Assembly (NCBI GenBank): GCA_017445405.1
Contig: JAFSUD010000042.1
Location: 1 to 64,000 of the forward strand
Reading direction: 5' to 3'
From: Synergistaceae bacterium
GTDB lineage: Bacteria > Synergistota > Synergistia > Synergistales > Aminobacteriaceae
Length of the DNA: 64,000 bases
A program made the position numbers and the translations under genes. The notes below the pieces were generated by a model that made no database searches, was not told the origin of the DNA, and was given only the letters and a program-made list of their open reading frames with translations. This document shows positions 1 to 64,000 of this stretch, one piece after another. Every line of letters begins with the position of its first letter. Position 1 is the stretch's first letter.

Positions 1-16
1 AGTCTTATGCTTCACG

Positions 17-724
17 CTAGGCTGTCTCCTTCATCGCAGTGTAAGCTAACTCTGCAGCCTCAAGATTCATGTTGCACCCTAACCTATAGAACTTCACGAT
101 CTGCCCGAGCCTGTCTATAAGCTCAAGCGTCCGTGTAAATGCTGCTCTGTCTCCCGGCCTGTAGGTCTGCCGGAAAATCTCGGCGTATGCCTCCCTCGCA
201 GTTATCACGGCAATATGATTCTCCTCTGACCTCCCGAGAATACATATCGCCTTCAGCGGAACAGCTATATTTGTGCCGAGCCTCTCCTTGCCGCAGAAAG
301 GTGTCCCGAAGACTACTGCCTCATCATCAATGTGAATTAACGGCTTATCGTCATTGACCATGACCACTCGTCCGCCCAAGAGTTCCCGCCAGAGTCCCGC
401 GTGCGTAGATTTTCCCGTCCCGCTCGGGGCAGTGAACATGTAAGCCTCTCCGTCAACACTTAGTGCCGAGCCGTGAATAAGTATCGTGCTGAAGAACGGC
501 ATACGTTCAGCTATTTTCCTGTGCACTGCGGAAATTTCCAGCCATGAGTCGGAGTAACCCTCGCTTCCTGATTTTGTGCGCTCGTAATCTATATCGCTCT
601 GAGTTATGCTGACTGTGAAATCAGGCTCTTTATCTGTCCTGTAAGCAGCACAGTACTTGTGAACTTCAGGATAAAGCGAATCAACTGCAATATTCTTGTG
701 CGCAAAAGTGTATGTGTAAATCAT
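17..724 (-). CDS. HprK-like P-loop kinase domain protein
   Basis: A 235-residue protein resembling the C-terminal catalytic half of HPr kinase/phosphorylase. A Walker A loop (APSGTGKST) lies near residue 98 and is followed by a VNDDKPL stretch that fits the acidic metal-binding segment of this fold. The N-terminal HprK domain is absent, as in the many short HprK-like proteins whose substrate is unknown, so a role in carbon control cannot be assumed. The start ATG has no clear Shine-Dalgarno sequence. A TATAAT on the minus strand (733-738) ends only 8 nt before it, so the mRNA could be nearly leaderless. It is divergent from ilvC and its downstream neighbour is outside the window. Confidence 0.7.
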   Translation of the reverse strand: MIYTYTFAHKNIAVDSLYPEVHKYCAAYRTDKEPDFTVSITQSDIDYERTKSGSEGYSDSWLEISAVHRKIAERMPFFSTILIHGSALSVDGEAYMFTAPSGTGKSTHAGLWRELLGGRVVMVNDDKPLIHIDDEAVVFGTPFCGKERLGTNIAVPLKAICILGRSEENHIAVITAREAYAEIFRQTYRPGDRAAFTRTLELIDRLGQIVKFYRLGCNMNLEAAELAYTAMKETA

Positions 725-846
725 GATGGCTGATTATAGCAGAAATCATAATAAATAATCTCACGCCCGCAAGAAAAGGCAGGGGCATAAATATTTTTTC
801 TCTGCTACAATATTGCGAATTTCCATACACAAAGGAGTATGTATTA

Positions 847-1849
<1,003 letters not shown>

Positions 1850-1866
<17 letters not shown>

Positions 1867-3517
1867 TAACATCAAGGCCGGAGTAGACCGCACCCCGAAT
1901 GTGAGTCTGCTTTACGCGCTTGGCCTAACGAAGGAAGAGATAGAGCGTCCGATAATCGGCGTTGTTAATTCCTTCAGCGAAGTAGTCCCCGGACACATGC
2001 ACCTCGACAAAATCGCTCAGGCCGTCAAGGAAGGCATATATGCTGCTGGCGGTACACCGATGATGTTCCCGGCTATTGCTGTGTGCGACGGTATCGCTAT
2101 GGGGCACGTGGGCATGAAGTACTCGCTCGTGTCGCGTGATTTGGTCGCGGACTCCACTGAGGCAATGGCGATCGCTCATCAGTTCGACGGACTCGTCATG
2201 ATCCCCAACTGCGACAAGAACGTTCCCGGCCTCCTGATGGCTGCAGCGAGACTCAACATCCCATCAATCTTCTGCGCCGGAGGGCCTATGCTTGCAGGAC
2301 ACCTCAAGGACGGAAGGCGTACATGCCTGAGCCACATGTTCGAGGCTGTGGGTGCATATCACGCTGGCAAACTTGACGAGGCAGGAGTCGAGGACTACAC
2401 GGAGAATGCGTGCCCGTCGTGCGGGTCATGCTCGGGAATGTACACTGCGAACTCGATGAACTGTCTCACCGAAGCAATAGGTATGTCGCTCAGAGGCAAC
2501 GGGACTATTCCTGCACCGTACAGCGCAAGAATCAGGCTCGCGAAGCTCACGGGCATGAAGATTGTGGAGCTGGTGAAGAAGAACATCCGGCCGAGAGACA
2601 TCATGACTGCTGAGGCCTTCAACAACGCAGAAGCTGTAGATATGGCGTTGGGCTGCTCAACTAACACGATGCTTCACCTTCCTGCAATAGCTCACGAGGC
2701 AGGAGTAACGATTGACTTATCGCACGCAAACGCAATCAGCGAACGCACGCCTAACCTCTGCCACCTTGCACCTGCAGGAGATACCTTCATGGAGGACTTG
2801 GACAGAGCGGGCGGAGTCTACGCTGTCATGAATGAGCTTGCGAAGAAGGGACTCATCAGCACATCACTTCTCACTGCGACGGGAAAGACAGTAGCCGAGA
2901 ATATTGCGGACGCTCACAACATGGACACGGACATTATCCGCCCGATAGACAACCCTTATTCGTCAACGGGAGGAATAGCTGTGCTGAAGGGCAATCTTGC
3001 TCCTGACGGGTGCGTAGTGAAAAGGTCTGCGGTTGCGCCTGAGATGATGAAGCATGAAGGCCCGGCGAGAGTGTTCGACTCTGAGGACGACGCGATAAAG
3101 ACGATCTACGCTGGAGGAATCAATCCCGGTGATGTGGTAGTGATCCGCTACGAAGGCCCGAAGGGAGGCCCGGGTATGCGCGAGATGCTGAACCCGACGA
3201 GTGCAATTTGCGGAATGGGACTCGACACGAGCGTTGCGCTGATTACCGACGGTAGATTTTCGGGAGCTACGAGGGGAGCGAGTATAGGCCATGTGAGTCC
3301 GGAGGCAGCGAGCGGAGGGAACATTGCGCTTGTGCACGAGGGAGACATTATCGCAATCGACATCAACAGCTACAGCATAACCCTTAAGGTCAGTGATGAG
3401 GAGCTGGCCAAGAGAAGAGCGACGTGGACTCCGAACGAGCCGAAGATTAAGACGGGCTACCTTGCACGTTATGCGAAACTGGTAACGAGTGCGGATAAAG
3501 GAGCAATTCTGGAGTAA
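1850..3517 (+). CDS. ilvD: dihydroxy-acid dehydratase
   Basis: 555 residues, full length for IlvD. It dehydrates dihydroxy-isovalerate and dihydroxy-methylvalerate to the 2-keto acids, directly after IlvC. Iron-sulfur ligand motifs are visible: CDKNVPG near residue 122 and [17 protein letters not shown] near 190; the C-terminal TDGRFSG block is also present. The ATG lies inside the end of ilvC in another frame. The N-terminus ([13 protein letters not shown]) aligns with the usual IlvD start, supporting this choice. A strong hairpin terminator follows 8 nt after the stop. Confidence 0.97.
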
Positions 3518-3524
3518 TAATAAT

Positions 3525-3557
3525 CCCCCGGTCGTGATGGACGGGGGAATTTTTCTT
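3525..3557 (+). terminator. Rho-independent terminator of ilvCD
   Basis: A CCCCC..GTC / GAC-GGGGG hairpin followed by AATTTTTCTTT, just after the ilvD stop. The convergent gene ends at 3557, so the hairpin may serve both strands. Confidence 0.85.
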
Positions 3558-4290
3558 TACTGCTTCTTCTTGTCAGAGAGTGCCTTTTCCCACAGACTGC
3601 GCATCACAAAAATTGAGTTCAGGTGATTGTCTATGAGCATCATGTAACCTAACGGCTCAAGTATTCCGCATATTGCTGGAATGTGATGTGTCTTCAGGCC
3701 GTAATCCCACGTCTCAGTGCATATTACTTTAGGGAGCGACGGGCATTCTTTGAGGCTTCCGAGTATTATTTCGTCGAGTCCTTCTGTGTCAAGGGACATG
3801 AAGTCAGGGAAGACTCCTCCGCAGTATTCATTGATAACATTACTTAGCGTATCAATCTGCACCTGAATAACATTAACTATCTTGTGCCCATATTTGCTGC
3901 AGCATTCATCAGCAGCAGTTTTGGAAAATGTGCTCAGTGCAGCAGCATCCATGACGTAAAAGGGCATTGTTCCCTTTGCTGTACCGATGCCTGTCATAAT
4001 GTTTATGTCGTCTTTGCGGACTTGGGCTATCTTCTTGAACAGCACAGGATTCGGCTCTATGTTTATTCCGCGCGAACCACGCTTGTAAAAGAGTGCCGTG
4101 TTGCTTATGAGAAAAGGATGATGCGCCCCGACATCTATGTATGACGGTGAAGCAATGTCCATGCAGTCAAATATTGCGCGTACAATAGGTCTTCGCCTTG
4201 CTGGGCAAAAGTGCCTCTGTAGATACCGTATGTTTGGCTGCGCATTATGCGGCTCTTGATGAAGCCGGGTATCAGCTTTGAGAGTTTCAT
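3557..4290 (-). pseudogene. FkbM-family methyltransferase, frameshifted
   Basis: The intact downstream part (4162-3557, 201 residues) is an FkbM-type SAM-dependent methyltransferase: YIDVGAHHP binding loop, INIEPNP, and DFMSLDTEG near residue 120. Such enzymes usually O-methylate sugars of surface polysaccharides. The family normally has about 30-40 more residues before YIDVGA with a QxGED motif. Those residues are present in another frame: an ATG at 4290 begins MKLSKLIPGF and reaches FAQQGEDL before running out of frame near 4186-4190, while the main frame reads IVRAIFDC directly before MDIAS. One base added there would restore a normal gene. So it is a recent frameshift, a sequencing error, or recoding. 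The consensus promoter at 4469-4497 drives it, and an epimerase of nucleotide sugars lies upstream. Confidence 0.65.
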
Positions 4291-4468
4291 TGATTGGATG
4301 TCTTCCTTTCGCTGGAGATGCTATGAAACAAGACGCGCAAAAAATGCTCCGCCGGGAATTTATCAGCAGAGCATAAATATACGTGTTTGTTCTTAGTTGT
4401 TGGGATTAATAGCTGTGAATTAGTTCTAGAAGTTACGAGACATGAATAGCCGTGATGCGTGATGCGCA

Positions 4469-4497
4469 AGTATACACATTAATAGCTATCATGTCAA
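4469..4497 (-). promoter_or_regulatory. strong sigma70-type promoter for the FkbM gene
   Basis: On the minus strand TTGACA (4497-4492), a 17-bp spacer, then TATACT (4474-4469). The expected start near 4462 leaves about 170 nt of leader before the FkbM ATG at 4290. Nothing else is recognised in the 4291-4522 gap. Confidence 0.75.
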
Positions 4498-4522
4498 ATT
4501 GCCTCCTAATAAAGTTTTTGTT

Positions 4523-5542
4523 TCAGATTACGGAATTATAATACACTGCGTACCACTCCGCAAACTTCCTCAAGCCTTCACGAATATCTATCTTCGGCGT
4601 GAATCCGAAGTCCCTCTCAAGCGCAGACGAATCCGCAAACGTTACCGGCACATCTCCCGGCTGCATAGGCACAAGCTCGCGATGCCCCTCGAAATCATAA
4701 TCTCCCGGCAGCACTCCAGCCCTCACTAATTCTCCCTGCAGCACTCCAATGAACTCCAGCAGATTCTCCGGCCTCCCTCCGCCTATGTTGTACACGCTGA
4801 ATTTTTCCGGTGCTCCCTGCATCACACGGAACACTCCCTCCACTATGTCATCAATGTATGTGAAATCACGCTCGCATTTGCCGTAGTTGAAGACCTGAAT
4901 CGTCCCTCCGGCCTTCAGCGTGTCCGCAAACTTGAAGTACGCCATATCAGGCCTTCCCGCAGGGCCGTACACCGTGAAGAACCTCAATCCAGTAGCAGGT
5001 ATCCCGTAAAGATGAGAATACGAGTGCGCAAGAAGTTCATTGCTCTTCTTTGTGGCAGCGTAAAGCGAGACGGGAGAGTCCGTCTTGTCCTCAGTGCTGA
5101 ATGGAATCTTTGTGCTGCCTCCGTACACAGAACTAGACGACGCAAACACTAAGTGCTTCAGGTTACCGCAGTGCCTGCACGCCTCAAGAATATTGTAGAA
5201 GCCGATAATGTTTGACTGAATGTACGCATCAGGATTGACAATCGAATACCTTACTCCTGCCTGAGCTGCCAGGTTCACAACGATTGAAGGATTATATTTC
5301 CCGAAAATTCCCCTCACTGTCTCCGCATTGCTGATGTCCCCGTGAATGAACGTGAAGTTATCTCTGGCCTCTAAGCCCCTGAGCCTGTGCGTTTTCAAGT
5401 CAACGCTGTAGTAATCGTTCATGTTGTCGATGCCGATGACTCTGCACCCAGAATCAAGAAGCCTGTGCGATAATGCTGCTCCTATAAATCCTGCTGATCC
5501 TGTAACGAGAATATTGCCTGAAAGTAAATCTACATTGTGCAA
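4523..5542 (-). CDS. UDP-glucuronate 4-epimerase-type NAD-dependent epimerase
   Basis: 339-residue short-chain dehydrogenase/epimerase. It has the nucleotide-binding GSAGFIGAALS near residue 15, the SSSSVYGG catalytic Ser region near 135 and the YAATKKSNE catalytic Tyr-Lys near 155. The N-terminal DNMNDYYSVDLKTHRL stretch is typical of the UDP-glucuronate 4-epimerase/CapI group, which supplies galacturonate for surface polysaccharide. The start is TTG with AGGAG about 11 nt upstream. It shares a divergent promoter region with rpmB. The substrate is inferred from family resemblance only; a related hexuronate or GlcNAc epimerase is possible. Confidence 0.85.
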   Translation of the reverse strand: MHNVDLLSGNILVTGSAGFIGAALSHRLLDSGCRVIGIDNMNDYYSVDLKTHRLRGLEARDNFTFIHGDISNAETVRGIFGKYNPSIVVNLAAQAGVRYSIVNPDAYIQSNIIGFYNILEACRHCGNLKHLVFASSSSVYGGSTKIPFSTEDKTDSPVSLYAATKKSNELLAHSYSHLYGIPATGLRFFTVYGPAGRPDMAYFKFADTLKAGGTIQVFNYGKCERDFTYIDDIVEGVFRVMQGAPEKFSVYNIGGGRPENLLEFIGVLQGELVRAGVLPGDYDFEGHRELVPMQPGDVPVTFADSSALERDFGFTPKIDIREGLRKFAEWYAVYYNSVI

Positions 5543-5627
5543 AATATGTTCGCTCCTGCTGTGAAAAGATAGTGTAATGCTATAATACCATCATAATTTC
5601 AACACACACAACGGAGGATATATTATT

Positions 5628-5831
5628 ATGGCTAAATTTTGTGAATGCTGCGGGCGCGGGCCTGTAGCCGGAAATGCAGTGAGCCACTCAAACCGTCATA
5701 CACGCAGACGCTGGAACATCAACCTTCAGAGCGTAAGAGTAGATGCCGGAGACGGCACGACAATGAAGGTAAGAGTGTGCACCAAGTGCCTGAAGTCCGG
5801 CTATGTGAAGCGTGCAGTAAATGCGAATTAA
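5628..5831 (+). CDS. rpmB: 50S ribosomal protein L28
   Basis: 67 residues. It has the L28 pattern with N-terminal CECCGRGP, SHSNRHTRRRW, and a C-terminal CTKC pair. The four cysteines make this the zinc-binding form. The ATG is preceded by CGGAGG and a TATAAT at 5581-5586. Its end overlaps the pepA start by 11 bp. Confidence 0.97.
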   Translation: MAKFCECCGRGPVAGNAVSHSNRHTRRRWNINLQSVRVDAGDGTTMKVRVCTKCLKSGYVKRAVNAN

Positions 5832-7254
5832 TCACTGGAACAATCAGCCCGTAGATTCTGCGATAGTTCTTCTCACTGAGGAGGACTCGCAGAATCTTTC
5901 CCGCCTCTCACTTCCTGAACAGCTCACGGAAATTATCCCTTCTCTCGTCGCGCGCAAAGACTTCACAGGCAAGAAGGGCAGCCTCTTACGCGTCCCTATG
6001 GCTGAAGGAACGCTCTACCTCTCCGGACTCGGCAAGGCGGCCAAGTGCACCGTGAACGTCGTGCGTGATGCTCTCGCTGAAGGACTCCGCTCTGCAGGCA
6101 AGAACCGCGCGAAGAGTGCGTATGTTCCGTTAGCGCACATCGCGTGTGAGGGCCTTGATGTTGCTTTAGGAGAAGCTGCGGGACTCTGTGATTACGTGTT
6201 CGACAAGTACAAGACGAAGGACGAAGATTACACACCTTTTGCGCTTGATGAGATATTCACGGATATTGAGGGCGATTTTGCGAGGGGACTCGTGTATGCA
6301 GAGTGCCAGAAGTTCTCGCGTAACTTGGCCAATGAGCCGGGCTGCGCAATCTACCCTGAGATTCTCGCGAAGAAGGCACAGGCTGTTGCTGAAGAATCCG
6401 GACTCGTCTGTGAAGTCTGGGACGAGGAGAAGCTCAAGGCCGAGAAGATGGGAGCACTCCTAGCGGTCGGGAGCGGCTCGAAGAATCCTCCCCACCTGAT
6501 TCACCTGACCTACAAGCCAGCGAACCCAAAGAAGAAGGTTGCGTTTGTCGGCAAGGGGATAACGTTCGACAGCGGCGGACTCGATCTCAAGCCCGATAAC
6601 TTCATGCTCACAATGAAGGGAGACAAGACCGGAGCGTGCAATGTCCTAGCAATCATGAAGGGAGTAGCTGAACTGAAGCCTGACGTTGAGGTTCACGGTT
6701 TCATGACGTGTGCGGAGAACATGCCTTCAGGGAGTGCCTACAAGCCCGACGACATAATCACTGCACGGAACGGCAAGACCATAGAGATTAACAACACCGA
6801 CGCTGAAGGGAGGCTCGTGCTCTCGGATGCTCTGTGCGTTGCGAGTGAACTTAAGCCTGACGTGATTATCGACATGGCAACGCTGACAGGTGCGTGCATG
6901 GTTGCGCTGGGTAAGTGGCGTGCGGGACTCTTCTCGAACGATGACGGGCTGGCGGGTAAGCTGCTTGCTGTGTCTGAGGGAAGGGGCGAGTCGTTCTGGA
7001 GGATGCCTCTTGAGGATGAGCACATCGCTGAGTCTCTGAAGTCGCCGTATGCTGACCTGGTGAACTGCGGGGAACGTTACGGCGGAGCGATATTTGCTGC
7101 GCTGTTCCTGAAGGAGTTTGTGAGTGAGGGCATTGCTTGGGCGCACATGGACATTGCAGGAGTGGATCACTACGACAAGGAGTCCGGAGTGTACGCTAAA
7201 GGGATGAGTGCGTTCGGAGTGAGGACGTGCTTAGAGTATGTTATGGAGGCGTGA
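5821..7254 (+). CDS. pepA: leucyl aminopeptidase (M17)
   Basis: 477 residues, full length for cytosolic M17 leucine aminopeptidase, a two-metal hexameric enzyme that removes N-terminal residues. The catalytic half holds GKGITFDSGGLDLKP near residue 245, and the family signature NTDAEGRLVL near 325 contains metal ligands and the catalytic Arg. The start overlaps rpmB by 11 bp, so translation is coupled. This pairing with L28 is unusual and may simply use the strong ribosomal promoter. It fits an organism living on peptides and amino acids. Confidence 0.96.
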   Translation: MRINHWNNQPVDSAIVLLTEEDSQNLSRLSLPEQLTEIIPSLVARKDFTGKKGSLLRVPMAEGTLYLSGLGKAAKCTVNVVRDALAEGLRSAGKNRAKSAYVPLAHIACEGLDVALGEAAGLCDYVFDKYKTKDEDYTPFALDEIFTDIEGDFARGLVYAECQKFSRNLANEPGCAIYPEILAKKAQAVAEESGLVCEVWDEEKLKAEKMGALLAVGSGSKNPPHLIHLTYKPANPKKKVAFVGKGITFDSGGLDLKPDNFMLTMKGDKTGACNVLAIMKGVAELKPDVEVHGFMTCAENMPSGSAYKPDDIITARNGKTIEINNTDAEGRLVLSDALCVASELKPDVIIDMATLTGACMVALGKWRAGLFSNDDGLAGKLLAVSEGRGESFWRMPLEDEHIAESLKSPYADLVNCGERYGGAIFAALFLKEFVSEGIAWAHMDIAGVDHYDKESGVYAKGMSAFGVRTCLEYVMEA

Positions 7255-7279
7255 ATTATGTGTATTAACAAGAGATTAG

Positions 7280-7289
7280 CCCCCCCCCC
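7280..7289. repeat. poly-C tract (10 nt) upstream of the first licD
   Basis: Ten consecutive C residues 26 bp after the pepA stop. The following bases (AGTAAATTACGCA) resemble those after the poly-C before the second licD, so the whole leader is duplicated. Confidence 0.9.
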
Positions 7290-7335
7290 AATCCAGTAAA
7301 TTACGCAGAATAGGATACGTATATAGTGCAGTTTG

Positions 7336-7386
7336 CCGTGAAGGTTTGGCAGCATCTGGAAACTGTGAAACCCTCGCGGTTTTTTG
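7336..7386 (+). terminator. hairpin terminator or attenuator before the first licD
   Basis: CCGTGAAGGTTT pairs with AAACCCTCGCGG (two G-U pairs) and is followed by TTTTTTGTG. It ends pepA transcription. Because it ends about 20 nt before the licD start and recurs before the second licD, it could also attenuate licD. Confidence 0.75.
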
Positions 7387-7407
7387 TGCTCCCGCGGAGG
7401 TCCCGGC

Positions 7408-8370
7408 ATGAACATCAAGCTGGATATTCCCGAGAGCTTTTACGCCGGAGAAGAAAGATGCGGCTACTATGTATCTCCTGAAATGAAGAAAGTCTGGGCT
7501 GTCGAGCTTGACATGATTGCTGAATTTGCACGTATCTGCGATAAATACAGCCTGAGGTGGTGGGTAGAGGGAGGGACGCTTCTTGGAGCTGCAAGACACA
7601 AGGGCTTTATTCCTTGGGATGACGACGTAGATATTGTAATGATGCGCAAGGACTACGAGAAACTGTGTGAAATTTCGGGCAGCGAGTTTCAGCATCCTTA
7701 TCATTTGAGGAGTCCTTACAACGACAAGGAAAGGATACAAGAATTCGCCAAGCTGCACAATGAAGATACAACTATGATTGACGGAATCTCATCTGCTGCA
7801 CTGTTCAGGAACGGCAGGAAATTCGGCTACAGTCAGGGAATATGGATAGATATTTTCCCCCTATATGATATTCCTGATAACGATGAGGAATTTATGCCGG
7901 TACTTCGGAAGGCTAGACGTTACAAGGAAACAGCCGGTCTTCTCTATACAATTGCATTTGCCTACACTCCCGCATCAACTAAATGGAAGCGGCCCTTCAA
8001 GGCAGCATTGCACTTCATGTCCGGATTTGCAGATATAGGTGCGCGGTACATGATGAAATGCTTTGCGAAGTACTTTGAGACAATCAATCTGCTGAATAGT
8101 CCTGACAGCAAGTATGTGGCTAATATATCGCCGACTACTTCACATGACTTTTGGAAAAAGTTTCGTGTGCCGCGTTCATTCTTTGATGAGACAGTCTATA
8201 TGACGTTCGAGATGCTGACAGTTCCCGCGCCTTCGTGTTATGAGACTATACTCACTCAGTACTACGGAGAATGGCAGAAGTATGTGATAGGGCATTTACA
8301 CAGCACATTCTATGACACTGAACGCTCCTATAAGTATTACATCGAACATGGTCTTCCTGAGGGCGTGTGA
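7408..8370 (+). CDS. LicD family phosphotransferase (first paralogue)
   Basis: 320 residues. The LicD core is clear: WWVEGGTLLGAARHKGF near residue 50, then PWDDDVDIVMMR with the acidic metal-binding cluster of this nucleotidyltransferase-like fold. LicD proteins attach phosphocholine or a related phospho-group to cell-surface glycans. The ATG at 7408 follows CGGAGG. The second licD at 9497 is a clear paralogue (same PESFY start, ERSYKYYIE end). No licA/B/C choline genes are in the window, so the transferred group is unknown. Confidence 0.88.
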   Translation: MNIKLDIPESFYAGEERCGYYVSPEMKKVWAVELDMIAEFARICDKYSLRWWVEGGTLLGAARHKGFIPWDDDVDIVMMRKDYEKLCEISGSEFQHPYHLRSPYNDKERIQEFAKLHNEDTTMIDGISSAALFRNGRKFGYSQGIWIDIFPLYDIPDNDEEFMPVLRKARRYKETAGLLYTIAFAYTPASTKWKRPFKAALHFMSGFADIGARYMMKCFAKYFETINLLNSPDSKYVANISPTTSHDFWKKFRVPRSFFDETVYMTFEMLTVPAPSCYETILTQYYGEWQKYVIGHLHSTFYDTERSYKYYIEHGLPEGV

Positions 8371-8416
8371 TATAATCGCGGGCATATTCCATTAAATCAC
8401 AAGGAGTTACCAGATA

Positions 8417-9364
8417 TTGAGCAACGTGAATTTACGCAAGGCTGCAGTAATCGGATGCGGTTTCGTCGGGAGCGCAAGTGCCTTCGCCCTCATGCAGAGC
8501 GGACTCTTCTCGGAGATGGTCCTCGTCGACGTTGACCATGAACGCGCAGAAGGCGAGGCTCTCGACATCGGGCACGGAATGCCTCTCGCCCGTCCCATGC
8601 AGATATACGCAGGAGACTACGACGACGCAGCAGACGCAGCAATAATTATCGTTACCGCTGGCGCAAACCAGAAGCCCGGAGAGACGAGATTAGACCTCGT
8701 CAAGAAGAATGTAGACATCTTCAAGTCCATCATGCCCGAGTTTGCAAAACGCAGCTGCAAGGGCGTGATGCTCGTAGTCGCGAATCCTGTAGACATTCTC
8801 ACTTACGTTGCGGCCAAGTACTCAGGCCTCCCGGTGAACAGAGTGATCGGCTCGGGCACAGTCTTAGACACTGCACGCCTAAAGTATCTGCTCAGTGAAC
8901 ATTTGGGCGTTGACAGCAGGAGCATTCACGCCTACATCATAGGCGAACACGGAGACTCGGAATTTGCTGCGTGGTCGAGCGCGAATGTGTCAGGTGTTCC
9001 TCTGTATGACTTCTGCAAGATGAGGGGGCACACGCATTTTCAGGAGGCCTCGCAGGAGATAGAGGACAGCGTTAGGAACAGTGCCTACGAGATAATCAAG
9101 CGCAAGCACGCGACGTATTACGGTATCGCAATGGCAGTGAAGAGGATATGTGAAGCAGTTATCCGCGACGAAAAATCTGTGCTGGCTGTGTCGAGCATGA
9201 TGAAGGACGTGTACGGCGTTGAGGATGTTGCGCTGAGTATGCCTGCGATTGTCGGCAAAGACGGAATCGAGACTCTGATTCCTGTGAGGCTTGACGTGAG
9301 CGAACAGAGGAAGCTGCGCGAAAGTGCATCAGTCTTGAAGGAGGTTATCAATGAAGTATTGTAG
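8417..9364 (+). CDS. ldh: L-lactate dehydrogenase
   Basis: 315 residues of the LDH/MDH family. The N-terminal NAD loop is GCGFVGSASA. The loop TAGANQKPGETR carries Gln at the specificity position, which indicates lactate rather than malate. IGEHGDSE holds the catalytic His. It interconverts pyruvate and lactate in the cytosol during fermentation. The start is TTG with AAGGAG 10 nt upstream. A TATAAT lies at 8371-8376, so it can be transcribed apart from licD. It sits between two licD paralogues, perhaps because a licD plus leader was duplicated around it. Confidence 0.93.
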   Translation: MSNVNLRKAAVIGCGFVGSASAFALMQSGLFSEMVLVDVDHERAEGEALDIGHGMPLARPMQIYAGDYDDAADAAIIIVTAGANQKPGETRLDLVKKNVDIFKSIMPEFAKRSCKGVMLVVANPVDILTYVAAKYSGLPVNRVIGSGTVLDTARLKYLLSEHLGVDSRSIHAYIIGEHGDSEFAAWSSANVSGVPLYDFCKMRGHTHFQEASQEIEDSVRNSAYEIIKRKHATYYGIAMAVKRICEAVIRDEKSVLAVSSMMKDVYGVEDVALSMPAIVGKDGIETLIPVRLDVSEQRKLRESASVLKEVINEVL

Positions 9365-9377
9365 CTACGCATTTTTA

Positions 9378-9388
9378 CCCCCCCCCCC
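9378..9388. repeat. poly-C tract (11 nt) upstream of the second licD
   Basis: Eleven C residues 13 bp after the ldh stop, in the same position relative to the hairpin and licD start as the 10-nt tract at 7280. Confidence 0.9.
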
Positions 9389-9424
9389 AGTAAGTAATTT
9401 ACGCAATAAATTAGAGACTAACAG

Positions 9425-9474
9425 CCGTGAAAGTATGGCAGTCTTTATTGACTGTGATGCCTTCGCGGTTTTTT
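9425..9474 (+). terminator. hairpin terminator or attenuator before the second licD
   Basis: CCGTGAA..G pairs with C..TTCGCGG around an inner GCAGTC/GACTGT stem, followed by TTTTTTG. It is equivalent to the 7336 hairpin and ends about 20 nt before the licD ATG. Confidence 0.75.
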
Positions 9475-9496
9475 GTGCTCTCAAGGAGGCGGCAGC

Positions 9497-10468
9497 ATGA
9501 ATATCAGGCTGAGTATACCTGAGAGCTTTTATGACGGCGAAGAACGAAGCGGGTATTATGTTTCTCCTGATATGAAGAAAATATGGGCAGTTGAGCTTGA
9601 TCTAATTGCGGAATTTTCGCGTGTCTGTGAGAAGAATAACCTGAAGTGGTGGATAAACTACGGCACGCTTCTGGGAGCTGTGAGGCATAATGGCTTCGTT
9701 CCTTGGGATGATGATGTTGATATTGTCATGATGCGCAGTGATTTCGAGAAACTGTGCGCTCTTGCTGATGATGAGTTTAAGCAGCCGTATCATCTTCGCA
9801 ATCCGCATAATGATCCGGAAAGGCCTATGGAATATGCCAAGCTGCATAATGAAGATACTACGCTTATAGATGACTATAACTCTATAGCTATGATCAAGCA
9901 CGGACGAAAATTCACATACAGCCAAGGCATATGGATAGATATATTCCCGATGTACGGCGTTCCTGATGATGACAGAACCTGCAGGCAGATATTCAGGAAG
10001 CTCAAGCTCTACAGGAAGCTGAGTTCTCTTTGCCGCAAACTCATCGACAATTATTATCCTGCTCCAACAAAATGGAAGCGTCCGTTCAAGGCAGCACTGC
10101 ATTTTATGGCAAAAGCTATGAATCTAGGCTACGATTACCGCAAGTATTTTGCTAAGTTTATGGAGACGCTTGACCTGATGGATGATCCGAACAGCATACG
10201 TACAGCCGATTTCTGGCCGATGATAACGAGGCCTGATTTCTTGGCAAACTTTCTTCTGCCGCGCTCATTCTTCGGTGAGACAGTCTATATGACGTTCGAG
10301 ATGCTGACACTTCCTGCACCTTCATGTTATGAGGAGATGCTCACCCGCTACTACGGCGACTGGAAAAAATGTGTTATAAGGCCTCCGCATGGCATGTTCT
10401 CAGATACTGAGCGTTCGTATAAGTACTACATAGAATACGGCCTTCCGGATGAGGTTAGAATACCATAG
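9497..10468 (+). CDS. LicD family phosphotransferase (second paralogue)
   Basis: 323 residues, collinear with the 7408 paralogue: WWINYGTLLGAVRHNGF, then PWDDDVDIVMMR. The ATG follows AAGGAGG at 7-nt spacing. Its last codons and the terminator behind it are duplicated in tandem immediately downstream (10403-10662). It probably modifies the same surface glycan as the first paralogue, with a possible difference in acceptor. Confidence 0.88.
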   Translation: MNIRLSIPESFYDGEERSGYYVSPDMKKIWAVELDLIAEFSRVCEKNNLKWWINYGTLLGAVRHNGFVPWDDDVDIVMMRSDFEKLCALADDEFKQPYHLRNPHNDPERPMEYAKLHNEDTTLIDDYNSIAMIKHGRKFTYSQGIWIDIFPMYGVPDDDRTCRQIFRKLKLYRKLSSLCRKLIDNYYPAPTKWKRPFKAALHFMAKAMNLGYDYRKYFAKFMETLDLMDDPNSIRTADFWPMITRPDFLANFLLPRSFFGETVYMTFEMLTLPAPSCYEEMLTRYYGDWKKCVIRPPHGMFSDTERSYKYYIEYGLPDEVRIP

Positions 10469-10662
10469 ACAGCAAGCCCCCCCCTGCCGTTCATGAACAG
10501 GGGGAATATTTTTTACAGCAGGACAGGAATAAAGATACTGAGCGTTCGTATAAGTACTACATAGAACACGGCCTTCCGGATGAGGTTAGAATACCATAGA
10601 CAGCAAGAACCCCCCTGCCGTTCATGAACAGGGGAATATTTTTTACAGCAGGACAGGAATAA
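10403..10662. repeat. tandem duplication (about 130 bp x2) of the licD 3' end and terminator
   Basis: The copy starting at 10534 repeats the sequence from 10403. It includes the last codons (TERSYKYYIE...), the stop and the C-rich hairpin. The copies differ by a few substitutions and by one base in the G run. The parent gene is unaffected. Confidence 0.92.
10480..10514 (+). terminator. Rho-independent terminator of the second licD
   Basis: CCCCCTG / CAGGGGG stem followed by AATATTTTTT. A second copy lies at 10611-10645 in the duplicated unit. The C run (10477-10484) is part of the stem. Confidence 0.85.
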
Positions 10663-12133
10663 TCTTAGTGCCCAGAAAATCAATGATGTATCCGCCGAAT
10701 AATCCCGTCAGAACTGCTCCAGCACTCAGAAACAATAACGGTATCTTCATGTTCACAGTCAATTCCTTCAGAGGAACTACCCGCGTGTAGTCGTAATCTT
10801 CGCCCGGGAAAAACGCATCCGTAACTATCGGCAGCAAATACCCCGCCGTCAGCAATGCACTCACCATCAGCACAATCACGCCTACAATTCCCAGCGTCCC
10901 TAAGCCTAAAGCTCCTGAAGCCATATACCACTTGGCCACAAATCCCCCGCTCACAGGAAGCCCAATTAGTGAGACAGAAGCCAATGCAAAACACGTCATA
11001 GTGATAGGAAGTTCTTTGCCTACTCCCCGCAATTGGTCAGCATAGTGATAGTTCGCTCCCTCAAGCGTGAAGTAAATCACCACTCCCGCACTCAGGAACA
11101 GGCAGCTCTTCGCCATCGCATGTGCCGCTATCTGCATCACAGCTCCCCTCACTCCGTCAGCGTTCAGCAGCATCATCGCAAACACTACATACGACACCTG
11201 ACTCACGCTCGACCATGCTATGCGTTTCTTGAGGTGCTTCTCGACATACGCCATCATTGAGCCTGTAAAGATGGTGAGCAGTGCCATGCAGATTATTGCT
11301 GTCTGAACCCACGTCCCTCTCAGGAAATCATCTCCCACAACGTAATAGATGACCCTGAACATCGCGATAACTCCCGCCTTCGTGATCAGTCCCGACAGCA
11401 CGGCACTCGCAGGTGTAGGAGCGACAGGGTGAGCAGTCGGCAGCCATGCATGAAGCGGAAACATTCCCGCCTTCGCCCCGAAGCCCACAAGAGTCAGGAA
11501 CGTAACCGTCCGCAGCATTCCTTCATTGTGTTCTGCAGTTATGCGCGCCATATCGAGCACTCCTCCGGGCGTAAACTCCATCGAGACTCCGTAGACCTGA
11601 AAGAAGAAGAATCCCCCGAGAGCAAGAGCTGCTCCCGCAAGTGAGTACAGCAGGTATGACACCGTAGCGCGTATTGCTTCTCTCTGCTGGGAGTGCATCA
11701 CCAGCGGCAGGGTCATAAACGTCATCAGCTCATAGAACAGGTAGAGCGTGAGTAGGTTTGCTGCACATGCCACGCCGATTAGTATTCCGAACGTTGACAG
11801 GAAGAAACAGTAGAAGCGGTCAACAGGAGGCCTCCGTCTCAGGTACTCGAAAGCATAAAGCGTAACCAGCGGCCATATGAATGACACGAGGCACGCAAAA
11901 GCTCTCGCGGGGTAATCCATCCTGAAGGCAATTGACAATGTAGAGGTTACCCGCCATAACACTATAAGCTCCTCGCTAGTCATGAACGCAGATGCGAACG
12001 TCAGGCCTGCAGCAATAAATGTCATCACGCCGACGTAAATATGAGTGTCCTCAAAGATAGGCCGAGAGAACAGCGCGAACCCTGCCAGAATAGGAAAGAG
12101 TATCGGAATCAGAGTCAAGTATGTGTTGCTCAT
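10643..12133 (-). CDS. Mrp/Mbh antiporter D-type subunit (second copy in the operon)
   Basis: 496 residues with about 13-14 membrane segments, of the NuoL/M/N-MrpD proton/cation channel family. KAGMFPLHAWLPTAHPVAPTPASAVLSG contains the conserved Lys and His-Pro of these subunits, and a second conserved HAMAKSCLFLSAG lies near residue 325. It is the last gene of the antiporter operon. Its start overlaps the stop of a chimeric 97-codon ORF by ATGA. It is divergent in sequence from the other D subunit at 12420-13925, as in operons where two D-type subunits carry separate ion paths. Confidence 0.9.
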   Translation of the reverse strand: MSNTYLTLIPILFPILAGFALFSRPIFEDTHIYVGVMTFIAAGLTFASAFMTSEELIVLWRVTSTLSIAFRMDYPARAFACLVSFIWPLVTLYAFEYLRRRPPVDRFYCFFLSTFGILIGVACAANLLTLYLFYELMTFMTLPLVMHSQQREAIRATVSYLLYSLAGAALALGGFFFFQVYGVSMEFTPGGVLDMARITAEHNEGMLRTVTFLTLVGFGAKAGMFPLHAWLPTAHPVAPTPASAVLSGLITKAGVIAMFRVIYYVVGDDFLRGTWVQTAIICMALLTIFTGSMMAYVEKHLKKRIAWSSVSQVSYVVFAMMLLNADGVRGAVMQIAAHAMAKSCLFLSAGVVIYFTLEGANYHYADQLRGVGKELPITMTCFALASVSLIGLPVSGGFVAKWYMASGALGLGTLGIVGVIVLMVSALLTAGYLLPIVTDAFFPGEDYDYTRVVPLKELTVNMKIPLLFLSAGAVLTGLFGGYIIDFLGTKIIPVLL

Positions 12134-12645
12134 AGTACGTTCACCCCTCTAGTTATGAGCCTCAGCAATGGCATACAGAACAGCCCCAGGTAAAAGTTCA
12201 GCATCAGGAACATAAACATTGTGAAGTTGTAGAGCTTCGTGGGGGCACTGGCTGTGAAGTTCCTGCGGGCATTCTCATTGTGAGTCATGATTACGATTAC
12301 TGCAGGGATATAGTATAACGCGTTGAGGACGGAGCTTAACGCAAGAATAAGCCGTGAGAACAGCGCGACCCCTCCCAGAATAAGAAAGAGTATCGGAATC
12401 AGAGTCAAGTATGTGTTGCTCATAGTACGTTCACCCCTCTAGTTATGAGCCTCAGCAATGGCATACAGAACAGCCCCAGGTAAAAGTTCAGCATCAGGAA
12501 CATGAACATTGTGAAGTTGTAGAGCTTCGTGGGGGCACTGGCTGTAAAGTTCCTGCGGGCATCCTCATTGTGAGTCATGATTACGATTACTGCAGGGACA
12601 TAGTACAGCGCGTTGAGGACTGAGCTTAACGCAAGGGCAGCAATT
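12066..12645. repeat. tandem duplication (290 bp x2) across the junction of the two D-subunit genes
   Basis: The stretch holding the 3' end of the upstream gene and the first ~24 codons of the downstream gene occurs twice, offset by exactly 290 bp (GAGAACAGCGCG at 12066 and 12356; the start-codon region at 12131 and 12421). Copies differ by scattered substitutions. Confidence 0.95.
12130..12423 (-). CDS. chimeric 97-residue membrane ORF made by the junction duplication
   Basis: An intact ORF whose first ~24 residues copy the start of the downstream D subunit (MSNTYLTLIPILF) and whose remainder copies the last ~73 residues of the upstream D subunit (ending LITRGVNVL). The join is in frame. 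Both ends keep the ATGA overlaps of the parent genes, so a ribosome would pass through it in order. It would have two or three membrane spans but no ion-channel residues. It is probably a by-product of duplication; whether it is made or has any role is unknown. Confidence 0.55.
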   Translation of the reverse strand: MSNTYLTLIPILFLILGGVALFSRLILALSSVLNALYYIPAVIVIMTHNENARRNFTASAPTKLYNFTMFMFLMLNFYLGLFCMPLLRLITRGVNVL

Positions 12646-13925
12646 ACCCAGACGACAAACTGGCTGTCGAACGAGGCGAGCATGATGCTTAACTTCGACG
12701 CAAACCCAGCAAACGCCGGGACTCCCATCATCGAGCACGCACCTGCAATCAGGCCAAGCCCCGCCCACTTGTTCACGTAGAACGTCCCCATCAGTGCATG
12801 AAGGCCTTTTTTGTGTCCGGCAGCATTGCTCAGGCCTCCCGCAGAAGTAAACAGCATCGGCTTCACGCACGCATGAACTATTATGTGAAGACATGCAGCA
12901 GCTACTCCGGCAGTCGTGTTAAGCCCCATCGCCATAAAGATATACCCCACCTGCGCGACGCTCGACCAGGCAATCATGCGCTTAACGTTCTTTTCCCTGA
13001 GAGCATGAACTGACCCCATAATCATAGACAGCACGCCGAGAATGAATATCACCGTGTCCATTCTGAGGGCGTGTATCACTTCGAGTCCGAACACACGGCA
13101 GAATATCTTGATGATCGTCAGTATATGCCCCTTCAGGACAAGGCCGGAGAGAATCGCACTCGAGGCATTAGTCGAGCTTCCGTGAGCATCAGGCAGCCAT
13201 GACGCAAAAGGGTATAGCGCACTCTTTATTGCTAGGCCTACGGTGATTAAGCCCAGAGAGACTGTCAGCGGCATCATGTAGTTCTTGGTTACGACGAGCA
13301 CCTGAATAGCACTGTGCATGTTCTGCATGAGCAGATGTCCCGTCAGGTCGTAGAGAAGGCATATCGCGATCATCACGAGTCCCGAGCCGACGAGACTCAT
13401 CACAAGATACCTCAATGCAGCCCTTACAGTTTCCGCACCTTCCTTCACGGCGACTATCGAGCAGGCAGCAATCGTGTTTATCTCAATGAACACGTAGGCA
13501 GTGAATAAGTCGTTGGTGTAGGTGAGGGCGAGCAGTGCAGCGGTCAGGAGGTTGACGAGGACGCAGAAGATGTTGCGCCTTGCCGGAGCGATGTCCTCCT
13601 GAGTGGACGAGAAATTGCCCAAGAGCGAGAGGAGCATTGACACGCTGAACACCAACGCCAGAACTGCCTCGAGAGGCCCGGCCCGTAATTCATTGCCCCA
13701 CGGTGCGGGATAATGTCCCATCGCAAAGTTGAATGCTATGCTCTGCCCGGAGTTAGTGAGCGCGTAAAGCAGGTACGCAGACAGAACGCCGACAATGCCT
13801 ATTGCGTAACACGATAGCTTTTCCGGGAGCCTGTTTCTGTCCGGGACAAGCGGAGTGATGATAGCCGTAATCATCATCAGGAAGATACTCACGAACGGAA
13901 TGTTGAACGCAAATATATTAGTCAT
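12420..13925 (-). CDS. mnhD: Mrp/Mnh antiporter subunit D
   Basis: 501 residues, multi-pass, MrpD family. The conserved Lys/Pro/His loop appears as KSALYPFASWLPDAHGSSTNASSAILSG, and HIIVHACVKPMLF gives the second His/Lys cluster. It is a membrane-embedded ion-translocating subunit of the Na+/H+ antiporter. It starts inside the end of mnhC (ATGA overlap) and ends overlapping the chimeric ORF. Confidence 0.93.
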   Translation of the reverse strand: MTNIFAFNIPFVSIFLMMITAIITPLVPDRNRLPEKLSCYAIGIVGVLSAYLLYALTNSGQSIAFNFAMGHYPAPWGNELRAGPLEAVLALVFSVSMLLSLLGNFSSTQEDIAPARRNIFCVLVNLLTAALLALTYTNDLFTAYVFIEINTIAACSIVAVKEGAETVRAALRYLVMSLVGSGLVMIAICLLYDLTGHLLMQNMHSAIQVLVVTKNYMMPLTVSLGLITVGLAIKSALYPFASWLPDAHGSSTNASSAILSGLVLKGHILTIIKIFCRVFGLEVIHALRMDTVIFILGVLSMIMGSVHALREKNVKRMIAWSSVAQVGYIFMAMGLNTTAGVAAACLHIIVHACVKPMLFTSAGGLSNAAGHKKGLHALMGTFYVNKWAGLGLIAGACSMMGVPAFAGFASKLSIMLASFDSQFVVWVIAALALSSVLNALYYVPAVIVIMTHNEDARRNFTASAPTKLYNFTMFMFLMLNFYLGLFCMPLLRLITRGVNVL

Positions 13926-14356
13926 GCCAGCACATCCTCTTCCGCCTGTGAAATCTTGGCCTCAATGTCTTCCTGCTGTTCGGTCATCTTCATCAATGCC
14001 TCGTCAATGTTCAGAGTCCCGTAGTGTTCGTAGAGCCTGAGAGTGAGAGCCAGAGCAAAGGCCGTAACGCTCACGCTGACGACAATACCCGTGAGCACCA
14101 AACCGGCAGGTACAGGGTTGACGTAAACATCAGGATTAGTTACCCAGCCTCCTCCCTCAGCCTGAATCAAGATAGGGGCAGCACGTCCCTCAACATAGCC
14201 CTTAGCTGCAAGGAACAGATACACCGCAGTATCCATGATGTTAAGGCCGATGATTTTCTTGATGAGGTTGCGCTGAAGCAGAAGGTTAGTCAGGCCTATA
14301 CCTGAGAGAATGACTGCTGCAGCCTCGTAATGATTAAGCAATAATTTTTCGAGCAT
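13922..14356 (-). CDS. mnhC: Mrp/Mnh antiporter subunit C (NuoK-like)
   Basis: About 144 residues with three membrane spans; NuoK/MrpC family. GLTNLLLQRNLIKKIIGLNIMDTAVYLF is the conserved first half and GLVLTGIVVSVSVTAFALALTLRLYEHYG the last span. The chosen start (MLEKLLL at 14356) fits the family. A longer in-frame extension to 14428 would run into the upstream gene and looks wrong. The C-terminal tail (QQEDIEAKISQAEEDV) is an acidic extension. Confidence 0.92.
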   Translation of the reverse strand: MLEKLLLNHYEAAAVILSGIGLTNLLLQRNLIKKIIGLNIMDTAVYLFLAAKGYVEGRAAPILIQAEGGGWVTNPDVYVNPVPAGLVLTGIVVSVSVTAFALALTLRLYEHYGTLNIDEALMKMTEQQEDIEAKISQAEEDVLA

Positions 14357-14358
14357 GA

Positions 14359-15345
14359 TTACATGTCCCCCTCGCTGAACAGAGCATAGAACCCGTAAAG
14401 AGTCCCGGCGACGATTAAGCCGACGCATATATCGAGAGGCAGAATGAGTCCTGCGCTTAAGATATTGCCGATCGTGCCCTTAGGAATAATTGAGTGAAGA
14501 TGATTAGCTCCCGTGAAGAATGAGTAGCCTTTGGACAGCGCATAAATCATCAGTGCTGTTGAGCTTGACACAATAAATGTCCGTTCGCTGAAGAATGCAT
14601 GAACTTTCCCGAAGCCGTAAGCGTTGGCCGCAAGAATGAGTGCCGTGCTGAGGATCGCTCCTCCCGAGAAGCCGCCTCCGGGCGAAAGATGGCCGTTGAT
14701 GACGACGACGCAGCCCATCATGAGAATCACAGGTATAGACAGGGAAGCTACGCCCCTGAGTATTGCGTCATCGTGGTGCATGAGCGGAGGGCCTCTCTGC
14801 AGGATTCCGGACTCGGGGTCGTGTGTGTGCGGCTTGGAGTCGTCCTTGAGGGAATTCCGGCGTGATGCTCCGAGAATCATCAGAACGCTGACTGCTGCGG
14901 TGAAGAGCACGGAAGATTCACCGAACGTGTCGAAGGCCCGGTAGTCTAGGATGAGTCCCGCGACGATGTTCTGCGCTCCGGTCTCTCTGCCTCCGTGCTT
15001 GACGTAACGCTCGATCACCTCGTTGTTGGCGGGGTTGCGCTCGTGCCCGAAGGGAGGGAGTTCTGCGACTGTGGCGAGGAGCAGCGAGACGAGGACAATG
15101 CAGAGGAGGACGCTGACTCCGGAGTAGAGCACTGAGAACAGATGAAGGCCGTGAATCTCGAGCCACTGGCTGTAGCGTTCCTTGAGGGTGGCCTCGTGGA
15201 AGCGCGAGTATTTGTCTTTGGGCTTCTGAGTGAAGGGCAGTGCAGGAGGAGGTTCTGCGGGGATAACTTCATTTTCCGGTCTCGGCCCGTTGCCCATTAC
15301 CCAGTTAAAGAATGAGGCCCAGACAGCTTTTAGTTCTTCATTCAA
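14359..15345 (-). CDS. mnhB: fused MbhE-like / Mnh antiporter subunit B
   Basis: 328 residues combining two normally separate parts. Residues ~70-160 match MbhE/MrpA C-terminal type sequence (LPPFGHERNPANNEVIERYV, then LDYRAFDTFGESSVLF). Residues ~195-325 match MnhB (DDAILRGVASLSIPVILMMG, HLSPGGGFSGGAILS). The first ~60 residues are polar and Pro-rich and probably cytoplasmic. AAAGGAG lies upstream of the ATG. It is the first antiporter gene after the two Sel1 genes. Confidence 0.85.
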   Translation of the reverse strand: MNEELKAVWASFFNWVMGNGPRPENEVIPAEPPPALPFTQKPKDKYSRFHEATLKERYSQWLEIHGLHLFSVLYSGVSVLLCIVLVSLLLATVAELPPFGHERNPANNEVIERYVKHGGRETGAQNIVAGLILDYRAFDTFGESSVLFTAAVSVLMILGASRRNSLKDDSKPHTHDPESGILQRGPPLMHHDDAILRGVASLSIPVILMMGCVVVINGHLSPGGGFSGGAILSTALILAANAYGFGKVHAFFSERTFIVSSSTALMIYALSKGYSFFTGANHLHSIIPKGTIGNILSAGLILPLDICVGLIVAGTLYGFYALFSEGDM

Positions 15346-15366
15346 GATTGTGATTCTCCTTTCGTG

Positions 15367-16920
15367 TCAGTCAATATAGCTGCTTTCTCCGTATGTGTGC
15401 GTCATAGCTGAGTATAAGCCTCCTATTGCGCGTCCGGTGTAGAGGTCTGAAAGCGAATGATATACCAGCAATGTATCAAGTGAAGGTTCGGGAGCTTTGC
15501 CCGTCGTCGTCTTTACTGTTGGGCGCGATTTTGAGGCTCTGCGTTCTGTCCGGAGGCTGGCTTCGCGTTCCGATTCTTCGTGGAGTCTCAGAGCATTTGA
15601 TGACTGCTCGTCGCCCTTGTCCTTCGCACGCTTCCACAATGACAGAGCTTTTGATTTGTCGCGCTTCACTCCTTCGCCCTTGTAGTACATAGCTCCGAGA
15701 CGGAACATTGCCTTAACGTCTCCGGTGTCTGCAGCTTTCTTGAACCATTTCGCAGCCTCTGTGTAGTCCCTGTCAGTACCTTCGCCCTCGTAATACATCA
15801 GGCCTGCATTGAACGCAGCAACAGGGTTATACCATTCTTCAGCAGCTTTCTTGTAAAGCCTCAGAGCCTCTGCCTTGTTTTTCTTCACGCCTTCTCCGTT
15901 GTAGTACAGAACGGCCAGGTTGAAATACGCTCCTGCAAAGCCATAATCAGCAGCTTTCTTGTACCACTTGAACGCCTCAGTCTTGCTCTTTCTGACTCCT
16001 TCGCCGCGGTCATAGAGAACTCCCAAGTTGTTTTGTGCCATACAGAAGCCCTGTTCTGCTGATTTCTTGTACCACTTGAAGGCTTCTGCTTTGTTCTGCC
16101 TGACACCTAAGCCCTTATCATACAGAAGGCCTAAGTCATATTGTGCAAATTGATAGCCTTGTTCTGCAGCTTTCTTGTACCATCGTGCAGCAGCAGCATA
16201 ATTCTGCTTCACTCCCTGCCCGTTGCTGTAAAGCTCTCCTAATGCATTCTGCGCAAGAAAATATCCCTGACGCGCTGCCTTGAGGTACCATTGATGCGCT
16301 TCTGAATAATTCTTGTCGCCGTAATAATAGCTGTTCCCCAGCAGGAATTGACCTGCTGCCTCGCCTTCGTCCGCAAGTTCCCTGTACATCTCACGGGCTT
16401 TAGCTTTGTCCTGAGATACTCCTTTTCCGTAAGAATAGCTGTAAGCCAGGTGTAGGCGTTCTGCTAATGTCATGTTTTCACGGGGCACAGCAGCTTTCAG
16501 ATACCATTTCTCTGCTTCGGCCTTATTGGGCTTTACACCGGCAGATGCATCACCGTATTCATACATTACGGCAACTGCGGCTTGGGACATCATGTCTCCG
16601 TTTTCTGCTGCTTTGAGATACCATTTCCACGCTTCGGCTTTGTCCTCATTCACTCCGTCTCCGGCATAGTACAGATTGGCCACTGCTCCTTGTGAGGCTG
16701 CATGTCCATGTTCCGCAGCCTTCAGCCACCACTTGAACGCTTCCGCATGATCCTGTTTTGTGCCCTTGCCGTCATAGTACATCATGGCTAAGTCATACTG
16801 TGCCTTAACGTCTCCGTCTTGAGCTTTCTTCTGCACTTCACTGAAATCATCAGCATAAACAGCTTCAGCACTCAGAAGCACAATTAAGCCAAGTATCAGC
16901 AATGCTGTTTTCCGCATCAT
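15367..16920 (-). CDS. secreted Sel1-repeat protein (517 aa)
   Basis: A signal peptide (MMRKTALLILGLIVLL..AYA-D-like cleavage near residue 23) is followed by about 11 Sel1/TPR-like repeats of ~36 residues with the AxxxLGxxYxxGxGVxxD pattern, then a low-complexity Ser/Lys/Arg stretch. The C-terminal SLDTLLVY motif is shared with the neighbouring Sel1 protein. Sel1 proteins are protein-protein scaffolds; the partner is unknown. AAAGGAGG precedes the ATG. Its place inside an antiporter operon is odd. Confidence 0.85.
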   Translation of the reverse strand: MMRKTALLILGLIVLLSAEAVYADDFSEVQKKAQDGDVKAQYDLAMMYYDGKGTKQDHAEAFKWWLKAAEHGHAASQGAVANLYYAGDGVNEDKAEAWKWYLKAAENGDMMSQAAVAVMYEYGDASAGVKPNKAEAEKWYLKAAVPRENMTLAERLHLAYSYSYGKGVSQDKAKAREMYRELADEGEAAGQFLLGNSYYYGDKNYSEAHQWYLKAARQGYFLAQNALGELYSNGQGVKQNYAAAARWYKKAAEQGYQFAQYDLGLLYDKGLGVRQNKAEAFKWYKKSAEQGFCMAQNNLGVLYDRGEGVRKSKTEAFKWYKKAADYGFAGAYFNLAVLYYNGEGVKKNKAEALRLYKKAAEEWYNPVAAFNAGLMYYEGEGTDRDYTEAAKWFKKAADTGDVKAMFRLGAMYYKGEGVKRDKSKALSLWKRAKDKGDEQSSNALRLHEESEREASLRTERRASKSRPTVKTTTGKAPEPSLDTLLVYHSLSDLYTGRAIGGLYSAMTHTYGESSYID

Positions 16921-16943
16921 TTTAGTATCTTCCTCCTTTGGGG

Positions 16944-18821
16944 TTACCGTACTGACATGCTGTGCAAGCCTCCGGATGAAGGCCTTATTTCTAAGTCAAG
17001 CAGTGCAGTGTAGACCATAAGGGTATCAAGTGATTTTTCGTACAATGCGCTGCTCTTTGCCCTCACGTTTTCTGCAAGCTCTGAAGATGAACGTTTAGCC
17101 GGCTTTGACGGTTTACTCTTTGAAGGAGTGAGGGGCTTATCGGTTCTGGAGGGCGTTTTGCTTTCGGCCTCATAGAGTTTCAGGTACTCCGCAGACTTTG
17201 CGTCTCCCTTGCCCTTCGCTGACTGCCAGCACTCTATTGCTTTCGCCTCGTCGGGTGCTGTCCCCTCTCCCTTGTAATACATAAGCCCCAGGTTGCGCAA
17301 TGCAATTACATTCCCGGTGTCAGCAGCTTTCTTGTACCATGCAAAGGCTTCCGCGTTATCCTGTTTTACGCCCCTGCCCTCGTAGTACATGGCAGCTAAA
17401 TTAGTCTGGGATTGTGTTATGCCTTGTCCGGCTGCCTTGCGGTAAAATTTTGCTGCTTCTGAGTAGTTCTGCTTTACGCCCTTGCCTTCTGAATATGCAT
17501 CTCCAAGATTGTTATTTGCATAAGCATTCCCTTGTGCTGCAGATTTCCTGAACCACTTTACAGCTTCGGAATAATTACGCCTGACACCTTCGCCGTTGTA
17601 GTACGCAAGGCCGGTATTGTTCTGTCCTTGTGCATCGCCGTTTTCTGCAGCCTTCCGCATCCACTTCACAGCCTCAGAATAGCTCTGCTTTACTCCCCTG
17701 CCCCTGTAATACATCACTCCAAGATTATTTTGTGCCATAGCGTAACCTTGCTCTGCTGCCATGCGGTACAATTTCACAGCCTCAGAATAATTCTGACTAA
17801 CGCCTTCGCCTCTCTCGTATGAGACACCAAGAGAATACTGCGCCTCCGGGAGGCTCTGATCTGCTGCTTTGCGATGCCACTTTGCAGCCTCAGAATAATC
17901 CTGCTTCACTCCGTCGCCGAAGTAGTGCATAATCCCTAAATTATTCTGTGCCAAAGCATAACCCTGCTCTGCTGCCCTGCGAAACCATTCAGCAGCTTCC
18001 TTGTAGTCCTGCTTTACTCCCTTGCCGTCGTAATACATCATGCCCAGCTCACACTGCATCTGAGCATCACCTTGTTCTGCTGCCATACGTCCCCACTTTA
18101 CTGTCTCGGAATAATCCTGCTTTACTCCCTGACCGTTATAGTACATGACCGCCATGTTGTACTGTGCCATGATATGTCCTTGTTCAGCAGCCTTCTTGAA
18201 CCACCTTAAGGCTTCTGCATAATCCTTCTTCACTCCATCACCTGAATAGTATAGAAACCCTAGATTATACTGTGCCAAAGCATGGCCTTGCTCTGATGCC
18301 CTGCGAAACCATTTAGCAGCTTCCTTGTAATCCTGCTTTACTCCCTTGCCGTCATAATACATAAGTGCAAGATTGCTTTGCGCAGAATAAAGCCCTTGTT
18401 CAGCAGCCATTCTCCACCATTTCACGGCCTCTGCGTCGCTCTGCTTTACCCCTAAGCCTTCATGATACATAACACCAAGACTGTTTTGTGCATCTGCAAA
18501 CCCGGCATCTGCTGCTTTGTGATACCACTTCAGAGCCTCAGAATAATTCCGATTCACTCCCTCGCCGTGCGCATACATGTAACCTACTGAATACTGAGCG
18601 GCTATATGCCCCTGAGATGCAGCCCGCTCAAGCCACATGAAGGCCGCTGCATAATCCTGATTTACGCCTCTGCCAGCGTAATACATACCGGCCAAGTCAT
18701 ATTGCGCTTGGGAGTTTCCAGCCTGAGCCTTCCTCTGAAGTTCGCTTAGACTGTCAGCAAATGCAGGTATCCCGCTCAGAAGCATTGACGCACATATCAT
18801 CAACGCTAGAAATCTACGCAT
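16944..18821 (-). CDS. secreted Sel1-repeat protein (626 aa)
   Basis: A signal peptide (MMRRFLALMICASMLLSGIPAFA-D) precedes about 14 regular 36-residue Sel1 repeats, a Ser/Lys/Pro-rich linker, then SLDTLMVYTALLDLE resembling the C-terminus of the 15367 protein. The two are tandem paralogues. The start overlaps the stop of the upstream DUF4040 subunit gene (TGATG), so it is translated as part of the antiporter operon. Probably periplasmic. Confidence 0.85.
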   Translation of the reverse strand: MRRFLALMICASMLLSGIPAFADSLSELQRKAQAGNSQAQYDLAGMYYAGRGVNQDYAAAFMWLERAASQGHIAAQYSVGYMYAHGEGVNRNYSEALKWYHKAADAGFADAQNSLGVMYHEGLGVKQSDAEAVKWWRMAAEQGLYSAQSNLALMYYDGKGVKQDYKEAAKWFRRASEQGHALAQYNLGFLYYSGDGVKKDYAEALRWFKKAAEQGHIMAQYNMAVMYYNGQGVKQDYSETVKWGRMAAEQGDAQMQCELGMMYYDGKGVKQDYKEAAEWFRRAAEQGYALAQNNLGIMHYFGDGVKQDYSEAAKWHRKAADQSLPEAQYSLGVSYERGEGVSQNYSEAVKLYRMAAEQGYAMAQNNLGVMYYRGRGVKQSYSEAVKWMRKAAENGDAQGQNNTGLAYYNGEGVRRNYSEAVKWFRKSAAQGNAYANNNLGDAYSEGKGVKQNYSEAAKFYRKAAGQGITQSQTNLAAMYYEGRGVKQDNAEAFAWYKKAADTGNVIALRNLGLMYYKGEGTAPDEAKAIECWQSAKGKGDAKSAEYLKLYEAESKTPSRTDKPLTPSKSKPSKPAKRSSSELAENVRAKSSALYEKSLDTLMVYTALLDLEIRPSSGGLHSMSVR

Positions 18822-19078
18822 CACTTTTCCTCTCCGTCCTTGTGCCCCATCTGCCCGATCTTACGCAGCGCAAGAAAGAACAGCACGCTCGTTACTCCTG
18901 CACCGACCGCTGCCTCTGTTATCGCAAGGTCAGGCGACCTCAGCAATACCCAGATTACCGCCATCACAAGACTGTAGCTCATGAAGATTATTATTGAGTT
19001 CAGAAGGTTGCTTGATATAGACACAGCTATTGCGCACACTATCAGGAAGATTAACAGCAGCCACTCAATTATCAGCAT
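18821..19078 (-). CDS. Mrp/Mbh antiporter DUF4040 (MbhD-like) subunit
   Basis: 85 residues with three hydrophobic segments. VLLRSPDLAITEAAVGAGVTSVLFFLAL is the hallmark of the DUF4040/MbhD part of MrpA-type proteins. Here it is a separate subunit. It overlaps mnhG by 14 bp upstream and the Sel1 gene downstream. Confidence 0.88.
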   Translation of the reverse strand: MLIIEWLLLIFLIVCAIAVSISSNLLNSIIIFMSYSLVMAVIWVLLRSPDLAITEAAVGAGVTSVLFFLALRKIGQMGHKDGEEK

Positions 19079-19409
19079 CAGGCTTTTCCCCTTTCGTCAT
19101 GTCCACAAAATCACAGATAAGCTCAAGCTCCGGATTAGTCTTCACCTCAGCACGCGCCACAAGATGACTCGCTGAAGGGTTGCACAGCCACAGGAACACT
19201 ATAACCAGTGCCAGCTTCAGGGAAAACACGTTCCAGCCTGAGAGCACAATTAATCCTGCTATAATCAGCAGTGCTCCCATAGAGTCGCATTTGGAGGCAG
19301 CATGTATCCTGTTCAGCATATGCGAGAACCTGAATATTCCTACCGTCGCAACACCAAGCGTGAAAAGCCCCGTCAATATCAGCACTCCGGCAATAATTAC
19401 ACGTATCAT
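19065..19409 (-). CDS. mnhG: Mrp/Mnh antiporter subunit G
   Basis: 114 residues; MnhG/PhaG family with three spans. GVATVGIFRFSHMLNRIHAASKCDSMGALLIIAG is the conserved core. The ATG at 19409 is preceded by the last copy of a 93-bp tandem repeat derived from its own first codons plus the mnhF 3' end, with a GAGGG-type ribosome binding site kept in each copy. Confidence 0.92.
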   Translation of the reverse strand: MIRVIIAGVLILTGLFTLGVATVGIFRFSHMLNRIHAASKCDSMGALLIIAGLIVLSGWNVFSLKLALVIVFLWLCNPSASHLVARAEVKTNPELELICDFVDMTKGEKPDADN

Positions 19410-19686
19410 TCTTCACTGCCCTCTTTCTTCTCTAACACTCGCAACGCCAAGAGTGAAAAGCCCCCTCAACATCAGCACTCCGGCAATAATTACACGTATC
19501 ATTCTTCACTGCCCTCTTTCTTCTCTAACACTGGCAACATCAAGCGTGAAAAGCCCCGTCAATATCAGCACTCCGGCAATAATTACACGTATCATTCTTC
19601 ACTGCCCTCTTTCTTCTCTAACACTGGCAACATCAAGTCTGAAAAGTCCCGTCAATATCAGCACTCCGGCAATAATTACACGTATC
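19408..19686. repeat. 93-bp tandem repeat (three units) at the mnhF/mnhG junction
   Basis: ATTCTTCACTGCCCTC recurs at 19408, 19501, 19594 and 19687, a period of exactly 93 bp. Each unit on the minus strand holds an ATG, the first ~16 codons of mnhG (MIRVIIAGVLILTGLF), a divergent tail and a TGA, giving a 29-codon ORF followed at once by the next ATG. Copies differ at several positions. Confidence 0.95.
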
Positions 19687-19978
19687 ATTCTTCACTGCCC
19701 TCTTTCTTCTCAAGGACTGAACGGCCAAGAACTACCACTGACAAGAAGCTGATTATCGCGTATATCAGGCATATATCAGCAAGGTAATCCTGCCCCACTA
19801 TTACAGCAAGCACGGCAATCAAGACTATAACCTGCGTCCCGACCATGCTTGCAACAATTATCCTGTCAGTGTAGCGCGGGCCTAGAGTTGCCCTCATCAG
19901 GCAGATGAATATAGACACCGACAAGAACACTGCGCTTCCTATCAATAACCAGTTCCGCAAAGTCATAACATCAGGCAT
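19685..19978 (-). CDS. mnhF: Mrp/Mnh antiporter subunit F
   Basis: 97 residues with three spans; MnhF/PhaF family (LMRATLGPRYTDRIIVASMVGTQ core). It overlaps mnhE at its start by 8 bp. Its last codons provide the right-hand end of the 93-bp repeat. Confidence 0.92.
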   Translation of the reverse strand: MPDVMTLRNWLLIGSAVFLSVSIFICLMRATLGPRYTDRIIVASMVGTQVIVLIAVLAVIVGQDYLADICLIYAIISFLSVVVLGRSVLEKKEGSEE

Positions 19979-20447
19979 TTGCTATCCGCTCCATTCTCAT
20001 TAATAATCTCTCAAAGATGCTGCCCTCAAGCCCGGAAGCTATTTCTCTGGTCAGTGCGTGCACAAGAAATTCATTGCCCTCAAGTGAGACAGTTACAGTT
20101 CCCGGCGTGAGAGTGATTGAGTTTGCGAGGGCGACTCTTGCTGCATTGGTCTTGAGGGGAGAGGCGAACTTCACGAGGCACGGCTCGACTCTGATGTTCG
20201 GAGCGAGGACTATTCGGGTGATTGCGATGTTAGCCTTCACTATCTCGATGAGCAGAACTATCACGTAGAACACTGCATCAGGAAACAGCTTAATGCACTT
20301 CCAGAATGCTGCTCCGGTCAGCCTGATACCCATAATACGCTTCACGAACTGGTCAAGCAGCAGCGAGATAACTGCTCCAGCAATGAGTATTTCAAGAGTA
20401 ATCCTGCCGTTGAAGGTTACCCACAAAGCAAAATATACGAGGCTCAA
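19971..20447 (-). CDS. mnhE: Mrp/Mnh antiporter subunit E
   Basis: 158 residues; MnhE family, with N-terminal membrane spans and the conserved ANSITLTPGTVTVSLEGNEFLVHAL block. It is the first gene of the operon. The TTG start is preceded by AAGGAGGT at good spacing. The operon order E-F-G-DUF4040-(Sel1 x2)-B-C-D-D lacks a full-length MrpA, as in the Mbh-like group. Confidence 0.92.
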   Translation of the reverse strand: MSLVYFALWVTFNGRITLEILIAGAVISLLLDQFVKRIMGIRLTGAAFWKCIKLFPDAVFYVIVLLIEIVKANIAITRIVLAPNIRVEPCLVKFASPLKTNAARVALANSITLTPGTVTVSLEGNEFLVHALTREIASGLEGSIFERLLMRMERIANA

Positions 20448-20498
20448 CAGATTACCTCCTTAATGAATGATTAATTTGTTATTGGATTCGCAAGAATT

Positions 20499-20516
20499 GT
20501 AACACACACTGTGTTA
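20499..20516. promoter_or_regulatory. inverted repeat upstream of the antiporter operon
   Basis: GTAACACA-CAC-TGTGTTA, an 8-bp (with one offset) dyad about 50-70 bp upstream of the mnhE start. It could be an operator or a small hairpin; no regulator is identified. No gene is seen in 20448-20795. Confidence 0.4.
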
Positions 20517-20620
20517 TACTTACTCTGTCATTATCATTACACTTCATGAAAATCCATCACGCTAAACCTTTTGTAAACCCATTTTACATTTATGTGTGTC
20601 TCATAATTATTGATGCGTTC

Positions 20621-20757
20621 AGCTTTGAGAGCCTGTGATGTAAGCGATGAACTTCACATTTTTGCAGTGAACAAATTATCACGGCCTTAGCTTTGAGGGC
20701 TTGTGATGTTCGTGATGAAGCACACGTTTTTGCAGTGAACAAATTATCACGGCCTTA
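20621..20757. repeat. 68-bp imperfect tandem repeat upstream of the ACT gene
   Basis: AGCTTTGAGrGCyTGTGATG...GTGAACAAATTATCACGGCCTTA occurs at 20621 and again at 20689. The second half of each unit is identical (over 25 bp); the first half differs at several bases. It lies in the intergenic space between divergent transcripts. Confidence 0.9.
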
Positions 20758-20795
20758 TGATACAATCACATAATCATGAACATGGAGCTGATATT

Positions 20796-21248
20796 ATGAG
20801 CAGCATAACCTTCAACGATGAATGCGTACACGTAGTCTTTCTTGGCCTGCCTAATGTGCCGGGCATAGCAGCAGAAATTTTCGGCACATTGTCTTCACAG
20901 TCAGTAAGTGTGAGTATGGTTACGCAGAACACTATGCGGGGAGGACGTTCGGACTTGTCGTTCCTCATCAGCAGAGACAGGCTCGACGACGTGATAGCTA
21001 TCTGCAGGGAACTCTCGGAGCGCGTGGGGGGACAGGGAGTCTCCTTCATGACGGAGATAGCCGCAATAACTGTGAGCCTCGACCCGACGGGAGACTCTGC
21101 GGGGACTCTTGCGAAGATATTTTCTGTTCTTGCGTCGGTGAAGGTGAACATAGAGATCATCAACTCGACCCGAGAGAGCGCAATATGCATAGTGAGCAAG
21201 ACGCATGCACATGAAGGCCTCGATGCCCTCAATAAAGCCTTTGCTTAA
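20796..21248 (+). CDS. stand-alone double-ACT domain protein (aspartokinase regulatory-domain-like)
   Basis: 150 residues made of two ACT domains and nothing else. LGLPNVPGIAAEIFGTL starts the first, TGDSAGTLAKIFSVLA the second, and VNIEIINS...KTHAHEGLDALNKAF is the aspartokinase-type ending. In aspartate kinase these domains bind Lys/Thr. As a free-standing protein it may be a regulatory partner; no kinase domain is nearby. The ATG at 20796 has GGAG 8 nt upstream; a longer reading from 20757 is less likely. Its 3' end is repeated twice downstream. Confidence 0.75.
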   Translation: MSSITFNDECVHVVFLGLPNVPGIAAEIFGTLSSQSVSVSMVTQNTMRGGRSDLSFLISRDRLDDVIAICRELSERVGGQGVSFMTEIAAITVSLDPTGDSAGTLAKIFSVLASVKVNIEIINSTRESAICIVSKTHAHEGLDALNKAFA

Positions 21249-21570
21249 GTGAGAACAGAAAATTGCTTGAGACACTTTACAGCAACATCATTTTTTTCTG
21301 CACACGTGAACGCAGACAGCCTCAGCCCGGGTTCGTGAGAGTGCAATATGCATAGTGAGCAAGACGCATGCACATGAAGGCCTCGATGCCCTCAACAAAG
21401 CCTTTGCTTAAGTGAGAACAGAAAATTGCTTGAGACACTTTACAGCAGCATCATTTTTCCTGCACACGCGGACGCAGGCAGCCTCAGCCATGCCCCCGAG
21501 AGTGCAATATGCATAGTGAGCAAGACGCACGCACATGAAGGCCTCGATGCCTTGAGGAAAGCCTTTGCCT
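21170..21570. repeat. tandem repeat (161-163 bp, three copies) of the ACT gene 3' end
   Basis: CAATATGCATAGTGAGCAAG occurs at 21181, 21344 and 21505. Each copy encodes the last ~22 codons of the ACT protein plus ~95 bp of trailing sequence. Only the first is attached to the gene. The third ends where the next gene begins. Confidence 0.95.
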
Positions 21571-22191
21571 AGAATAAAACCACTGCCTGCAATTTACGGC
21601 AATATCACTTTCCGCTCCCGTCTCGAGGCAAGATGGGCAATATTCTTTGACCGCTGCGGAATCAAATGGGAATACCGGCCTGTAACATTCAAGCTAAAAG
21701 TGTTTAAGCGTCAGCCTGAGAAAGATTACACGCCTGATTTTCTGCTTCATGATTTAGTGGGACGCGTGGAAGGTGATTTGTTCGTTGAAGTTCTCGGGAA
21801 ACTGACACCCTATAATCATTATTGCATTAAGGCTTTCACAAAACCTGACAGAGAAGGATACCCGGAACGCAAGCTGCTGGTGCTGAACGACATATTTTCT
21901 GAGCATGAAGAAGAGCCGGATTTCTGGTATGTAACTCTTGACGGAGACACATATTTTGACCGGGCAGCATATGAGGGCTTCAAGGAAAAGGAATACTTCC
22001 AGCATGAGACATTAGACGGGGATAACTGGCCCGCTCTGCTTGGAGTGAACAAAGACGGACAGGCAGAAATATTCGGGACAGACGGAGACAGAGATTATAG
22101 GTATTGTGCAGATGTTGAGAAAGTCGAAGCAGCATACACAGCAGCCCGTGATGCCGAGTTCACAGAGGAAGGATTGTATATTTCTCCGTAA
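21565..22191 (+). CDS. PD-(D/E)XK nuclease-like protein
   Basis: 208 residues. The N-terminus FRSRLEARWAIFFDRCGIKWEYRP followed by DYTPDFLL and FVEVLGK is the layout of a phage-type endonuclease-like family with the PD-(D/E)XK fold (Glu in helix 1, Asp, then Glu). The usual ExK is read here as EVLGK, so the catalytic Lys may be displaced and activity is uncertain. It opens with TTG at 21565, inside the third copy of the ACT 3'-end repeat, so its expression signals come from duplicated DNA. The terminator at 22193 follows. Confidence 0.6.
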   Translation: MPRIKPLPAIYGNITFRSRLEARWAIFFDRCGIKWEYRPVTFKLKVFKRQPEKDYTPDFLLHDLVGRVEGDLFVEVLGKLTPYNHYCIKAFTKPDREGYPERKLLVLNDIFSEHEEEPDFWYVTLDGDTYFDRAAYEGFKEKEYFQHETLDGDNWPALLGVNKDGQAEIFGTDGDRDYRYCADVEKVEAAYTAARDAEFTEEGLYISP

Positions 22192-22192
22192 C

Positions 22193-22230
22193 AAAAAACG
22201 GAGGAAGCAACTCTCTGCCTCCTCCGAAAA
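22193..22230. terminator. bidirectional hairpin terminator
   Basis: CGGAGGA-AGCA / TGCC-TCCTCCG stem with AAAAAA on the left and AAAA on the right. It gives a T run on the minus strand after the silent porin and lies just after the 22191 stop. Confidence 0.85.
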
Positions 22231-22271
22231 TACTCATCGGCTCAGTAAAACCTTTCCCCTTGTTACATACT

Positions 22272-24002
22272 TTAGAACGTTACCTTTGTGCGGAATCTGA
22301 TTACATTATCTTCATCATTATTCCCGTTGCCGTCGCCGTCAACATGAATGTAGTTCAGGCCTAACGTAGTATAGTCATTCATTGTGTACTGAATGCCTAA
22401 GCCGTACTCCGCCGGCTTCCACTCATCAACTCCTGCTCCCCTGTCCATGTTGTAGCCGTAGTAGAAAATATGCGTCGCCCATTTGTCATTCCACTCCTGG
22501 CCAAGAGCTACACGCCAGTACTTGAGATCTCTGCCGAGCTGCGCAGCTCCCTCGTCTGCACCGAGTACTTTGCTCTCACTGGGGAATATTGCGCTCCAGC
22601 CCTGAGGTGCCCAGAACCCCGCATCATACTGCCCGTATTCCAGCCACACACTCGTATACTTCAACGCTTCCTGCTTGACATCAATTATTGCCGCCCAATG
22701 ATTCGCGTCGTCAATATCCCTGATGCCGTAGCCTACATCGCTCCATACACTGCGAGCCCCGCTTGTCGTTACGCCTTCAGCATCTATTGCCTGATGGTAA
22801 AATACTCCCTTGACTGCTATGTTGTCATTGAAGCTGAATCTCAGCCCTGCGAATACCGTCCACAAATTATTGAACGAATAGCCGCCTGCTCCGCTTACTC
22901 CGTTATTGCCGAGACGTGCAGTATACACATGGTCTCCGTCATTGTTGGCAGTATTGATTTCTGCGTTATCTCCGACAAATACTTGGCCTCCGATGTCTAA
23001 GCCTATCTGCTCCGTGAACTGAAGGTTAGCCATGAGGAACGCTTCCCACACGTTAGCCTGTACGTTCTTGTCAACGTTGCTTGTCGGGTTTCTGTCCTTG
23101 CCTAAACGCATGAAGGCATTTCCTCCGAGCGTAGGATGCGAGAAGTAAGCCTTGAGAGAACCCAGACCAAAATTCTTCTCCAGGCCGAAGCCCTGCCACA
23201 ATCTGTCTGTGAGGACTGAGCCGCCCGTCCAGCTTCCCGTTTCAGGCAGACTTATCTTGTAATCGCCTTCAACGTCCCAATTCTGACGGCCTACTGTGAG
23301 TGCTGAATCAAAGAAGAACGGCATAGTTACATAAAATCTGTCGAAGCGTATATCGCTGTCTTCACCTTTCTGGCCGCCCTCATCGCGCAGACGGGCAACA
23401 AATATATATTCGTTCTTGCCGTTATCAGGTATGGAAGCTCCTGCGCCGTGAACAGTGCTGTCGTTCTTAGTTGAAAGCCACGATGTCGCATCTCCGCCTT
23501 CCCATCTCTTCTCGAAGAATATCCTTGCCTCGTCAAAGCCGATAGACCCGTCGCCGTCTCTGTCTGCAGCGTTCTTCGCACTCTGATTCTTCACGTCAAG
23601 AGCCAGCGAGCCGTGAATATGCCATCCTCCGAGCCTGTCCTCAACCATTCTGACGCGTTCATCAAGTTCATCAACCCTTACTCCCAACGCTTCAAGTTCT
23701 TCATCAAACTCAAGCACAAGCCGCCTGATGTTCTCGATATCCTGCTTGCTCGCTTTGGTCATGTCCACAACAGCAAGCATTCTCGCAAGTGCAGATGCCA
23801 TTTCGTAGCGCGTCGTCGGCTGTTTTCCCTTATATGTGCCGTCAGGGTAGCCGGAGAGGATTCCGTCAGCCGCGAGCTGTCCTATTGCATCGTAAGCCCA
23901 ATGGTTGAGCGGAACGTCCATAAACGGATTCGTGGCGGAGAATGCAGGCACTACAAAGCTCACTGCAAGCACCGCACTGCAGAATATTACTGCTAATTTC
24001 TT
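22272..24002 (-). CDS. SLH-domain outer-membrane porin, silent copy without a start codon
   Basis: Reading from 24002 the frame gives KKLAVIFCSAVLAVSF..PAFSA, a signal peptide lacking only its Met. It continues with an SLH domain (NPFMDVPLNHWAYDAIGQL), a coiled coil (ELEALGVRVDELDERV) and a beta-barrel ending in RFRTKVTF, where the terminal Phe is typical of outer-membrane porins. About 575 residues. No ATG/GTG/TTG exists in frame between an upstream TAA and mid signal peptide (the first is GTG at 23972, which would drop the charged n-region), and there is no ribosome binding site. The rest of the frame is undamaged and a terminator follows, so it looks like a kept silent cassette. It is paralogous to the 25280 porin. 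Confidence 0.85.
   Translation of the reverse strand, partial: KKLAVIFCSAVLAVSFVVPAFSATNPFMDVPLNHWAYDAIGQLAADGILSGYPDGTYKGKQPTTRYEMASALARMLAVVDMTKASKQDIENIRRLVLEFDEELEALGVRVDELDERVRMVEDRLGGWHIHGSLALDVKNQSAKNAADRDGDGSIGFDEARIFFEKRWEGGDATSWLSTKNDSTVHGAGASIPDNGKNEYIFVARLRDEGGQKGEDSDIRFDRFYVTMPFFFDSALTVGRQNWDVEGDYKISLPETGSWTGGSVLTDRLWQGFGLEKNFGLGSLKAYFSHPTLGGNAFMRLGKDRNPTSNVDKNVQANVWEAFLMANLQFTEQIGLDIGGQVFVGDNAEINTANNDGDHVYTARLGNNGVSGAGGYSFNNLWTVFAGLRFSFNDNIAVKGVFYHQAIDAEGVTTSGARSVWSDVGYGIRDIDDANHWAAIIDVKQEALKYTSVWLEYGQYDAGFWAPQGWSAIFPSESKVLGADEGAAQLGRDLKYWRVALGQEWNDKWATHIFYYGYNMDRGAGVDEWKPAEYGLGIQYTMNDYTTLGLNYIHVDGDGNGNNDEDNVIRFRTKVTF
23988..24002 (-). repeat. left inverted repeat of the proposed invertible segment
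   Basis: On the minus strand AAGAAATTAGCAGTA, identical to 25283-25297 on the plus strand. It covers signal-peptide codons KKLAV. Sequences on both sides of it diverge between the two genes. Confidence 0.75.
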
Positions 24003-24061
24003 TTTCCGGCTTAGTGTAAAATTTGCATATTATAATTTCCTCACGAAAGAGAGTTCCTGTC

Positions 24062-24946
24062 ATGAACGATTTACTGGATGCATTCTTCAGATTTATTGAT
24101 GTCTCAGAGAAAACTGAAGCAATTTACCGCAGAGCATTGCGCCGTCTCTTCGGGTATTTCACCTCAAACGCAATCATCAGGCCTTCACGCGATGACATAC
24201 TGAATTTCCGAAGGCATCTCGAACGCCTCAGCAGAAAGCCAAGCACAATAGCTCTCTACCTTTCAGTATGCAGAAGATTTTTCACGTGGACAGCACACAC
24301 AGGCCTCTACCCCAATATCGCATTCGGCATCAAGACTCCCAAGCAGGAACCCGGCCACAAACGGGATTACTTATGCGCCGGACAGCTCCGCAAAATCCTT
24401 CACAGCATTGACCGCAGCACCCCGATAGGCAGAAGAAATTTCGCCGTCATCGCATTAATGGCTGCAGGAGGTCTCCGGACAATCGAGGTCTCCAGAGCAA
24501 ACATTGAAGATTTCCGCAAAGTCGGCAGACACACCTGCCTCTTCATTCAGGGCAAGGGTCGTAACTCCAAATCAGAGTTCGTGAAAGTCCCTGCCCCCGT
24601 CAGCACAGCAATCTGCGAATACCTGAGAGAGCGCGGCCAAGTCAATAACACCGCCCCTCTGTTCGCCTCAATGAGTTACAGGAACATGAACGGCAGACTC
24701 TCAGCCCGCAGCATTTCATTCATCTGCAAATCGGCAATGCAGGAAAACGGCTTCACCTCAAACCGTCTCACAGCCCACTCGCTCCGGCATTCTGCAATAA
24801 CTATAGCCTTATCTGCCGGAATATCTTTGAGCGAAGTTCAGGCCTTTGCGCGCCACAAGAGCATCACATCAACAATGATTTACGCGCATCATGTTGACCG
24901 CCTTAACAGCACATGCGAGGATACAGTATGCAGCGCAATTTTCTGA
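24062..24946 (+). CDS. tyrosine recombinase (XerC/D-like integrase)
   Basis: 294 residues. An N-terminal SAM-like core-binding domain (FFRFIDVSEKTEAIYRRAL.., STIALYLSVCRRFF) precedes a C-terminal catalytic domain with all expected residues: Arg in GGLRTIEV, Lys in GKGRNSK, His and Arg in HSLRHS, His in ARHKS and the nucleophile Tyr in TMIYAHH. So it should be active in cutting and rejoining DNA. The ATG at 24062 is preferred over a TTG at 24023; a TATAAT lies at 24031-24036. No phage genes accompany it. It lies between two inverted porin genes and inside the 15-bp inverted repeats, which suggests it inverts this segment. Confidence 0.92.
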   Translation: MNDLLDAFFRFIDVSEKTEAIYRRALRRLFGYFTSNAIIRPSRDDILNFRRHLERLSRKPSTIALYLSVCRRFFTWTAHTGLYPNIAFGIKTPKQEPGHKRDYLCAGQLRKILHSIDRSTPIGRRNFAVIALMAAGGLRTIEVSRANIEDFRKVGRHTCLFIQGKGRNSKSEFVKVPAPVSTAICEYLRERGQVNNTAPLFASMSYRNMNGRLSARSISFICKSAMQENGFTSNRLTAHSLRHSAITIALSAGISLSEVQAFARHKSITSTMIYAHHVDRLNSTCEDTVCSAIF

Positions 24947-24970
24947 AACACTCTGCGTGAAAATACAGAT

Positions 24971-24999
24971 TTGCATTTTTCAGGGTCATGTAGTAATAT
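24971..24999 (+). promoter_or_regulatory. candidate promoter of the expressed porin
   Basis: TTGCAT, 17-bp spacer, TAATAT. It starts after the recombinase stop and lies inside the inverted repeats. It is a moderate match only. A perfect TTGACA at 25251-25256 with CATAAT 19 bp later would start transcription inside the gene and is less likely. Confidence 0.5.
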
Positions 25000-25005
25000 A
25001 CTCAG

Positions 25006-25279
25006 CGTGCTACGGAAAATACGTAGTGAAATATCGTCAAACCGACGCAGAAACTTACGAACCAGAGGCCGCAGAAATGAGGTGCAAGAATCCCCGTTCA
25101 GGCATTACGGAAAAGTTAAAGCGAAGGGCGCAGGAGGTCGGATACAGCCTCACGAACTGTCAGAGGGACAGAAAGGAAACAAGGTAACTTTCCGCACCCC
25201 CGCAGACTCAGGGCAATAAGAAGACTGAGTGCGTAACAGACGGTAGCTTATTGACAATTTCATAAGGGGGTTATTCATA
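25006..25279 (+). promoter_or_regulatory. long, hairpin-rich 5' leader of the expressed porin
   Basis: About 275 nt without a convincing gene. Local stems are visible: CTACG/CGTAG (25010-25027), CTGTC/GACAG (25157-25172), GGAAA/TTTCC (25176-25194) and ACTCAG/CTGAGT (25206-25230). AAGGGGG at 25264-25270 is the ribosome binding site 9 nt before the ATG. Part of it (GGTGCAAGAATCC...GTCGGATACAGCC) loosely recalls a cobalamin riboswitch, but not well enough to name one. A stabilising leader for an abundant protein is the simplest reading. Confidence 0.45.
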
Positions 25280-26854
25280 ATGAAGAAATTAGCAGTAGTT
25301 CTTGCGATTATTTCTATCGCAGCAGTTGCAGCCCCGGCGTTTTCAGCGACAAACCCGTTCATGGATGTGCCGATGAACCACTGGGCATATGACGCAATCG
25401 GACAGTTAGCAGCAGACGGCATTCTTTCAGGTTATCCTGATGGAACGTACAAGGGCAAGCAGCCTACAACCCGTTACGAGATGGCCTCAGCATTAGCGAG
25501 ACTTCTTGCAGTGGTCGATATGACGAAGGCCAGCAAGAGCGATTTTGAGAACATGAGAAGGCTTGTAATGGAGTTCCAGGATGAGCTTGAGGCACTCGGC
25601 GTAAGAGTAGACGAGCTTGACGAGAGAGTTGCAGTGTTCGAGAACAGATTAGGCGGCTGGCACATTCACGGAACATTAGTGCTTGATGTCATCAACCAGA
25701 GCAGGAACAAGGCAGGAGACGCATTCGGGCCTGACGGTCAGGGATCAATCGGCTTCGATGAGGCAAGACTGTTCTTCGAGCGTACATGGGGCGAGAATGA
25801 TGACTTCTTCTTCAGAGCCAGACTTCGCGACGAAGAGGGCGGAAACGGACGCTTTGACAGATTCTATGCTGAGATGCCTTTCTTCTTCGATACCAAGTTC
25901 ACAGTCGGACGCTGGAACTGGGCATGGGAAGGCGCGTACAAGATCGATCTTCCTGAGGTCGGCGGCTGGACCGGAGACCAGATACTTACAGACTGGACAT
26001 GGACAGGCTTCGGCTTAACGAAGAACTTCGGACTTGGCACTGCAGACATAGCATTTGCACATCCCAACAACCTTACGTATGACGGTTTTGATGTCAATGA
26101 TTGGATGATCTTAGCAAGAGCGACGTTCCAGTTCACTGAGCAGATCGGATTCGATCTCGGCGGACAGGCATTCATCGGCGATAACGCAGAGGAGTTCACC
26201 GGAGCAGTTGATGCGAACGGCAACAGAAGACATGCAGCAGGCGACGTATCCTTCAACAACCTCTGGACGATATTCGGCGGTCTCCGCTTCAACTTCAACG
26301 ACGCAATCGGCGTAAAGGGCGTATTCTACCATCAGCAGGTTGACGGCGAGAAGGTAAACGCAACCAACACCGGCTGGTTCGATTACGGCTATGGCATTCT
26401 TGACGGCACGAGCTACAAGGATGACGCAAACCACTGGGCAGCAATCATCGACGTGAAGCAGGAAGCCCTGAAGTACACCAGCGTATGGCTTGAGTACGGC
26501 CAGTTTGACGAGGGCTTCATGGGTATGAACGGCGGAATGCTGTTCTACGGCGGACTTCTTCAGGAAGAGTACGGTGCAGGAGTTGCTAACTTCGACACGA
26601 AGTACTGGAGAGTCGGACTTGGCCAGAACTGGAATGACAAGTGGTCAACCTACCTGTTCTACTATGGATACAACGTGGAGAAGGGCAAGGGCAACGATGA
26701 CGCGAAGCCTTCAGAGTTCGGAGTCGGCGTAAGCTACAAGCTCAACGACTACACGACGTTCGGTCTGAACTACATGCACGCGGACAACGACCAGGACGGC
26801 AACGCAAGCCGCGAGGACAACGTAGTACGCTTCAGGACGAAGGTAACGTTCTAG
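25280..26854 (+). CDS. SLH-domain outer-membrane porin, expressed copy
   Basis: 524 residues. The signal peptide MKKLAVVLAIISIAAVAAPAFSA is followed by an SLH domain (residues ~25-85, NPFMDVPMNHWAYDAIGQL), a short coiled coil (~95-125) and a porin-like beta-barrel ending VVRFRTKVTF. The architecture is that of the OmpM/Slr-type proteins of Negativicutes, cyanobacteria and Synergistetes: the SLH domain holds cell-wall material and the barrel sits in the outer membrane. It likely makes an abundant surface pore. AAGGGGG precedes the ATG. It pairs with the silent minus-strand copy across the recombinase gene. Confidence 0.93.
   Translation: MKKLAVVLAIISIAAVAAPAFSATNPFMDVPMNHWAYDAIGQLAADGILSGYPDGTYKGKQPTTRYEMASALARLLAVVDMTKASKSDFENMRRLVMEFQDELEALGVRVDELDERVAVFENRLGGWHIHGTLVLDVINQSRNKAGDAFGPDGQGSIGFDEARLFFERTWGENDDFFFRARLRDEEGGNGRFDRFYAEMPFFFDTKFTVGRWNWAWEGAYKIDLPEVGGWTGDQILTDWTWTGFGLTKNFGLGTADIAFAHPNNLTYDGFDVNDWMILARATFQFTEQIGFDLGGQAFIGDNAEEFTGAVDANGNRRHAAGDVSFNNLWTIFGGLRFNFNDAIGVKGVFYHQQVDGEKVNATNTGWFDYGYGILDGTSYKDDANHWAAIIDVKQEALKYTSVWLEYGQFDEGFMGMNGGMLFYGGLLQEEYGAGVANFDTKYWRVGLGQNWNDKWSTYLFYYGYNVEKGKGNDDAKPSEFGVGVSYKLNDYTTFGLNYMHADNDQDGNASREDNVVRFRTKVTF
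25283..25297 (+). repeat. right inverted repeat of the proposed invertible segment
   Basis: AAGAAATTAGCAGTA, codons 2-6 of the porin. It is identical to the minus-strand sequence at 23988-24002. The right copy continues GTTCTT, giving AAGAA..TTCTT arms around the centre, like a tyrosine-recombinase core site. Confidence 0.75.
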
Positions 26855-26983
26855 TAATGACAACAGCTAATGAGGTTCTGAGCTGAAGATTGCGGCAGGT
26901 TTTGGTGAATCTTCGGGGGAAGAGAGCCGGAAGAGTCAGTGCAGGACTTCATGAAGAATTAACGCAGCAGCTAGGAATTTAAG

Positions 26984-27022
26984 AGCGGAGTTTTCTCGAG
27001 TGTGAGGAGACTCCGCTTTTTT
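26984..27022 (+). terminator. Rho-independent terminator after the porin
   Basis: AGCGGAGT...CTC/GAG...ACTCCGCT stem followed by TTTTTTG, 130 bp after the stop. Nothing else is seen in 26855-26983. Confidence 0.85.
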
Positions 27023-27039
27023 GTGGGGATTGTTCAAGC

Positions 27040-27287
27040 ATGAAGATAGAATACTCGAAACAGGCTGTTAAGTTCCTGAACAAGCAGAATAAATCTGTCA
27101 GAGAACGCATAGTGAACGCAATCAACAATATCCCTGAAGGTGATAAGATGATATTGTGAGGCTTCAGGGCTATGATAAATACCGTCTGCGTGTCGGTAGC
27201 TGCAGGGTAATATTTGACCGCATGGGGCGCGTAATCCTGATAGAAAAAATCAACAATCGCGGCGATGTCTATAAAGGAGGATACTAG
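27040..27287 (+). pseudogene. RelE/ParE-family toxin, frameshifted
   Basis: ATG at 27040 opens MKIEYSKQAVKFLNKQNKS...IPEGDKM, which then stops at a TGA. The next frame continues RLQGYDKYRLRVGSCRVIFDR and ends IEKINNRGDVYKGGY at 27287. Together these are a complete RelE-type mRNA interferase of about 82 residues broken by two surplus (or one missing) bases near 27146-27153. The partner gene starts on the base after the stop. The toxin is probably inactive unless the break is a sequencing error. Confidence 0.7.
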
Positions 27288-27524
27288 ATGAATGCGCTGA
27301 AGGAAAGAATATTAGGTGCTGTTACAGTGATGAATTATGCTGACACGCTGAGGCTGTGGAGGATAATATCTGACGAGTTCGGGAATGCCGGTGCGGATTG
27401 GGATGCTATACCTGATGAAGAGCCTGATGATGTAGATTTGCAGATGCTTGCAGAGATTGAGGCCGATTCTGACTGCAGGGAATTTGTGCCGTCAAGTGAA
27501 GCTGAAGAGATGCTGAACTTGTGA
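27288..27524 (+). CDS. putative antitoxin of the RelE-like pair
   Basis: 78 residues, strongly acidic in the second half (DEEPDDVDLQMLAEIEADSDC). It begins directly after the toxin stop with AAAGGAGG upstream, so it is co-translated. Small acidic proteins of this type follow RelE-like toxins in the toxin-first order. No helix-turn-helix is visible. It is intact although its toxin is broken. Confidence 0.6.
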   Translation: MNALKERILGAVTVMNYADTLRLWRIISDEFGNAGADWDAIPDEEPDDVDLQMLAEIEADSDCREFVPSSEAEEMLNL

Positions 27525-27555
27525 TGCTGCAATGTGTGAGGAGAGTGATTAATGC

Positions 27556-27921
27556 ATGTACAGAATAGATTTCTACAAGGACAAAAACGGTGTAAGCGAA
27601 GTGCAAGACTTCATTGATGAGCTAAGACGTAAGCGTTCTACCAACAAAGATGCCCGCATTCAGTATGAGCAGGTTATCCACTATATAGAGCTTCTTATGG
27701 ATAACGGTACTAACCAGTCAACAAAAATCACTAAACAGATTGACGGGGATATTTGGGAGCTTAGGCCGGGACACAATAGAGTGCTATACTTCTGCTATCT
27801 TGATGATATGTTTGTCATGCTTCACCATTTCCGCAAGAAGACAGACAAGACACCTAAGCGTGAGATTGTGCGCGCGAAGGCGGAGCGTGATGATTATGTG
27901 AGGAGGCATAAAGAATCATGA
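27556..27921 (+). CDS. Gp49-like (HigB-type) toxin
   Basis: 121 residues of the phage-derived Gp49-like/DUF891 branch of RelE toxins: YRIDFYKDKNGVSEVQDFIDEL, then IDGDIWELRPGHNRVLYFCYLDDMFVMLHHFRKKTDKTPKREI. The conserved LRPGxxRVLY and FxKKTxKTP blocks are intact. It likely cleaves mRNA on the ribosome. It overlaps the next gene by 4 bp. Confidence 0.8.
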   Translation: MYRIDFYKDKNGVSEVQDFIDELRRKRSTNKDARIQYEQVIHYIELLMDNGTNQSTKITKQIDGDIWELRPGHNRVLYFCYLDDMFVMLHHFRKKTDKTPKREIVRAKAERDDYVRRHKES

Positions 27922-28133
27922 GATATGAAGATGTAACAACGTGGGATGACTACAAGAAGTACGTCAGGGAACAAGGGCCTGAAGAAGCAGCAGTGATTGA
28001 TAAATGCGAACGTATTGCGCAGGCTGTTACTGTGGCTATGAATGCCCTTAAAGAGATTCATATGGGCATGTATACGTATGACCTTGACGAGATGCCGGAA
28101 GAGGCAGCTGAAGAAATAGCTGTTGCTGTGTAA
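27918..28133 (+). CDS. putative antitoxin of the Gp49-like toxin
   Basis: 71 residues, acidic, starting in the ATGA overlap with the toxin. Usual partners of these toxins are XRE helix-turn-helix proteins of ~100 residues; this one is shorter and shows no such motif, so it may be an unusual or truncated antitoxin. Function is inferred from position. An AGCGGAGT-type inverted repeat at 28142-28177 follows. Confidence 0.55.
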   Translation: MRYEDVTTWDDYKKYVREQGPEEAAVIDKCERIAQAVTVAMNALKEIHMGMYTYDLDEMPEEAAEEIAVAV

Positions 28134-28183
28134 GAGACTACGCGGAGTTCTCCTGCCTTATGGGATTACTCCGCTTCCGGTGC

Positions 28184-29386
28184 TCACTCACCCGCTTTGA
28201 AGTTATACACCGGCTTCATTACCTCTATAATTTCTACGCTGTCTGCAATTACATCAAGAATATCATCAAGGCTCTTATACGCCATCGGTGATTCATCAAG
28301 CGTTCCCTCTCTCACCGAAGTAGTGTACACTCCCCTCATCGACTCCCTGTAATCCTCGAGGCTCACTCTCTCCTTAGCTGCCGTCCTCGACATTATGCGC
28401 CCTGCTCCGTGCGGTGCTGAATAATTCCACTCAGGATTCCCCCTGCCTCTCGCAAGCACTGAACCATCACGCATATTTATCGGGATAAGCACTAATTCTC
28501 CGGCATGTGCAGCTATAGCTCCCTTGCGCAATATCATCTCGTCAGTGTCTATGTAGTTGTGCACCGTGTGGAACGCCTCACCTCCTGTAAGGCCTGTGCG
28601 TGAGAGCAATATTTCAGCTATCTTCTCTCTGTTTCTCCGCGCAAAGTCCTGACAGATTTTCACGTCATGCAGATAGTCATCCAGGTATTCGCCGTAAAGC
28701 CAGCACAAATCTTCAGGTATATCGTTCTTCTTGGCCTCCCACTTCATGGCCTCGAGGGCTGCCTGAATCTCCCTGCGCCTTCCCTGTGCCTTGTAGGACG
28801 CTATGAGTTCATCACGCTTCCTGAAATATTCCTCTTTGCCTTCCGCTAACTCTACAGCTAATTTCTGGTAGTAGTTCGCTGCTTGGAGTCCAAGATTCCG
28901 GCTTCCTGTGTGAATCACGAGGTAGTGCGTGCCGTCTTGTGCGCGGTCAATCTCGATGAAGTGATTTCCTCCTCCGAGTGTCCCGAGACTCCGCTCGATC
29001 CTCCGTGAGTCCCTGAGATGCCGGTAACACTTAAGGCGTGTAAGGTCGAAGTGTTCCTGTCTGCCCTCCCAGACATTGAAGCCAGAAGGCACATAATGCG
29101 CTGCCTCGTCAAATTCCGCAAAATCTATCCCATCTCTTCCCAGCTTCACAGTGTACATTCCGCAGCCTATATCTACTCCTACTATGTTTGGGACGGCTTT
29201 ATCTTTCACCGTCATTGTCGTGCCTATTGTGCAGCCTGCTCCTGCGTGAACGTCGGGCATGATGCGGATTCTTGCTCCCTCCGTGAATGGGTAATCACAC
29301 ATTCTGCGTATCTGTTCAACTGCCTCATCCTCTATCACCTTTGCGTAACATATCGCGGTGCTGACTCTTCCTGTTATCTCCATCAT
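28184..29386 (-). CDS. rtcB: RtcB family RNA ligase
   Basis: About 400 residues. RtcB joins 3'-phosphate (or 2',3'-cyclic phosphate) to 5'-OH RNA ends using GTP and Mn2+. Metal and guanylylation motifs are visible: MPDVHAGAG near residue 44, VGVDIGCGM near 70, GTLGGGNHFIE near 138, HTGSRNLG near 160 and APHGAGRIMSR near 325. GAGGAG lies 5-8 nt before ATGs at 29386/29383. It may repair RNAs cut by the neighbouring toxins; KptA, another RNA-end enzyme, is at 44.3 kb. Confidence 0.93.
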   Translation of the reverse strand: MMEITGRVSTAICYAKVIEDEAVEQIRRMCDYPFTEGARIRIMPDVHAGAGCTIGTTMTVKDKAVPNIVGVDIGCGMYTVKLGRDGIDFAEFDEAAHYVPSGFNVWEGRQEHFDLTRLKCYRHLRDSRRIERSLGTLGGGNHFIEIDRAQDGTHYLVIHTGSRNLGLQAANYYQKLAVELAEGKEEYFRKRDELIASYKAQGRRREIQAALEAMKWEAKKNDIPEDLCWLYGEYLDDYLHDVKICQDFARRNREKIAEILLSRTGLTGGEAFHTVHNYIDTDEMILRKGAIAAHAGELVLIPINMRDGSVLARGRGNPEWNYSAPHGAGRIMSRTAAKERVSLEDYRESMRGVYTTSVREGTLDESPMAYKSLDDILDVIADSVEIIEVMKPVYNFKAGE

Positions 29387-29449
29387 GTACACTCCTCACA
29401 AAAATTAATGCCCCCAGGCCGAAACCCGGAGGCTGTAATAACATTAACA

Positions 29450-30682
29450 CTACTCTTCGGGTTTGTCCTTCTCCATGAATGCGATCATTGCCTGTGCTGC
29501 CTTCTTTGCGCCTTCAACTGCATGTACTACTGTCTTCGGCCCTGTTACTACATCTCCAGCAGCAAACACTCCCTCTTTCGTCGTCATGTAGTTCTCATCA
29601 ACGATCAGCAGTCCGTGTTCTCCGGCCAAGAGTCCGCTCGTCGTCCTCACGAGTTTTCCTCTGGGAATCTGGCTAATGGATATTATCGTCGAGTCCGCCT
29701 CTACCTGTATGCGCTCGTCCTCGTGCCCGATTATCTCGTCATTCTCCCCGTAAATCGTCCTGCAGAACACAGGCCCTTTCTCCGTTATCTCCTGCACCTG
29801 CATTCCCGTAACTATCTCCGCTCCGTCAAGTTCCGCATATGCTACCTCGCTTGAGCTTGCCGCTATCTCCTTGCCCATTGCGTAAAGGGTTACTTCCTTT
29901 GTGCCGTTGCGTAAGGCTGTTCGGGCTACATCCATTGCTGCATTGCCAACGCCGATAACTGCCACCTTCTGGCCTAAGTGATGAGCCTTCGGGTTCGCAA
30001 GGTAATTCATCGCAAAGTGAACGTTGCCGAAAGATTCCCCCTTGATGCCGAGAGTGCGGGGTCTCTCTGCCCCTGTGCCTACGAAGATTGACGCGTAGCC
30101 ATCACGGAACAGGTCATCAATCATAAGGATACTGCCTATTGTGGCATTGAGGCGGATTTGAATCCCCATCTCCTCAAGGCGTGCCTCGTACCTGTCAAGA
30201 AGACTCTTCGGAAGTCTGAACTCCGGAATCCCGTACTGCATCACTCCTCCGATCTTGCTCTTCCACTCAAAGATTGTTACCTGATACCCCTCCATCGTCA
30301 GCATAACAGCTACTGTGATTCCGGCCGGGCCTGCTCCGATAACAGCAACTTTCTTGTTGTGGTGATGCACGGGCACAGAGACAAACATTCTGTCTAAGTA
30401 CATCTCAGAAATATAGTTCTCGATGCTTGAGAAATGCACGGGGCTGTCTTTGCGGCCTCTGATGCAGTGTCCGGCGCATTGCTTTGCGTGGTTGCAGACT
30501 TCAGAGCAGACGGCAGAGAGCGGGTTGTTCTTGAAGAGTATTTCTCCGGCCTCCATGAGCTTATGCTGCTTGAAGAGCTGGATGATTTGAGGTATTGGCG
30601 TGTGGACAGGGCAGCCCTCCTGACACATCGGCTTCTTGCAGTTCAGGCAGCGTTCGGCTTCAGTAACTATGTGTAACGGCAT
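29450..30682 (-). CDS. GltD-like FAD/NAD(P) oxidoreductase
   Basis: 410 residues of the glutamate-synthase small-subunit type. The N-terminus has two Cys clusters for 4Fe-4S centres (CLNCKKPMCQEGCP and VCSEVCNHAKQCAGHC). An FAD-binding GAGPAG follows near residue 117, the NAD(P)-binding GVGNAA near 250, and GVFAAGDVVTG near the end. No glutamate synthase large subunit is adjacent, so it may serve another electron-transfer partner. It stands alone between rtcB and the membrane operon. Confidence 0.85.
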   Translation of the reverse strand: MPLHIVTEAERCLNCKKPMCQEGCPVHTPIPQIIQLFKQHKLMEAGEILFKNNPLSAVCSEVCNHAKQCAGHCIRGRKDSPVHFSSIENYISEMYLDRMFVSVPVHHHNKKVAVIGAGPAGITVAVMLTMEGYQVTIFEWKSKIGGVMQYGIPEFRLPKSLLDRYEARLEEMGIQIRLNATIGSILMIDDLFRDGYASIFVGTGAERPRTLGIKGESFGNVHFAMNYLANPKAHHLGQKVAVIGVGNAAMDVARTALRNGTKEVTLYAMGKEIAASSSEVAYAELDGAEIVTGMQVQEITEKGPVFCRTIYGENDEIIGHEDERIQVEADSTIISISQIPRGKLVRTTSGLLAGEHGLLIVDENYMTTKEGVFAAGDVVTGPKTVVHAVEGAKKAAQAMIAFMEKDKPEE

Positions 30683-30739
30683 AGCATTATCCCCCTTGAT
30701 GTTGATATATGTGAATTGAGCTGATTATATCATCACGCA

Positions 30740-30772
30740 AAAATTTACCCCCCAGTTTGTGCCTGAGGGGTA
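30740..30772 (-). terminator. Rho-independent terminator
   Basis: On the minus strand TACCCC-TCAG / CTG-GGGGTA then AATTTTTG, just after the 30790 stop. Confidence 0.8.
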
Positions 30773-30789
30773 ATCTCTGGTTTTGATTA

Positions 30790-31329
30790 TCAGTCAGACA
30801 ATCCTCCCATATTTTGCAGAACTCCGAGCAGTATCATGCATAAGACTACAGCCGCAAGACCTAGATTCATAAACGGGACATTCAGCAAGAGATATAGGCT
30901 GTCTGTGATGAATTTGCCGCTCTCAAAACTCATCGCATTAATGATGCCGACAAGTTCACTGTTCGCATTGACAGGCAAAGCAAGGTAGCAGAGGGAGAAT
31001 AATACAGTTGCCGGTACAAGCGCAAAGAGATTCGACATAGAGATAATCCGCCATGTGATATTAATCCATCTTGATTCCTTGCTGCCGTCCTGCTCTATCG
31101 TCGTCTTCTTCACCCATAATCTTGGACTGTACAGCGCGTAAATGAATGCATCTGCTGCAATCACAACTACCAGCCCGGCAATGAACTTCCAGCCTGCAGA
31201 ATTTATTGCAAAATGTTCCAGAATCAGGACAGCGGCGTAATACAGGAAAGGCAGAATAAAAGCAGCACTGTATTGAAGTCTGTTTTGCTGCTTACGGTTA
31301 AGGTTTCTTTTCTTAGTCATCTTCGCCAT
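30790..31329 (-). CDS. hypothetical membrane protein
   Basis: About 179 residues. A basic N-terminus (MAKMTKKRNLNRKQQNR) precedes four hydrophobic segments. I do not recognise the family. The ATG at 31329 lies inside the end of the upstream gene with GGAGG at good spacing, so the two are translationally coupled and may form a complex. Confidence 0.6.
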   Translation of the reverse strand: MAKMTKKRNLNRKQQNRLQYSAAFILPFLYYAAVLILEHFAINSAGWKFIAGLVVVIAADAFIYALYSPRLWVKKTTIEQDGSKESRWINITWRIISMSNLFALVPATVLFSLCYLALPVNANSELVGIINAMSFESGKFITDSLYLLLNVPFMNLGLAAVVLCMILLGVLQNMGGLSD

Positions 31330-31705
31330 CGTCAGATTCCTCCTTTGAGTGTGAAGCCTCTTCCGCAAAATTATTCGCAACTATCCAGCCTAAACCTTCA
31401 GTTATTCCTGTTGCAGTTGTCGCGTTAATGAGATTCCCAAATCCCGGAATCCATCCCACAAGGAACTGTGATAATGTCCTGCCTCCGATCGCAGACAAAG
31501 CTCCGCCCAAGATAGATTTCGCGGCTGTCTCCGTAATCTCCCTCCCGAACACTGTTCCCAAACTGATAATCATTCCAATCTGTATAGCTGTAATTGGCAC
31601 AGCATCAGAGCCGGGAAGCTGGGCAAGTCCTCCGCCTATTGCACCGGCAGCCAGTGAAGCAGTATGAATTATTCCATGACACTTCTTTTTGTCGTCAGCA
31701 TTCAT
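31313..31705 (-). CDS. DUF697-like membrane protein
   Basis: 130 residues. The core AAGAIGGGLAQLPGSDAVPITAIQIGMIISLGTVFG resembles DUF697 (the YcjF-type GTPase-associated membrane region), followed by a Gly-rich hydrophobic segment and a very acidic tail (KEESDDGEDD). The ATG at 31705 has GAGGAGG 13 nt upstream; a longer frame to 31756 lacks a better site. First gene of a two-gene operon whose promoter contains a G tract. Confidence 0.65.
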   Translation of the reverse strand: MNADDKKKCHGIIHTASLAAGAIGGGLAQLPGSDAVPITAIQIGMIISLGTVFGREITETAAKSILGGALSAIGGRTLSQFLVGWIPGFGNLINATTATGITEGLGWIVANNFAEEASHSKEESDDGEDD

Positions 31706-31745
31706 TGCAAGCTGTGAACCTCCTCGAAGGAAAAAATTTGACGTG

Positions 31746-31774
31746 ATTATACACAAATCGGGGGGGGGTATACC
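31746..31774 (-). promoter_or_regulatory. promoter with a 9-nt homopolymer in its spacer
   Basis: Minus-strand TATAAT at 31751-31746. The 17 bp upstream are CCCCCCCCCGATTTGTG, so nine identical bases lie between the -10 and the -35 position. The -35 itself (GGTATA) is weak. A change in C number would alter the spacer. Confidence 0.5.
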
Positions 31775-31922
31775 GTATATTTACTGAATTTTATGAGGGA
31801 TAATTACTGTATTGATTGCTGAGATTGATAAGCTGAGTCCCAAAGGCTAAACGTCCGAAACGCTCTGTCCCTAAAACAGATGCCCTCATGCCCTCAGCAT
31901 TAACTGATTATACACGGATATA

Positions 31923-31955
31923 TAAAAAATTCTCCTCAGCTTTTGCCAGAGGAGT
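31923..31955 (-). terminator. Rho-independent terminator of the ABC importer operon
   Basis: CTCCTC / GAGGAG stem on the minus strand followed by AATTTTTTAT, just after the 31961 stop. Confidence 0.85.
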
Positions 31956-31960
31956 AACAT

Positions 31961-32923
31961 TTACCTTCTGCCCTTGTCGTACACTTGGCCGAGTGCTCTC
32001 GGTGAATGATTGTGCTTGCTGAAGAACACCAACAGCAATAACGTCAGCACATACGGCAGGATCCTCACGAGGTCGTTATACGCAGAAGGAAGCCCTAACT
32101 GATGGATTATCGCTGCTCCTCCGCTCCTCGCAAAGCCGAATATCAGGCACGCAAACAATGACGGCAATATTGACCAGTTCCCGAAGATTAATGCTGCTAT
32201 TGACAGATAGCCATAGCCCAAGTAAATATCCGGTGAGAAGTTCGCTGACACAGAATAGGCAAAGCTCAGTCCTGCAATCCCTGACAAGCACCCGGAGATG
32301 AACACCGCAACTGTCCTCACAGCATACACATTGATTCCTGCAGCGTCGGCAGAATGGGGGTTATCTCCGCAGGCTCTCAGCCTCATTCCGTAGGCCGTCC
32401 TGTAAAGAACGTACCACATCACTAATGCCGCAATCACTATGATTATCTCGAACGGGTATATATCCCTGAACACTGCACCAACAACAGGAATATCACTCAG
32501 CCCGGGAATCGTTATGCGTGTGCTCGCACCCAGCGTGAACTTGTTAGCCGAACTCCCGAAAACTGAAGCATTAATGCTCTTGGTGAGAAAGCTCGTCAAT
32601 GCCATAGCAAGTATATTCATCACTACTCCGCTGATGACTTGATCCGCCTTGAACCTGATGCACAGCAGCGCGTGCAATAACGCAAATATCCCTCCGCCGA
32701 TCACTGCGCACACAAAGCCCGCATAGTACGGTATCTGCGAACCCGTCCCGAATATCCCGGCCAAGTACACCACCGCGAACGCTCCCGTGAATGCTCCGAA
32801 GCCCTGAAAGCCCTCGAGTGCAAGGTTAGTTACTCCGCTCTTCTCGCTGTAGATTCCCCCGATCGCCATAATGAACAAGGGAAGCGCAAAGCTCAGGCCG
32901 TCAATAATTATCATGTCAAGCAT
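31961..32923 (-). CDS. BMP-type nucleoside ABC importer permease (second)
   Basis: 320 residues, about nine membrane segments; ribose/nucleoside permease family (YufQ-like). GIYSEKSGVTNLALEGFQGFGAF at the N-terminus and the loop RACGDNPHSADAAGINV, which contacts the ATPase, are typical. It is the last gene of the operon. Its AGGAGG-type site lies within the last copy of the 168-bp repeat. Confidence 0.92.
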   Translation of the reverse strand: MLDMIIIDGLSFALPLFIMAIGGIYSEKSGVTNLALEGFQGFGAFTGAFAVVYLAGIFGTGSQIPYYAGFVCAVIGGGIFALLHALLCIRFKADQVISGVVMNILAMALTSFLTKSINASVFGSSANKFTLGASTRITIPGLSDIPVVGAVFRDIYPFEIIIVIAALVMWYVLYRTAYGMRLRACGDNPHSADAAGINVYAVRTVAVFISGCLSGIAGLSFAYSVSANFSPDIYLGYGYLSIAALIFGNWSILPSLFACLIFGFARSGGAAIIHQLGLPSAYNDLVRILPYVLTLLLLVFFSKHNHSPRALGQVYDKGRR

Positions 32924-33427
32924 CTATTTCTTCCTCCTGTCCAACATGCCGTAAACGTCCATTCCCGCAACCTCCGGCTCGATATGCTGACACGGACTCT
33001 TGCAGCCCTTCAGGAACGACACAAGAACGCACACGTCCAAGCTATAGCATACGAGAGAAAGCAGACCGCCAGTAATTATCATGTCAAGCATCTATTTCTT
33101 CCTCCTGTCCAACATGCCGTAAACGTCCATTCCCGCAACCTCCGCCTCGATAAGCTGACACGGACTCTTGCAGCCCTTCAGGAACGACACAAGAACGCAC
33201 ATGCTCAAGCTGTGGCATACGAGAGAAAGCAGACCGCCAGTAATTATCATGTCAAGCATCTATTTCTTCCTCCTGTCCAACATGCCGTAAACGTCCATTC
33301 CCGCAACCTCCGGCTCGATATGCTGACACGGACTCTTGCAGTCCTTCAGGAACGACACAAGAACGCACATGCTCAAGCTGTGGCATACGAGAGAAAGCAG
33401 ACCGCCAGTAATCATTATGTCCAGCAT
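32913..33427 (-). repeat. 168-bp tandem repeat (three units) between the two permease genes, each encoding a 55-residue chimeric ORF
   Basis: Three units give ORFs at 33427-33260, 33259-33092 and 33091-32924. Each is 55 codons plus TAG, followed directly by the next ATG, and has AGGAGG upstream. Each ORF joins the start of the second permease (MLDMIIT..) to the end of the first (CVLVSFL..., HIEPE.., LDRRKK). Period is exactly 168 bp; copies differ by a few substitutions. Parent genes remain intact. Expression of the ORFs is plausible from their signals but unproven. Confidence 0.93.
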
Positions 33428-33428
33428 G

Positions 33429-34457
33429 TTATTTCTTCCTCCTGTCCAAGACCGCAGAACATGCCGCAAACGTCAATATGAACGCAGTAATCAGGCTCGC
33501 AATCTCCGGCTCGATATGCTGTCTCGAGCTCATGTACACCGTGCCCTTAGAGATTATCGTTATCAGGAATGACGCTAACACACAGCCTACCGGGTTATTG
33601 CCTCCGAGAAGAGACACTGCGATCGCGTCAAACCCCATCGACGGAGTTACGCCCGGCTGAATCGCGGCCAAGTATCCGCAGAAGTAAGAGACTCCTGCAA
33701 GTCCCGCAAGTGCTCCAGAAAGAGTCATCGTCATCAACGCTGTCCTGTTCACGTTCATTCCGGCGTAATAGGCTGCCTTCGGTGAGAGTCCCGTCGCCTT
33801 GACCTCGTAGCCGTAAGTTGTCCGCTCAAGCACCCAGTGAAGAAACAGCGCAGTAATCACCGCCAGCGGAAACGCTAACGGAATATCCATCTTCAGGTTC
33901 TCCCAGCGGTAACCGTTCAGGGTAAGCCTTGCTGCGTCGGCTATGCTCTTGCTCTGGCGGGACACAGGGTTAATGTAGAACACGTTGATGTAGAACGTAA
34001 CAAGGTACATGATTACCGAGTTCAGCATGATTGAGCTGACTACCTCGTTGACGTTGAAGCGGCACTTCAGCCAGCCTATTAACGCTCCGACAACTGCACC
34101 CGCCAAGAATCCCGCGAGAACTACAAGAACGCGCGAAGGGATTACGCCTGAAAGCATGTGTGCAGCGATCCCTGCAGCGAGCATCTGACCGGATACGCCT
34201 ATGTTGAAGAATCCTCCCTTGAGTGCAAGCGCAACAGACAGCGACGCAAATATCATCGGAGTCATCGCGTCAATGAAGCTCATGAAGTCCGTGAACATGC
34301 TCTGACGGCCCGCATACTTCACCTTGTGCATGAGTCCCGAGCCCTGCAGAAGGTTCATGTATGCAGCTACCGGGTCTTTGCCCATGAGCCAGAGAATCAA
34401 CGCTCCGAACAGAAGGCTTATCACTATTGCGAGGCAGGACAGAAAAAGTTTCTTCAT
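33429..34457 (-). CDS. BMP-type nucleoside ABC importer permease (first)
   Basis: 342 residues, about ten membrane segments; YufP-like partner of the other permease. GGFFNIGVSGQMLAAGIAAH and VKATGLSPKAAYYAGMN (the ATPase coupling loop) are visible. It overlaps the ATPase gene by 4 bp. The C-terminus ends LDRRKK, the part copied in the downstream repeat. Confidence 0.92.
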   Translation of the reverse strand: MKKLFLSCLAIVISLLFGALILWLMGKDPVAAYMNLLQGSGLMHKVKYAGRQSMFTDFMSFIDAMTPMIFASLSVALALKGGFFNIGVSGQMLAAGIAAHMLSGVIPSRVLVVLAGFLAGAVVGALIGWLKCRFNVNEVVSSIMLNSVIMYLVTFYINVFYINPVSRQSKSIADAARLTLNGYRWENLKMDIPLAFPLAVITALFLHWVLERTTYGYEVKATGLSPKAAYYAGMNVNRTALMTMTLSGALAGLAGVSYFCGYLAAIQPGVTPSMGFDAIAVSLLGGNNPVGCVLASFLITIISKGTVYMSSRQHIEPEIASLITAFILTFAACSAVLDRRKK

Positions 34458-35986
34458 TCTTTCTTCACTCCCATCATGTACAGGCCTATATCGTCAACGC
34501 TAAGCTCACTAGCAGGAGCTACTTTGTTTATGCTTCCGTTGTAGATAACGGCTATTGTGTCTGCGCAGTCCATAATCTCATCAAGGTCTAGGGAGATTAA
34601 CAGCACCGCAGCTCCTCTGTCGCGTTCAGCAACTATCTGCCTGTGAATGTTCATCACAGCTCCGGCATCGAGGCCTCGTGTAGGCTGCATGAAGATAATT
34701 AACGGAGTCTGCATGTCTACTTCGCGCGCGATGATTGCCTTCTGCTGGTTGCCTCCGGACATTGAGCGCGTTATCGTCGCATTGCCCTGACTGCTCCGGA
34801 TGTCGTAACGGTCAAGCAATTTCTGCCCGTGCTCGTTGAAGGCCGACTCACTGATGACTCCCTTGCTCGAGAATGCAGGGCTGTAGTACTGCCTCAATGG
34901 GAAGTTGTCCCGCAATGTGAAGTCGAGCACCAAGCCCACGTTATGCCTGTCCTCCGGAATGTAAGCGATCCCGGCGTTGATTCGTTCGCGCACAGAAGCG
35001 TGCGTGATGTCCTGGCCGTTGAGAGTGATGCGTCCTGACGAACACGGCATGAGTCCAGCTATCGAGTCGGCTAACTCGTTCTGGCCGTTCCCCGAGACTC
35101 CGGCGACAGCAAACACCTCGCCCGCATGTATCTCAAAGTTCACGGACTTCACAGCGTCGTAGCCTGATGGTGTCTTCACGGTGAGGCCCTCTACCTTCAG
35201 CACAGTATCTCCGAACTCTGCGGGAGTCTTCTCCGTCGTGAAGGAGATTTCGCGTCCTACCATCAATCTTGCCATCTCGTCGGTTGATGTTGTCTTCACG
35301 TCAAGGATTGCTGCGAGCTTGCCGTGATTCAGAATTGCGCACCTGTCAGCAACTGCCTTTATCTCGTTGAGCTTGTGTGTGATGAGAATTATCGTCTTGC
35401 CGTAATCCCTGAGTCCGTCTAACACAAACAACAGAGCCTTTATCTCCTGAGGAGTCAGGACTGCGGTCGGCTCGTCAAAGATGAGTATCTCGGCTTCCCT
35501 GTAAAGCATCTTCAGAATCTCGACCTTCTGACGCGAGGCAACGTTCAAGTCCTCTATTACGTCTTCGGGGTTAATCTTGAGGCCGTAACGTTCGGATAAC
35601 TCTGCAATGTCGTGATTGGCCTTCCTGATGTCCACGCAAGGAAAAAGCCCGAGAAACTTCCTCTCAGGCTCAAGTCCCAGAATGATATTCTCAGCAACGG
35701 TGTAGTTCGAAACGAGGCGGAACTCCTGATGCACCATGCCTATACTGAGCTGTGTAGCATAACGCGGGGAGTTTATCCGCTCACGTTTTCCGCGAATATA
35801 TATCTCCCCTTCGTCAGGCTCGTACATTCCGAACAGCATACTCACTAACGTAGACTTCCCTGCTCCGTTCTCGCCGAGCACCGCAAAAATCTCGCCCTTG
35901 TTGATGGTGAGCGACACGTCGTCGTTTGCGATGATGCCGGGAAATCTCTTCGTGATATGCCTGAACTCTACGATTGGCTCGCTCAT
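34454..35986 (-). CDS. BMP-type nucleoside ABC importer ATPase (double ABC)
   Basis: 510 residues with two fused ABC domains. The first has GENGAGKST near residue 37 and DEPTAVL; the second has GVSGNGQNE and MSGGNQQK near 405, with the usual degenerate second Walker A. This is the RbsA/YufO type that energises nucleoside uptake. It overlaps the permease gene by 4 bp and abuts the binding-protein gene. Confidence 0.93.
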   Translation of the reverse strand: MSEPIVEFRHITKRFPGIIANDDVSLTINKGEIFAVLGENGAGKSTLVSMLFGMYEPDEGEIYIRGKRERINSPRYATQLSIGMVHQEFRLVSNYTVAENIILGLEPERKFLGLFPCVDIRKANHDIAELSERYGLKINPEDVIEDLNVASRQKVEILKMLYREAEILIFDEPTAVLTPQEIKALLFVLDGLRDYGKTIILITHKLNEIKAVADRCAILNHGKLAAILDVKTTSTDEMARLMVGREISFTTEKTPAEFGDTVLKVEGLTVKTPSGYDAVKSVNFEIHAGEVFAVAGVSGNGQNELADSIAGLMPCSSGRITLNGQDITHASVRERINAGIAYIPEDRHNVGLVLDFTLRDNFPLRQYYSPAFSSKGVISESAFNEHGQKLLDRYDIRSSQGNATITRSMSGGNQQKAIIAREVDMQTPLIIFMQPTRGLDAGAVMNIHRQIVAERDRGAAVLLISLDLDEIMDCADTIAVIYNGSINKVAPASELSVDDIGLYMMGVKKE

Positions 35987-37099
35987 TTACTCTGCGTCCA
36001 GTCCCTCGAAGCTGTCGGGCATTGTCCCGCTAGTGAATGATGCAGGCAGAATTTTTCCCGCCTTCATGAGTGCGAGTGCTGCATCGAGTTTGGCGATTAC
36101 GTCGTCCGTGAGCTGATGACGGCCGGGAGTCTTCACGTAGTCTATCGAGTCCTCTGCTGCTCCGAGAAGGTAATTGCCTCCCTTGAAGTTCCCTGCTGCT
36201 ATGTCGCGCAATACTCTCGCGTTGTTCTTGTCCATGACCTTAAGCGAACTCGTCAGGATAATGTTTGCGTCGCCGTTTTTGCCGTCGTCGAACTGGTCAG
36301 CGTCGCACCCAACAATGTACACGTCCTTAGCTTCTTTTGCCGCAGTGAACACTCCCATTCCTGCACCGCCAGCCGCTACGAAGATTACATCACAGCCTTC
36401 ACGGATGAGTGCTTGGCCTACGATCTTGCCGTTAGCCTGATCGATGAATGAGCCGACATAATTTCCGCCGACTGCTTTTCCTGTTACGTCAGTTCCGGAG
36501 TATGAGGGAAGCTCGACGATCTGGACTCCAGTGCCGTAATGCTTGTTGGCATAGTTCACGCCCGACATGAAGCCGTATTGATAGTTGACGTTCGTCGGAA
36601 AAGCTATTCCGTTGACGACAGCGACCTTCTTTGTCCTGCTTGAGAGTGCTGCAGCGAGTCCGGCTAGGAATCCGCCTTGTTCCTCCTTGAAGGTCATTGC
36701 GTTGATGTTCTCTGCGGAGACTGTCTGACCGTTAGAGTCTGCGGGCCAGGTGTCGACGAGCAGGAATTTCACGTCTGGGTTGTCCTCTGCGAGTTCGGCT
36801 ATTCCTGAGAACTGGAAGCCCACGCAAACTATTGCGTCATAGTCAGCCACGATGTCCTCAATAGTTTTGACGCATGAGGCAGGGTCGCCGGTCTTGTCCT
36901 GAATGGTCGTGAATGATGAGTCGGGGTTGGTTTCGACGAACTGAAGGAGTCCGTTGTAGTTGTTCTCGTTGAACCCGCCGTCGTGAACATCATTAGGTGA
37001 GGTAACAATAGCTGCCTTGATTGACTCGGCAAAACATGCTCCTGCAAAAACTGACACACATAACGCTACAGCAAGTACGGAGAGTAAACGCTGCTTCAT
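35987..37099 (-). CDS. BMP family nucleoside-binding lipoprotein or secreted protein
   Basis: 370 residues. A signal sequence (LLSVLAVALCVSVFAGACFA) precedes the Bmp/PnrA fold: DVHDGGFNENNYNGL near residue 37, EEQGGFLAGLAA near 140, GGAGMGVFTAAKE near 245. It captures purine nucleosides or related ligands outside the inner membrane. The Cys in the signal is in a poor lipobox, so release by signal peptidase I is as likely as lipidation. GAGGTG lies before the ATG and a TATAAT at 37136-37141. Confidence 0.92.
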   Translation of the reverse strand: MKQRLLSVLAVALCVSVFAGACFAESIKAAIVTSPNDVHDGGFNENNYNGLLQFVETNPDSSFTTIQDKTGDPASCVKTIEDIVADYDAIVCVGFQFSGIAELAEDNPDVKFLLVDTWPADSNGQTVSAENINAMTFKEEQGGFLAGLAAALSSRTKKVAVVNGIAFPTNVNYQYGFMSGVNYANKHYGTGVQIVELPSYSGTDVTGKAVGGNYVGSFIDQANGKIVGQALIREGCDVIFVAAGGAGMGVFTAAKEAKDVYIVGCDADQFDDGKNGDANIILTSSLKVMDKNNARVLRDIAAGNFKGGNYLLGAAEDSIDYVKTPGRHQLTDDVIAKLDAALALMKAGKILPASFTSGTMPDSFEGLDAE

Positions 37100-37136
37100 A
37101 AGTGAACACCTCGCTAAAAATTTTGGAATGCCTGTA

Positions 37137-37502
37137 TTATAGCAGTATCCAGAGAATCCCCAGCAGAAAACTTGATGCGTTAGTGAAGAGCATAGTGAAG
37201 AGCAGCCTACGCAGACGGAATTTATACACAGACTTCATGATGCAGCAGCACATCACGAACTCGAGGACGACTACGCAGAGTTCCGCAAGAATAATCACCG
37301 CCCAGAAGAGAATCTGTGAAGAAGGAAACCTCATGCTGAGAAGCCGACGGTTAAGCATGATGTTGCTGACAATGTTAATGCCCGCGAAATACAGGCAGTC
37401 AGTAATATTCCTGTAGCCCGCGAGCCAGAATAACGGTGTCTCTATTAATGCGGTGATTAATGCTGTAGTGATGACCGTTCCCTCCCCTGAAAGATGTACC
37501 AT
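37137..37502 (-). CDS. hypothetical small membrane protein
   Basis: Up to 121 residues with three or four hydrophobic stretches (ETPLFWLAGYRNITDCLYFAGINIVSNIMLN). The family is not recognised. The best start is unclear: ATG 37502 lies inside the upstream MFS gene, and homologous-looking sequence begins only near ITTALITALIETP. It is the last gene of the secreted-protein operon. Confidence 0.5.
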   Translation of the reverse strand: MVHLSGEGTVITTALITALIETPLFWLAGYRNITDCLYFAGINIVSNIMLNRRLLSMRFPSSQILFWAVIILAELCVVVLEFVMCCCIMKSVYKFRLRRLLFTMLFTNASSFLLGILWILL

Positions 37503-38449
37503 GCGACGAACAGACTCACGAACTGCACCACAGCCATGATGTCCGGCGCAATGTTCACCCAGCCCTTGAAGAACGCTCCCGGCAATAAGCATCCTGCTGC
37601 GAGTCCGAATGTCAGGCCGGGATAATCAGGAAAGTACCTGTGCAGGAGACGCAGGGTAAGAGGCATCGTCATGTTGAAGGCGAAAGTGATTGTGATTACG
37701 CCCGCGAGTCCCGGGAGCTGGAGTCCCGCAAAGCACATGATGAATATTGCGAGAATAGTTTTTCTGAAGCCTATAGCGTCGCACACGAGTCCTCCTGCAG
37801 ACTTGCCGAGCATGAAGACACACGGCATCAGCATAACGTACTCGGGAATGCGCGAACTCCCCCCGAATCCCCGGAGCACTACGCACACGAGCAGCAGCAC
37901 CGCTCCGCCGAGAAGCCACACGAGAGACTCTCCCGGCGAGGACTCACGCTGAATCTGCGAGTCAGGAGCAGGACTCTTCAGGACGTGCACGAGAGCGAGA
38001 ACCGTACACACGACGCATACAGCCTCGAACACAGGCGCACCGACGAGTCCGTGAAGCCCGAGTCCGAGTCCGACAGCACCGCTCGAGACGAATATCCCCG
38101 GCTCCCTGAAGCCAGAGTAACGCTCGAGAATCAGAATCCCGGCTGCGACGTGGAAGAGGCAGTTCCCGAGAGCGACACTGACAGCCTGAAAGAGTATGCC
38201 CGCACTGCTCACGAACCCCCCGGCCAAGAGCAGAGGGACGACTGCCAGAGAAGGCAGGACTAGAGATTTGCGCTTGTCGAGGATGAGTCCCGCGAGCCAC
38301 TGTCCGCCGAAGGCTATCAGGTTGTAGAGGCTGAAGTAGTAAACGATATTGCTGAAGTCAGGCTCATGAATTGCGTACTTGGCCAAGACTGCAGCACATA
38401 CACCATCAACAGAGAAGTGAAGAATTGTGCATAGTATCAGCATCATCAT
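37457..38449 (-). CDS. MFS-type membrane transporter
   Basis: 330 residues, about ten to eleven membrane segments with the MFS loop GLILDKRKSL near residue 55 and a matching GLVCDAIGFRKT in the second half. It is shorter than usual (~400). The start overlaps the last of five secreted-protein genes (ATGA). Substrate unknown. Confidence 0.7.
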   Translation of the reverse strand: MMMLILCTILHFSVDGVCAAVLAKYAIHEPDFSNIVYYFSLYNLIAFGGQWLAGLILDKRKSLVLPSLAVVPLLLAGGFVSSAGILFQAVSVALGNCLFHVAAGILILERYSGFREPGIFVSSGAVGLGLGLHGLVGAPVFEAVCVVCTVLALVHVLKSPAPDSQIQRESSPGESLVWLLGGAVLLLVCVVLRGFGGSSRIPEYVMLMPCVFMLGKSAGGLVCDAIGFRKTILAIFIMCFAGLQLPGLAGVITITFAFNMTMPLTLRLLHRYFPDYPGLTFGLAAGCLLPGAFFKGWVNIAPDIMAVVQFVSLFVAWYIFQGRERSSLQH

Positions 38450-38910
38450 TCAACGATAAACTTCATGCCTGTGTTGCGGATGGTGAATGACTCTGAGAAA
38501 GACGCTGTTTCCCGCTTGTCATTGTCATCAGGAACATAGCTTGCTGTTACCATGTACTTTATGCTCTCTCCCGGATCTGGAAGCACTATAGCCAGACGTA
38601 CACCTATACCCCTTCTCTTGGAGAAGTCCGCCTCAGTGAACGAGTCCCCGCCTGTTTGGAGTACGTTATTGTTTCTCGTGTCAATGAGTGTGTATGAATA
38701 TTTCCCAGATGTTTTGGGCATTATTTCGAGTAATGCATAGCCGCCGTAGTCTAAATTGGCGTATGTTGAGAGCGTGAACACTGCAGATGCCGGTTCAGCA
38801 GGATCAGACCTTCTGAAGATTTCCGGCCGGAGTATATCCGCACCTGATATACCGGCGGCATCGATAACGCAGACCGCAAGAATAGTGATGAGCAACGAAC
38901 GCTTTAACAT
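38446..38910 (-). CDS. small secreted protein, five-member local family (member 5)
   Basis: 154 residues. Signal peptide (ILAVCVIDAAGISGA) then DILRPEIF, a central SGKYSYTLIDTRNNNV block, VLPDPGESIKYMVTASYVPDD and a C-terminal IRNTGMKFIVE. The block order is the same in the four genes upstream. Predominantly beta-type sequence, probably an extracytoplasmic sandwich domain. Family not recognised. It overlaps the MFS gene by 4 bp. Confidence 0.65.
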   Translation of the reverse strand: MLKRSLLITILAVCVIDAAGISGADILRPEIFRRSDPAEPASAVFTLSTYANLDYGGYALLEIMPKTSGKYSYTLIDTRNNNVLQTGGDSFTEADFSKRRGIGVRLAIVLPDPGESIKYMVTASYVPDDNDKRETASFSESFTIRNTGMKFIVE

Positions 38911-38925
38911 GTGATTATTCCTTCC

Positions 38926-39411
38926 TTACTCAAAGATGGGTTTTCCGTTTCTGCTGCGGACAGTGAAGTACTCTGTGAATGATACTGTTTCCCACCTGTC
39001 CTTGTCATAGGGAACGTAGCGGGCAGTTACCATATACCTTAATCTTTGGCCCTCAGCAGGAACTCCGGCAGCAAGACGCATTGCCATTCCTCTTCCTCTG
39101 GAGAACCATGGATCGTTTTCCACGTCATCAAGAGAAGCCTCACGTTCTTGAACTATACTGTCATCTCTGGTATCTATGAGGGCGTATGAATATTTACCTG
39201 ATGCTCTGGGCGTTATCTCAAGAGACACACTGTCTTCTTCGCCGAAATATCCTGATGCCGAAAGCGTAATTGCAGCAGAGGCCGATTCACTCGGTGCAGA
39301 CCTCTTCAAAGTCCTGCTGAAGAATCCCGGCTCGATAAGATCCGCACCTGACACTCCGGCACAGGCAAGAACATAGACTGCTGCAATAATTAGTGCTGAA
39401 CGTTTGAACAT
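38926..39411 (-). CDS. small secreted protein, five-member local family (member 4)
   Basis: 161 residues from ATG 39411, chosen because AAAGGAGG lies upstream; an extension to 39471 has no site. Signal peptide (IIAAVYVLACAGVSGA), DLIEPGFF, SGKYSYALIDTRDDSIV, GVPAEGQRLRYMVTARYVPYDKD, and C-terminal VRSRNGKPIFE. Closest to member 5. Confidence 0.65.
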   Translation of the reverse strand: MFKRSALIIAAVYVLACAGVSGADLIEPGFFSRTLKRSAPSESASAAITLSASGYFGEEDSVSLEITPRASGKYSYALIDTRDDSIVQEREASLDDVENDPWFSRGRGMAMRLAAGVPAEGQRLRYMVTARYVPYDKDRWETVSFTEYFTVRSRNGKPIFE

Positions 39412-39427
39412 GATATTTATTCCTCCT

Positions 39428-39877
39428 TTATTCAATGACAACATGAGCTGAACCTTCAACGCTGCTGACAATGATTACTTTTCTGAACCCTGTCCGGGCA
39501 AACCTGACATACTTTGTTCTGTCAGCAAGAAATTTTCCGGTAAGAACATACTTCTGAACTTGGTCGTCTTCATGGTGCGGTAATGAGATGTAATAGGTGT
39601 GTCCGCCTTCTTTGCAGTGAACATTCTCACCGCCGATGTAGCCGTACTCGTCCCCGCTCACAGCGTAGAGGCTGTATGTGCATCTTCCGGGGGCTTCTGC
39701 CTCAACTGATAACCTGAGCGCGAGGTCATCACTTTCTGCCTGTGAGACTTCGAATCTTGCAACGACAACTTTTTTGTTATGCTTGGGGCTGAACACGTAC
39801 GGCGAGGGTATGTCTGCCCACGCTGACCCGGCAAGGACAGCAAGGACAATAACACTTGCAATAAACTTCCTGAACAT
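39428..39877 (-). CDS. small secreted protein, five-member local family (member 3)
   Basis: 149 residues. Signal peptide (VIVLAVLAGSAWA), DIPSPYVF, PGRCTYSLYAVSGDEYGYI, LPHHEDDQVQKYVLTGKF and C-terminal SVEGSAHVVIE. The same block order as its neighbours, with a pair of Cys not found in members 4 and 5. Confidence 0.62.
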   Translation of the reverse strand: MFRKFIASVIVLAVLAGSAWADIPSPYVFSPKHNKKVVVARFEVSQAESDDLALRLSVEAEAPGRCTYSLYAVSGDEYGYIGGENVHCKEGGHTYYISLPHHEDDQVQKYVLTGKFLADRTKYVRFARTGFRKVIIVSSVEGSAHVVIE

Positions 39878-39889
39878 GATAGCAGCCTC

Positions 39890-40345
39890 CTAGTTCTCAA
39901 TGACGATATAGTTTTTCCCGTCAGCTTTGCGTACGGTTACTCTTCGCACGAACTTCACGTTGCTGTGATTATTCCTGTAGAAGTTCTTCGGCGTGAATGA
40001 CGCATTGACCTCATAACTTGCAGACCGGCCTTCTTCCGGAACAGGAAGAGTGATGCTGAATGTGTGTAATCCTTTCGGGAGGATGCCTGATGATGAATCT
40101 ATAAATCCGCAGATATCATCACCGCTCATCTCTGCAAGGTAGTAGAAGTGTTTTCCGGAAACGTCTGCATTTATTGCAAGGTCAAGAGTATTTGCCTCAA
40201 TACGGGACGGCGACAAAGTTAATGATGCGCCGGGAATCATTATGCCTCCTCTGCTTCCGCACGGTGTTATCGGCATCAGGTCAGAATATGCCGGAGCAGC
40301 AGTCATGACAGCAGCAATGACACCCAGCACAAAACGCTTCAGCAT
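39890..40345 (-). CDS. small secreted protein, five-member local family (member 2)
   Basis: 151 residues. Signal peptide (VLGVIAAVMTAAPAYS), SGKHFYYLAEMSGDDICGFI, LPVPEEGRSASYEVNASFTPKNFY and C-terminal VRKADGKNYIVIEN. It has two Cys. Spaced 12 bp from member 3. Confidence 0.62.
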   Translation of the reverse strand: MLKRFVLGVIAAVMTAAPAYSDLMPITPCGSRGGIMIPGASLTLSPSRIEANTLDLAINADVSGKHFYYLAEMSGDDICGFIDSSSGILPKGLHTFSITLPVPEEGRSASYEVNASFTPKNFYRNNHSNVKFVRRVTVRKADGKNYIVIEN

Positions 40346-40351
40346 GTGTAT

Positions 40352-41074
40352 CTACTCTCCTTTGTGAAGCTCTACGTAGACAGTGCCGTTGATGTTATGG
40401 ACATCAGCAGAGGCCTTGAAGTTTGCGGAGACATAATTTCTGCGCACAATGCTGTATGTGTGTGGGGCGAAATCATCATAGTAGACCGAGCAGCCTCCTC
40501 CTGAAGATGACTTGTTGTCGGCTGATACTGCAGGTTTGTCCCGGGACTCGGCTGTTGTCTGGCTGTTGTCTGATGATGACGGCTTGTCGTCTGACTCTGG
40601 GGCGGGCTTGTCTCCGGACTCTGGAACGGGCTTATCGTCTGATTCTGGAACTGGCTTATCTTCGGATTCGGGGGCGGGCTTGTCGTCTGACTCTGTTACC
40701 TGCGGTGTCGCATTTCTCGGGAAAAATGAAGCATTTATCTCATAATGCATAACCTCCCCTTCTTCAGGTACACCGTAGACAAATGAAGCTGTTATGTCTC
40801 CGCTCCGGCCGTAGCTGTAATAGCCGCTATCTAGTTTTTCTGCATGCTTTGTATCTCCGCTGATGAGCACGAATGAATACCTGAAGTCTCCTGAAGTTTG
40901 GGGTGTAATCGTAAGCTCAAGTGCATTTTCTGACGCTGTGAGGTCGAAGCTCGCGCCCGGTACATCACGTATGAATATTTCCGGGTCAGCAACATCTGCC
41001 TGAGCCGTCCATCTAATGATACACATCACTAACATAACGGCAAACATGAACGCAGCATATGAACTCTTACGCAT
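40352..41074 (-). CDS. secreted repeat-containing protein, five-member local family (member 1)
   Basis: 240 residues. Signal peptide, ADVADPEIF, SGDFRYSFVLISGDTKHAE, GVPEEGEVMHYEINASFFPRN, then an insertion of five 8-residue repeats (ESDDKPxP type) and a Ser-rich GGGC segment before the family's C-terminal block (VHNINGTVYVELHKGE). First gene of the operon. The repeats may act as a flexible acidic stalk. Confidence 0.65.
   Translation of the reverse strand: MRKSSYAAFMFAVMLVMCIIRWTAQADVADPEIFIRDVPGASFDLTASENALELTITPQTSGDFRYSFVLISGDTKHAEKLDSGYYSYGRSGDITASFVYGVPEEGEVMHYEINASFFPRNATPQVTESDDKPAPESEDKPVPESDDKPVPESGDKPAPESDDKPSSSDNSQTTAESRDKPAVSADNKSSSGGGCSVYYDDFAPHTYSIVRRNYVSANFKASADVHNINGTVYVELHKGE
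40577..40698. repeat. 24-bp in-frame minisatellite (five units)
   Basis: Encodes ESDDKPAP-like octapeptides on the minus strand. Units differ by a few bases. Copy changes would lengthen or shorten the protein without changing frame. Confidence 0.85.
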
Positions 41075-41115
41075 GACAAAGCCTCCGTGAAAAAGTTTTG
41101 GTAATTATAGCTTAC

Positions 41116-41144
41116 TTGACAAAAAATTACTCACCCCTTACAAT
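41116..41144 (+). promoter_or_regulatory. strong sigma70-type promoter of the NCS2 permease gene
   Basis: TTGACA, 17-bp spacer, TACAAT, 47 bp before the ATG. Confidence 0.8.
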
Positions 41145-41191
41145 TCCCCGCTTGGAACAAAAATTAAGCTAATGGAGGTTTATTTAAGCAC

Positions 41192-42604
41192 ATGGCCAGA
41201 CAAATGGTTTACGGCATTAACGACAGGCCCCCGCTTTTCATAATGCTTCTCTCAGGAGCACAGCATGTATTAACACTTTTCGGATCAACGACATTAGTAC
41301 CTCTCATATTCGGTCCCGCAATGGGGATGGACACATTGCAGATTGCTTCATTCATCTCCTGCGTATATTTGGGAATGGGAGTAGCAACGTTAATTCAGAC
41401 AAGCAAGAAGCTCGGTTCAGGACTACCAATCGTTCAGGGATCGAGCTTTTCATTTATCCCGAGCGTTATGACGGTGATAGCCCTCTACAAGGCAGCAGGC
41501 CCTGAGGCAATCATGCAGTATTTAGGCGGCGGCCTCATCGTCGGAGGACTTATCCTGTCATTCATAGGCTACAGCAAGATAGTCGGCATAATCCGCAAGG
41601 TCATCACTCCTGTAGTAATCGGCCCTGTGATTATGGCTATCGGCTTCTCGCTCGCAGGAACAGCAGTTCAGGGCAACGCAGCTAATTACTGGCCCGCATC
41701 TCTGGCAGTGGTGGTGTTAATCTTCCTCTTCAGCCTAGTGCTCAGGAACAAGTACATCAACATTTTCGCAATACTCTTAGCGATCGTGATTACCTACATT
41801 GCGTGCTTGGGGCTATCAATGAACGGGACATTTGCTCCTACGCACCCGGCATACATCAATCTTGACACAGTGAAGCAGGCATCATGGCTCAGGATTTCCA
41901 GCCTTGCAGACATCAAGAACGTAGTGTTCCCTTGGGGAATGCCGAAGTTCAGCCTGATGGCGATTGCTGCACTGCTCGCGGGATTCTTCGCGACGATGAT
42001 CGAGAGCATAGGCGACTATCATTCAGTATCCTACGCATCAGGAGTGAGCGATCCCGACTCTGCGACCATCAGCAGGGGCATCGGTGCAGAGGGACTCTGC
42101 TGTGCACTTTCCGGAGTGTTCGGCTCGGTCGGCACAACGTCATACACTGAGAACATCGGGCTTATCGGCTTAACTGGAGTTGCCTCAAGAGTAGTTGTGA
42201 GAACCGGGGCAGTGATACTAATCCTGATGAGCTTTGTAGGAAAACTGAGCGCATTAATAGCGACAATGCCTTCACCGATAATCGGCGGAGCATACATAGC
42301 ACTCTTCGGGACGATCGGAGCAATGGGAATACAGGTTTTGATGAGGGCGGACATGTCGAGCCAGAGGAATATATTAATAGTAGGCTTTGCGTTCCTGATG
42401 GCACTCGGCCTTCCCGGATGGGTTGAAGCTAATCAGGCTGTCTTCATGAACGATGCACAGAGCCAGGTAATGCACACGCTGGGCGGAATGGTGTGGGCAG
42501 TGCTGAAGACACCGATGGCAGTAGCAGGAATTTGCGCGGCACTCTGCGACTCGCTGATACCCGGCACGGACGAAGAGAGAGGAATTAACGTACAGCCTAA
42601 GTAG
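41192..42604 (+). CDS. NCS2 uracil/xanthine permease
   Basis: 470 residues, 14-segment NCS2 family nucleobase symporter. QGSSFSFIP near residue 88 and ATMIESIGDYHSVSYASG near 270 are the two conserved substrate-site segments. The ESIGDY form is nearer to purine (xanthine/urate) carriers than to UraA, so purine uptake is favoured. GGAGGT precedes the ATG. Its last ~40 codons and terminator are partly repeated downstream. Confidence 0.9.
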   Translation: MARQMVYGINDRPPLFIMLLSGAQHVLTLFGSTTLVPLIFGPAMGMDTLQIASFISCVYLGMGVATLIQTSKKLGSGLPIVQGSSFSFIPSVMTVIALYKAAGPEAIMQYLGGGLIVGGLILSFIGYSKIVGIIRKVITPVVIGPVIMAIGFSLAGTAVQGNAANYWPASLAVVVLIFLFSLVLRNKYINIFAILLAIVITYIACLGLSMNGTFAPTHPAYINLDTVKQASWLRISSLADIKNVVFPWGMPKFSLMAIAALLAGFFATMIESIGDYHSVSYASGVSDPDSATISRGIGAEGLCCALSGVFGSVGTTSYTENIGLIGLTGVASRVVVRTGAVILILMSFVGKLSALIATMPSPIIGGAYIALFGTIGAMGIQVLMRADMSSQRNILIVGFAFLMALGLPGWVEANQAVFMNDAQSQVMHTLGGMVWAVLKTPMAVAGICAALCDSLIPGTDEERGINVQPK

Positions 42605-42805
42605 CAGACGCAAGATAAATAGTCCCTCAGTCATTAACGGCTGGGGGATTTCTTTATGCACATAATATTCGGCGGAATGGTGCGGTCAGTTATGGCAGCA
42701 GCAGGAACTTGCGCGATACCTTGCGACTCACTTATTCCCGGCACAGACGAAGAAAGGAGCAGCAGATACGTTATCCATCAGTCATTGACGGCTGGGGGAA
42801 TTTTG
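42482..42805. repeat. degenerate tandem duplication of the NCS2 gene 3' end and terminator
   Basis: GGCGGAATGGTG recurs at 42671 (offset 189). The downstream terminator element CAGTCATT-ACGGCTGGGGGA recurs at offset 150, so the second copy lost about 39 bp. It is more diverged than other duplications here. No gene is seen in it. Confidence 0.85.
42624..42655 (+). terminator. Rho-independent terminator of the NCS2 gene
   Basis: CCCTCAG / CTGGGGG stem followed by ATTTCTTT. A decayed copy lies at 42774-42805. Confidence 0.8.
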
Positions 42806-42810
42806 TGTGC

Positions 42811-42816
42811 TATAAT
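42811..42816 (+). promoter_or_regulatory. candidate -10 element of the sugar-phosphate transferase gene
   Basis: Perfect TATAAT 31 bp before the ATG at 42847, with AAGGAG at 42832-42837 as ribosome binding site. The -35 is not clear. Confidence 0.6.
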
Positions 42817-42846
42817 CGCCGGAAAAAACATGAAGGAGACTTGACA

Positions 42847-44294
42847 ATGCAGGAAAAGATTAGTACAATCGCTCAACGCTCAACGCTCAACGCTCAACGC
42901 TCAACGCTCAACGCCATAAACGCGCACTTCACGCACTCTCATATTTCACATTAACGATTTTTCAAGGGATTCTTGATATTATACTCTATAACTTATCATT
43001 TGCACTAGTACCATTAACATTTGAAGTAAGAGTCTTCCTCACCGGAACAATGACAGCGTGTTTCGTGTTCAGTAAACTCTACGGCTTCAGGAACATGGAG
43101 CTTTGGGACGAGACAATATACCTCCTCAAGGCCAGCCTCCTTAATCTTGCCGTCAACGTCCTGTACCTCTACGTCAACAAGTTCACCGTGTCATTCTCAG
43201 CAGTGATAGTGTGTTCCGCAGTGTTCATTCCATTAACGATAGCAGGGAGGTACTTTTTCCGAAGCGTCTTATTCCGTCTCGGCCTGCTGTCGAAGTCAAT
43301 AATAATCATCGGAGCAGGAGAGGCAGGAGAAATTTTCGCCCGCAATATCACAGGCTCTCCATTCACGATAAGAAGAGTACTCGGCTTTCTGGATGATGAC
43401 CCCGCAAAACATGGGCAGGTCATTTCCGGATGCCCTGTGCTCGGGAAGCTCGGGGACTTCACAGCTCTGCAGGAAAAGCTGTGTGCAGACGAGGCAGTTA
43501 TCGCAATGCCGACTGTCTCGAGAAAGAGGCTCGCCGAGATTCTGAACATGCTCGAGGAACGAGTCCCGAGAGTGCTTTACATTCCTGATATGTACATGCT
43601 GACGACTTCGACCGCCTCAATCAGGAACATTGACGGAATGCCGGTGATAAGTTCATCGCAGGGACTTCTGAATCCTGTGAACCTGTTCATCAAGAGCGTG
43701 ATTGATTATGTTGGAGCTGTGGTTGCATTAATCATCTTCTCGCCGGTTATGCTCTGGGCAGCGTGGAGGATAAAGCGCGAGGACGGAGGGCCGGTGTTCT
43801 TCGTGCAGGACAGAATCGGCTGGAAGGCTCAGCACTTCAGGACGTACAAGTTCCGCTCAATGCACACGAACGCAGACGAGATTACGCGTAAGCTGTTCGC
43901 TGACCCCGAGATATTCGCTGCCTACAAGGAAGGCAACAAGATGAAGGTAGACCCGCGCGTTACGAAGATAGGAGCATTTCTGCGCAAGACCAGCATAGAC
44001 GAACTTCCGCAGCTGCTAAACATTCTCAAGGGAGAAATGAGTCTTGTAGGCCCTCGTCCGCTTCCGCAGCTTGATGTTGATTTGCTGTACAGTGATGAAT
44101 ACGTGTTGAAGAAAGTGTATTCCGCAAAGCCGGGACTCACCGGAATATGGCAGGTCAGCGGGAGAAGTGATCTTGATGCTGACTTCAGGAGGGAGATTAA
44201 CTGCTACTATGTCCACAACTGGTCTGTGTGGCTCGATGTTGCTATACTCCTCAAGACTCCTTTAGCTGTTCTCTCAAGCAAAGGAGCATACTAA
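42847..44294 (+). CDS. undecaprenyl-phosphate sugar phosphotransferase (WbaP-like), phase-variable and out of frame here
   Basis: The intact frame from 43050 (414 residues) has the bacterial sugar transferase domain: [15 protein letters not shown] Rossmann-like segment, then [38 protein letters not shown] and [13 protein letters not shown]. It starts lipid-linked surface polysaccharide synthesis. The frame stays open upstream to a TAG at 42861 with no start codon, encoding [28 protein letters not shown], the missing N-terminal membrane spans. The only good start is ATG 42847 (AAGGAG 9 nt before), in another frame, separated by six GCTCAAC heptamers. With six units it stops after 35 codons; with seven (or four) it gives a normal protein (484 aa with seven). 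Confidence 0.85.
42871..42912 (+). repeat. heptanucleotide microsatellite (GCTCAAC)6
   Basis: Six perfect copies beginning eight codons after the ATG at 42847. Because 7 is not a multiple of 3, each gain or loss shifts the frame. Confidence 0.95.
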
Positions 44295-44312
44295 TTCACA
44301 AGGAGGCAGCAC

Positions 44313-44879
44313 ATGAAGAGCAAAGAACTTCAGCGCATAAGCAAGTTCATATCACTGATTCTCCGGCATAACCCCGAAGCTGCAGGAATCACTCTCGACT
44401 CTCACGGCTGGGCAGATGTCGGCGAACTCATTAACGGTGTCAGCAGGAAATACCCTCTCGACCGTGCATTACTTGAGCGCATAGTTGCAGAGGACGAGAA
44501 GGGCAGATACTCCTTCAGCGACGACGGCAGACTGATACGTGCAAATCAGGGACACAGCATTAACGTAGATGTTGAGCTTGAGGAGAAAGAGCCTCCGGAG
44601 ATTCTCTATCACGGCACAGCAGAGAGATTCTCCTCCTCAATTGAGCGAGAAGGCCTAAAGCCCGGCACAAGACTCTACGTCCACCTCTCCACGACTCCAG
44701 AAGCAGCCCGCAAAGTCGGACAGAGACACGGCAAACCCATAGTGTACGTCGTCAATAGCGGAGAAATGGCCAAGTCCGGCTATACGTTCTTTCTCTCAGC
44801 AAACGGCGTGTGGCTCACAAAGAATGTGCCTGCAGAATTTCTCTCTGTGCTAGAATCTAGGCATCCAGACAATAATTAA
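44313..44879 (+). CDS. kptA: RNA 2'-phosphotransferase (KptA/Tpt1)
   Basis: 188 residues. KptA removes a 2'-phosphate from RNA splice junctions using NAD+. The N-terminal winged domain ISKFISLILRHNPEAAGI and the C-terminal ADP-ribosyltransferase-like core (LYHGTAERF, VHLSTTPEAARKVGQRHG, FFLSANGVWLT) are intact. AAGGAGG precedes the ATG. RtcB is also encoded in this window, but the RtcB route does not leave a 2'-phosphate, so the natural substrate is unclear. Confidence 0.93.
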   Translation: MKSKELQRISKFISLILRHNPEAAGITLDSHGWADVGELINGVSRKYPLDRALLERIVAEDEKGRYSFSDDGRLIRANQGHSINVDVELEEKEPPEILYHGTAERFSSSIEREGLKPGTRLYVHLSTTPEAARKVGQRHGKPIVYVVNSGEMAKSGYTFFLSANGVWLTKNVPAEFLSVLESRHPDNN

Positions 44880-44895
44880 TGAGGTGAATATTCAC

Positions 44896-45450
44896 ATGAA
44901 GACCGCAGCAATTTTCCTGATTGACGGCTTCGAGGAGACAGAGGCTCTCACGACCGTAGACATTCTGAGACGAGGCGGAGTCGTCGTAACAACTACCTCA
45001 CTCATGCCCGGCCAGGAAGTCATCAGCAAGAACAAGATACCTGTGCGTGCCGACGCAATGTTTGACGCAGTGAAGCACCAGAACTTCGACATGATAATAC
45101 TTCCCGGCGGAACACGTGAGATTGCTAATCACGAGGGCCTGCAGGAACTCATCAAGAAGTACCACACTGAAGGCAAGCTGATAGCAGCGATATGTGCAGC
45201 TCCCGTAGCTCTGGGCAAAGCCGGAGTCCTCGCGGGCAAGACCGCAGTGTGCTATCCCGGACTCGAGCAATTCCTCACCGGAGCACGGATCGGGACTCAC
45301 ATTATCGAGACAGACGGCAACATCACCACAGGCAAAGGCCCGGCAATAACTCCGTTCTTCGCGCTTAAGCTGCTCGAGATTCTTGAAGGTAAGGCTATGG
45401 CTGATGAAGTGGCTGAAGGTTTCCTGATTCCGATGGTCTACAAAGGCTAG
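44896..45450 (+). CDS. DJ-1/PfpI family protein
   Basis: 184 residues, DJ-1/ThiJ fold. GFEETEALTTVDILRRGG at the N-terminus, and AAICAAPVALGKAG carries the nucleophilic Cys on its elbow. The family includes glyoxalases, deglycases and chaperones; specificity cannot be told. GAGGTGA lies 8 nt before the ATG at 44896. Its stop codon overlaps that of the convergent methyltransferase gene. Confidence 0.9.
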   Translation: MKTAAIFLIDGFEETEALTTVDILRRGGVVVTTTSLMPGQEVISKNKIPVRADAMFDAVKHQNFDMIILPGGTREIANHEGLQELIKKYHTEGKLIAAICAAPVALGKAGVLAGKTAVCYPGLEQFLTGARIGTHIIETDGNITTGKGPAITPFFALKLLEILEGKAMADEVAEGFLIPMVYKG

Positions 45451-46553
45451 CAGTTTACGTTTCCCCCTGTTAAATCACTGCAGGGGGATTTATTCTCCGC
45501 TCTGTAGTTCTCCCTGACAGCAGCAATACTCACAAGTTCCCCCCCTCTCATGACGTGCCAGTAGTCGAAGCCGTTTACTCTCTTGGCCTTAAGGTTCTTG
45601 GCTCGGGCTGCGCAGGTGTGCATATCAAAGACTTCATCATGATATATCAGCTTTCCGTCAGCCTGAAGATATGCGGGGTCTTTGCCGTCCTTGAGGGTGA
45701 ATGACTCTCCTTCGGTGAAGTACCCCGCATTTATCATCTCAATCATTGACACTCTCGGGGGCTTCACGTCGAACTCTGCACGGGAGATTTCCGAGTCCTC
45801 GAAGCTCACGGAGTCGAGTCTCTTCTGCCCGTAAGTGCAGTACTCATTATCTCTCTCAATCATGATGTACTTTCTCCCCAGCTTCTTTGCTGCTGCTCCG
45901 GTCGTCATTGTCCCCCCGAAGGGATCGAGCACTAAATCTCCCGGCTTTGAAGAGATTGCGATAATGCGTTCGAGGAGTGCGAGGGGCTTCTGGGTTGTGT
46001 GAAGTTTCCGGCCCTGAGAGTCCCGGAGGCGTTCGCTGCCGGAACAGACGGGGAATCTCCAGACGGAGCCGAGCTGCTTGCCGTCATTGAGGTGCTTTGC
46101 TGTCTTGTAGTTGAAGGTGAAGCGCGAGGATTTGTCGGGGACTGCCCAGAGGAGAGTCTCGTGCGAGTTATTGAGACGCGAGCCGGTGAAGTTAGGCGTG
46201 GGGTTGGTTTTGTGCCAGATGATGTCGTTGATGAACCAGAAGCCTAATTCCTGCATGACGTGCCCGAGAGTGTAAATGCACTGCATAGAGCCTATTACCC
46301 AGATTGACCCGGAAGGCTTGAGGAGTCTCCGGCATTCTGTGAGCCATTTGCGCGAGAAGCCTTCGTAGTCATTGAGTGATGAGAACTTGTCCCAGTCGTC
46401 ATTGCAGCCCTGAAACTCTGTGCCCTCTACGCGGTGAAGAACTCCGTGTGTCTGCATGAAGTAGGGAGGGTCGGCAAATATCAGGTCAATAGATTTTGCT
46501 TCCAGTTTTGACATTTCGTGAATGGTCTCGCCATTAATGATTACGTCATGCAT
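45447..46553 (-). CDS. CcrM-like DNA adenine-N6 methyltransferase
   Basis: 368 residues, beta-class arrangement: DPPY near residue 28 (catalytic), target-recognition region, then FGGTMTTG near 220 (SAM binding), and a C-terminal RAMA domain (MIEMINAGYFTEGESF...YWHVMRGGELVSI). CcrM/HinfI relatives methylate GANTC. No restriction endonuclease is adjacent, so it is an orphan that may mark replication or regulate genes. The last ~15 codons run through the 45463-45494 hairpin shared with the convergent gene. Confidence 0.88.
   Translation of the reverse strand: MHDVIINGETIHEMSKLEAKSIDLIFADPPYFMQTHGVLHRVEGTEFQGCNDDWDKFSSLNDYEGFSRKWLTECRRLLKPSGSIWVIGSMQCIYTLGHVMQELGFWFINDIIWHKTNPTPNFTGSRLNNSHETLLWAVPDKSSRFTFNYKTAKHLNDGKQLGSVWRFPVCSGSERLRDSQGRKLHTTQKPLALLERIIAISSKPGDLVLDPFGGTMTTGAAAKKLGRKYIMIERDNEYCTYGQKRLDSVSFEDSEISRAEFDVKPPRVSMIEMINAGYFTEGESFTLKDGKDPAYLQADGKLIYHDEVFDMHTCAARAKNLKAKRVNGFDYWHVMRGGELVSIAAVRENYRAENKSPCSDLTGGNVNC
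45463..45494. terminator. bidirectional terminator inside the methyltransferase 3' end
   Basis: CCCCCTG / CAGGGGG stem followed by ATTTATTC on the plus strand; it ends the DJ-1 gene and encodes the last residues of the convergent gene. Confidence 0.75.
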
Positions 46554-46640
46554 TTATTAACACCCCGCTATATTTTGGGAAATATTATCACACTCACTGG
46601 TATAATCTCATGACATCATAAATTGCAGGAGGTACATACA

Positions 46641-46904
46641 ATGACGACAGCGAAAATCACCGCCAGAATTGATGAGACAGACAGCAGGAACTTCACGGCG
46701 TTCTGTGAAAGTGTCGGACTTAGTGTTTCGTCGGCGATAAACATATTCATTAAGGCAGTGCTCAGGGAGAAGCGCATACCATTTCAGATTGAGCAGACAT
46801 CTGACCCTTTTTACTCTCCAGAGAATCAGACCTATGTACTGAAGTCTGTACGTGAATTCCGAGAAGGGAAAGGCCATGTTCACGAACTCACAGGCGATAA
46901 ATAA
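46641..46904 (+). CDS. orphan RelB/DinJ-family antitoxin
   Basis: 87 residues. TTAKITARIDETDSRNFTAFCESVGLSVSSAINIFIKAVLREKRIPF is the ribbon-helix-helix of DinJ-type antitoxins. AGGAGG lies 8 nt before the ATG. No toxin gene follows; the next gene is on the other strand. It may repress its own or other promoters, or be a remnant of a lost pair. Confidence 0.85.
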   Translation: MTTAKITARIDETDSRNFTAFCESVGLSVSSAINIFIKAVLREKRIPFQIEQTSDPFYSPENQTYVLKSVREFREGKGHVHELTGDK

Positions 46905-46946
46905 AATCCCTCCTGCAATTTCTCACAGAAGGGACAATCTTTAATA

Positions 46947-47249
46947 TTAGTACTCAATAGGCGCGATATACTGGCCCGCTACCCAAACAGTACGGCCTGA
47001 AGCATTGGGATCATATATCTCATACCATCTCTGGCTCTTCACCCTGACTTCAGAAAGCACTGTAACTTCATCACCCTCAAACAGCCTGCCAAGAATCTTT
47101 GAGTTAGTGCCAGGCCTCGCACGGTATCTCACGTAATCTCCCGTGCATATGCCATCAGCAGGAAAAGAGGTAAACACTGCCGCCTCAGCTATTCCACAGA
47201 GAATAACGCTTCCCAATAACACAGCTGCCAAAAGTTTACGCATAATCAT
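46947..47249 (-). CDS. secreted SH3-domain protein
   Basis: 100 residues: signal peptide (LLAAVLLGSVILCGIAEA) plus one bacterial SH3 domain (VRYRARPGTNSKILGRLFEGDEVTVLSE, WVAGQYIAPIE). Such domains bind peptidoglycan or surface ligands. AAGGAGG precedes two possible ATGs (47249 or 47243). Confidence 0.85.
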   Translation of the reverse strand: MIMRKLLAAVLLGSVILCGIAEAAVFTSFPADGICTGDYVRYRARPGTNSKILGRLFEGDEVTVLSEVRVKSQRWYEIYDPNASGRTVWVAGQYIAPIEY

Positions 47250-47320
47250 TCAGCCTCCTTTTAGTTAGCAAAAACCCTCCCGCAAATCTCTTCACAGGAG
47301 GGACAAACTTACACGTTCTC

Positions 47321-47728
47321 TTACGCAATCACCATCAATATATCTCCGGTGCTCACGTTATCGCCTGATTTCACGCGAATCTCCGTAACCTTGCCTGATG
47401 CCGTCGCAAAGACTTCATTCTCCATCTTCATGGCCTCAAGCATAAGCACCAAATCTCCGCTGTTCACGCTGTCGCCAACATTCACCTTCACGCTGAGAAT
47501 CTTTCCGGGCATCGGTGCCGTAACAGTCATTGCGTCCTCTGCCACAGGTGCTGGTGCTGCCGGTGCTTCGGGAGCTGCTGCCGGTGCTGGTGCTGCCGCT
47601 GGAGCCGGTGTCGCTGCCGGTGCTGGTGCTGCAGGAGCTGCTGCGGGCATGGGTGCTCCCGCTCCGAGTGCCTCGACCTCAACAGTGTAGGCCGTGCCGT
47701 CTACTACTACTCTGTATTTATTGCTCAC
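47321..47728 (-). CDS. biotin carboxyl carrier protein of a decarboxylase/carboxylase
   Basis: 135 residues. Short N-terminal domain, a ~45-residue Ala/Pro hinge, and a biotinyl domain with EAMKMEN (biotin on the Lys) near residue 100. It moves CO2 between the carboxyltransferase and a partner. Start is GTG with GGGAG upstream. Downstream of the gamma subunit and mmdA in the same direction. Confidence 0.93.
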   Translation of the reverse strand: MSNKYRVVVDGTAYTVEVEALGAGAPMPAAAPAAPAPAATPAPAAAPAPAAAPEAPAAPAPVAEDAMTVTAPMPGKILSVKVNVGDSVNSGDLVLMLEAMKMENEVFATASGKVTEIRVKSGDNVSTGDILMVIA

Positions 47729-47754
47729 GATTCTTTATCTCCCTTCTTTAGTCT

Positions 47755-48174
47755 TTAGTGCCACTTGCGGTTCAGCCTGTTCGCATTCAGATTCAGCATT
47801 CCCGCCGTCTTCCATCTGCTCGTCCAGTAATCTCGCCCGATTTGTCCCTGACCTTCCGTCTGCACTGATAATATCCTGAAGTCTGCACTCCCTGTGAACT
47901 CTATTATCGCTGCAGTGATGGCCGCTACAATCTTGGCCTTGTCCGCTGAAGGTGCACTCACTGACTTTGCGGGTGATGCCTTAGCTGCCGGAGAGCCTGA
48001 CGGTTTGGCGGGAGTTACATCATTTTTTTTTTCCCCGCCGCTCTGCGGACCGTCGCCGCCTGCAAACAGCTTCATTCCGTAGATTACGCCCGTGAGCACT
48101 AAAAGCACTCCGAACACTATCGAGAATGCTACTACGCTGACGTTAATTGCGCCTGCTATTCCCTCAAAATGCAT
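47755..48174 (-). CDS. oadG: Na+-pump decarboxylase gamma subunit
   Basis: 139 residues. One N-terminal membrane span (NVSVVAFSIVFGVLLVLTGVIYGMKLF) then an Ala/Pro/Lys-rich linker and a C-terminal segment ending RLNRKWH. This is the OadG/MmdD type that anchors the biotin enzyme to the membrane pump. The C-terminal part (IVAAITAAIIEF) resembles the region that contacts the carrier. Confidence 0.85.
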   Translation of the reverse strand: MHFEGIAGAINVSVVAFSIVFGVLLVLTGVIYGMKLFAGGDGPQSGGEKKNDVTPAKPSGSPAAKASPAKSVSAPSADKAKIVAAITAAIIEFTGSADFRILSVQTEGQGQIGRDYWTSRWKTAGMLNLNANRLNRKWH

Positions 48175-48195
48175 GTCTATTTCACCCTCCTTGTC

Positions 48196-49755
48196 TTAAT
48201 GCGGGATTACTCCGTGCTTCTTGGCCGGACGAGTCTCGCGCTTGCTCTCCATCGCCTCAAGTGCCGTGAAGATTGCTTTGCGGGTCTCTTCGGGCATTAT
48301 CACGTTGTCAATGTAGCCTCTCTCCGCTGCCCTGTAGGGATTCGCAAACTCGGCCTTGTACTCGTCGATCTTCTCGAGTCTCTTTGCGCTCGGGTCAGCA
48401 GCAGCATTAATCTCGTTCTTGAACACTATGCTGGCCGCGCCTTCTGCACCGAGTACCGCGATCTCTGCCTGAGGCCACGCAAACGCCGCGTCGCATCCGA
48501 GAGCCTTGCTGCTCATGGCGATATATGCTCCGCCGTAAGCCTTGCGCAATACCACGCTCACCAGAGGAACGCTCGCCTCACTGTAGGCATAAAGCAGTTT
48601 CGCTCCCTGACGGATTATTCCGTTGTGCTCCTGATCCGCTCCGGGCAGGTAGCCGGGGACATCCACGAACGTAATGATCGGCAGGTTGAACGCGTCGCAG
48701 TGTCTCACGAAACGTGATGCCTTGTCCGATGCGTCGATGTCAAGGCAGCCCGCGAGTACGTCCGCATTGTTCGCAACGATACCTACAGCACGTCCGCCGA
48801 ATCTGGCATAACCTATCACGATATTCTTCGCCCATCCGGCCTGAACTTCCGTGAACTCTCCGTCATCAACAACGCGCGAAATTACCTCGTGAACGTCGTA
48901 GCTCTTGTTGGGATTCACGGGCACTATCTCACGCAGGGTAATATCTGCACGTTCAGGGCTGTCTGCTGTGGCCTTGAAGGGTGCATCATCGAGATTGTTT
49001 AGCGGAAGGTATGAGAGAACTTTACGAATCTGCGCAAAGCACTCCGCCTCGTCCTTCGCCTCAAAGTGGGCTACTCCGCTCACCGTGTGATGTGCCTTCG
49101 CTCCGCCTAAATCCTGCGCACTTATCGCCTCGCCGGTTACTGCCTTCACCACTTCAGGGCCGGTTATGTGCATCACGCTCTCGCCGTCAACCATGAAAAC
49201 GTAATCCGTGAGTGCGGGGCTGTAGACTGCTCCTCCCGCTGTAGGGCCGAGTATTGCGCTGAACTGAGGGATTACTCCGCTCGCTAACGTGTTGCGCTTA
49301 AAGATTTTCCCGTAACCATTGAGCGCGTCTGTTCCCTCCTGAATCCTTGCTCCGCCCGAGTCATACATACCGATGACAGGACAGCCCATCTGCATAGCCA
49401 TATCCATAACCTTGCAGATTTTCTCAGCATGTTTCTCGCCCAGCGATCCGCCGAAGACCGTGAAGTCCTGGCTGAACACGAATACCTTTCTGCCCTCAAC
49501 AGTTCCCCAGCCAGTTATTACTCCGTCGCCGAGAGGCTTTCTGTCCTCAAGGCCGAAGCTGCTGCACCTGTGAGTCACGAACTCGTCAATCTCCACGAAC
49601 GAGCCGGGATCAAGCAATTGAGCTATTCTCTCACGGGCTGTAGCTTTGCCTTTAGCCTTCTGCTTCTCGATGGCTTCTTTGCCGCCGCCGTCCAATGCAG
49701 ATCTGCGCTTCTCGTCCAGCTCAGCACAAAGCTCTTCTATTGTACGAAGTCCCAT
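48196..49755 (-). CDS. mmdA: acyl-CoA carboxyltransferase (methylmalonyl-CoA decarboxylase alpha type)
   Basis: About 519 residues; crotonase-fold carboxyltransferase with two oxyanion-hole regions (GGARIQEG near 120; RKAYGGAYIAM near 405). It transfers the carboxyl group of methylmalonyl-CoA (or a related acyl-CoA) to biotin. With the gamma subunit and carrier next to it, it fits a sodium-pumping decarboxylase of propionate-forming metabolism. The membrane beta subunit is not in the window. ATG 49755 is preferred over TTG 49764, both behind AAAGGAGGAG. Confidence 0.9.
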   Translation of the reverse strand: MGLRTIEELCAELDEKRRSALDGGGKEAIEKQKAKGKATARERIAQLLDPGSFVEIDEFVTHRCSSFGLEDRKPLGDGVITGWGTVEGRKVFVFSQDFTVFGGSLGEKHAEKICKVMDMAMQMGCPVIGMYDSGGARIQEGTDALNGYGKIFKRNTLASGVIPQFSAILGPTAGGAVYSPALTDYVFMVDGESVMHITGPEVVKAVTGEAISAQDLGGAKAHHTVSGVAHFEAKDEAECFAQIRKVLSYLPLNNLDDAPFKATADSPERADITLREIVPVNPNKSYDVHEVISRVVDDGEFTEVQAGWAKNIVIGYARFGGRAVGIVANNADVLAGCLDIDASDKASRFVRHCDAFNLPIITFVDVPGYLPGADQEHNGIIRQGAKLLYAYSEASVPLVSVVLRKAYGGAYIAMSSKALGCDAAFAWPQAEIAVLGAEGAASIVFKNEINAAADPSAKRLEKIDEYKAEFANPYRAAERGYIDNVIMPEETRKAIFTALEAMESKRETRPAKKHGVIPH

Positions 49756-49830
49756 TTCCGACAAGCTCCTCCTTTATGTTATTGTGTAATGTGAAATTTT
49801 GAATGCAAGTTAGCATAACATATTCATTCC

Positions 49831-50200
49831 CTCATTGCAAAGATTTATCCCTCACCGGCAAGCTCTCCTCTAAGCAGGTCGATATTCACCTTCAGAATGT
49901 TAATCATCTTCGCCATGTTGCGCATTATTCCCACAGAGTTATCTGCGTTCATGGCCACAAAGCGGGTAAATTCATCGCGCGGTATCCTCATGAGCAGCAT
50001 ATCAGAGTACACATCCTCATTGCAAAGATTTATCCCTCACCGGCCAGCTCGCCTCTAAGCAGGTCGATATTCACCTTCAGAATGTTAATCATCTTCGCCA
50101 TGTTGCGCATTATTCCCACAGAGTTATCTGCATTCATGGCCACAAAGCGGGTAAATTCATCACGCGGTATCCTCATGAGCAGCATATCAGAGTACGCAAC
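49831..50200. repeat. tandem duplication (185 bp x2) of the 3' end of the ATPase/cNMP gene
   Basis: CTCATTGCAAAGATTTATCC occurs at 49831 and 50016. The copy at 49831-50015 lies downstream of the true stop at 50030 and repeats the last ~57 codons with few changes. Confidence 0.93.
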
Positions 50201-50968
50201 GGCCGTGTAAACTCCCGGATTCCCTGTCAGCAATGAGTATTCCCCGAAACACTGCCCTTCTTGGAACGTGCCTACTAGGTACTCTTCATCAGTGCCGTAG
50301 CCCAGATAACACACTGCACGGCCGGAAATTATCTTGTACATCTCGGAGTTCGTCTCGCCCTCGCGGAGAATCACGTCCTCTTCACTGCACCGGATCATCT
50401 TTGCCTTGTCGGGAGTGCCCTGCGAGCTTCCGGCTAACTGCTTCCTGAGCTTATCCACTACATCATCTGTCAGAGTGAATTTATCGAGCTTGAGGCTGCT
50501 CATCAGCTTCTGGAACAGGGATGCATTCTTGCCGGTGAATATCTTCTTACGGCCTGACAGTATCATGAATATATTGCTGTCCTTCAGGTCTGACGTTATG
50601 CACTTGCAAAGCATATCCGTAAATACCGGGTCTCTGTCCGAGAGTGCATCGAAGTTATCGAGAACAATAATAACCTTTATGCCTTCCTGTTTATTGACTA
50701 TGTAGCTGAAGGCCTCGCTCCAGAACGTGAACGGCTGAGGCCTGGTGTCCTTGTAGTGCGAGAAAACCAGCTTTGAGAAAGCTATCAGGTTAGCCCGCCC
50801 GTTGGTTTCTGCTGAGGTAAAGTATATTGAATCCTTGTTGCGGCAGAACTCCTCAAGCAATGATGTCTTGCCTGCGTTTCTGGCGGCGTAAAGCTCAAAG
50901 ATGCTGAATCCTTCACGCCTGTAGCCTCTCTCTAGTTCCGCAAGTTCATTTACGCGTCCGATAAACAT
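50030..50968 (-). CDS. P-loop ATPase fused to a cyclic-nucleotide-binding-type domain
   Basis: 312 residues. Residues 1-180 are an archaeal-ATPase-like AAA module (FIGRVNELAELER start, P-loop ARNAGKTSLLEEF, Walker B VIIVLDNFDAL). Residues ~195-300 are a cNMP-binding/CAP-effector domain (EEDVILREGETNSEMYKIISGRA, GQCFGEYSLLTG). The sensory domain lacks a DNA-binding partner. It is the last gene of the partner-switching operon, 6 bp after the phosphatase gene, suggesting a signal input or output. Confidence 0.78.
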   Translation of the reverse strand: MFIGRVNELAELERGYRREGFSIFELYAARNAGKTSLLEEFCRNKDSIYFTSAETNGRANLIAFSKLVFSHYKDTRPQPFTFWSEAFSYIVNKQEGIKVIIVLDNFDALSDRDPVFTDMLCKCITSDLKDSNIFMILSGRKKIFTGKNASLFQKLMSSLKLDKFTLTDDVVDKLRKQLAGSSQGTPDKAKMIRCSEEDVILREGETNSEMYKIISGRAVCYLGYGTDEEYLVGTFQEGQCFGEYSLLTGNPGVYTAVAYSDMLLMRIPRDEFTRFVAMNADNSVGIMRNMAKMINILKVNIDLLRGELAGEG

Positions 50969-50974
50969 TCTTCA

Positions 50975-53494
50975 TCACCCTATGCGTTTGCTGAACGTCA
51001 GGATATTCTGCCCGTCCCTGTGCTCGTAGCTCACAGAGTCCATGCTCTTCTTGACGATGTATATTCCGAGTCCTCCGATCTGCCGCTCTTCAGCACTCAG
51101 CGTAACGTCGGGATCCGGCTTCGCGAGCGGGTCATAGGGCACTCCCGAGTCAGTGAACGTGATTTCTGCGTCATCACCTTTGCGGCTGACGGTGATTCGT
51201 GCCTTGCCGTCGTGATTCTCGTAGGCGTAATGCGCTATGTTCACAAAAATTTCTTCTGCGGCTATGTTAATCTGCGTCTGAGTCTTCATTCCGAAGCCCC
51301 ATTCCTCAAGATAGCCGTCTATGAAGTCAAGAACCTCATCAAGTTTTTCTGTGTCAGCATCAACAACAAGTTCATGCATATCACTCTTTCCTCCTCCTAT
51401 GAACTTCAGGTAAAGCATAGTTACGTCGTCAAACTGCGGTGCTTCTCCCGTGAACTCGAACACTGAACGCTTCATCTCATCTACAACTTCGCTCGGAGAC
51501 TTCCCGCCTGTAGTGTTCAGGACATCGAGCATACGGTCTGTGCCGTAAAGAGTCTCGTGAATGTCCGTCGCCTCCGGGACTCCGTCAGTGTAGATGTAGA
51601 GGCTGTCTCCCGGCCCGAGGGTGAACTCGCTCTGCCTGAAGCGTATTCCGTCCATCGTTGCGACTGCGGGACTCTGCTTCGTCTTGAAGAGTTCGTAATT
51701 CCCGTTAGCCTTCCTGATTGCCGGGTATTCATGGCCAGCGTTGGAGCACGTAACATGTCCGGTGCTTATCTCTAGAATCCCGAGCCAGACAGTTACGAAC
51801 AGGTCGGCATCGTTGCCTTCGCAGAGCTGGCTGTTCACGTCGGCGAGTATCTCGTTCGGAGAGCTTACCCCTCTAAATCTCCCCTTGTCAGGGGCGACTT
51901 CCTGTTCTCCTCCCTGCGTAAGGGAGGCCTGGAGGGTCGACTCAGGAGTCTTCATCATTGCGCGGTTCTTGATGAGAGTCTTCGCTATCACCATGAATAA
52001 CGCTGCAGGGACTCCCTTTCCGGACACGTCGGCAATCACGAGCGCGAGGTGATCGTCATCAATCAGGAAGAAGTCGTAGAAGTCTCCTCCGACCTCTTTC
52101 GCCGGAGTCATGCTTGCGTAGAGGTCGAACTCCGTCCTGTCAGGGAAAGGCGGGAAGATTCGAGGGAGCATGTCTGCCTGAATCTGTGTCGCGACGTTCA
52201 GTTCTGCACCGATCCTCTCCTTCTCGGCTGTAACGGCAGCAAGATTCTTGATGTAGTCCTTCAGCGAGGCAGCCATGTCGTTGAAGCTCTGCGCGAGGTC
52301 GCCTATTTCGTCATTGCTGCGGATCTCTGCCCTGTAGTCTAGGTTGCCCGAGCTTATCTCCTTAACGTCATGGTCAAGAGCAATTATCGGGCTGGTGAGC
52401 CTTGCAGAGAATTTTCTTGCCACGACAGCTACGAGTCCGAGTATCACGACAAACGCTGCGGCAAACATCAGCATAGTCAATATCACGTTTCTGTTCACGT
52501 CCCTGACAGGAGCGAGAATGACGCTCTCAGGAATCCGGACGCAGAATTTCCAGCCTGTGCTCTTGATGGGAGTGTAGGCGTAATAGATGAGGCCGTTAGC
52601 AAGAGAGACTCCGGTCTTGCCCGCGAGAATCTCTGACGCAACGAACGGGCTTATGTCCTTTTCGTCATGAATGCTCTGCGCTTTTCCTGTGCCGATGTCC
52701 GACGGAGATATGATTTTTCCCTCGCCGTCAACCAGAAACGCGTAAGAGTCCAGGCCAAGCTCGAGGCTGACTATCTCCCTGTAAAGGTCAGAGATGAGAA
52801 TATCCATCGCTACGACACCGGCGAATTTCCCCTCTGCGTCATTGAAAGGAGCTGCGCATGTTATTGTGAGTCCCCTGCCGAACGAGTCATCATACACATC
52901 TGTGAAGATTACGCGTCCTGCTGATTTTGCTTCTTTGTACCACGAGGTCTGCAGAAAATCGTAATATTCACCCTCTTCAACGTTCTCTGAGTTCTTGTCG
53001 TAAGCAATAATGAAGCCGCTTTCCGTCCCCGCATACACAGAAGTAATTACGTCCTCCTGCTCAGGGATTACTGACTGCCAGATTTTCTCAAGGTTGCCGA
53101 GAAGGGCTGTCTCTCCGGCTATTGCGTCATGCTTCACTGCTTCGCCCGCTATATCGAGCTGCATAGTGAATTTTCCGGCGTTGATTGCGTTTGACCGCAG
53201 GACTTCAACCGGGGAGTAATCACCTGATGAGACATACAGAGAAGTGATGAACCTCGCAAAGTCTCCGGCGTACCCGGTGTACTTCCCGAGTTCGGACTCG
53301 GCGAGTTCTGCTTTGCTGGCAGTGATGTTGTAGAGATTCCGCTCCATCTGCCGGATGAGTGCCGATTCGCTGTCGTCCTGAATGCGTACCATGCTGATTA
53401 TTCCGACAATACTGGTGATTGCCAGTGCCGCAATGGAGATATACAGCACCATTGCCTGAACTTTTTTGCGGATCGGCCGTCTTGTCTGTGTCAT
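50975..53494 (-). CDS. membrane sensor SpoIIE/PP2C phosphatase with C-terminal HATPase (RsbW-like)
   Basis: 839 residues. An N-terminal membrane span, a large periplasmic Cache-type sensor (~40-330), a second span, a HAMP segment (ARKFSARLTSPIIALDHDVKEIS..), a PP2C-SpoIIE domain (EVGGDFYDFF, VIADVSGKGVPAALFM, YTDGVPEA) and a C-terminal HATPase (INIAAEEIFVNIAHYAY, GGLGIYIVKKSMD). It would dephosphorylate the STAS protein at 56222 and may also phosphorylate it. It carries both activities of a partner switch in one chain. Confidence 0.88.
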   Translation of the reverse strand: MTQTRRPIRKKVQAMVLYISIAALAITSIVGIISMVRIQDDSESALIRQMERNLYNITASKAELAESELGKYTGYAGDFARFITSLYVSSGDYSPVEVLRSNAINAGKFTMQLDIAGEAVKHDAIAGETALLGNLEKIWQSVIPEQEDVITSVYAGTESGFIIAYDKNSENVEEGEYYDFLQTSWYKEAKSAGRVIFTDVYDDSFGRGLTITCAAPFNDAEGKFAGVVAMDILISDLYREIVSLELGLDSYAFLVDGEGKIISPSDIGTGKAQSIHDEKDISPFVASEILAGKTGVSLANGLIYYAYTPIKSTGWKFCVRIPESVILAPVRDVNRNVILTMLMFAAAFVVILGLVAVVARKFSARLTSPIIALDHDVKEISSGNLDYRAEIRSNDEIGDLAQSFNDMAASLKDYIKNLAAVTAEKERIGAELNVATQIQADMLPRIFPPFPDRTEFDLYASMTPAKEVGGDFYDFFLIDDDHLALVIADVSGKGVPAALFMVIAKTLIKNRAMMKTPESTLQASLTQGGEQEVAPDKGRFRGVSSPNEILADVNSQLCEGNDADLFVTVWLGILEISTGHVTCSNAGHEYPAIRKANGNYELFKTKQSPAVATMDGIRFRQSEFTLGPGDSLYIYTDGVPEATDIHETLYGTDRMLDVLNTTGGKSPSEVVDEMKRSVFEFTGEAPQFDDVTMLYLKFIGGGKSDMHELVVDADTEKLDEVLDFIDGYLEEWGFGMKTQTQINIAAEEIFVNIAHYAYENHDGKARITVSRKGDDAEITFTDSGVPYDPLAKPDPDVTLSAEERQIGGLGIYIVKKSMDSVSYEHRDGQNILTFSKRIG

Positions 53495-53508
53495 AAATCT
53501 TCCTCCTG

Positions 53509-54375
53509 TCAGACTACTACATGAATCTTGTTGATGCCTTCAGAGTAAACAAATGATGCCCGGAGTGCACGGTGCTTGATTATCTTCAGGCTCATGATGT
53601 CTATATCGTCCTCGTCCTTCTCTATCACGAAGGGGTTATATTTTCCGCCTTCGTAATGCATTCTGGCAGATATTGCGTCCCCGAACATAAGCATGACATG
53701 AACTCTCGCATCAGGTACAGCCTTCAGAATACGTATCAGGATTTCCTCAAGGCAGCTCTGTATCTCAAACACCCGCTTCATCGTGATACCCCGGCCAAGT
53801 GCAGAAGACTCTATCATTTCGTTTGCATCATCAAGGCTGTCTGCTCCGTTCATGAGGCAGAATACAGCATCATACTCATAGCTGCACCCGCGGGGCATAA
53901 CAGGTTCAACGTACAGCAATGATGACAGCAGAATATTCACCGGGACTCCGATAAATAAGCCGGTCAGGAAGTAAGCGAGAGAGACTCTGACATCACAGCA
54001 CAGCCCTGACAGCACAGCAAGCAGAACTGTGAACCTCACGTAATCCCTCCGTGCCTTGAAATGTATTCTGTGGTCAGAATTGCGGAAGTGCCAGCCGTAA
54101 AACATCCCGAGTCCGACGGCAGCAATACACACGCATTCATACATGACGGCACTCACTGAGTGATTCACCAGCAGAGCCGAGAGAATACATCCTGCAATGC
54201 AACCCGAGACTCCGTAGAGTCCGAAGAACAGGCCGAGCGTTGACGGCAGAAAGTTTTTTATCCCCGCAAATGAAGGCAGTATACCTGTCATCTGCACAGG
54301 AACATCCATAAGGAAATACGCAAGCCCGCACAGGAACACAAGCATTAATCTTTCGCGAAAAGATGCCTTATACAT
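53509..54375 (-). CDS. membrane protein with a degenerate HATPase-like domain
   Basis: 288 residues. Six or so hydrophobic segments in the first 160 residues, then a soluble part (RVFEIQSCLEEILIRILKAV.., DIDIMSLKIIKHRALRASFVYSEGINKIHVVV) that resembles an anti-sigma-type ATPase fold missing its clear ATP loops. It overlaps the EamA-like gene by 8 bp. Perhaps a sensor or partner subunit. Confidence 0.55.
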   Translation of the reverse strand: MYKASFRERLMLVFLCGLAYFLMDVPVQMTGILPSFAGIKNFLPSTLGLFFGLYGVSGCIAGCILSALLVNHSVSAVMYECVCIAAVGLGMFYGWHFRNSDHRIHFKARRDYVRFTVLLAVLSGLCCDVRVSLAYFLTGLFIGVPVNILLSSLLYVEPVMPRGCSYEYDAVFCLMNGADSLDDANEMIESSALGRGITMKRVFEIQSCLEEILIRILKAVPDARVHVMLMFGDAISARMHYEGGKYNPFVIEKDEDDIDIMSLKIIKHRALRASFVYSEGINKIHVVV

Positions 54376-55279
54376 GAAGCACTCTCCTGATAAGCGCGAA
54401 GAAATCCGGCTCAGTCATAAGCACTCCCAGAATCATGACCGCTCCTCCGATAACCTTCCAGACTGTGATAATTTCCGGCTCTGTCCCAAGATATGCGGTC
54501 AATATCGGCGATGCTGCCATAGTCATAATAATTTCTGTCGAAAATATCAGCGAAGTGTTAAGAGGGCTTATGTATCTTTGTGCGTAGACCTGAACTATTC
54601 CGTAAAGTCCCCTGATGAAGAAGCTCACGTAGATAACGCTTCCCCAGAACTCAGGATTTACCGGCAGAGAAAACGGCACTCCAAAAAATACGGCCTCCCC
54701 TGCCCAGAGTATCAGTGAGAACACAAAGCAGAAGAACATCTGCCCCATAGCTATTATTGAGGGGTTTGACGATGAAGAGTATGCACCTGTAGTTACTATG
54801 TAGAACGCGAAGGAAATATCTGAGACAAGCAGATAAAGCACGTGCCAGTTCCAGAGTTCCGAGAAGTCGGCCTCAACCATAAGCAGCAGACCGCAAAGCA
54901 CAGAGATTATCCCGAAAACTGTCCCCATGTCAGGAATCTGCCTGTACTGAAGAAATGCTATGAATGAGATAAACACGAAGTCCGTAGACAGCAGCGCATT
55001 AGTCATCGTCGGCCCTGCTCCTGCTACTCCGAGAAGCATGAAGATGTTGAACGCTACAAGCTCTGCAGAAAGAATCATGCTCTGTTTTACCTGCCTGATG
55101 TCCAGCCTGAAAAGTTCGCCGAAGAAGAATGCAAGTGAGATTGTGAAGCCTACAAGGTTAGTGATGCAGAGAAATGCGAAATGAGACACAGACTCAGGAA
55201 TCCATATCAGAAAGACGTTCTGTATAGCCGCAAAGAATGTTATGAACAGCAGGGAAATATTAGCCTCAAGTTTATTCAC
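54368..55279 (-). CDS. EamA/DMT-like membrane transporter
   Basis: 303 residues, about ten membrane segments in two halves, as in EamA drug/metabolite exporters. The second half contains VYAQRYISPLNTSLIFSTEIIMTMAASPILTAYLGTEPEI, typical of the family. Substrate unknown. It lies 4 bp from the DUF2156 gene. Confidence 0.7.
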   Translation of the reverse strand: MNKLEANISLLFITFFAAIQNVFLIWIPESVSHFAFLCITNLVGFTISLAFFFGELFRLDIRQVKQSMILSAELVAFNIFMLLGVAGAGPTMTNALLSTDFVFISFIAFLQYRQIPDMGTVFGIISVLCGLLLMVEADFSELWNWHVLYLLVSDISFAFYIVTTGAYSSSSNPSIIAMGQMFFCFVFSLILWAGEAVFFGVPFSLPVNPEFWGSVIYVSFFIRGLYGIVQVYAQRYISPLNTSLIFSTEIIMTMAASPILTAYLGTEPEIITVWKVIGGAVMILGVLMTEPDFFALIRRVLHV

Positions 55280-55283
55280 AGCA

Positions 55284-56216
55284 CTACACCTCCTGCACTA
55301 TGAATTTCTCTATCATGATGTCCGGCCTGTCAAAGTGCTTCTTCTCCCGTATGCCCTCAATGCCTACGTCTTCCTCAACATTTATGTAATGCATTCCATG
55401 ACAGCACATATTGATAAACTCCTGATTCAGGACACGGCAGATGCTCCGGATGCTGGTATCTCCCTTCTCCTCCATTGAGTCGCAGTAACTCTCAGAGAGG
55501 CGAGAACCGTACTCATAGCCTGATACCTTGCCGTCAATGAAGAGCACTATTCCGAACAGGCCAAGCTCGAAAAAGTTATCGAGTGCGACTTGAATAGCTG
55601 CGTTGTCTGTTGTGATTGCGTCTATGTAGTGCTGGCTGCGTTCCTGAGACTCGAGCTTATACTTCAGCCACGAGGCCTGGTACTCACGAATCAGCGGTAT
55701 ATGTTCCTTCTCTATCCTGAGAATCTCGCATCTGTCTCCGTAATCACGGAAGAATCGGTTAATCTTCTGCCTGCGGTTTCTCAAGCCCCAGCGCGATAAA
55801 TCTTCCTGCCTGTCAATGCTGTAAACATATTCAGTGTAGTCCTCGCTGGACTCTGCTGAGAACCTGCCGGGAAATAAGCTGCACACAATATCCTTTGCGC
55901 TCTGAGTCAGAGTCTCGAACCTTACGCGTGCTTCATGTCCGTGAGCATCATCAATGACATTCTGAACCGCCCGCCTCAATGCTTCGGAGTCCGCCCTGTC
56001 TCCGTGAGGAAAGAGGTAGACGCGGCAATTCTCCGTGCACTTGGCCGAACGCAAGGTGTAGAGGTATCCCTCATTCTCGCAGAACATGTCGCCGTATTTG
56101 TGCCTCAGACACCATGACGACACAAAAGAGTGCTGGCAGGATCCTTCGCCGTATTTGAACGTGTAGGAGTCTACCAGCGGCTTCATGCCCAAAGTTAAGG
56201 GCTGAAAGTTGAGCAT
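55284..56216 (-). CDS. DUF2156 (phosphatidylglycerol lysyltransferase C-terminal-like) protein
   Basis: 310 residues, GNAT-like double-domain fold of DUF2156: CENEGYLYTLRS near residue 50, then YVYSIDRQEDLSRWGLRNRRQKINRFFRDY and FIDGKVSGYEYG. Relatives transfer aminoacyl groups to lipids (MprF), but this lacks the membrane part and its acceptor is unknown. It is 6 bp downstream of the STAS gene; such proteins recur beside partner-switch modules. Confidence 0.72.
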   Translation of the reverse strand: MLNFQPLTLGMKPLVDSYTFKYGEGSCQHSFVSSWCLRHKYGDMFCENEGYLYTLRSAKCTENCRVYLFPHGDRADSEALRRAVQNVIDDAHGHEARVRFETLTQSAKDIVCSLFPGRFSAESSEDYTEYVYSIDRQEDLSRWGLRNRRQKINRFFRDYGDRCEILRIEKEHIPLIREYQASWLKYKLESQERSQHYIDAITTDNAAIQVALDNFFELGLFGIVLFIDGKVSGYEYGSRLSESYCDSMEEKGDTSIRSICRVLNQEFINMCCHGMHYINVEEDVGIEGIREKKHFDRPDIMIEKFIVQEV

Positions 56217-56221
56217 AACGC

Positions 56222-56527
56222 TTATTTCTCGATATTCAGGATTTCGTCAAAGCCCGTTACTTCGAAGATCTCCAGAATCTCCTGACCTGCGTTCTTGATT
56301 GTCATGCTGCCCTGCTTGTTCATGGTCTTCTGGGCCTTGAGGAGGACTCGGAGTCCCGCTGATGACACGTAGGCGAGCTTGGCCAGGTCGAACGTGAGAG
56401 TCTTGACGCTGCCGAGAGAGTTATTGAGTTCTGCCTCGAGCTGGGGAGCAGTTGTAGTGTCGAGTCTGCCCTCAAGTGTGAGAGCAAGTGAGTCGCCTGA
56501 TGAATCCTTAGCAATAGTTAATGCCAT
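56222..56527 (-). CDS. STAS-domain anti-sigma factor antagonist
   Basis: 101 residues. The STAS fold is clear: LEGRLDTTTAPQLEAELNN, LDFDLAKLAYVSSAGLRVLL-like segment with the phosphorylatable Ser in YVSSAGL near residue 58. It is the switch protein acted on by the phosphatase/kinase at 50975. First gene of the operon. GTGGAGG precedes the ATG at 56527. Confidence 0.92.
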   Translation of the reverse strand: MALTIAKDSSGDSLALTLEGRLDTTTAPQLEAELNNSLGSVKTLTFDLAKLAYVSSAGLRVLLKAQKTMNKQGSMTIKNAGQEILEIFEVTGFDEILNIEK

Positions 56528-56563
56528 GATATTAACCTCCACATTGTGATTAGGAATTTGCAC

Positions 56564-56592
56564 AAATTAACATTTTTTCGTGAGAGAGTCAA
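56564..56592 (-). promoter_or_regulatory. promoter of the partner-switching operon
   Basis: On the minus strand TTGACT (56592-56587), 17-bp spacer, TAATTT (56569-56564), about 37 bp before the STAS start. Confidence 0.65.
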
Positions 56593-56616
56593 TGATTCTT
56601 CATTAGGCTTACTCTC

Positions 56617-56644
56617 TGGACACATCAACAACTTGTTGTATAAT
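56617..56644 (+). promoter_or_regulatory. promoter of the coiled-coil secreted protein gene
   Basis: TGGACA, 16-bp spacer, TATAAT, about 95 bp before the ATG at 56740. It is divergent from the STAS operon promoter. Confidence 0.7.
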
Positions 56645-56739
56645 AACGCAAAATTTTCATTACCCCATAAAATATTCAGGCCAGTCGGACAAAATATAGT
56701 TCACATGAAAATCTTGATTCAGGAAGGATAATCACAAAT

Positions 56740-57495
56740 ATGTTCAACCGTAAAATTTCAGCACCGCTAGTGTTACTGCTAATGTTAATGCCGGTGATGT
56801 GCAGCGCAGCAGAGATTCCAGATCCGGTATTGGCGCAGTGGTCTCACGAAATCAACGTAACAGACAAGGACGGCGACCAGAGCATAAGGGTGAAGGCTAC
56901 ATATTACTCAAATGAGTACGTTGAAGCCCTTATAGCGTCAGAAGCAGAGAAGAATTTATGGACTGCTGACGAGATGGAGAACTACAAATATACTCTCCTT
57001 AAGAACCTTAATCTCGGCGAGTGCATACCGTTCCACATTGATATATATGTGCGCGGACTGCCGATGTATGCCGGCCCGTTTGACAAGCACATAACTATGA
57101 TGGTGGGCAAGAAAAGGTATCAGCCCGTAGATTATGATAAACGCTTCAACTTCAAGATATTAGGCCCCCGCGACGGGATGGTGTATTTCCCGAAATATGA
57201 CCCGAAGACGGGCAAAGAGATACTAGCAGGAGCTAAGGATGTCAGGCTGATATTCGACAGCGCAATAAGCGTAGCGTTATCGCCCAGAGGAGATGTAACG
57301 TGGGTGTGGGACTTGACGAAGGACAGGGCAAAGATAGGCGGAGGCAAGGCAGCTAACCGTCTCGAGGTTGACCGCCTCCTGAAGCGCAGCGAGAAGCTCA
57401 ACGCAGACCGCGAGGCCTTGAGGAAGCAATTAGAGGCACTTGACAAGGAAGTCGGCGAAGTGAACAGCCGAATAGACGAACTGCAGTCAGAGTAA
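56740..57495 (+). CDS. secreted hypothetical protein with C-terminal coiled coil
   Basis: 251 residues. Signal peptide (LVLLLMLMPVMCSAA) then an unrecognised domain (VLAQWSHEINVTDKDGD.., PKYDPKTGKEIL, VTWVWDLTKD) and a ~45-residue coiled coil at the end (LLKRSEKLNADREALRKQLEALDKEV). Periplasmic or surface protein. The coiled-coil 3' end is duplicated twice downstream. Confidence 0.7.
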   Translation: MFNRKISAPLVLLLMLMPVMCSAAEIPDPVLAQWSHEINVTDKDGDQSIRVKATYYSNEYVEALIASEAEKNLWTADEMENYKYTLLKNLNLGECIPFHIDIYVRGLPMYAGPFDKHITMMVGKKRYQPVDYDKRFNFKILGPRDGMVYFPKYDPKTGKEILAGAKDVRLIFDSAISVALSPRGDVTWVWDLTKDRAKIGGGKAANRLEVDRLLKRSEKLNADREALRKQLEALDKEVGEVNSRIDELQSE

Positions 57496-57803
57496 TTCAC
57501 GATGCAGAGGCAAAGCAGCTAACCGTCTCAAAGCTGACCGCCTCCTGAAGCTCAACGCAGACCGCGAAGCCCTGAGGAAGCAGCTAGAGGCACTCGACAA
57601 GGAAGCCGACGAAGTGAACAGCAGAATAGATGAATTACAGTCAGAGTAATTCACGATGCAGAGGCAAAGCAGCTAACCGTCTCAAAGCTGACCGCCTCCT
57701 GAAGCTCAACGCAGACCGCGAAGCCCTGAGGAAGCAGCTAGAGGCACTCGACAAGGAAGCCGACGAAGTGAACAGCCGAATAGATGAGTTACAGTCAGAG
57801 TAA
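57341..57803. repeat. tandem repeat (154 bp) of the coiled-coil gene 3' end, two extra copies
   Basis: The stop-region AGTAATTCAC appears at 57491, 57645 and 57799, a 154-bp period. The two extra copies resemble each other more than the gene, lacking a 12-bp piece of it (GCGCAGCGAGAA region), so the second probably came from the first. They are not in frame with the gene. The 57804-57919 remainder holds no gene. Confidence 0.93.
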
Positions 57804-57919
57804 TTCACAATGCAGAGTCAATAATTACACGATAGACGAATTATAGGAACAGTCGGTAAAATATTAAGCGCAAGCTAAATAAACACTAACAGCCACACGA
57901 AAGGAAGAGAATTTTTACT

Positions 57920-58885
57920 ATGAACAAGATGGACCGTATCGCTGTACTTACGAGCGGAGGAGACTCGCCGGGAATGAACGCGGCAGTCCGAGCCGTAGCC
58001 CGTACCTGTATGTTCAACGATAAAGAGTGCATCGGAGTAATGAGAGGCTATGAGGGCCTTATCGACGGGGACTTTATCCCGCTGGACAGAAAGGCAGTCG
58101 GAGGAATAATTCACCGCGGGGGAACAATTCTGCGCACAGCGAGGAGCGAACGCTTCAAGACCCCCGAAGGCCGCGAAGAAGCAGTAGGCAGAATGAAGGA
58201 CGCAGGCATTGACGGCCTAGTTGTGATAGGCGGAGACGGCTCATTTCACGGAGCGAAGGCACTTCACGACATGGGATTTCCGACGATAGGCATACCCGGC
58301 ACAATTGACAACGACATAACCGGCACGGACGAGACCATCGGCTTCGACACCGCCGTAAACACTGCGCTTGAGGCGATCATGAAGCTCCGCGACACAGCAT
58401 CGAGCCACGAGAGACTCTTCGTCGCTGAGGTCATGGGACGCAATGCAGGATTTCTCGCGCTTGAAGTTGCCGTAGCGACCGGAGCGGAGTACGCAGTAGT
58501 TCCCGAGCTGCCCTTGAGCATCGGAAACTTGGTGAAGATACTCAAGACCTCCTACGAGCAGCACAAGACTCACACGCTGGTCATTCTGGCAGAGGGCGTA
58601 ATGTCTGCTGCGGAGATGCGCGAACAGTTGGCCGATGCAGGAGGCTATGACGCAAGAGTTACCGTGCTCGGGTACATCCAGAGGGGCGGACACCCTACAT
58701 CATTTGACGTTGTGCTCGCCACGCGCATGGGAGCATTCGCTACGGAGAACCTGATGATCGGCAAGTCCGGAATGATGGTCGGCAACATTAACCACAAGCT
58801 CACGTTAAGCCCGTTGGAGCGCGCATGGAGTGAACATAAATCATTAAGCCCTGAAATGCTGAGCTTAATCAACAAGATGAACTAG
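57920..58885 (+). CDS. pfkA: ATP-dependent 6-phosphofructokinase
   Basis: 321 residues, bacterial PfkA length. LTSGGDSPGMNAAVR at the N-terminus; IGGDGSFHGA near residue 100 has Gly in the position that indicates ATP use; PGTIDNDI..TIGFDTAVNT is the catalytic and substrate segment; VTVLGYIQRGGHPTSFD is the fructose-6-phosphate site. It phosphorylates fructose 6-phosphate in glycolysis. GAAAGGAAGAG precedes the ATG. Confidence 0.95.
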   Translation: MNKMDRIAVLTSGGDSPGMNAAVRAVARTCMFNDKECIGVMRGYEGLIDGDFIPLDRKAVGGIIHRGGTILRTARSERFKTPEGREEAVGRMKDAGIDGLVVIGGDGSFHGAKALHDMGFPTIGIPGTIDNDITGTDETIGFDTAVNTALEAIMKLRDTASSHERLFVAEVMGRNAGFLALEVAVATGAEYAVVPELPLSIGNLVKILKTSYEQHKTHTLVILAEGVMSAAEMREQLADAGGYDARVTVLGYIQRGGHPTSFDVVLATRMGAFATENLMIGKSGMMVGNINHKLTLSPLERAWSEHKSLSPEMLSLINKMN

Positions 58886-58898
58886 CAGTTGTGTTTTA

Positions 58899-58937
58899 CC
58901 GGGGGAGTATGAACTCTTAAAGCTCCCCTTTCTTCTC
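58899..58937 (+). terminator. Rho-independent terminator of pfkA
   Basis: GGGGAG / CTCCCC stem followed by TTTCTTCT. Confidence 0.75.
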
Positions 58938-58967
58938 AACAAATACACTCAATAAAGGAAAGATCAC

Positions 58968-60575
58968 ATGCCGAGAACGAAAACTACAGAACCAGAAGAA
59001 GAACAGCCCCGGGCTGTCAGGACAAGGACAGCAGCGAGAAGGACAGCAGTCCGCAGAACATCAGCCGAGACAGAACAGGACACAGTAAATGAGGTGAATG
59101 AACCGATTATGTTACCTGCATCAATGAGAATGACACCTGAAGAACTCAGCGAAGAAGTACGCGCCATTCAGGAGGAGAGCTACAGCACCCGCAAGCCTGT
59201 ATTGCTGCCTCCGGAAGAACCTGAAGAGCCGGAGACCGATGAACCTGAAGAGCCGGTACAGTACAGGCTCTCAGGCGGAAGGCGTGAGATGAGCGGGACC
59301 CGTGAATTAATCCAGCACCCGAAGCCCAAGTACACCTACGCAATGCTGGCCTCAAAGAGTGCTGCTGACCTGCGCAGGATGGCTAAAGATTTCGACGTGA
59401 ACGCTCCTGCAAGTATGCGCAAGGACGACGTGATTATCGCGATTCTGAAATCACAGGCCGAGAGCATGAACTACAGGTTCGGAGGCGGGACTCTGGAGAT
59501 TCTCCCTGAAAATTTCGGCTTCCTAAGACCTAAGGGAATGCTCCCGACAGACAGCGACGTATATTTGTCGTCATCGCAGATAAGACGCTTTGGACTCAGG
59601 AACGGCGACGTAATCTGGGGACTTATCAGGCCGCCCAGAGATCAGGAGCACTACGAGGCATTATTGCGGGTCGAGACCGTGAACTTCACAGATCCTGAGC
59701 ACTCGCGCAACAGGCCGGTATTCGCGCAGCTGACTCCGGTCTTCCCGGACAAGAGACTCAGCCTCGAGTACGACAGCAAGGACTTAGCTACACGCCTTGT
59801 TGACATGTTCGCACCGATCGGACTCGGGCAGAGGGCACTCATAGTTTCGCCCCCAAAAGCCGGAAAAACTACACTTCTGAAGCGCATAGCACGGGCAATC
59901 GCAGCAAACTCGCCTGACGTTATCATCATGGCTCTGCTGATTGATGAACGCCCTGAAGAAGTTACTGATATTTCCCGCTCAATTGACGGTGAAGTTATTG
60001 CGTCGACGTTTGACAGGCCTGCGGACGAGCATATCAGGGTCGCAAATCTCGCACTCGAGAAGGCAAAGAGACTCGTTGAGGCCAAGAGGGACGTAGTGAT
60101 TCTCCTCGACAGCATCACCAGGCTAGCACGTGCCTCAAACCTGACTGTGCCTCCGTCGGGACGGACTCTCTCTGGAGGACTCGATCCTTCGGGACTCTAC
60201 TTCCCCAAGAGATTTTTCGGAGCAGCGCGCAACTTTGAGGAGGGCGGAAGTCTGACCATCATAGGCACTGCACTGACGGACACCGGCTCGAGAATGGACG
60301 ACGTCATCTATGAAGAGTTCAAGGGTACGGGAAACATGGAGCTTCATTTGTCGCGCAAGCTGGCGGAACAGAGAATTTTCCCTGCAATCGACATCACGAA
60401 GTCTGGCACGAGACGCGAAGAGTTATTGATGCCTGATGATGACCTCAAACGTTTATGGATACTCCGCAAGAGAATAGCAGGAGTAGATGAAGCAGGAGCA
60501 CTCAACCTTATAATTGACAAGCTGAAGCAGACGGAGAACAACGCAGAATTTCTCAGCTCTATTAAACTTGCCTGA
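58968..60575 (+). CDS. rho: transcription termination factor Rho
   Basis: 535 residues. About 110 extra residues at the N-terminus (Arg/Thr-rich then Glu/Pro-rich) precede the Rho N-terminal domain ([14 protein letters not shown]), the RNA-binding domain ([16 protein letters not shown]) and the RecA-like motor with [15 protein letters not shown] Walker [13 protein letters not shown] and the Q/R-loop region [16 protein letters not shown]. Such low-complexity N-terminal extensions occur in several phyla. A separate transcription unit with AAAGGAA upstream. Confidence 0.96.
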
Positions 60576-60615
60576 AAAATCTATTCACGAATTTCGCATA
60601 AACCCAGTAACGACA

Positions 60616-60648
60616 AAACCCGCCTTATGTAAGGTGGGTTTACATTTG
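60616..60648 (+). terminator. Rho-independent terminator of rho
   Basis: AAACCCGCCTT / AAGGTGGGTTT stem, followed by TACATTTGCTT; the T run is weak. Confidence 0.65.
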
Positions 60649-60668
60649 CTTCGTTGTCTCATTTATGA

Positions 60669-60740
60669 AGCCGGTGAACAGATTCGAACTGTTGACCTGC
60701 GCATTACGAGTGCGCTGCTCTACCTCTGAGCCACACCGGC
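60669..60740 (-). tRNA. tRNA-Thr(CGT)
   Basis: The minus strand folds as a cloverleaf: acceptor GCCGGTG/CACCGGC, D arm GCTC..GAGC, anticodon stem GCGCA/TGCGC with loop CTCGTAA (anticodon CGT, decodes ACG), T arm AACAG-TTCGAAT-CTGTT. CCA is not encoded. Confidence 0.95.
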
Positions 60741-60771
60741 AATAATGCTTTGGGATTGACGGTGTGAGATT

Positions 60772-62310
60772 TTACCAGCTCATGAACTTTTTGACAAGCG
60801 GTAACATCAACATTAACGCAAATATATTCATGCTCCCGCCGTTGCAGGCACCTGATGACAAGTTTTCTCCAAGCTCACGGAGCCAGTTATTGTCCTGCGT
60901 GTTGTCGTAGTTCGTCTGTTCTGAAGGCGAGTATTGAGAATAGTCATCGTACTCCGGCCACTCTGTGCTCTCTTCTGGAATGTATGAAGTGTTTGCCTGA
61001 TAGTCAAGTGCTGCTCTCAGGTCAAGTATTCCTGATGATGCACTGTCAAGAACTGCACGCTTGAGCTGGTATGCCGTGCTGCCGGGACTCTCGGAGGCCA
61101 GAAGTGCGACAGCTCCCGAGACATGAGGAGCAGCCATTGATGTCCCCTGCGCTGAACGGAGGCTGACTCCGTCCGTGATGTATCTCGTGATGGACTGAAT
61201 CCATGTGCTCAGAATATTTACTCCGGGTGCGTAGATGTCTGCTCCCGTGTTGGTGAACTCTGCGGGCGATCCGTCAGTGTCTATAGCTGATACGCTTATC
61301 ATGTTATCGAGTCCTGCGAACGATGCAGGATAGACATAATATCCAGTGCCATAGATGAGCGAGCCTCCTGAGTATTTCGTCCTTGTTGTGGCCTGTCCGA
61401 CCACAGCGTTATAGTTTCCTGCTGCACACACTATGACGGCCTCGTTCAGTGCGTCCAAGTCCTTGAATGCTCTCCACAGCGGGAAGGTTACGAGGTTGTC
61501 GTGAGTCGGAGCGTAGGGTATGTATGTCTCGAGCGACATGTTCACTGCCTTGATGTTCACTCCCTGACGGATGAGTCCCGCAGTGTAGTTCAGTGCGTTG
61601 ATGACGTTTGCGAAAGTTCCTGCACCCGAGCTGTCGAGAGTTTTGACGGAGATTAGCCCGACGTTCCAGTTCACACCAGCCACGCCGATGCCGTTATTGC
61701 CGACCGCGCCTATTGTCCCCGCAACATGAGTCCCGTGCCCGTAATCGTCCATCGCTGAAGATGAAGAAGATATTGTGTTAGTGCCGTACTCTGTCGCAAC
61801 GTTGGCTGTCAGGTCAGGGTTGGTGTCGTCGATGCCGGAGTCCAGAATCGCAACGTATACTGCATTGCTGCCCGTCGAGATGTCCCACGCAGAATAAGCG
61901 TTGATGAAGTTCATCCCCCAGCAGTTCCCTGCGTAGTCATCATTTGGGACGACTGCAGCATGAACGGTGTAGTTGGGGGAAGCTGCGAGGACTTCAGGAT
62001 TTCTGAGGAGTTCTGCGGAGAGTTCTTCAGGAGTCTTAATCTCAGAGTGGATGAGTGCGTAAACGCTGCTGCCAGCTTCCGAGATTGCGGGGTAAGTCTG
62101 CTTGACCCATGCTCCGGAGGCCGCGGCGAAACTGGCTGTGCGCAATGCCTCTGCTCCCATGCCCTCAAGGCTCGAGGCCGAGACTCCGTTTTTCGGATCA
62201 GAAGGCTTCAGGACGACGAGGACATCACCCGGCACATAATCTACGGCATAAGCGTGAAGCGGGAATAATAGTATCAGTGCACAAAGCACAAATTTTCTGC
62301 ATGTGTTCAT
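60772..62310 (-). CDS. secreted subtilisin-like protease (S8) with Synergist-CTERM-type tail
   Basis: About 512 residues. Signal peptide (FVLCALILLFPLHAYA), an inhibitor-like propeptide (ELSAELLRNPEVLAASPNYTV), then the catalytic domain with AILDSGID (Asp), GHGTHVAGT (His) and GTSMAAPHVSG (Ser). The C-terminus has a polar linker, then SGACNGGS, a hydrophobic stretch (MNIFALMLMLPLV) and KK, matching the Cys-containing sorting signal described in Synergistetes. So it is probably anchored to the cell surface. Start is ATG 62310 (GTG 62319 possible). Confidence 0.9.
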   Translation of the reverse strand: MNTCRKFVLCALILLFPLHAYAVDYVPGDVLVVLKPSDPKNGVSASSLEGMGAEALRTASFAAASGAWVKQTYPAISEAGSSVYALIHSEIKTPEELSAELLRNPEVLAASPNYTVHAAVVPNDDYAGNCWGMNFINAYSAWDISTGSNAVYVAILDSGIDDTNPDLTANVATEYGTNTISSSSSAMDDYGHGTHVAGTIGAVGNNGIGVAGVNWNVGLISVKTLDSSGAGTFANVINALNYTAGLIRQGVNIKAVNMSLETYIPYAPTHDNLVTFPLWRAFKDLDALNEAVIVCAAGNYNAVVGQATTRTKYSGGSLIYGTGYYVYPASFAGLDNMISVSAIDTDGSPAEFTNTGADIYAPGVNILSTWIQSITRYITDGVSLRSAQGTSMAAPHVSGAVALLASESPGSTAYQLKRAVLDSASSGILDLRAALDYQANTSYIPEESTEWPEYDDYSQYSPSEQTNYDNTQDNNWLRELGENLSSGACNGGSMNIFALMLMLPLVKKFMSW

Positions 62311-62409
62311 GAAATTCACTGCTTTCTATGAAAATATGATGAATAGTAACACGCACTTACTTTTTCGGGCATGTATAATCTTACGCAAAATCTTAACATG
62401 GAGGAAAGT

Positions 62410-63942
62410 ATGACCAACGAAAATATTATCATAATCAATTGCGGTTCACAGTTCACGCAGCTGATAGCTAGGAGGCTTCGTGAGATGAAGATACACAGCG
62501 TAATTCTCAACTGGGACGCGACGTGTGAAAAGATCGCTTCATACTCACCGAAAGGCGTAATCATCTCTGGAGGCCCTGACAGCGTTAATGACTCCGACTC
62601 CATCACCGTAGACTCCGGGATTCTTGGGCTGGGCTGTCCTGTCTTAGGCATCTGCTACGGAATGCAGCTCCTCGCAAAGCTCACCGGCGGAGTCGTAAGT
62701 TCTGGAGGCCGTCCCGAGTACGGAGTAGTTACCCTCAAGGCGCAGGGCACTTCCCGGCTTCTGAGGGGCATTCCTGAATCTTTCCGCGCGCTCATGAGCC
62801 ACGGCGACAATGTGTCTGTTCTGCCTGATGGATTCATTGCGACATCTGCAACTGAGGGCGGAGTCATCTCGTCAATCGAGAATCCGGCCAGGAAATATTA
62901 CGGCCTGCAGTTCCACCCCGAAGTTGTCCACACTGAGCACGGCACGGAGATTCTGAAGGAGTTTGCGTTCGGGATATGCGGATGCTCCGGAGACTGGGAC
63001 TTGGCCGACTGGGTTGACGGAACGATTAAGGCTATACGTGAGAGCGTCGGCAGCGATAAGGTCGTCTGCGGACTCTCTGGAGGAGTCGACTCGAGCGTCT
63101 CCGCAGTGCTCGTGAACCGTGCAGTCGGAGAGAACCTGCAGTGCGTGTTCGTGAATCACGGCCTCATGCGCAAGGACGAACCCGAGCAGGTGATGAGCCA
63201 GTACCGTGCGCTCGGGCTGAACGTGAAGTACGTTGACGCGTCAGAAAAATTCCTCTCTGAGCTTGCGGGAGTAACTGACCCTGAACAGAAACGCAAGATT
63301 ATCGGCCGTCTGTTCATTGAGGTGTTCGACGGGGAGGCAGCCAAGATAGACGGTGCAAAATGGCTTCTGCAGGGGACGATTTACCCCGACGTTATCGAGA
63401 GCGGGAACAAGAAGGGAGCTGCAGTGATTAAGTCGCACCACAATGTAGGAGGGCTTCCCGAGCACATGAAGCTGAAGCTGTTAGAGCCATTGCGTGATTT
63501 GTTCAAGGATGAAGTGCGGGAGCTTGGCCGGATAATCGGAATGCCTGAAGCGATAATCTCGAGGCAGCCTTTTCCCGGACCGGGACTCGCGGTGAGATGC
63601 TTGGGAGCGATCACGAAACAGAGGCTCGACACATTGCGGGAGGCTGATGCGATCTTCCGTGAGGAGCTGAAGAGTGCGGGGCTGTATGCGGGAATATGGC
63701 AGTCATTCTGTGTGCTGCTGCCTGTGAAGTCGGTCGGCGTGATGGGGGACAGCCGGACGTACCGGGAGGTTGTGGCTCTGAGGGCGATTCACTCTCAGGA
63801 TGCGATGACGGCTGAGTGGGTGAGGATAGATTACGATGTTCTTGACCGGACGGCAAAGAGAATCTGCAACGAGGTGAAGGAGATAAACCGTGTGGTGCTG
63901 GACATAACGTCGAAGCCGCCCGCAACGATAGAGTGGGAGTAA
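62410..63942 (+). CDS. guaA: GMP synthase (glutamine-hydrolysing)
   Basis: 510 residues. The N-terminal class I glutaminase has the Cys nucleophile in LGICYGMQLL and the His-Glu pair in LQFHPEVVHTEHG. The ATP-pyrophosphatase domain has GLSGGVDSSV near residue 225. The dimer domain ends TSKPPATIEWE, the standard terminus. It aminates XMP to GMP. The ATG at 62410 follows GGAGGAAAGT; a TATAAT lies at 62374-62379. Confidence 0.97.
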   Translation: MTNENIIIINCGSQFTQLIARRLREMKIHSVILNWDATCEKIASYSPKGVIISGGPDSVNDSDSITVDSGILGLGCPVLGICYGMQLLAKLTGGVVSSGGRPEYGVVTLKAQGTSRLLRGIPESFRALMSHGDNVSVLPDGFIATSATEGGVISSIENPARKYYGLQFHPEVVHTEHGTEILKEFAFGICGCSGDWDLADWVDGTIKAIRESVGSDKVVCGLSGGVDSSVSAVLVNRAVGENLQCVFVNHGLMRKDEPEQVMSQYRALGLNVKYVDASEKFLSELAGVTDPEQKRKIIGRLFIEVFDGEAAKIDGAKWLLQGTIYPDVIESGNKKGAAVIKSHHNVGGLPEHMKLKLLEPLRDLFKDEVRELGRIIGMPEAIISRQPFPGPGLAVRCLGAITKQRLDTLREADAIFREELKSAGLYAGIWQSFCVLLPVKSVGVMGDSRTYREVVALRAIHSQDAMTAEWVRIDYDVLDRTAKRICNEVKEINRVVLDITSKPPATIEWE

Positions 63943-63949
63943 ATTTTTA

Positions 63950-63990
63950 GCGGGGCAGAAAGTCAGGAGAGGCTGAAGCCCCGTTATTTG
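63950..63990 (+). terminator. Rho-independent terminator of guaA
   Basis: GCGGGGC / GCCCCGT stem with a long loop, then TATTTG. Confidence 0.6.
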
Positions 63991-64000
63991 ACAGCATGAA

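Follow-up and report, generated by a model that had tools for sequence, protein, structure and literature searches.

The 64,000-nt stretch of DNA that was analysed (hereafter the window), from a rumen-type Synergistaceae bacterium, carries two divergent SLH-porin (OmpM-like) genes, which flank a tyrosine recombinase gene and a leader ending in AAGGGGG and ATG. All elements named in the earlier note, i.e. opposed porins, recombinase, leader and a minus-strand copy without a start, were located where it had placed them. The features of the locus are the following:

20799-21248, plus strand: ACT-domain (aspartate-kinase-like) gene, the flank marker that fixes orientation
22199-22226, minus strand: terminator-like hairpin (stem of 12 bp) with T run (TTTTTT), behind the ACT-side porin
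22272-24002, minus strand: ACT-side SLH porin (OmpM-like), OFF; 577 codons in an intact frame, lacking a start codon, a ribosome site and a leader
23988-24002, minus strand: copy 1 of the inverted repeat (AAGAAATTAGCAGTA), codons 2-6 of the OFF porin; putative recombination site
24003-25282, no strand: proposed invertible cassette with recombinase, promoter, leader, ribosome binding site and ATG; in opposite orientation in a relative (G039) and flipped in silico here
24062-24946, plus strand: tyrosine recombinase, XerC/D-like, 294 aa, catalytic residues present
24971-24999, plus strand: putative promoter TTGCAT-17-TAATAT, inferred from alignment; its -10-like element opens the conserved leader block
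25003-25279, plus strand: conserved 5' leader of ~275 nt, which accompanies the porin in 29 genomes of the genus
25197-25201, plus strand: invariant CCCCC; predicted pairing partner of GGGGG in the ribosome binding site
25264-25270, plus strand: ribosome binding site AAGGGGG
25280-26854, plus strand: far-side SLH porin (OmpM-like), ON, 524 aa, with leader, ribosome binding site and ATG at 25280
25283-25297, plus strand: copy 2 of the inverted repeat (AAGAAATTAGCAGTA), codons 2-6 of the ON porin

Both porins combine a near-constant SLH/coiled-coil tether domain with differing barrels. They fulfil the N-terminal criterion for OmpM (signal peptide, SLH domain PF00395 and linker), and the profile match to Veillonella parvula OmpM1 (PDB 8bym/8bys; E 5.5e-30, profile positions 2-228) spans the SLH domain, the coiled-coil linker and the start of the barrel. 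For the C-terminal 16-stranded porin barrel that OmpM should also have, the signs are limited to this match, which enters the barrel only to position 228, and to a C-terminal Phe. The word porin in the earlier note can be sharpened to OmpM-like outer-membrane tether plus pore. An AlphaFold model of the porin, built on a four-row alignment, was unusable (pLDDT 33). Tether domains of the paralogues are 87-97% identical in protein within a species. Protein identities of 94-97% at first suggested concerted evolution of these domains by gene conversion, but saturation of synonymous sites between the paralogues speaks against it, and the identity is attributed to purifying selection. The metagenome-assembled genome (MAG) contains only these two porins of the OmpM-like SLH type, ruling out a switch that involves further such porins elsewhere in it.

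The recombinase matches Phage_integrase (E 2e-20) and has a SAM-like N-terminal domain. The catalytic positions R139, K165, R242, H265 and Y274 do not vary across 14 relatives, and H239 varies hardly at all, which together with the Pfam match satisfies both criteria for a tyrosine recombinase (the second being the R-K-H/R-H-Y catalytic residues). Assignment as a XerC or XerD equivalog of chromosome dimer resolution was discarded, with scores below the curated cut-offs (TIGR02224, 99.8 vs 335; TIGR02225, 99 vs 330). Only in three of 188 genomes of the phylum, those of the window species, G041 and G039, does this recombinase adjoin porins, and the recombinases of the three form one clade (support 100/98).

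The TTGACA just before the ATG belongs to the ~275-nt leader, which the whole genus conserves; where this conserved block begins suggests a promoter nearer 24971-24999, just past the recombinase stop. A consensus promoter scan returned nothing, this putative promoter included, and the leader had no Rfam match at E<=10. Its primary sequence is strongly conserved. The predicted fold in the window is no better than those of shuffled sequences (z -0.59), and the CCCCC-GGGGG pairs are nearly invariant and so provide no covariation.

The 15-nt sequence AAGAAATTAGCAGTA, exact and inverted at 23988-24002 and 25283-25297, is the longest exact match between the two porin paralogues of the window, and no further exact copy exists in the whole 2.53-Mb MAG. 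Other matches to this 15-mer in the genome all have one mismatch and lie at unrelated gene starts or within coding sequence; none of them lies at a porin. Two of the one-mismatch matches are at contig ends, in apparent transporter genes. Upstream of the ACT-side porin, the in-frame codons from the preceding stop to AAG are TAT GCA AAT TTT ACA CTA AGC CGG AAA. Inversion of 24003-25282 in silico reproduced the in-frame joining that had been predicted from the sequence, yielding ATG-KKLAVIFCSAVLAVSFVVPAFSATNPF... (577 aa) behind the same leader and stripping the other porin of its start.

Orientation was compared with two congeneric genomes, G041 (JAFSSM01, goat-rumen Synergistaceae; locus L040) and G039 (locus L041), with one genome per species. 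A single-protein query search of the genome contigs had found nothing, and G041 was identified by an alignment-based search of the contigs. The earlier note had pointed to relatives with a recombinase between opposed SLH porins, one of them startless, as a way of checking its proposal; exactly this architecture, including the leader, exists in all three species. Relative to the conserved flanks, the cassette has the window's orientation in G041 and is inverted in G039, in agreement, at the level of species, with the inversion that the note had inferred. Alignment of G041 and G039 demonstrates that both outer flanks are colinear and only the cassette is inverted, with flank homology beginning or breaking off precisely at codon 2 (AAG) on either side (6673 of L040 corresponds to 9314 of L041, and 7941 to 10584). 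Misassembly is an unlikely source of the difference, since the paralogues have no long exact stretch in common (at most 15 nt in the window and 23 nt in G039).

Each of the three species has exactly one porin with leader and ATG and another with neither, and in all of them the silent porin remains in the frame that a flipped start would read. The signal peptide is a property of the flank, with a length of 22 residues for ACT-side porins and 21 for far-side ones regardless of the ON or OFF state. The same grouping by side follows from synonymous differences in the N-terminal part, 0.43-0.67 for same-side pairs vs 0.77-0.99 for cross-side pairs, and from the tree, in which ACT-side copies make up one clade whatever their state (93/97; 94% of bootstraps). 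These distances and this clade show that the ON gene of G039 is the orthologue of the OFF genes in the window and in G041. Constraint is documented for both silent gene and recombinase: all three species keep the silent frame open throughout its 532-577 codons, same-side pairs with an OFF gene among them have N-terminal dN/dS of 0.045-0.085, and the recombinase is intact with dN/dS of 0.13-0.19 among the three. Purifying selection is accordingly read from these ratios for OFF genes and recombinase alike, with the absence of a product from OFF genes, and any benefit of switching, being inferences.

The recombination site itself is less well defined. The inverted repeat is exact over 15 nt in the window and over 17 nt in G039, and in G041 the two sites have only AAGAAAT in common and then diverge, so that either the site definition is uncertain or the G041 locus may be locked. 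The silent copy of G041 is also preceded by an in-frame TTG, which in principle could serve as a weak start. A third porin, on contig C2 of G041, was set aside because the gene neighbourhood recurs around it in diverged form, so that it probably represents another species in that bin. Crossover is expected inside the repeats flanking 24003-25282, the exact bases not being shown. A classic tyrosine-recombinase site (11-bp arms, 6-8-bp spacer) was sought at porin starts and on related plasmids without a consistent match or convincing inverted-arm structure. Taken alone, the repeat is weak evidence, because the 15-mer is the usual porin start also in several single-porin species with no recombinase beside the porin (e.g. 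G042, G022, G058 and G059). Chance does not explain homology that ends exactly at the repeat together with an inverted relative.

We consider it highly likely that the locus is a self-contained site-specific DNA-inversion switch choosing between two OmpM-like porins, with recombinase catalysis, reversibility and flipping within a strain remaining inferred. In the proposed mechanism, the 1.28-kb cassette would bring along a tyrosine recombinase together with a single set of promoter, leader, ribosome site and ATG; this enzyme would exchange strands at short inverted sites overlapping codons 2-6 of both porins, and each flip would transfer the sole start between the two genes, leaving exactly one of them expressed at any time. 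The surface barrel would thereby be swapped and an outer-membrane tether would always be present. Very probably the cell flips the cassette to choose its porin, and hence its surface barrel. Of the features that define phase variation by site-specific inversion, the locus has short inverted repeats around a segment bearing the expression signals, and both orientations occur in nature, seen between species only.

Ordinary homologous recombination between the inverted porin paralogues, with the recombinase as a passenger, could also have inverted the segment between species. In its favour are the inverted placement of the paralogues, the similarity of their tether domains in protein (87-97%) and barrels that have clearly recombined between loci, those of the far and ACT sides in G039 being sisters (99/98). 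Signal peptide and tether domain, however, did not move with the leader, which places the breakpoint within the first few codons, and the divergent DNA of the paralogues has a longest exact match of 14-23 nt; with an intact, constrained recombinase in all three cassettes, we regard this explanation as improbable. It is slightly harder still to accept a fixed arrangement, in which the window's startless porin survives as a silenced relic, the recombinase has remained from the insertion and the two orientations go back to one ancient event without ongoing switching. Such stasis would fit a cassette known from three species only, each in one orientation, as well as its absence in G024, the nearest sister by leader and ACT gene, which lost the switch or never had one. 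It does not fit silent genes that are intact at low dN/dS and high synonymous divergence and always in frame for the flipped start, nor a constrained recombinase. The lack of a switch in G024 does indicate that it is dispensable, and in most other species of the genus this leader stands at a single porin without any recombinase. The nearest recombinases apart from these three reside on small plasmids with DnaB-type replication genes, some demonstrably circular, and the locus might be a plasmid integration site whose recombinase mainly inserts and excises plasmids. This can be almost entirely discounted, given that the cassette consists of recombinase and leader only, no replication or plasmid genes are present at the locus, and orientation, not presence, varies between G041 and G039.

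Returning to the inversion switch, its parallels differ in closeness. In Campylobacter fetus sap, inversion of a promoter-bearing segment decides which of several opposed surface-protein genes, alike at their 5' end, is expressed; the segment is larger, RecA-dependent and without a recombinase, with long shared 5' coding sequence and several silent cassettes. Exchange within such long shared 5' sequence does not fit the present locus, with its breakpoint confined to the first codons and a longest shared exact run of 14-23 nt. The sap parallel drawn in the earlier note is looser than those to mycoplasma vsa/vpma and Dichelobacter nodosus omp1. For the latter, in a Proteobacterium, a multiple-inversion model applies, and we know of no recombinase of the window's subfamily there. 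The omp1 system resembles the porin switch in that site-specific inversion controls alternative outer-membrane protein genes (Moses et al. 1995, cited in PMC5903667); its proteins are not SLH/OmpM. Mycoplasma vsa/vpma/vsp (HvsR, Xer1) likewise link one promoter/start region to alternative surface-protein genes by site-specific inversion, with a recombinase (lambda-integrase-type there) encoded at the locus, and the segment that moves in M. pulmonis vsa comprises the promoter, the ribosome site and 5' coding sequence (PMC2268961). The mycoplasma systems, in wall-less bacteria, are multigene loci for lipoproteins that have no homology to the porins, whereas here two outer-membrane tether/porin genes surround a minimal invertible cassette with the recombinase inside it in three species. 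The porin switch works like vsa/vpma without being a member, comprising two SLH porins only. In Bacteroides, SusC/SusD inversion shuffles multiple genes for TonB-dependent receptors, and its recombinase and site arrangement differ from ours. It is alike in that gut bacteria switch outer-membrane uptake proteins by site-specific inversion (Nakayama-Imaohji 2009, listed in PMC11868660).

In the literature searched, no description was found of inversion control of ompM, SLH porins or any named Synergistota gene, in line with the earlier note, which knew of none for SLH porins of this phylum. One survey covered two species of Synergistetes and recorded a signature of inversion in one, with no gene named in the text (PMC5903667). 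Phase variation by DNA inversion is already known, and its proposed application to an outer-membrane tether/porin in Synergistota would be a new form of it. OmpM of V. parvula has a dual tether and channel function; such proteins serve Veillonella both as the anchor of its outer membrane and as the general pore in it, as has been argued for diderm Terrabacteria generally, and because of this double role their loss or change has large effects (PMC10628300). Unlike V. parvula with its four paralogues, the present species has two, inferred to be mutually exclusive. An always-one-ON switch that swaps barrels would explain surface variation against phages, antibodies or nutrient conditions with the envelope anchor kept. 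The evidence leaves evenly balanced a broader proposal: a two-state switch of the main outer-membrane anchor of a diderm bacterium, with constant tether, exchanged barrel and one-ON-only logic written in DNA, in which one regulated leader RNA (predicted to sequester the ribosome site) travels in the cassette, either barrel inherits the same control, and small plasmids in the same group of hosts were the source of the recombinase.

The locus consists of two divergent SLH porin genes around a 1.3-kb centre, and all of the parts from which an earlier note had proposed a DNA-inversion switch could be recognized in the sequence:

22272-24002, minus strand: SLH porin, minus copy, intact frame without a start
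24062-24946, plus strand: tyrosine recombinase, catalytic positions present
25280-26854, plus strand: SLH porin, plus copy, with leader, AAGGGGG and ATG

The 15-nt inverted repeat at both porin starts is exact; the two porin genes share no longer run of identical bases, and the 2.53-Mb MAG holds it nowhere else in exact form. In silico inversion of 24003-25282 transfers the start as had been envisaged: the same leader then precedes a 577-aa porin whose signal peptide looks normal, while the other porin loses its start. As judged from the sequences, the repeat is nevertheless weaker evidence than its appearance implies. AAGAAATTAGCAGTA is also the start of the single porin in several switch-less relatives, and the two sites in the congeneric genome G041 have only AAGAAAT in common and then diverge; the case for a switch thus rests on comparison. 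A 125-nt unit from the 3' end of the ACT-domain gene stands three times in tandem (21171-21619; spacing 161-163) on the way from that gene to the silent porin; the later two copies match the first at 97% and 63% identity.

A search through 83 genomes of the family and 188 of the phylum disclosed close recombinase relatives adjoining porins, besides the window, only in G041 (JAFSSM010000056.1, Synergistaceae bacterium RGIG3433, goat rumen; locus L112) and G039, both of the same genus. Each carries an opposed porin pair around a recombinase and leader, one porin with and one without a start, an arrangement that the earlier note had proposed to look for in related genomes. Their loci are flanked by ACT-domain and antiporter genes on one side and by PSP1 and tmk genes on the other; the window has the ACT side in common with them. 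Relative to these flanks, the leader is directed to the far porin in the window and G041, but to the ACT-side porin in G039. Alignment of G041 with G039 shows both flanks colinear and the centre inverted, and in both flanks the alignment stops exactly at the codon 2 AAG (6673<->9314; 7941<->10584). Both orientations, as assembled, therefore occur in nature, between species (one genome per species, no reads).

The identity of each porin was also assessed independently of the flanks. Signal peptides follow side, with 22 residues in the ACT-side and 21 in the far-side porins, as do synonymous differences in the tether domain (0.43-0.67 in same-side, 0.77-0.99 in cross-side pairs). In the tether-domain nucleotide tree, the three ACT-side copies form one clade regardless of their ON or OFF state (93/97, 94% of bootstraps), and far copies fall among single-porin species. 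Based on these comparisons, the porin that is ON in G039 and the one that the window and G041 keep silent are orthologues. Furthermore, N-terminal dN/dS of about 0.05-0.09 for same-side pairs including a silent copy is not expected of a permanently silent gene. The idea of a self-contained switch that selects between two OmpM-like porins by inversion is thereby supported, with natural examples of both orientations, between species; inversion within a strain and the part played in it by the recombinase are inferred. In its workings the switch resembles mycoplasma vsa/vpma and other inversion systems of that kind; its target, host phylum and minimal two-gene layout are new to the extent that open-access literature could show.

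A profile comparison matches the porins to OmpM structures of Veillonella (E 5.5e-30, profile positions 2-228); OmpM proteins serve as outer membrane-peptidoglycan tethers and general pores (PMC10628300). Among all pairs of the six porin genes, tether parts are 82-97% and barrels 54-72% identical, and the tree indicates that barrels have recombined between loci. Mosaic barrels were observed in L041 (the G039 locus, 7680-12224) and others; the two barrels of G039 group as sisters, unlike the tether domains, hence barrels were exchanged between the two loci. The MAG (87.6% complete) yielded no further porin of this family. The anchor is likely held constant while the barrel can be exchanged, with one porin at a time.

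Most species of the genus in which the locus was found have a single porin with the same leader; wherever all four are placeable, the order is PSP1 - porin - leader - ACT. The switch corresponds to this locus with an inverted second porin and the recombinase inserted between the leader and the ACT gene. Because ACT-side copies form a clade, one origin followed by loss is suggested, for example in switch-less G024, which by ACT gene and leader is the closest sister of the window; two separate gains remain possible. In the recombinase tree the window (24062-24946) groups with G039 (97/89; the G041 locus, L040, and L041 included), whereas in the ACT gene tree it is G041 that groups with G039 (99/98), a hint of possible cassette movement from species to species. 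The G041 bin also contains a second, diverged neighbourhood of porin, PSP1 and tmk (L272, G041:C2:1-8000), on a contig starting inside the conserved tether domain, which probably belongs to a second species.

The leader (about 275 nt; 25003-25279 in the window; L040, L041, L066-L083) is kept in 29 genomes of the genus, solely at the porin; one extra match outside the genus, a 22-nt fragment, likewise lies by a porin. A consensus scan found no promoter. Since the conserved leader opens at a -10-like TAATAT directly past the recombinase stop, the promoter is inferred to lie probably inside the cassette. The leader carries a conserved GAAAGGAAACAAGGNAACTTTC hairpin-like motif, and a predicted pairing between its invariant CCCCC and the GGGGG in the ribosome site (AGGGGG) would make translation controllable. 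No covariation could be shown, as this pairing is almost invariant; the fold of the lone window leader is not special, and no Rfam family matches it. The leader is a candidate for a new translational control RNA.

The switch recombinases form one clade (100/98). Small plasmids from the same group of hosts carry their nearest other relatives; at least one of these plasmids is circular, at 6,974 bp, and encodes a DnaB-type helicase. From this, the switch enzyme is inferred to have probably been recruited from a plasmid. The recombinase is XerC/D-like, yet far under curated XerC and XerD cut-offs. Members of this XerC/D-like family (L042-L047, L113-L171, L192-L200) were observed on small plasmids and short plasmid- or phage-like contigs from Synergistota, Bacillota, Bacteroidota, Pseudomonadota and others; L042 is the 6,974-bp circle, assembled 1.6 times.
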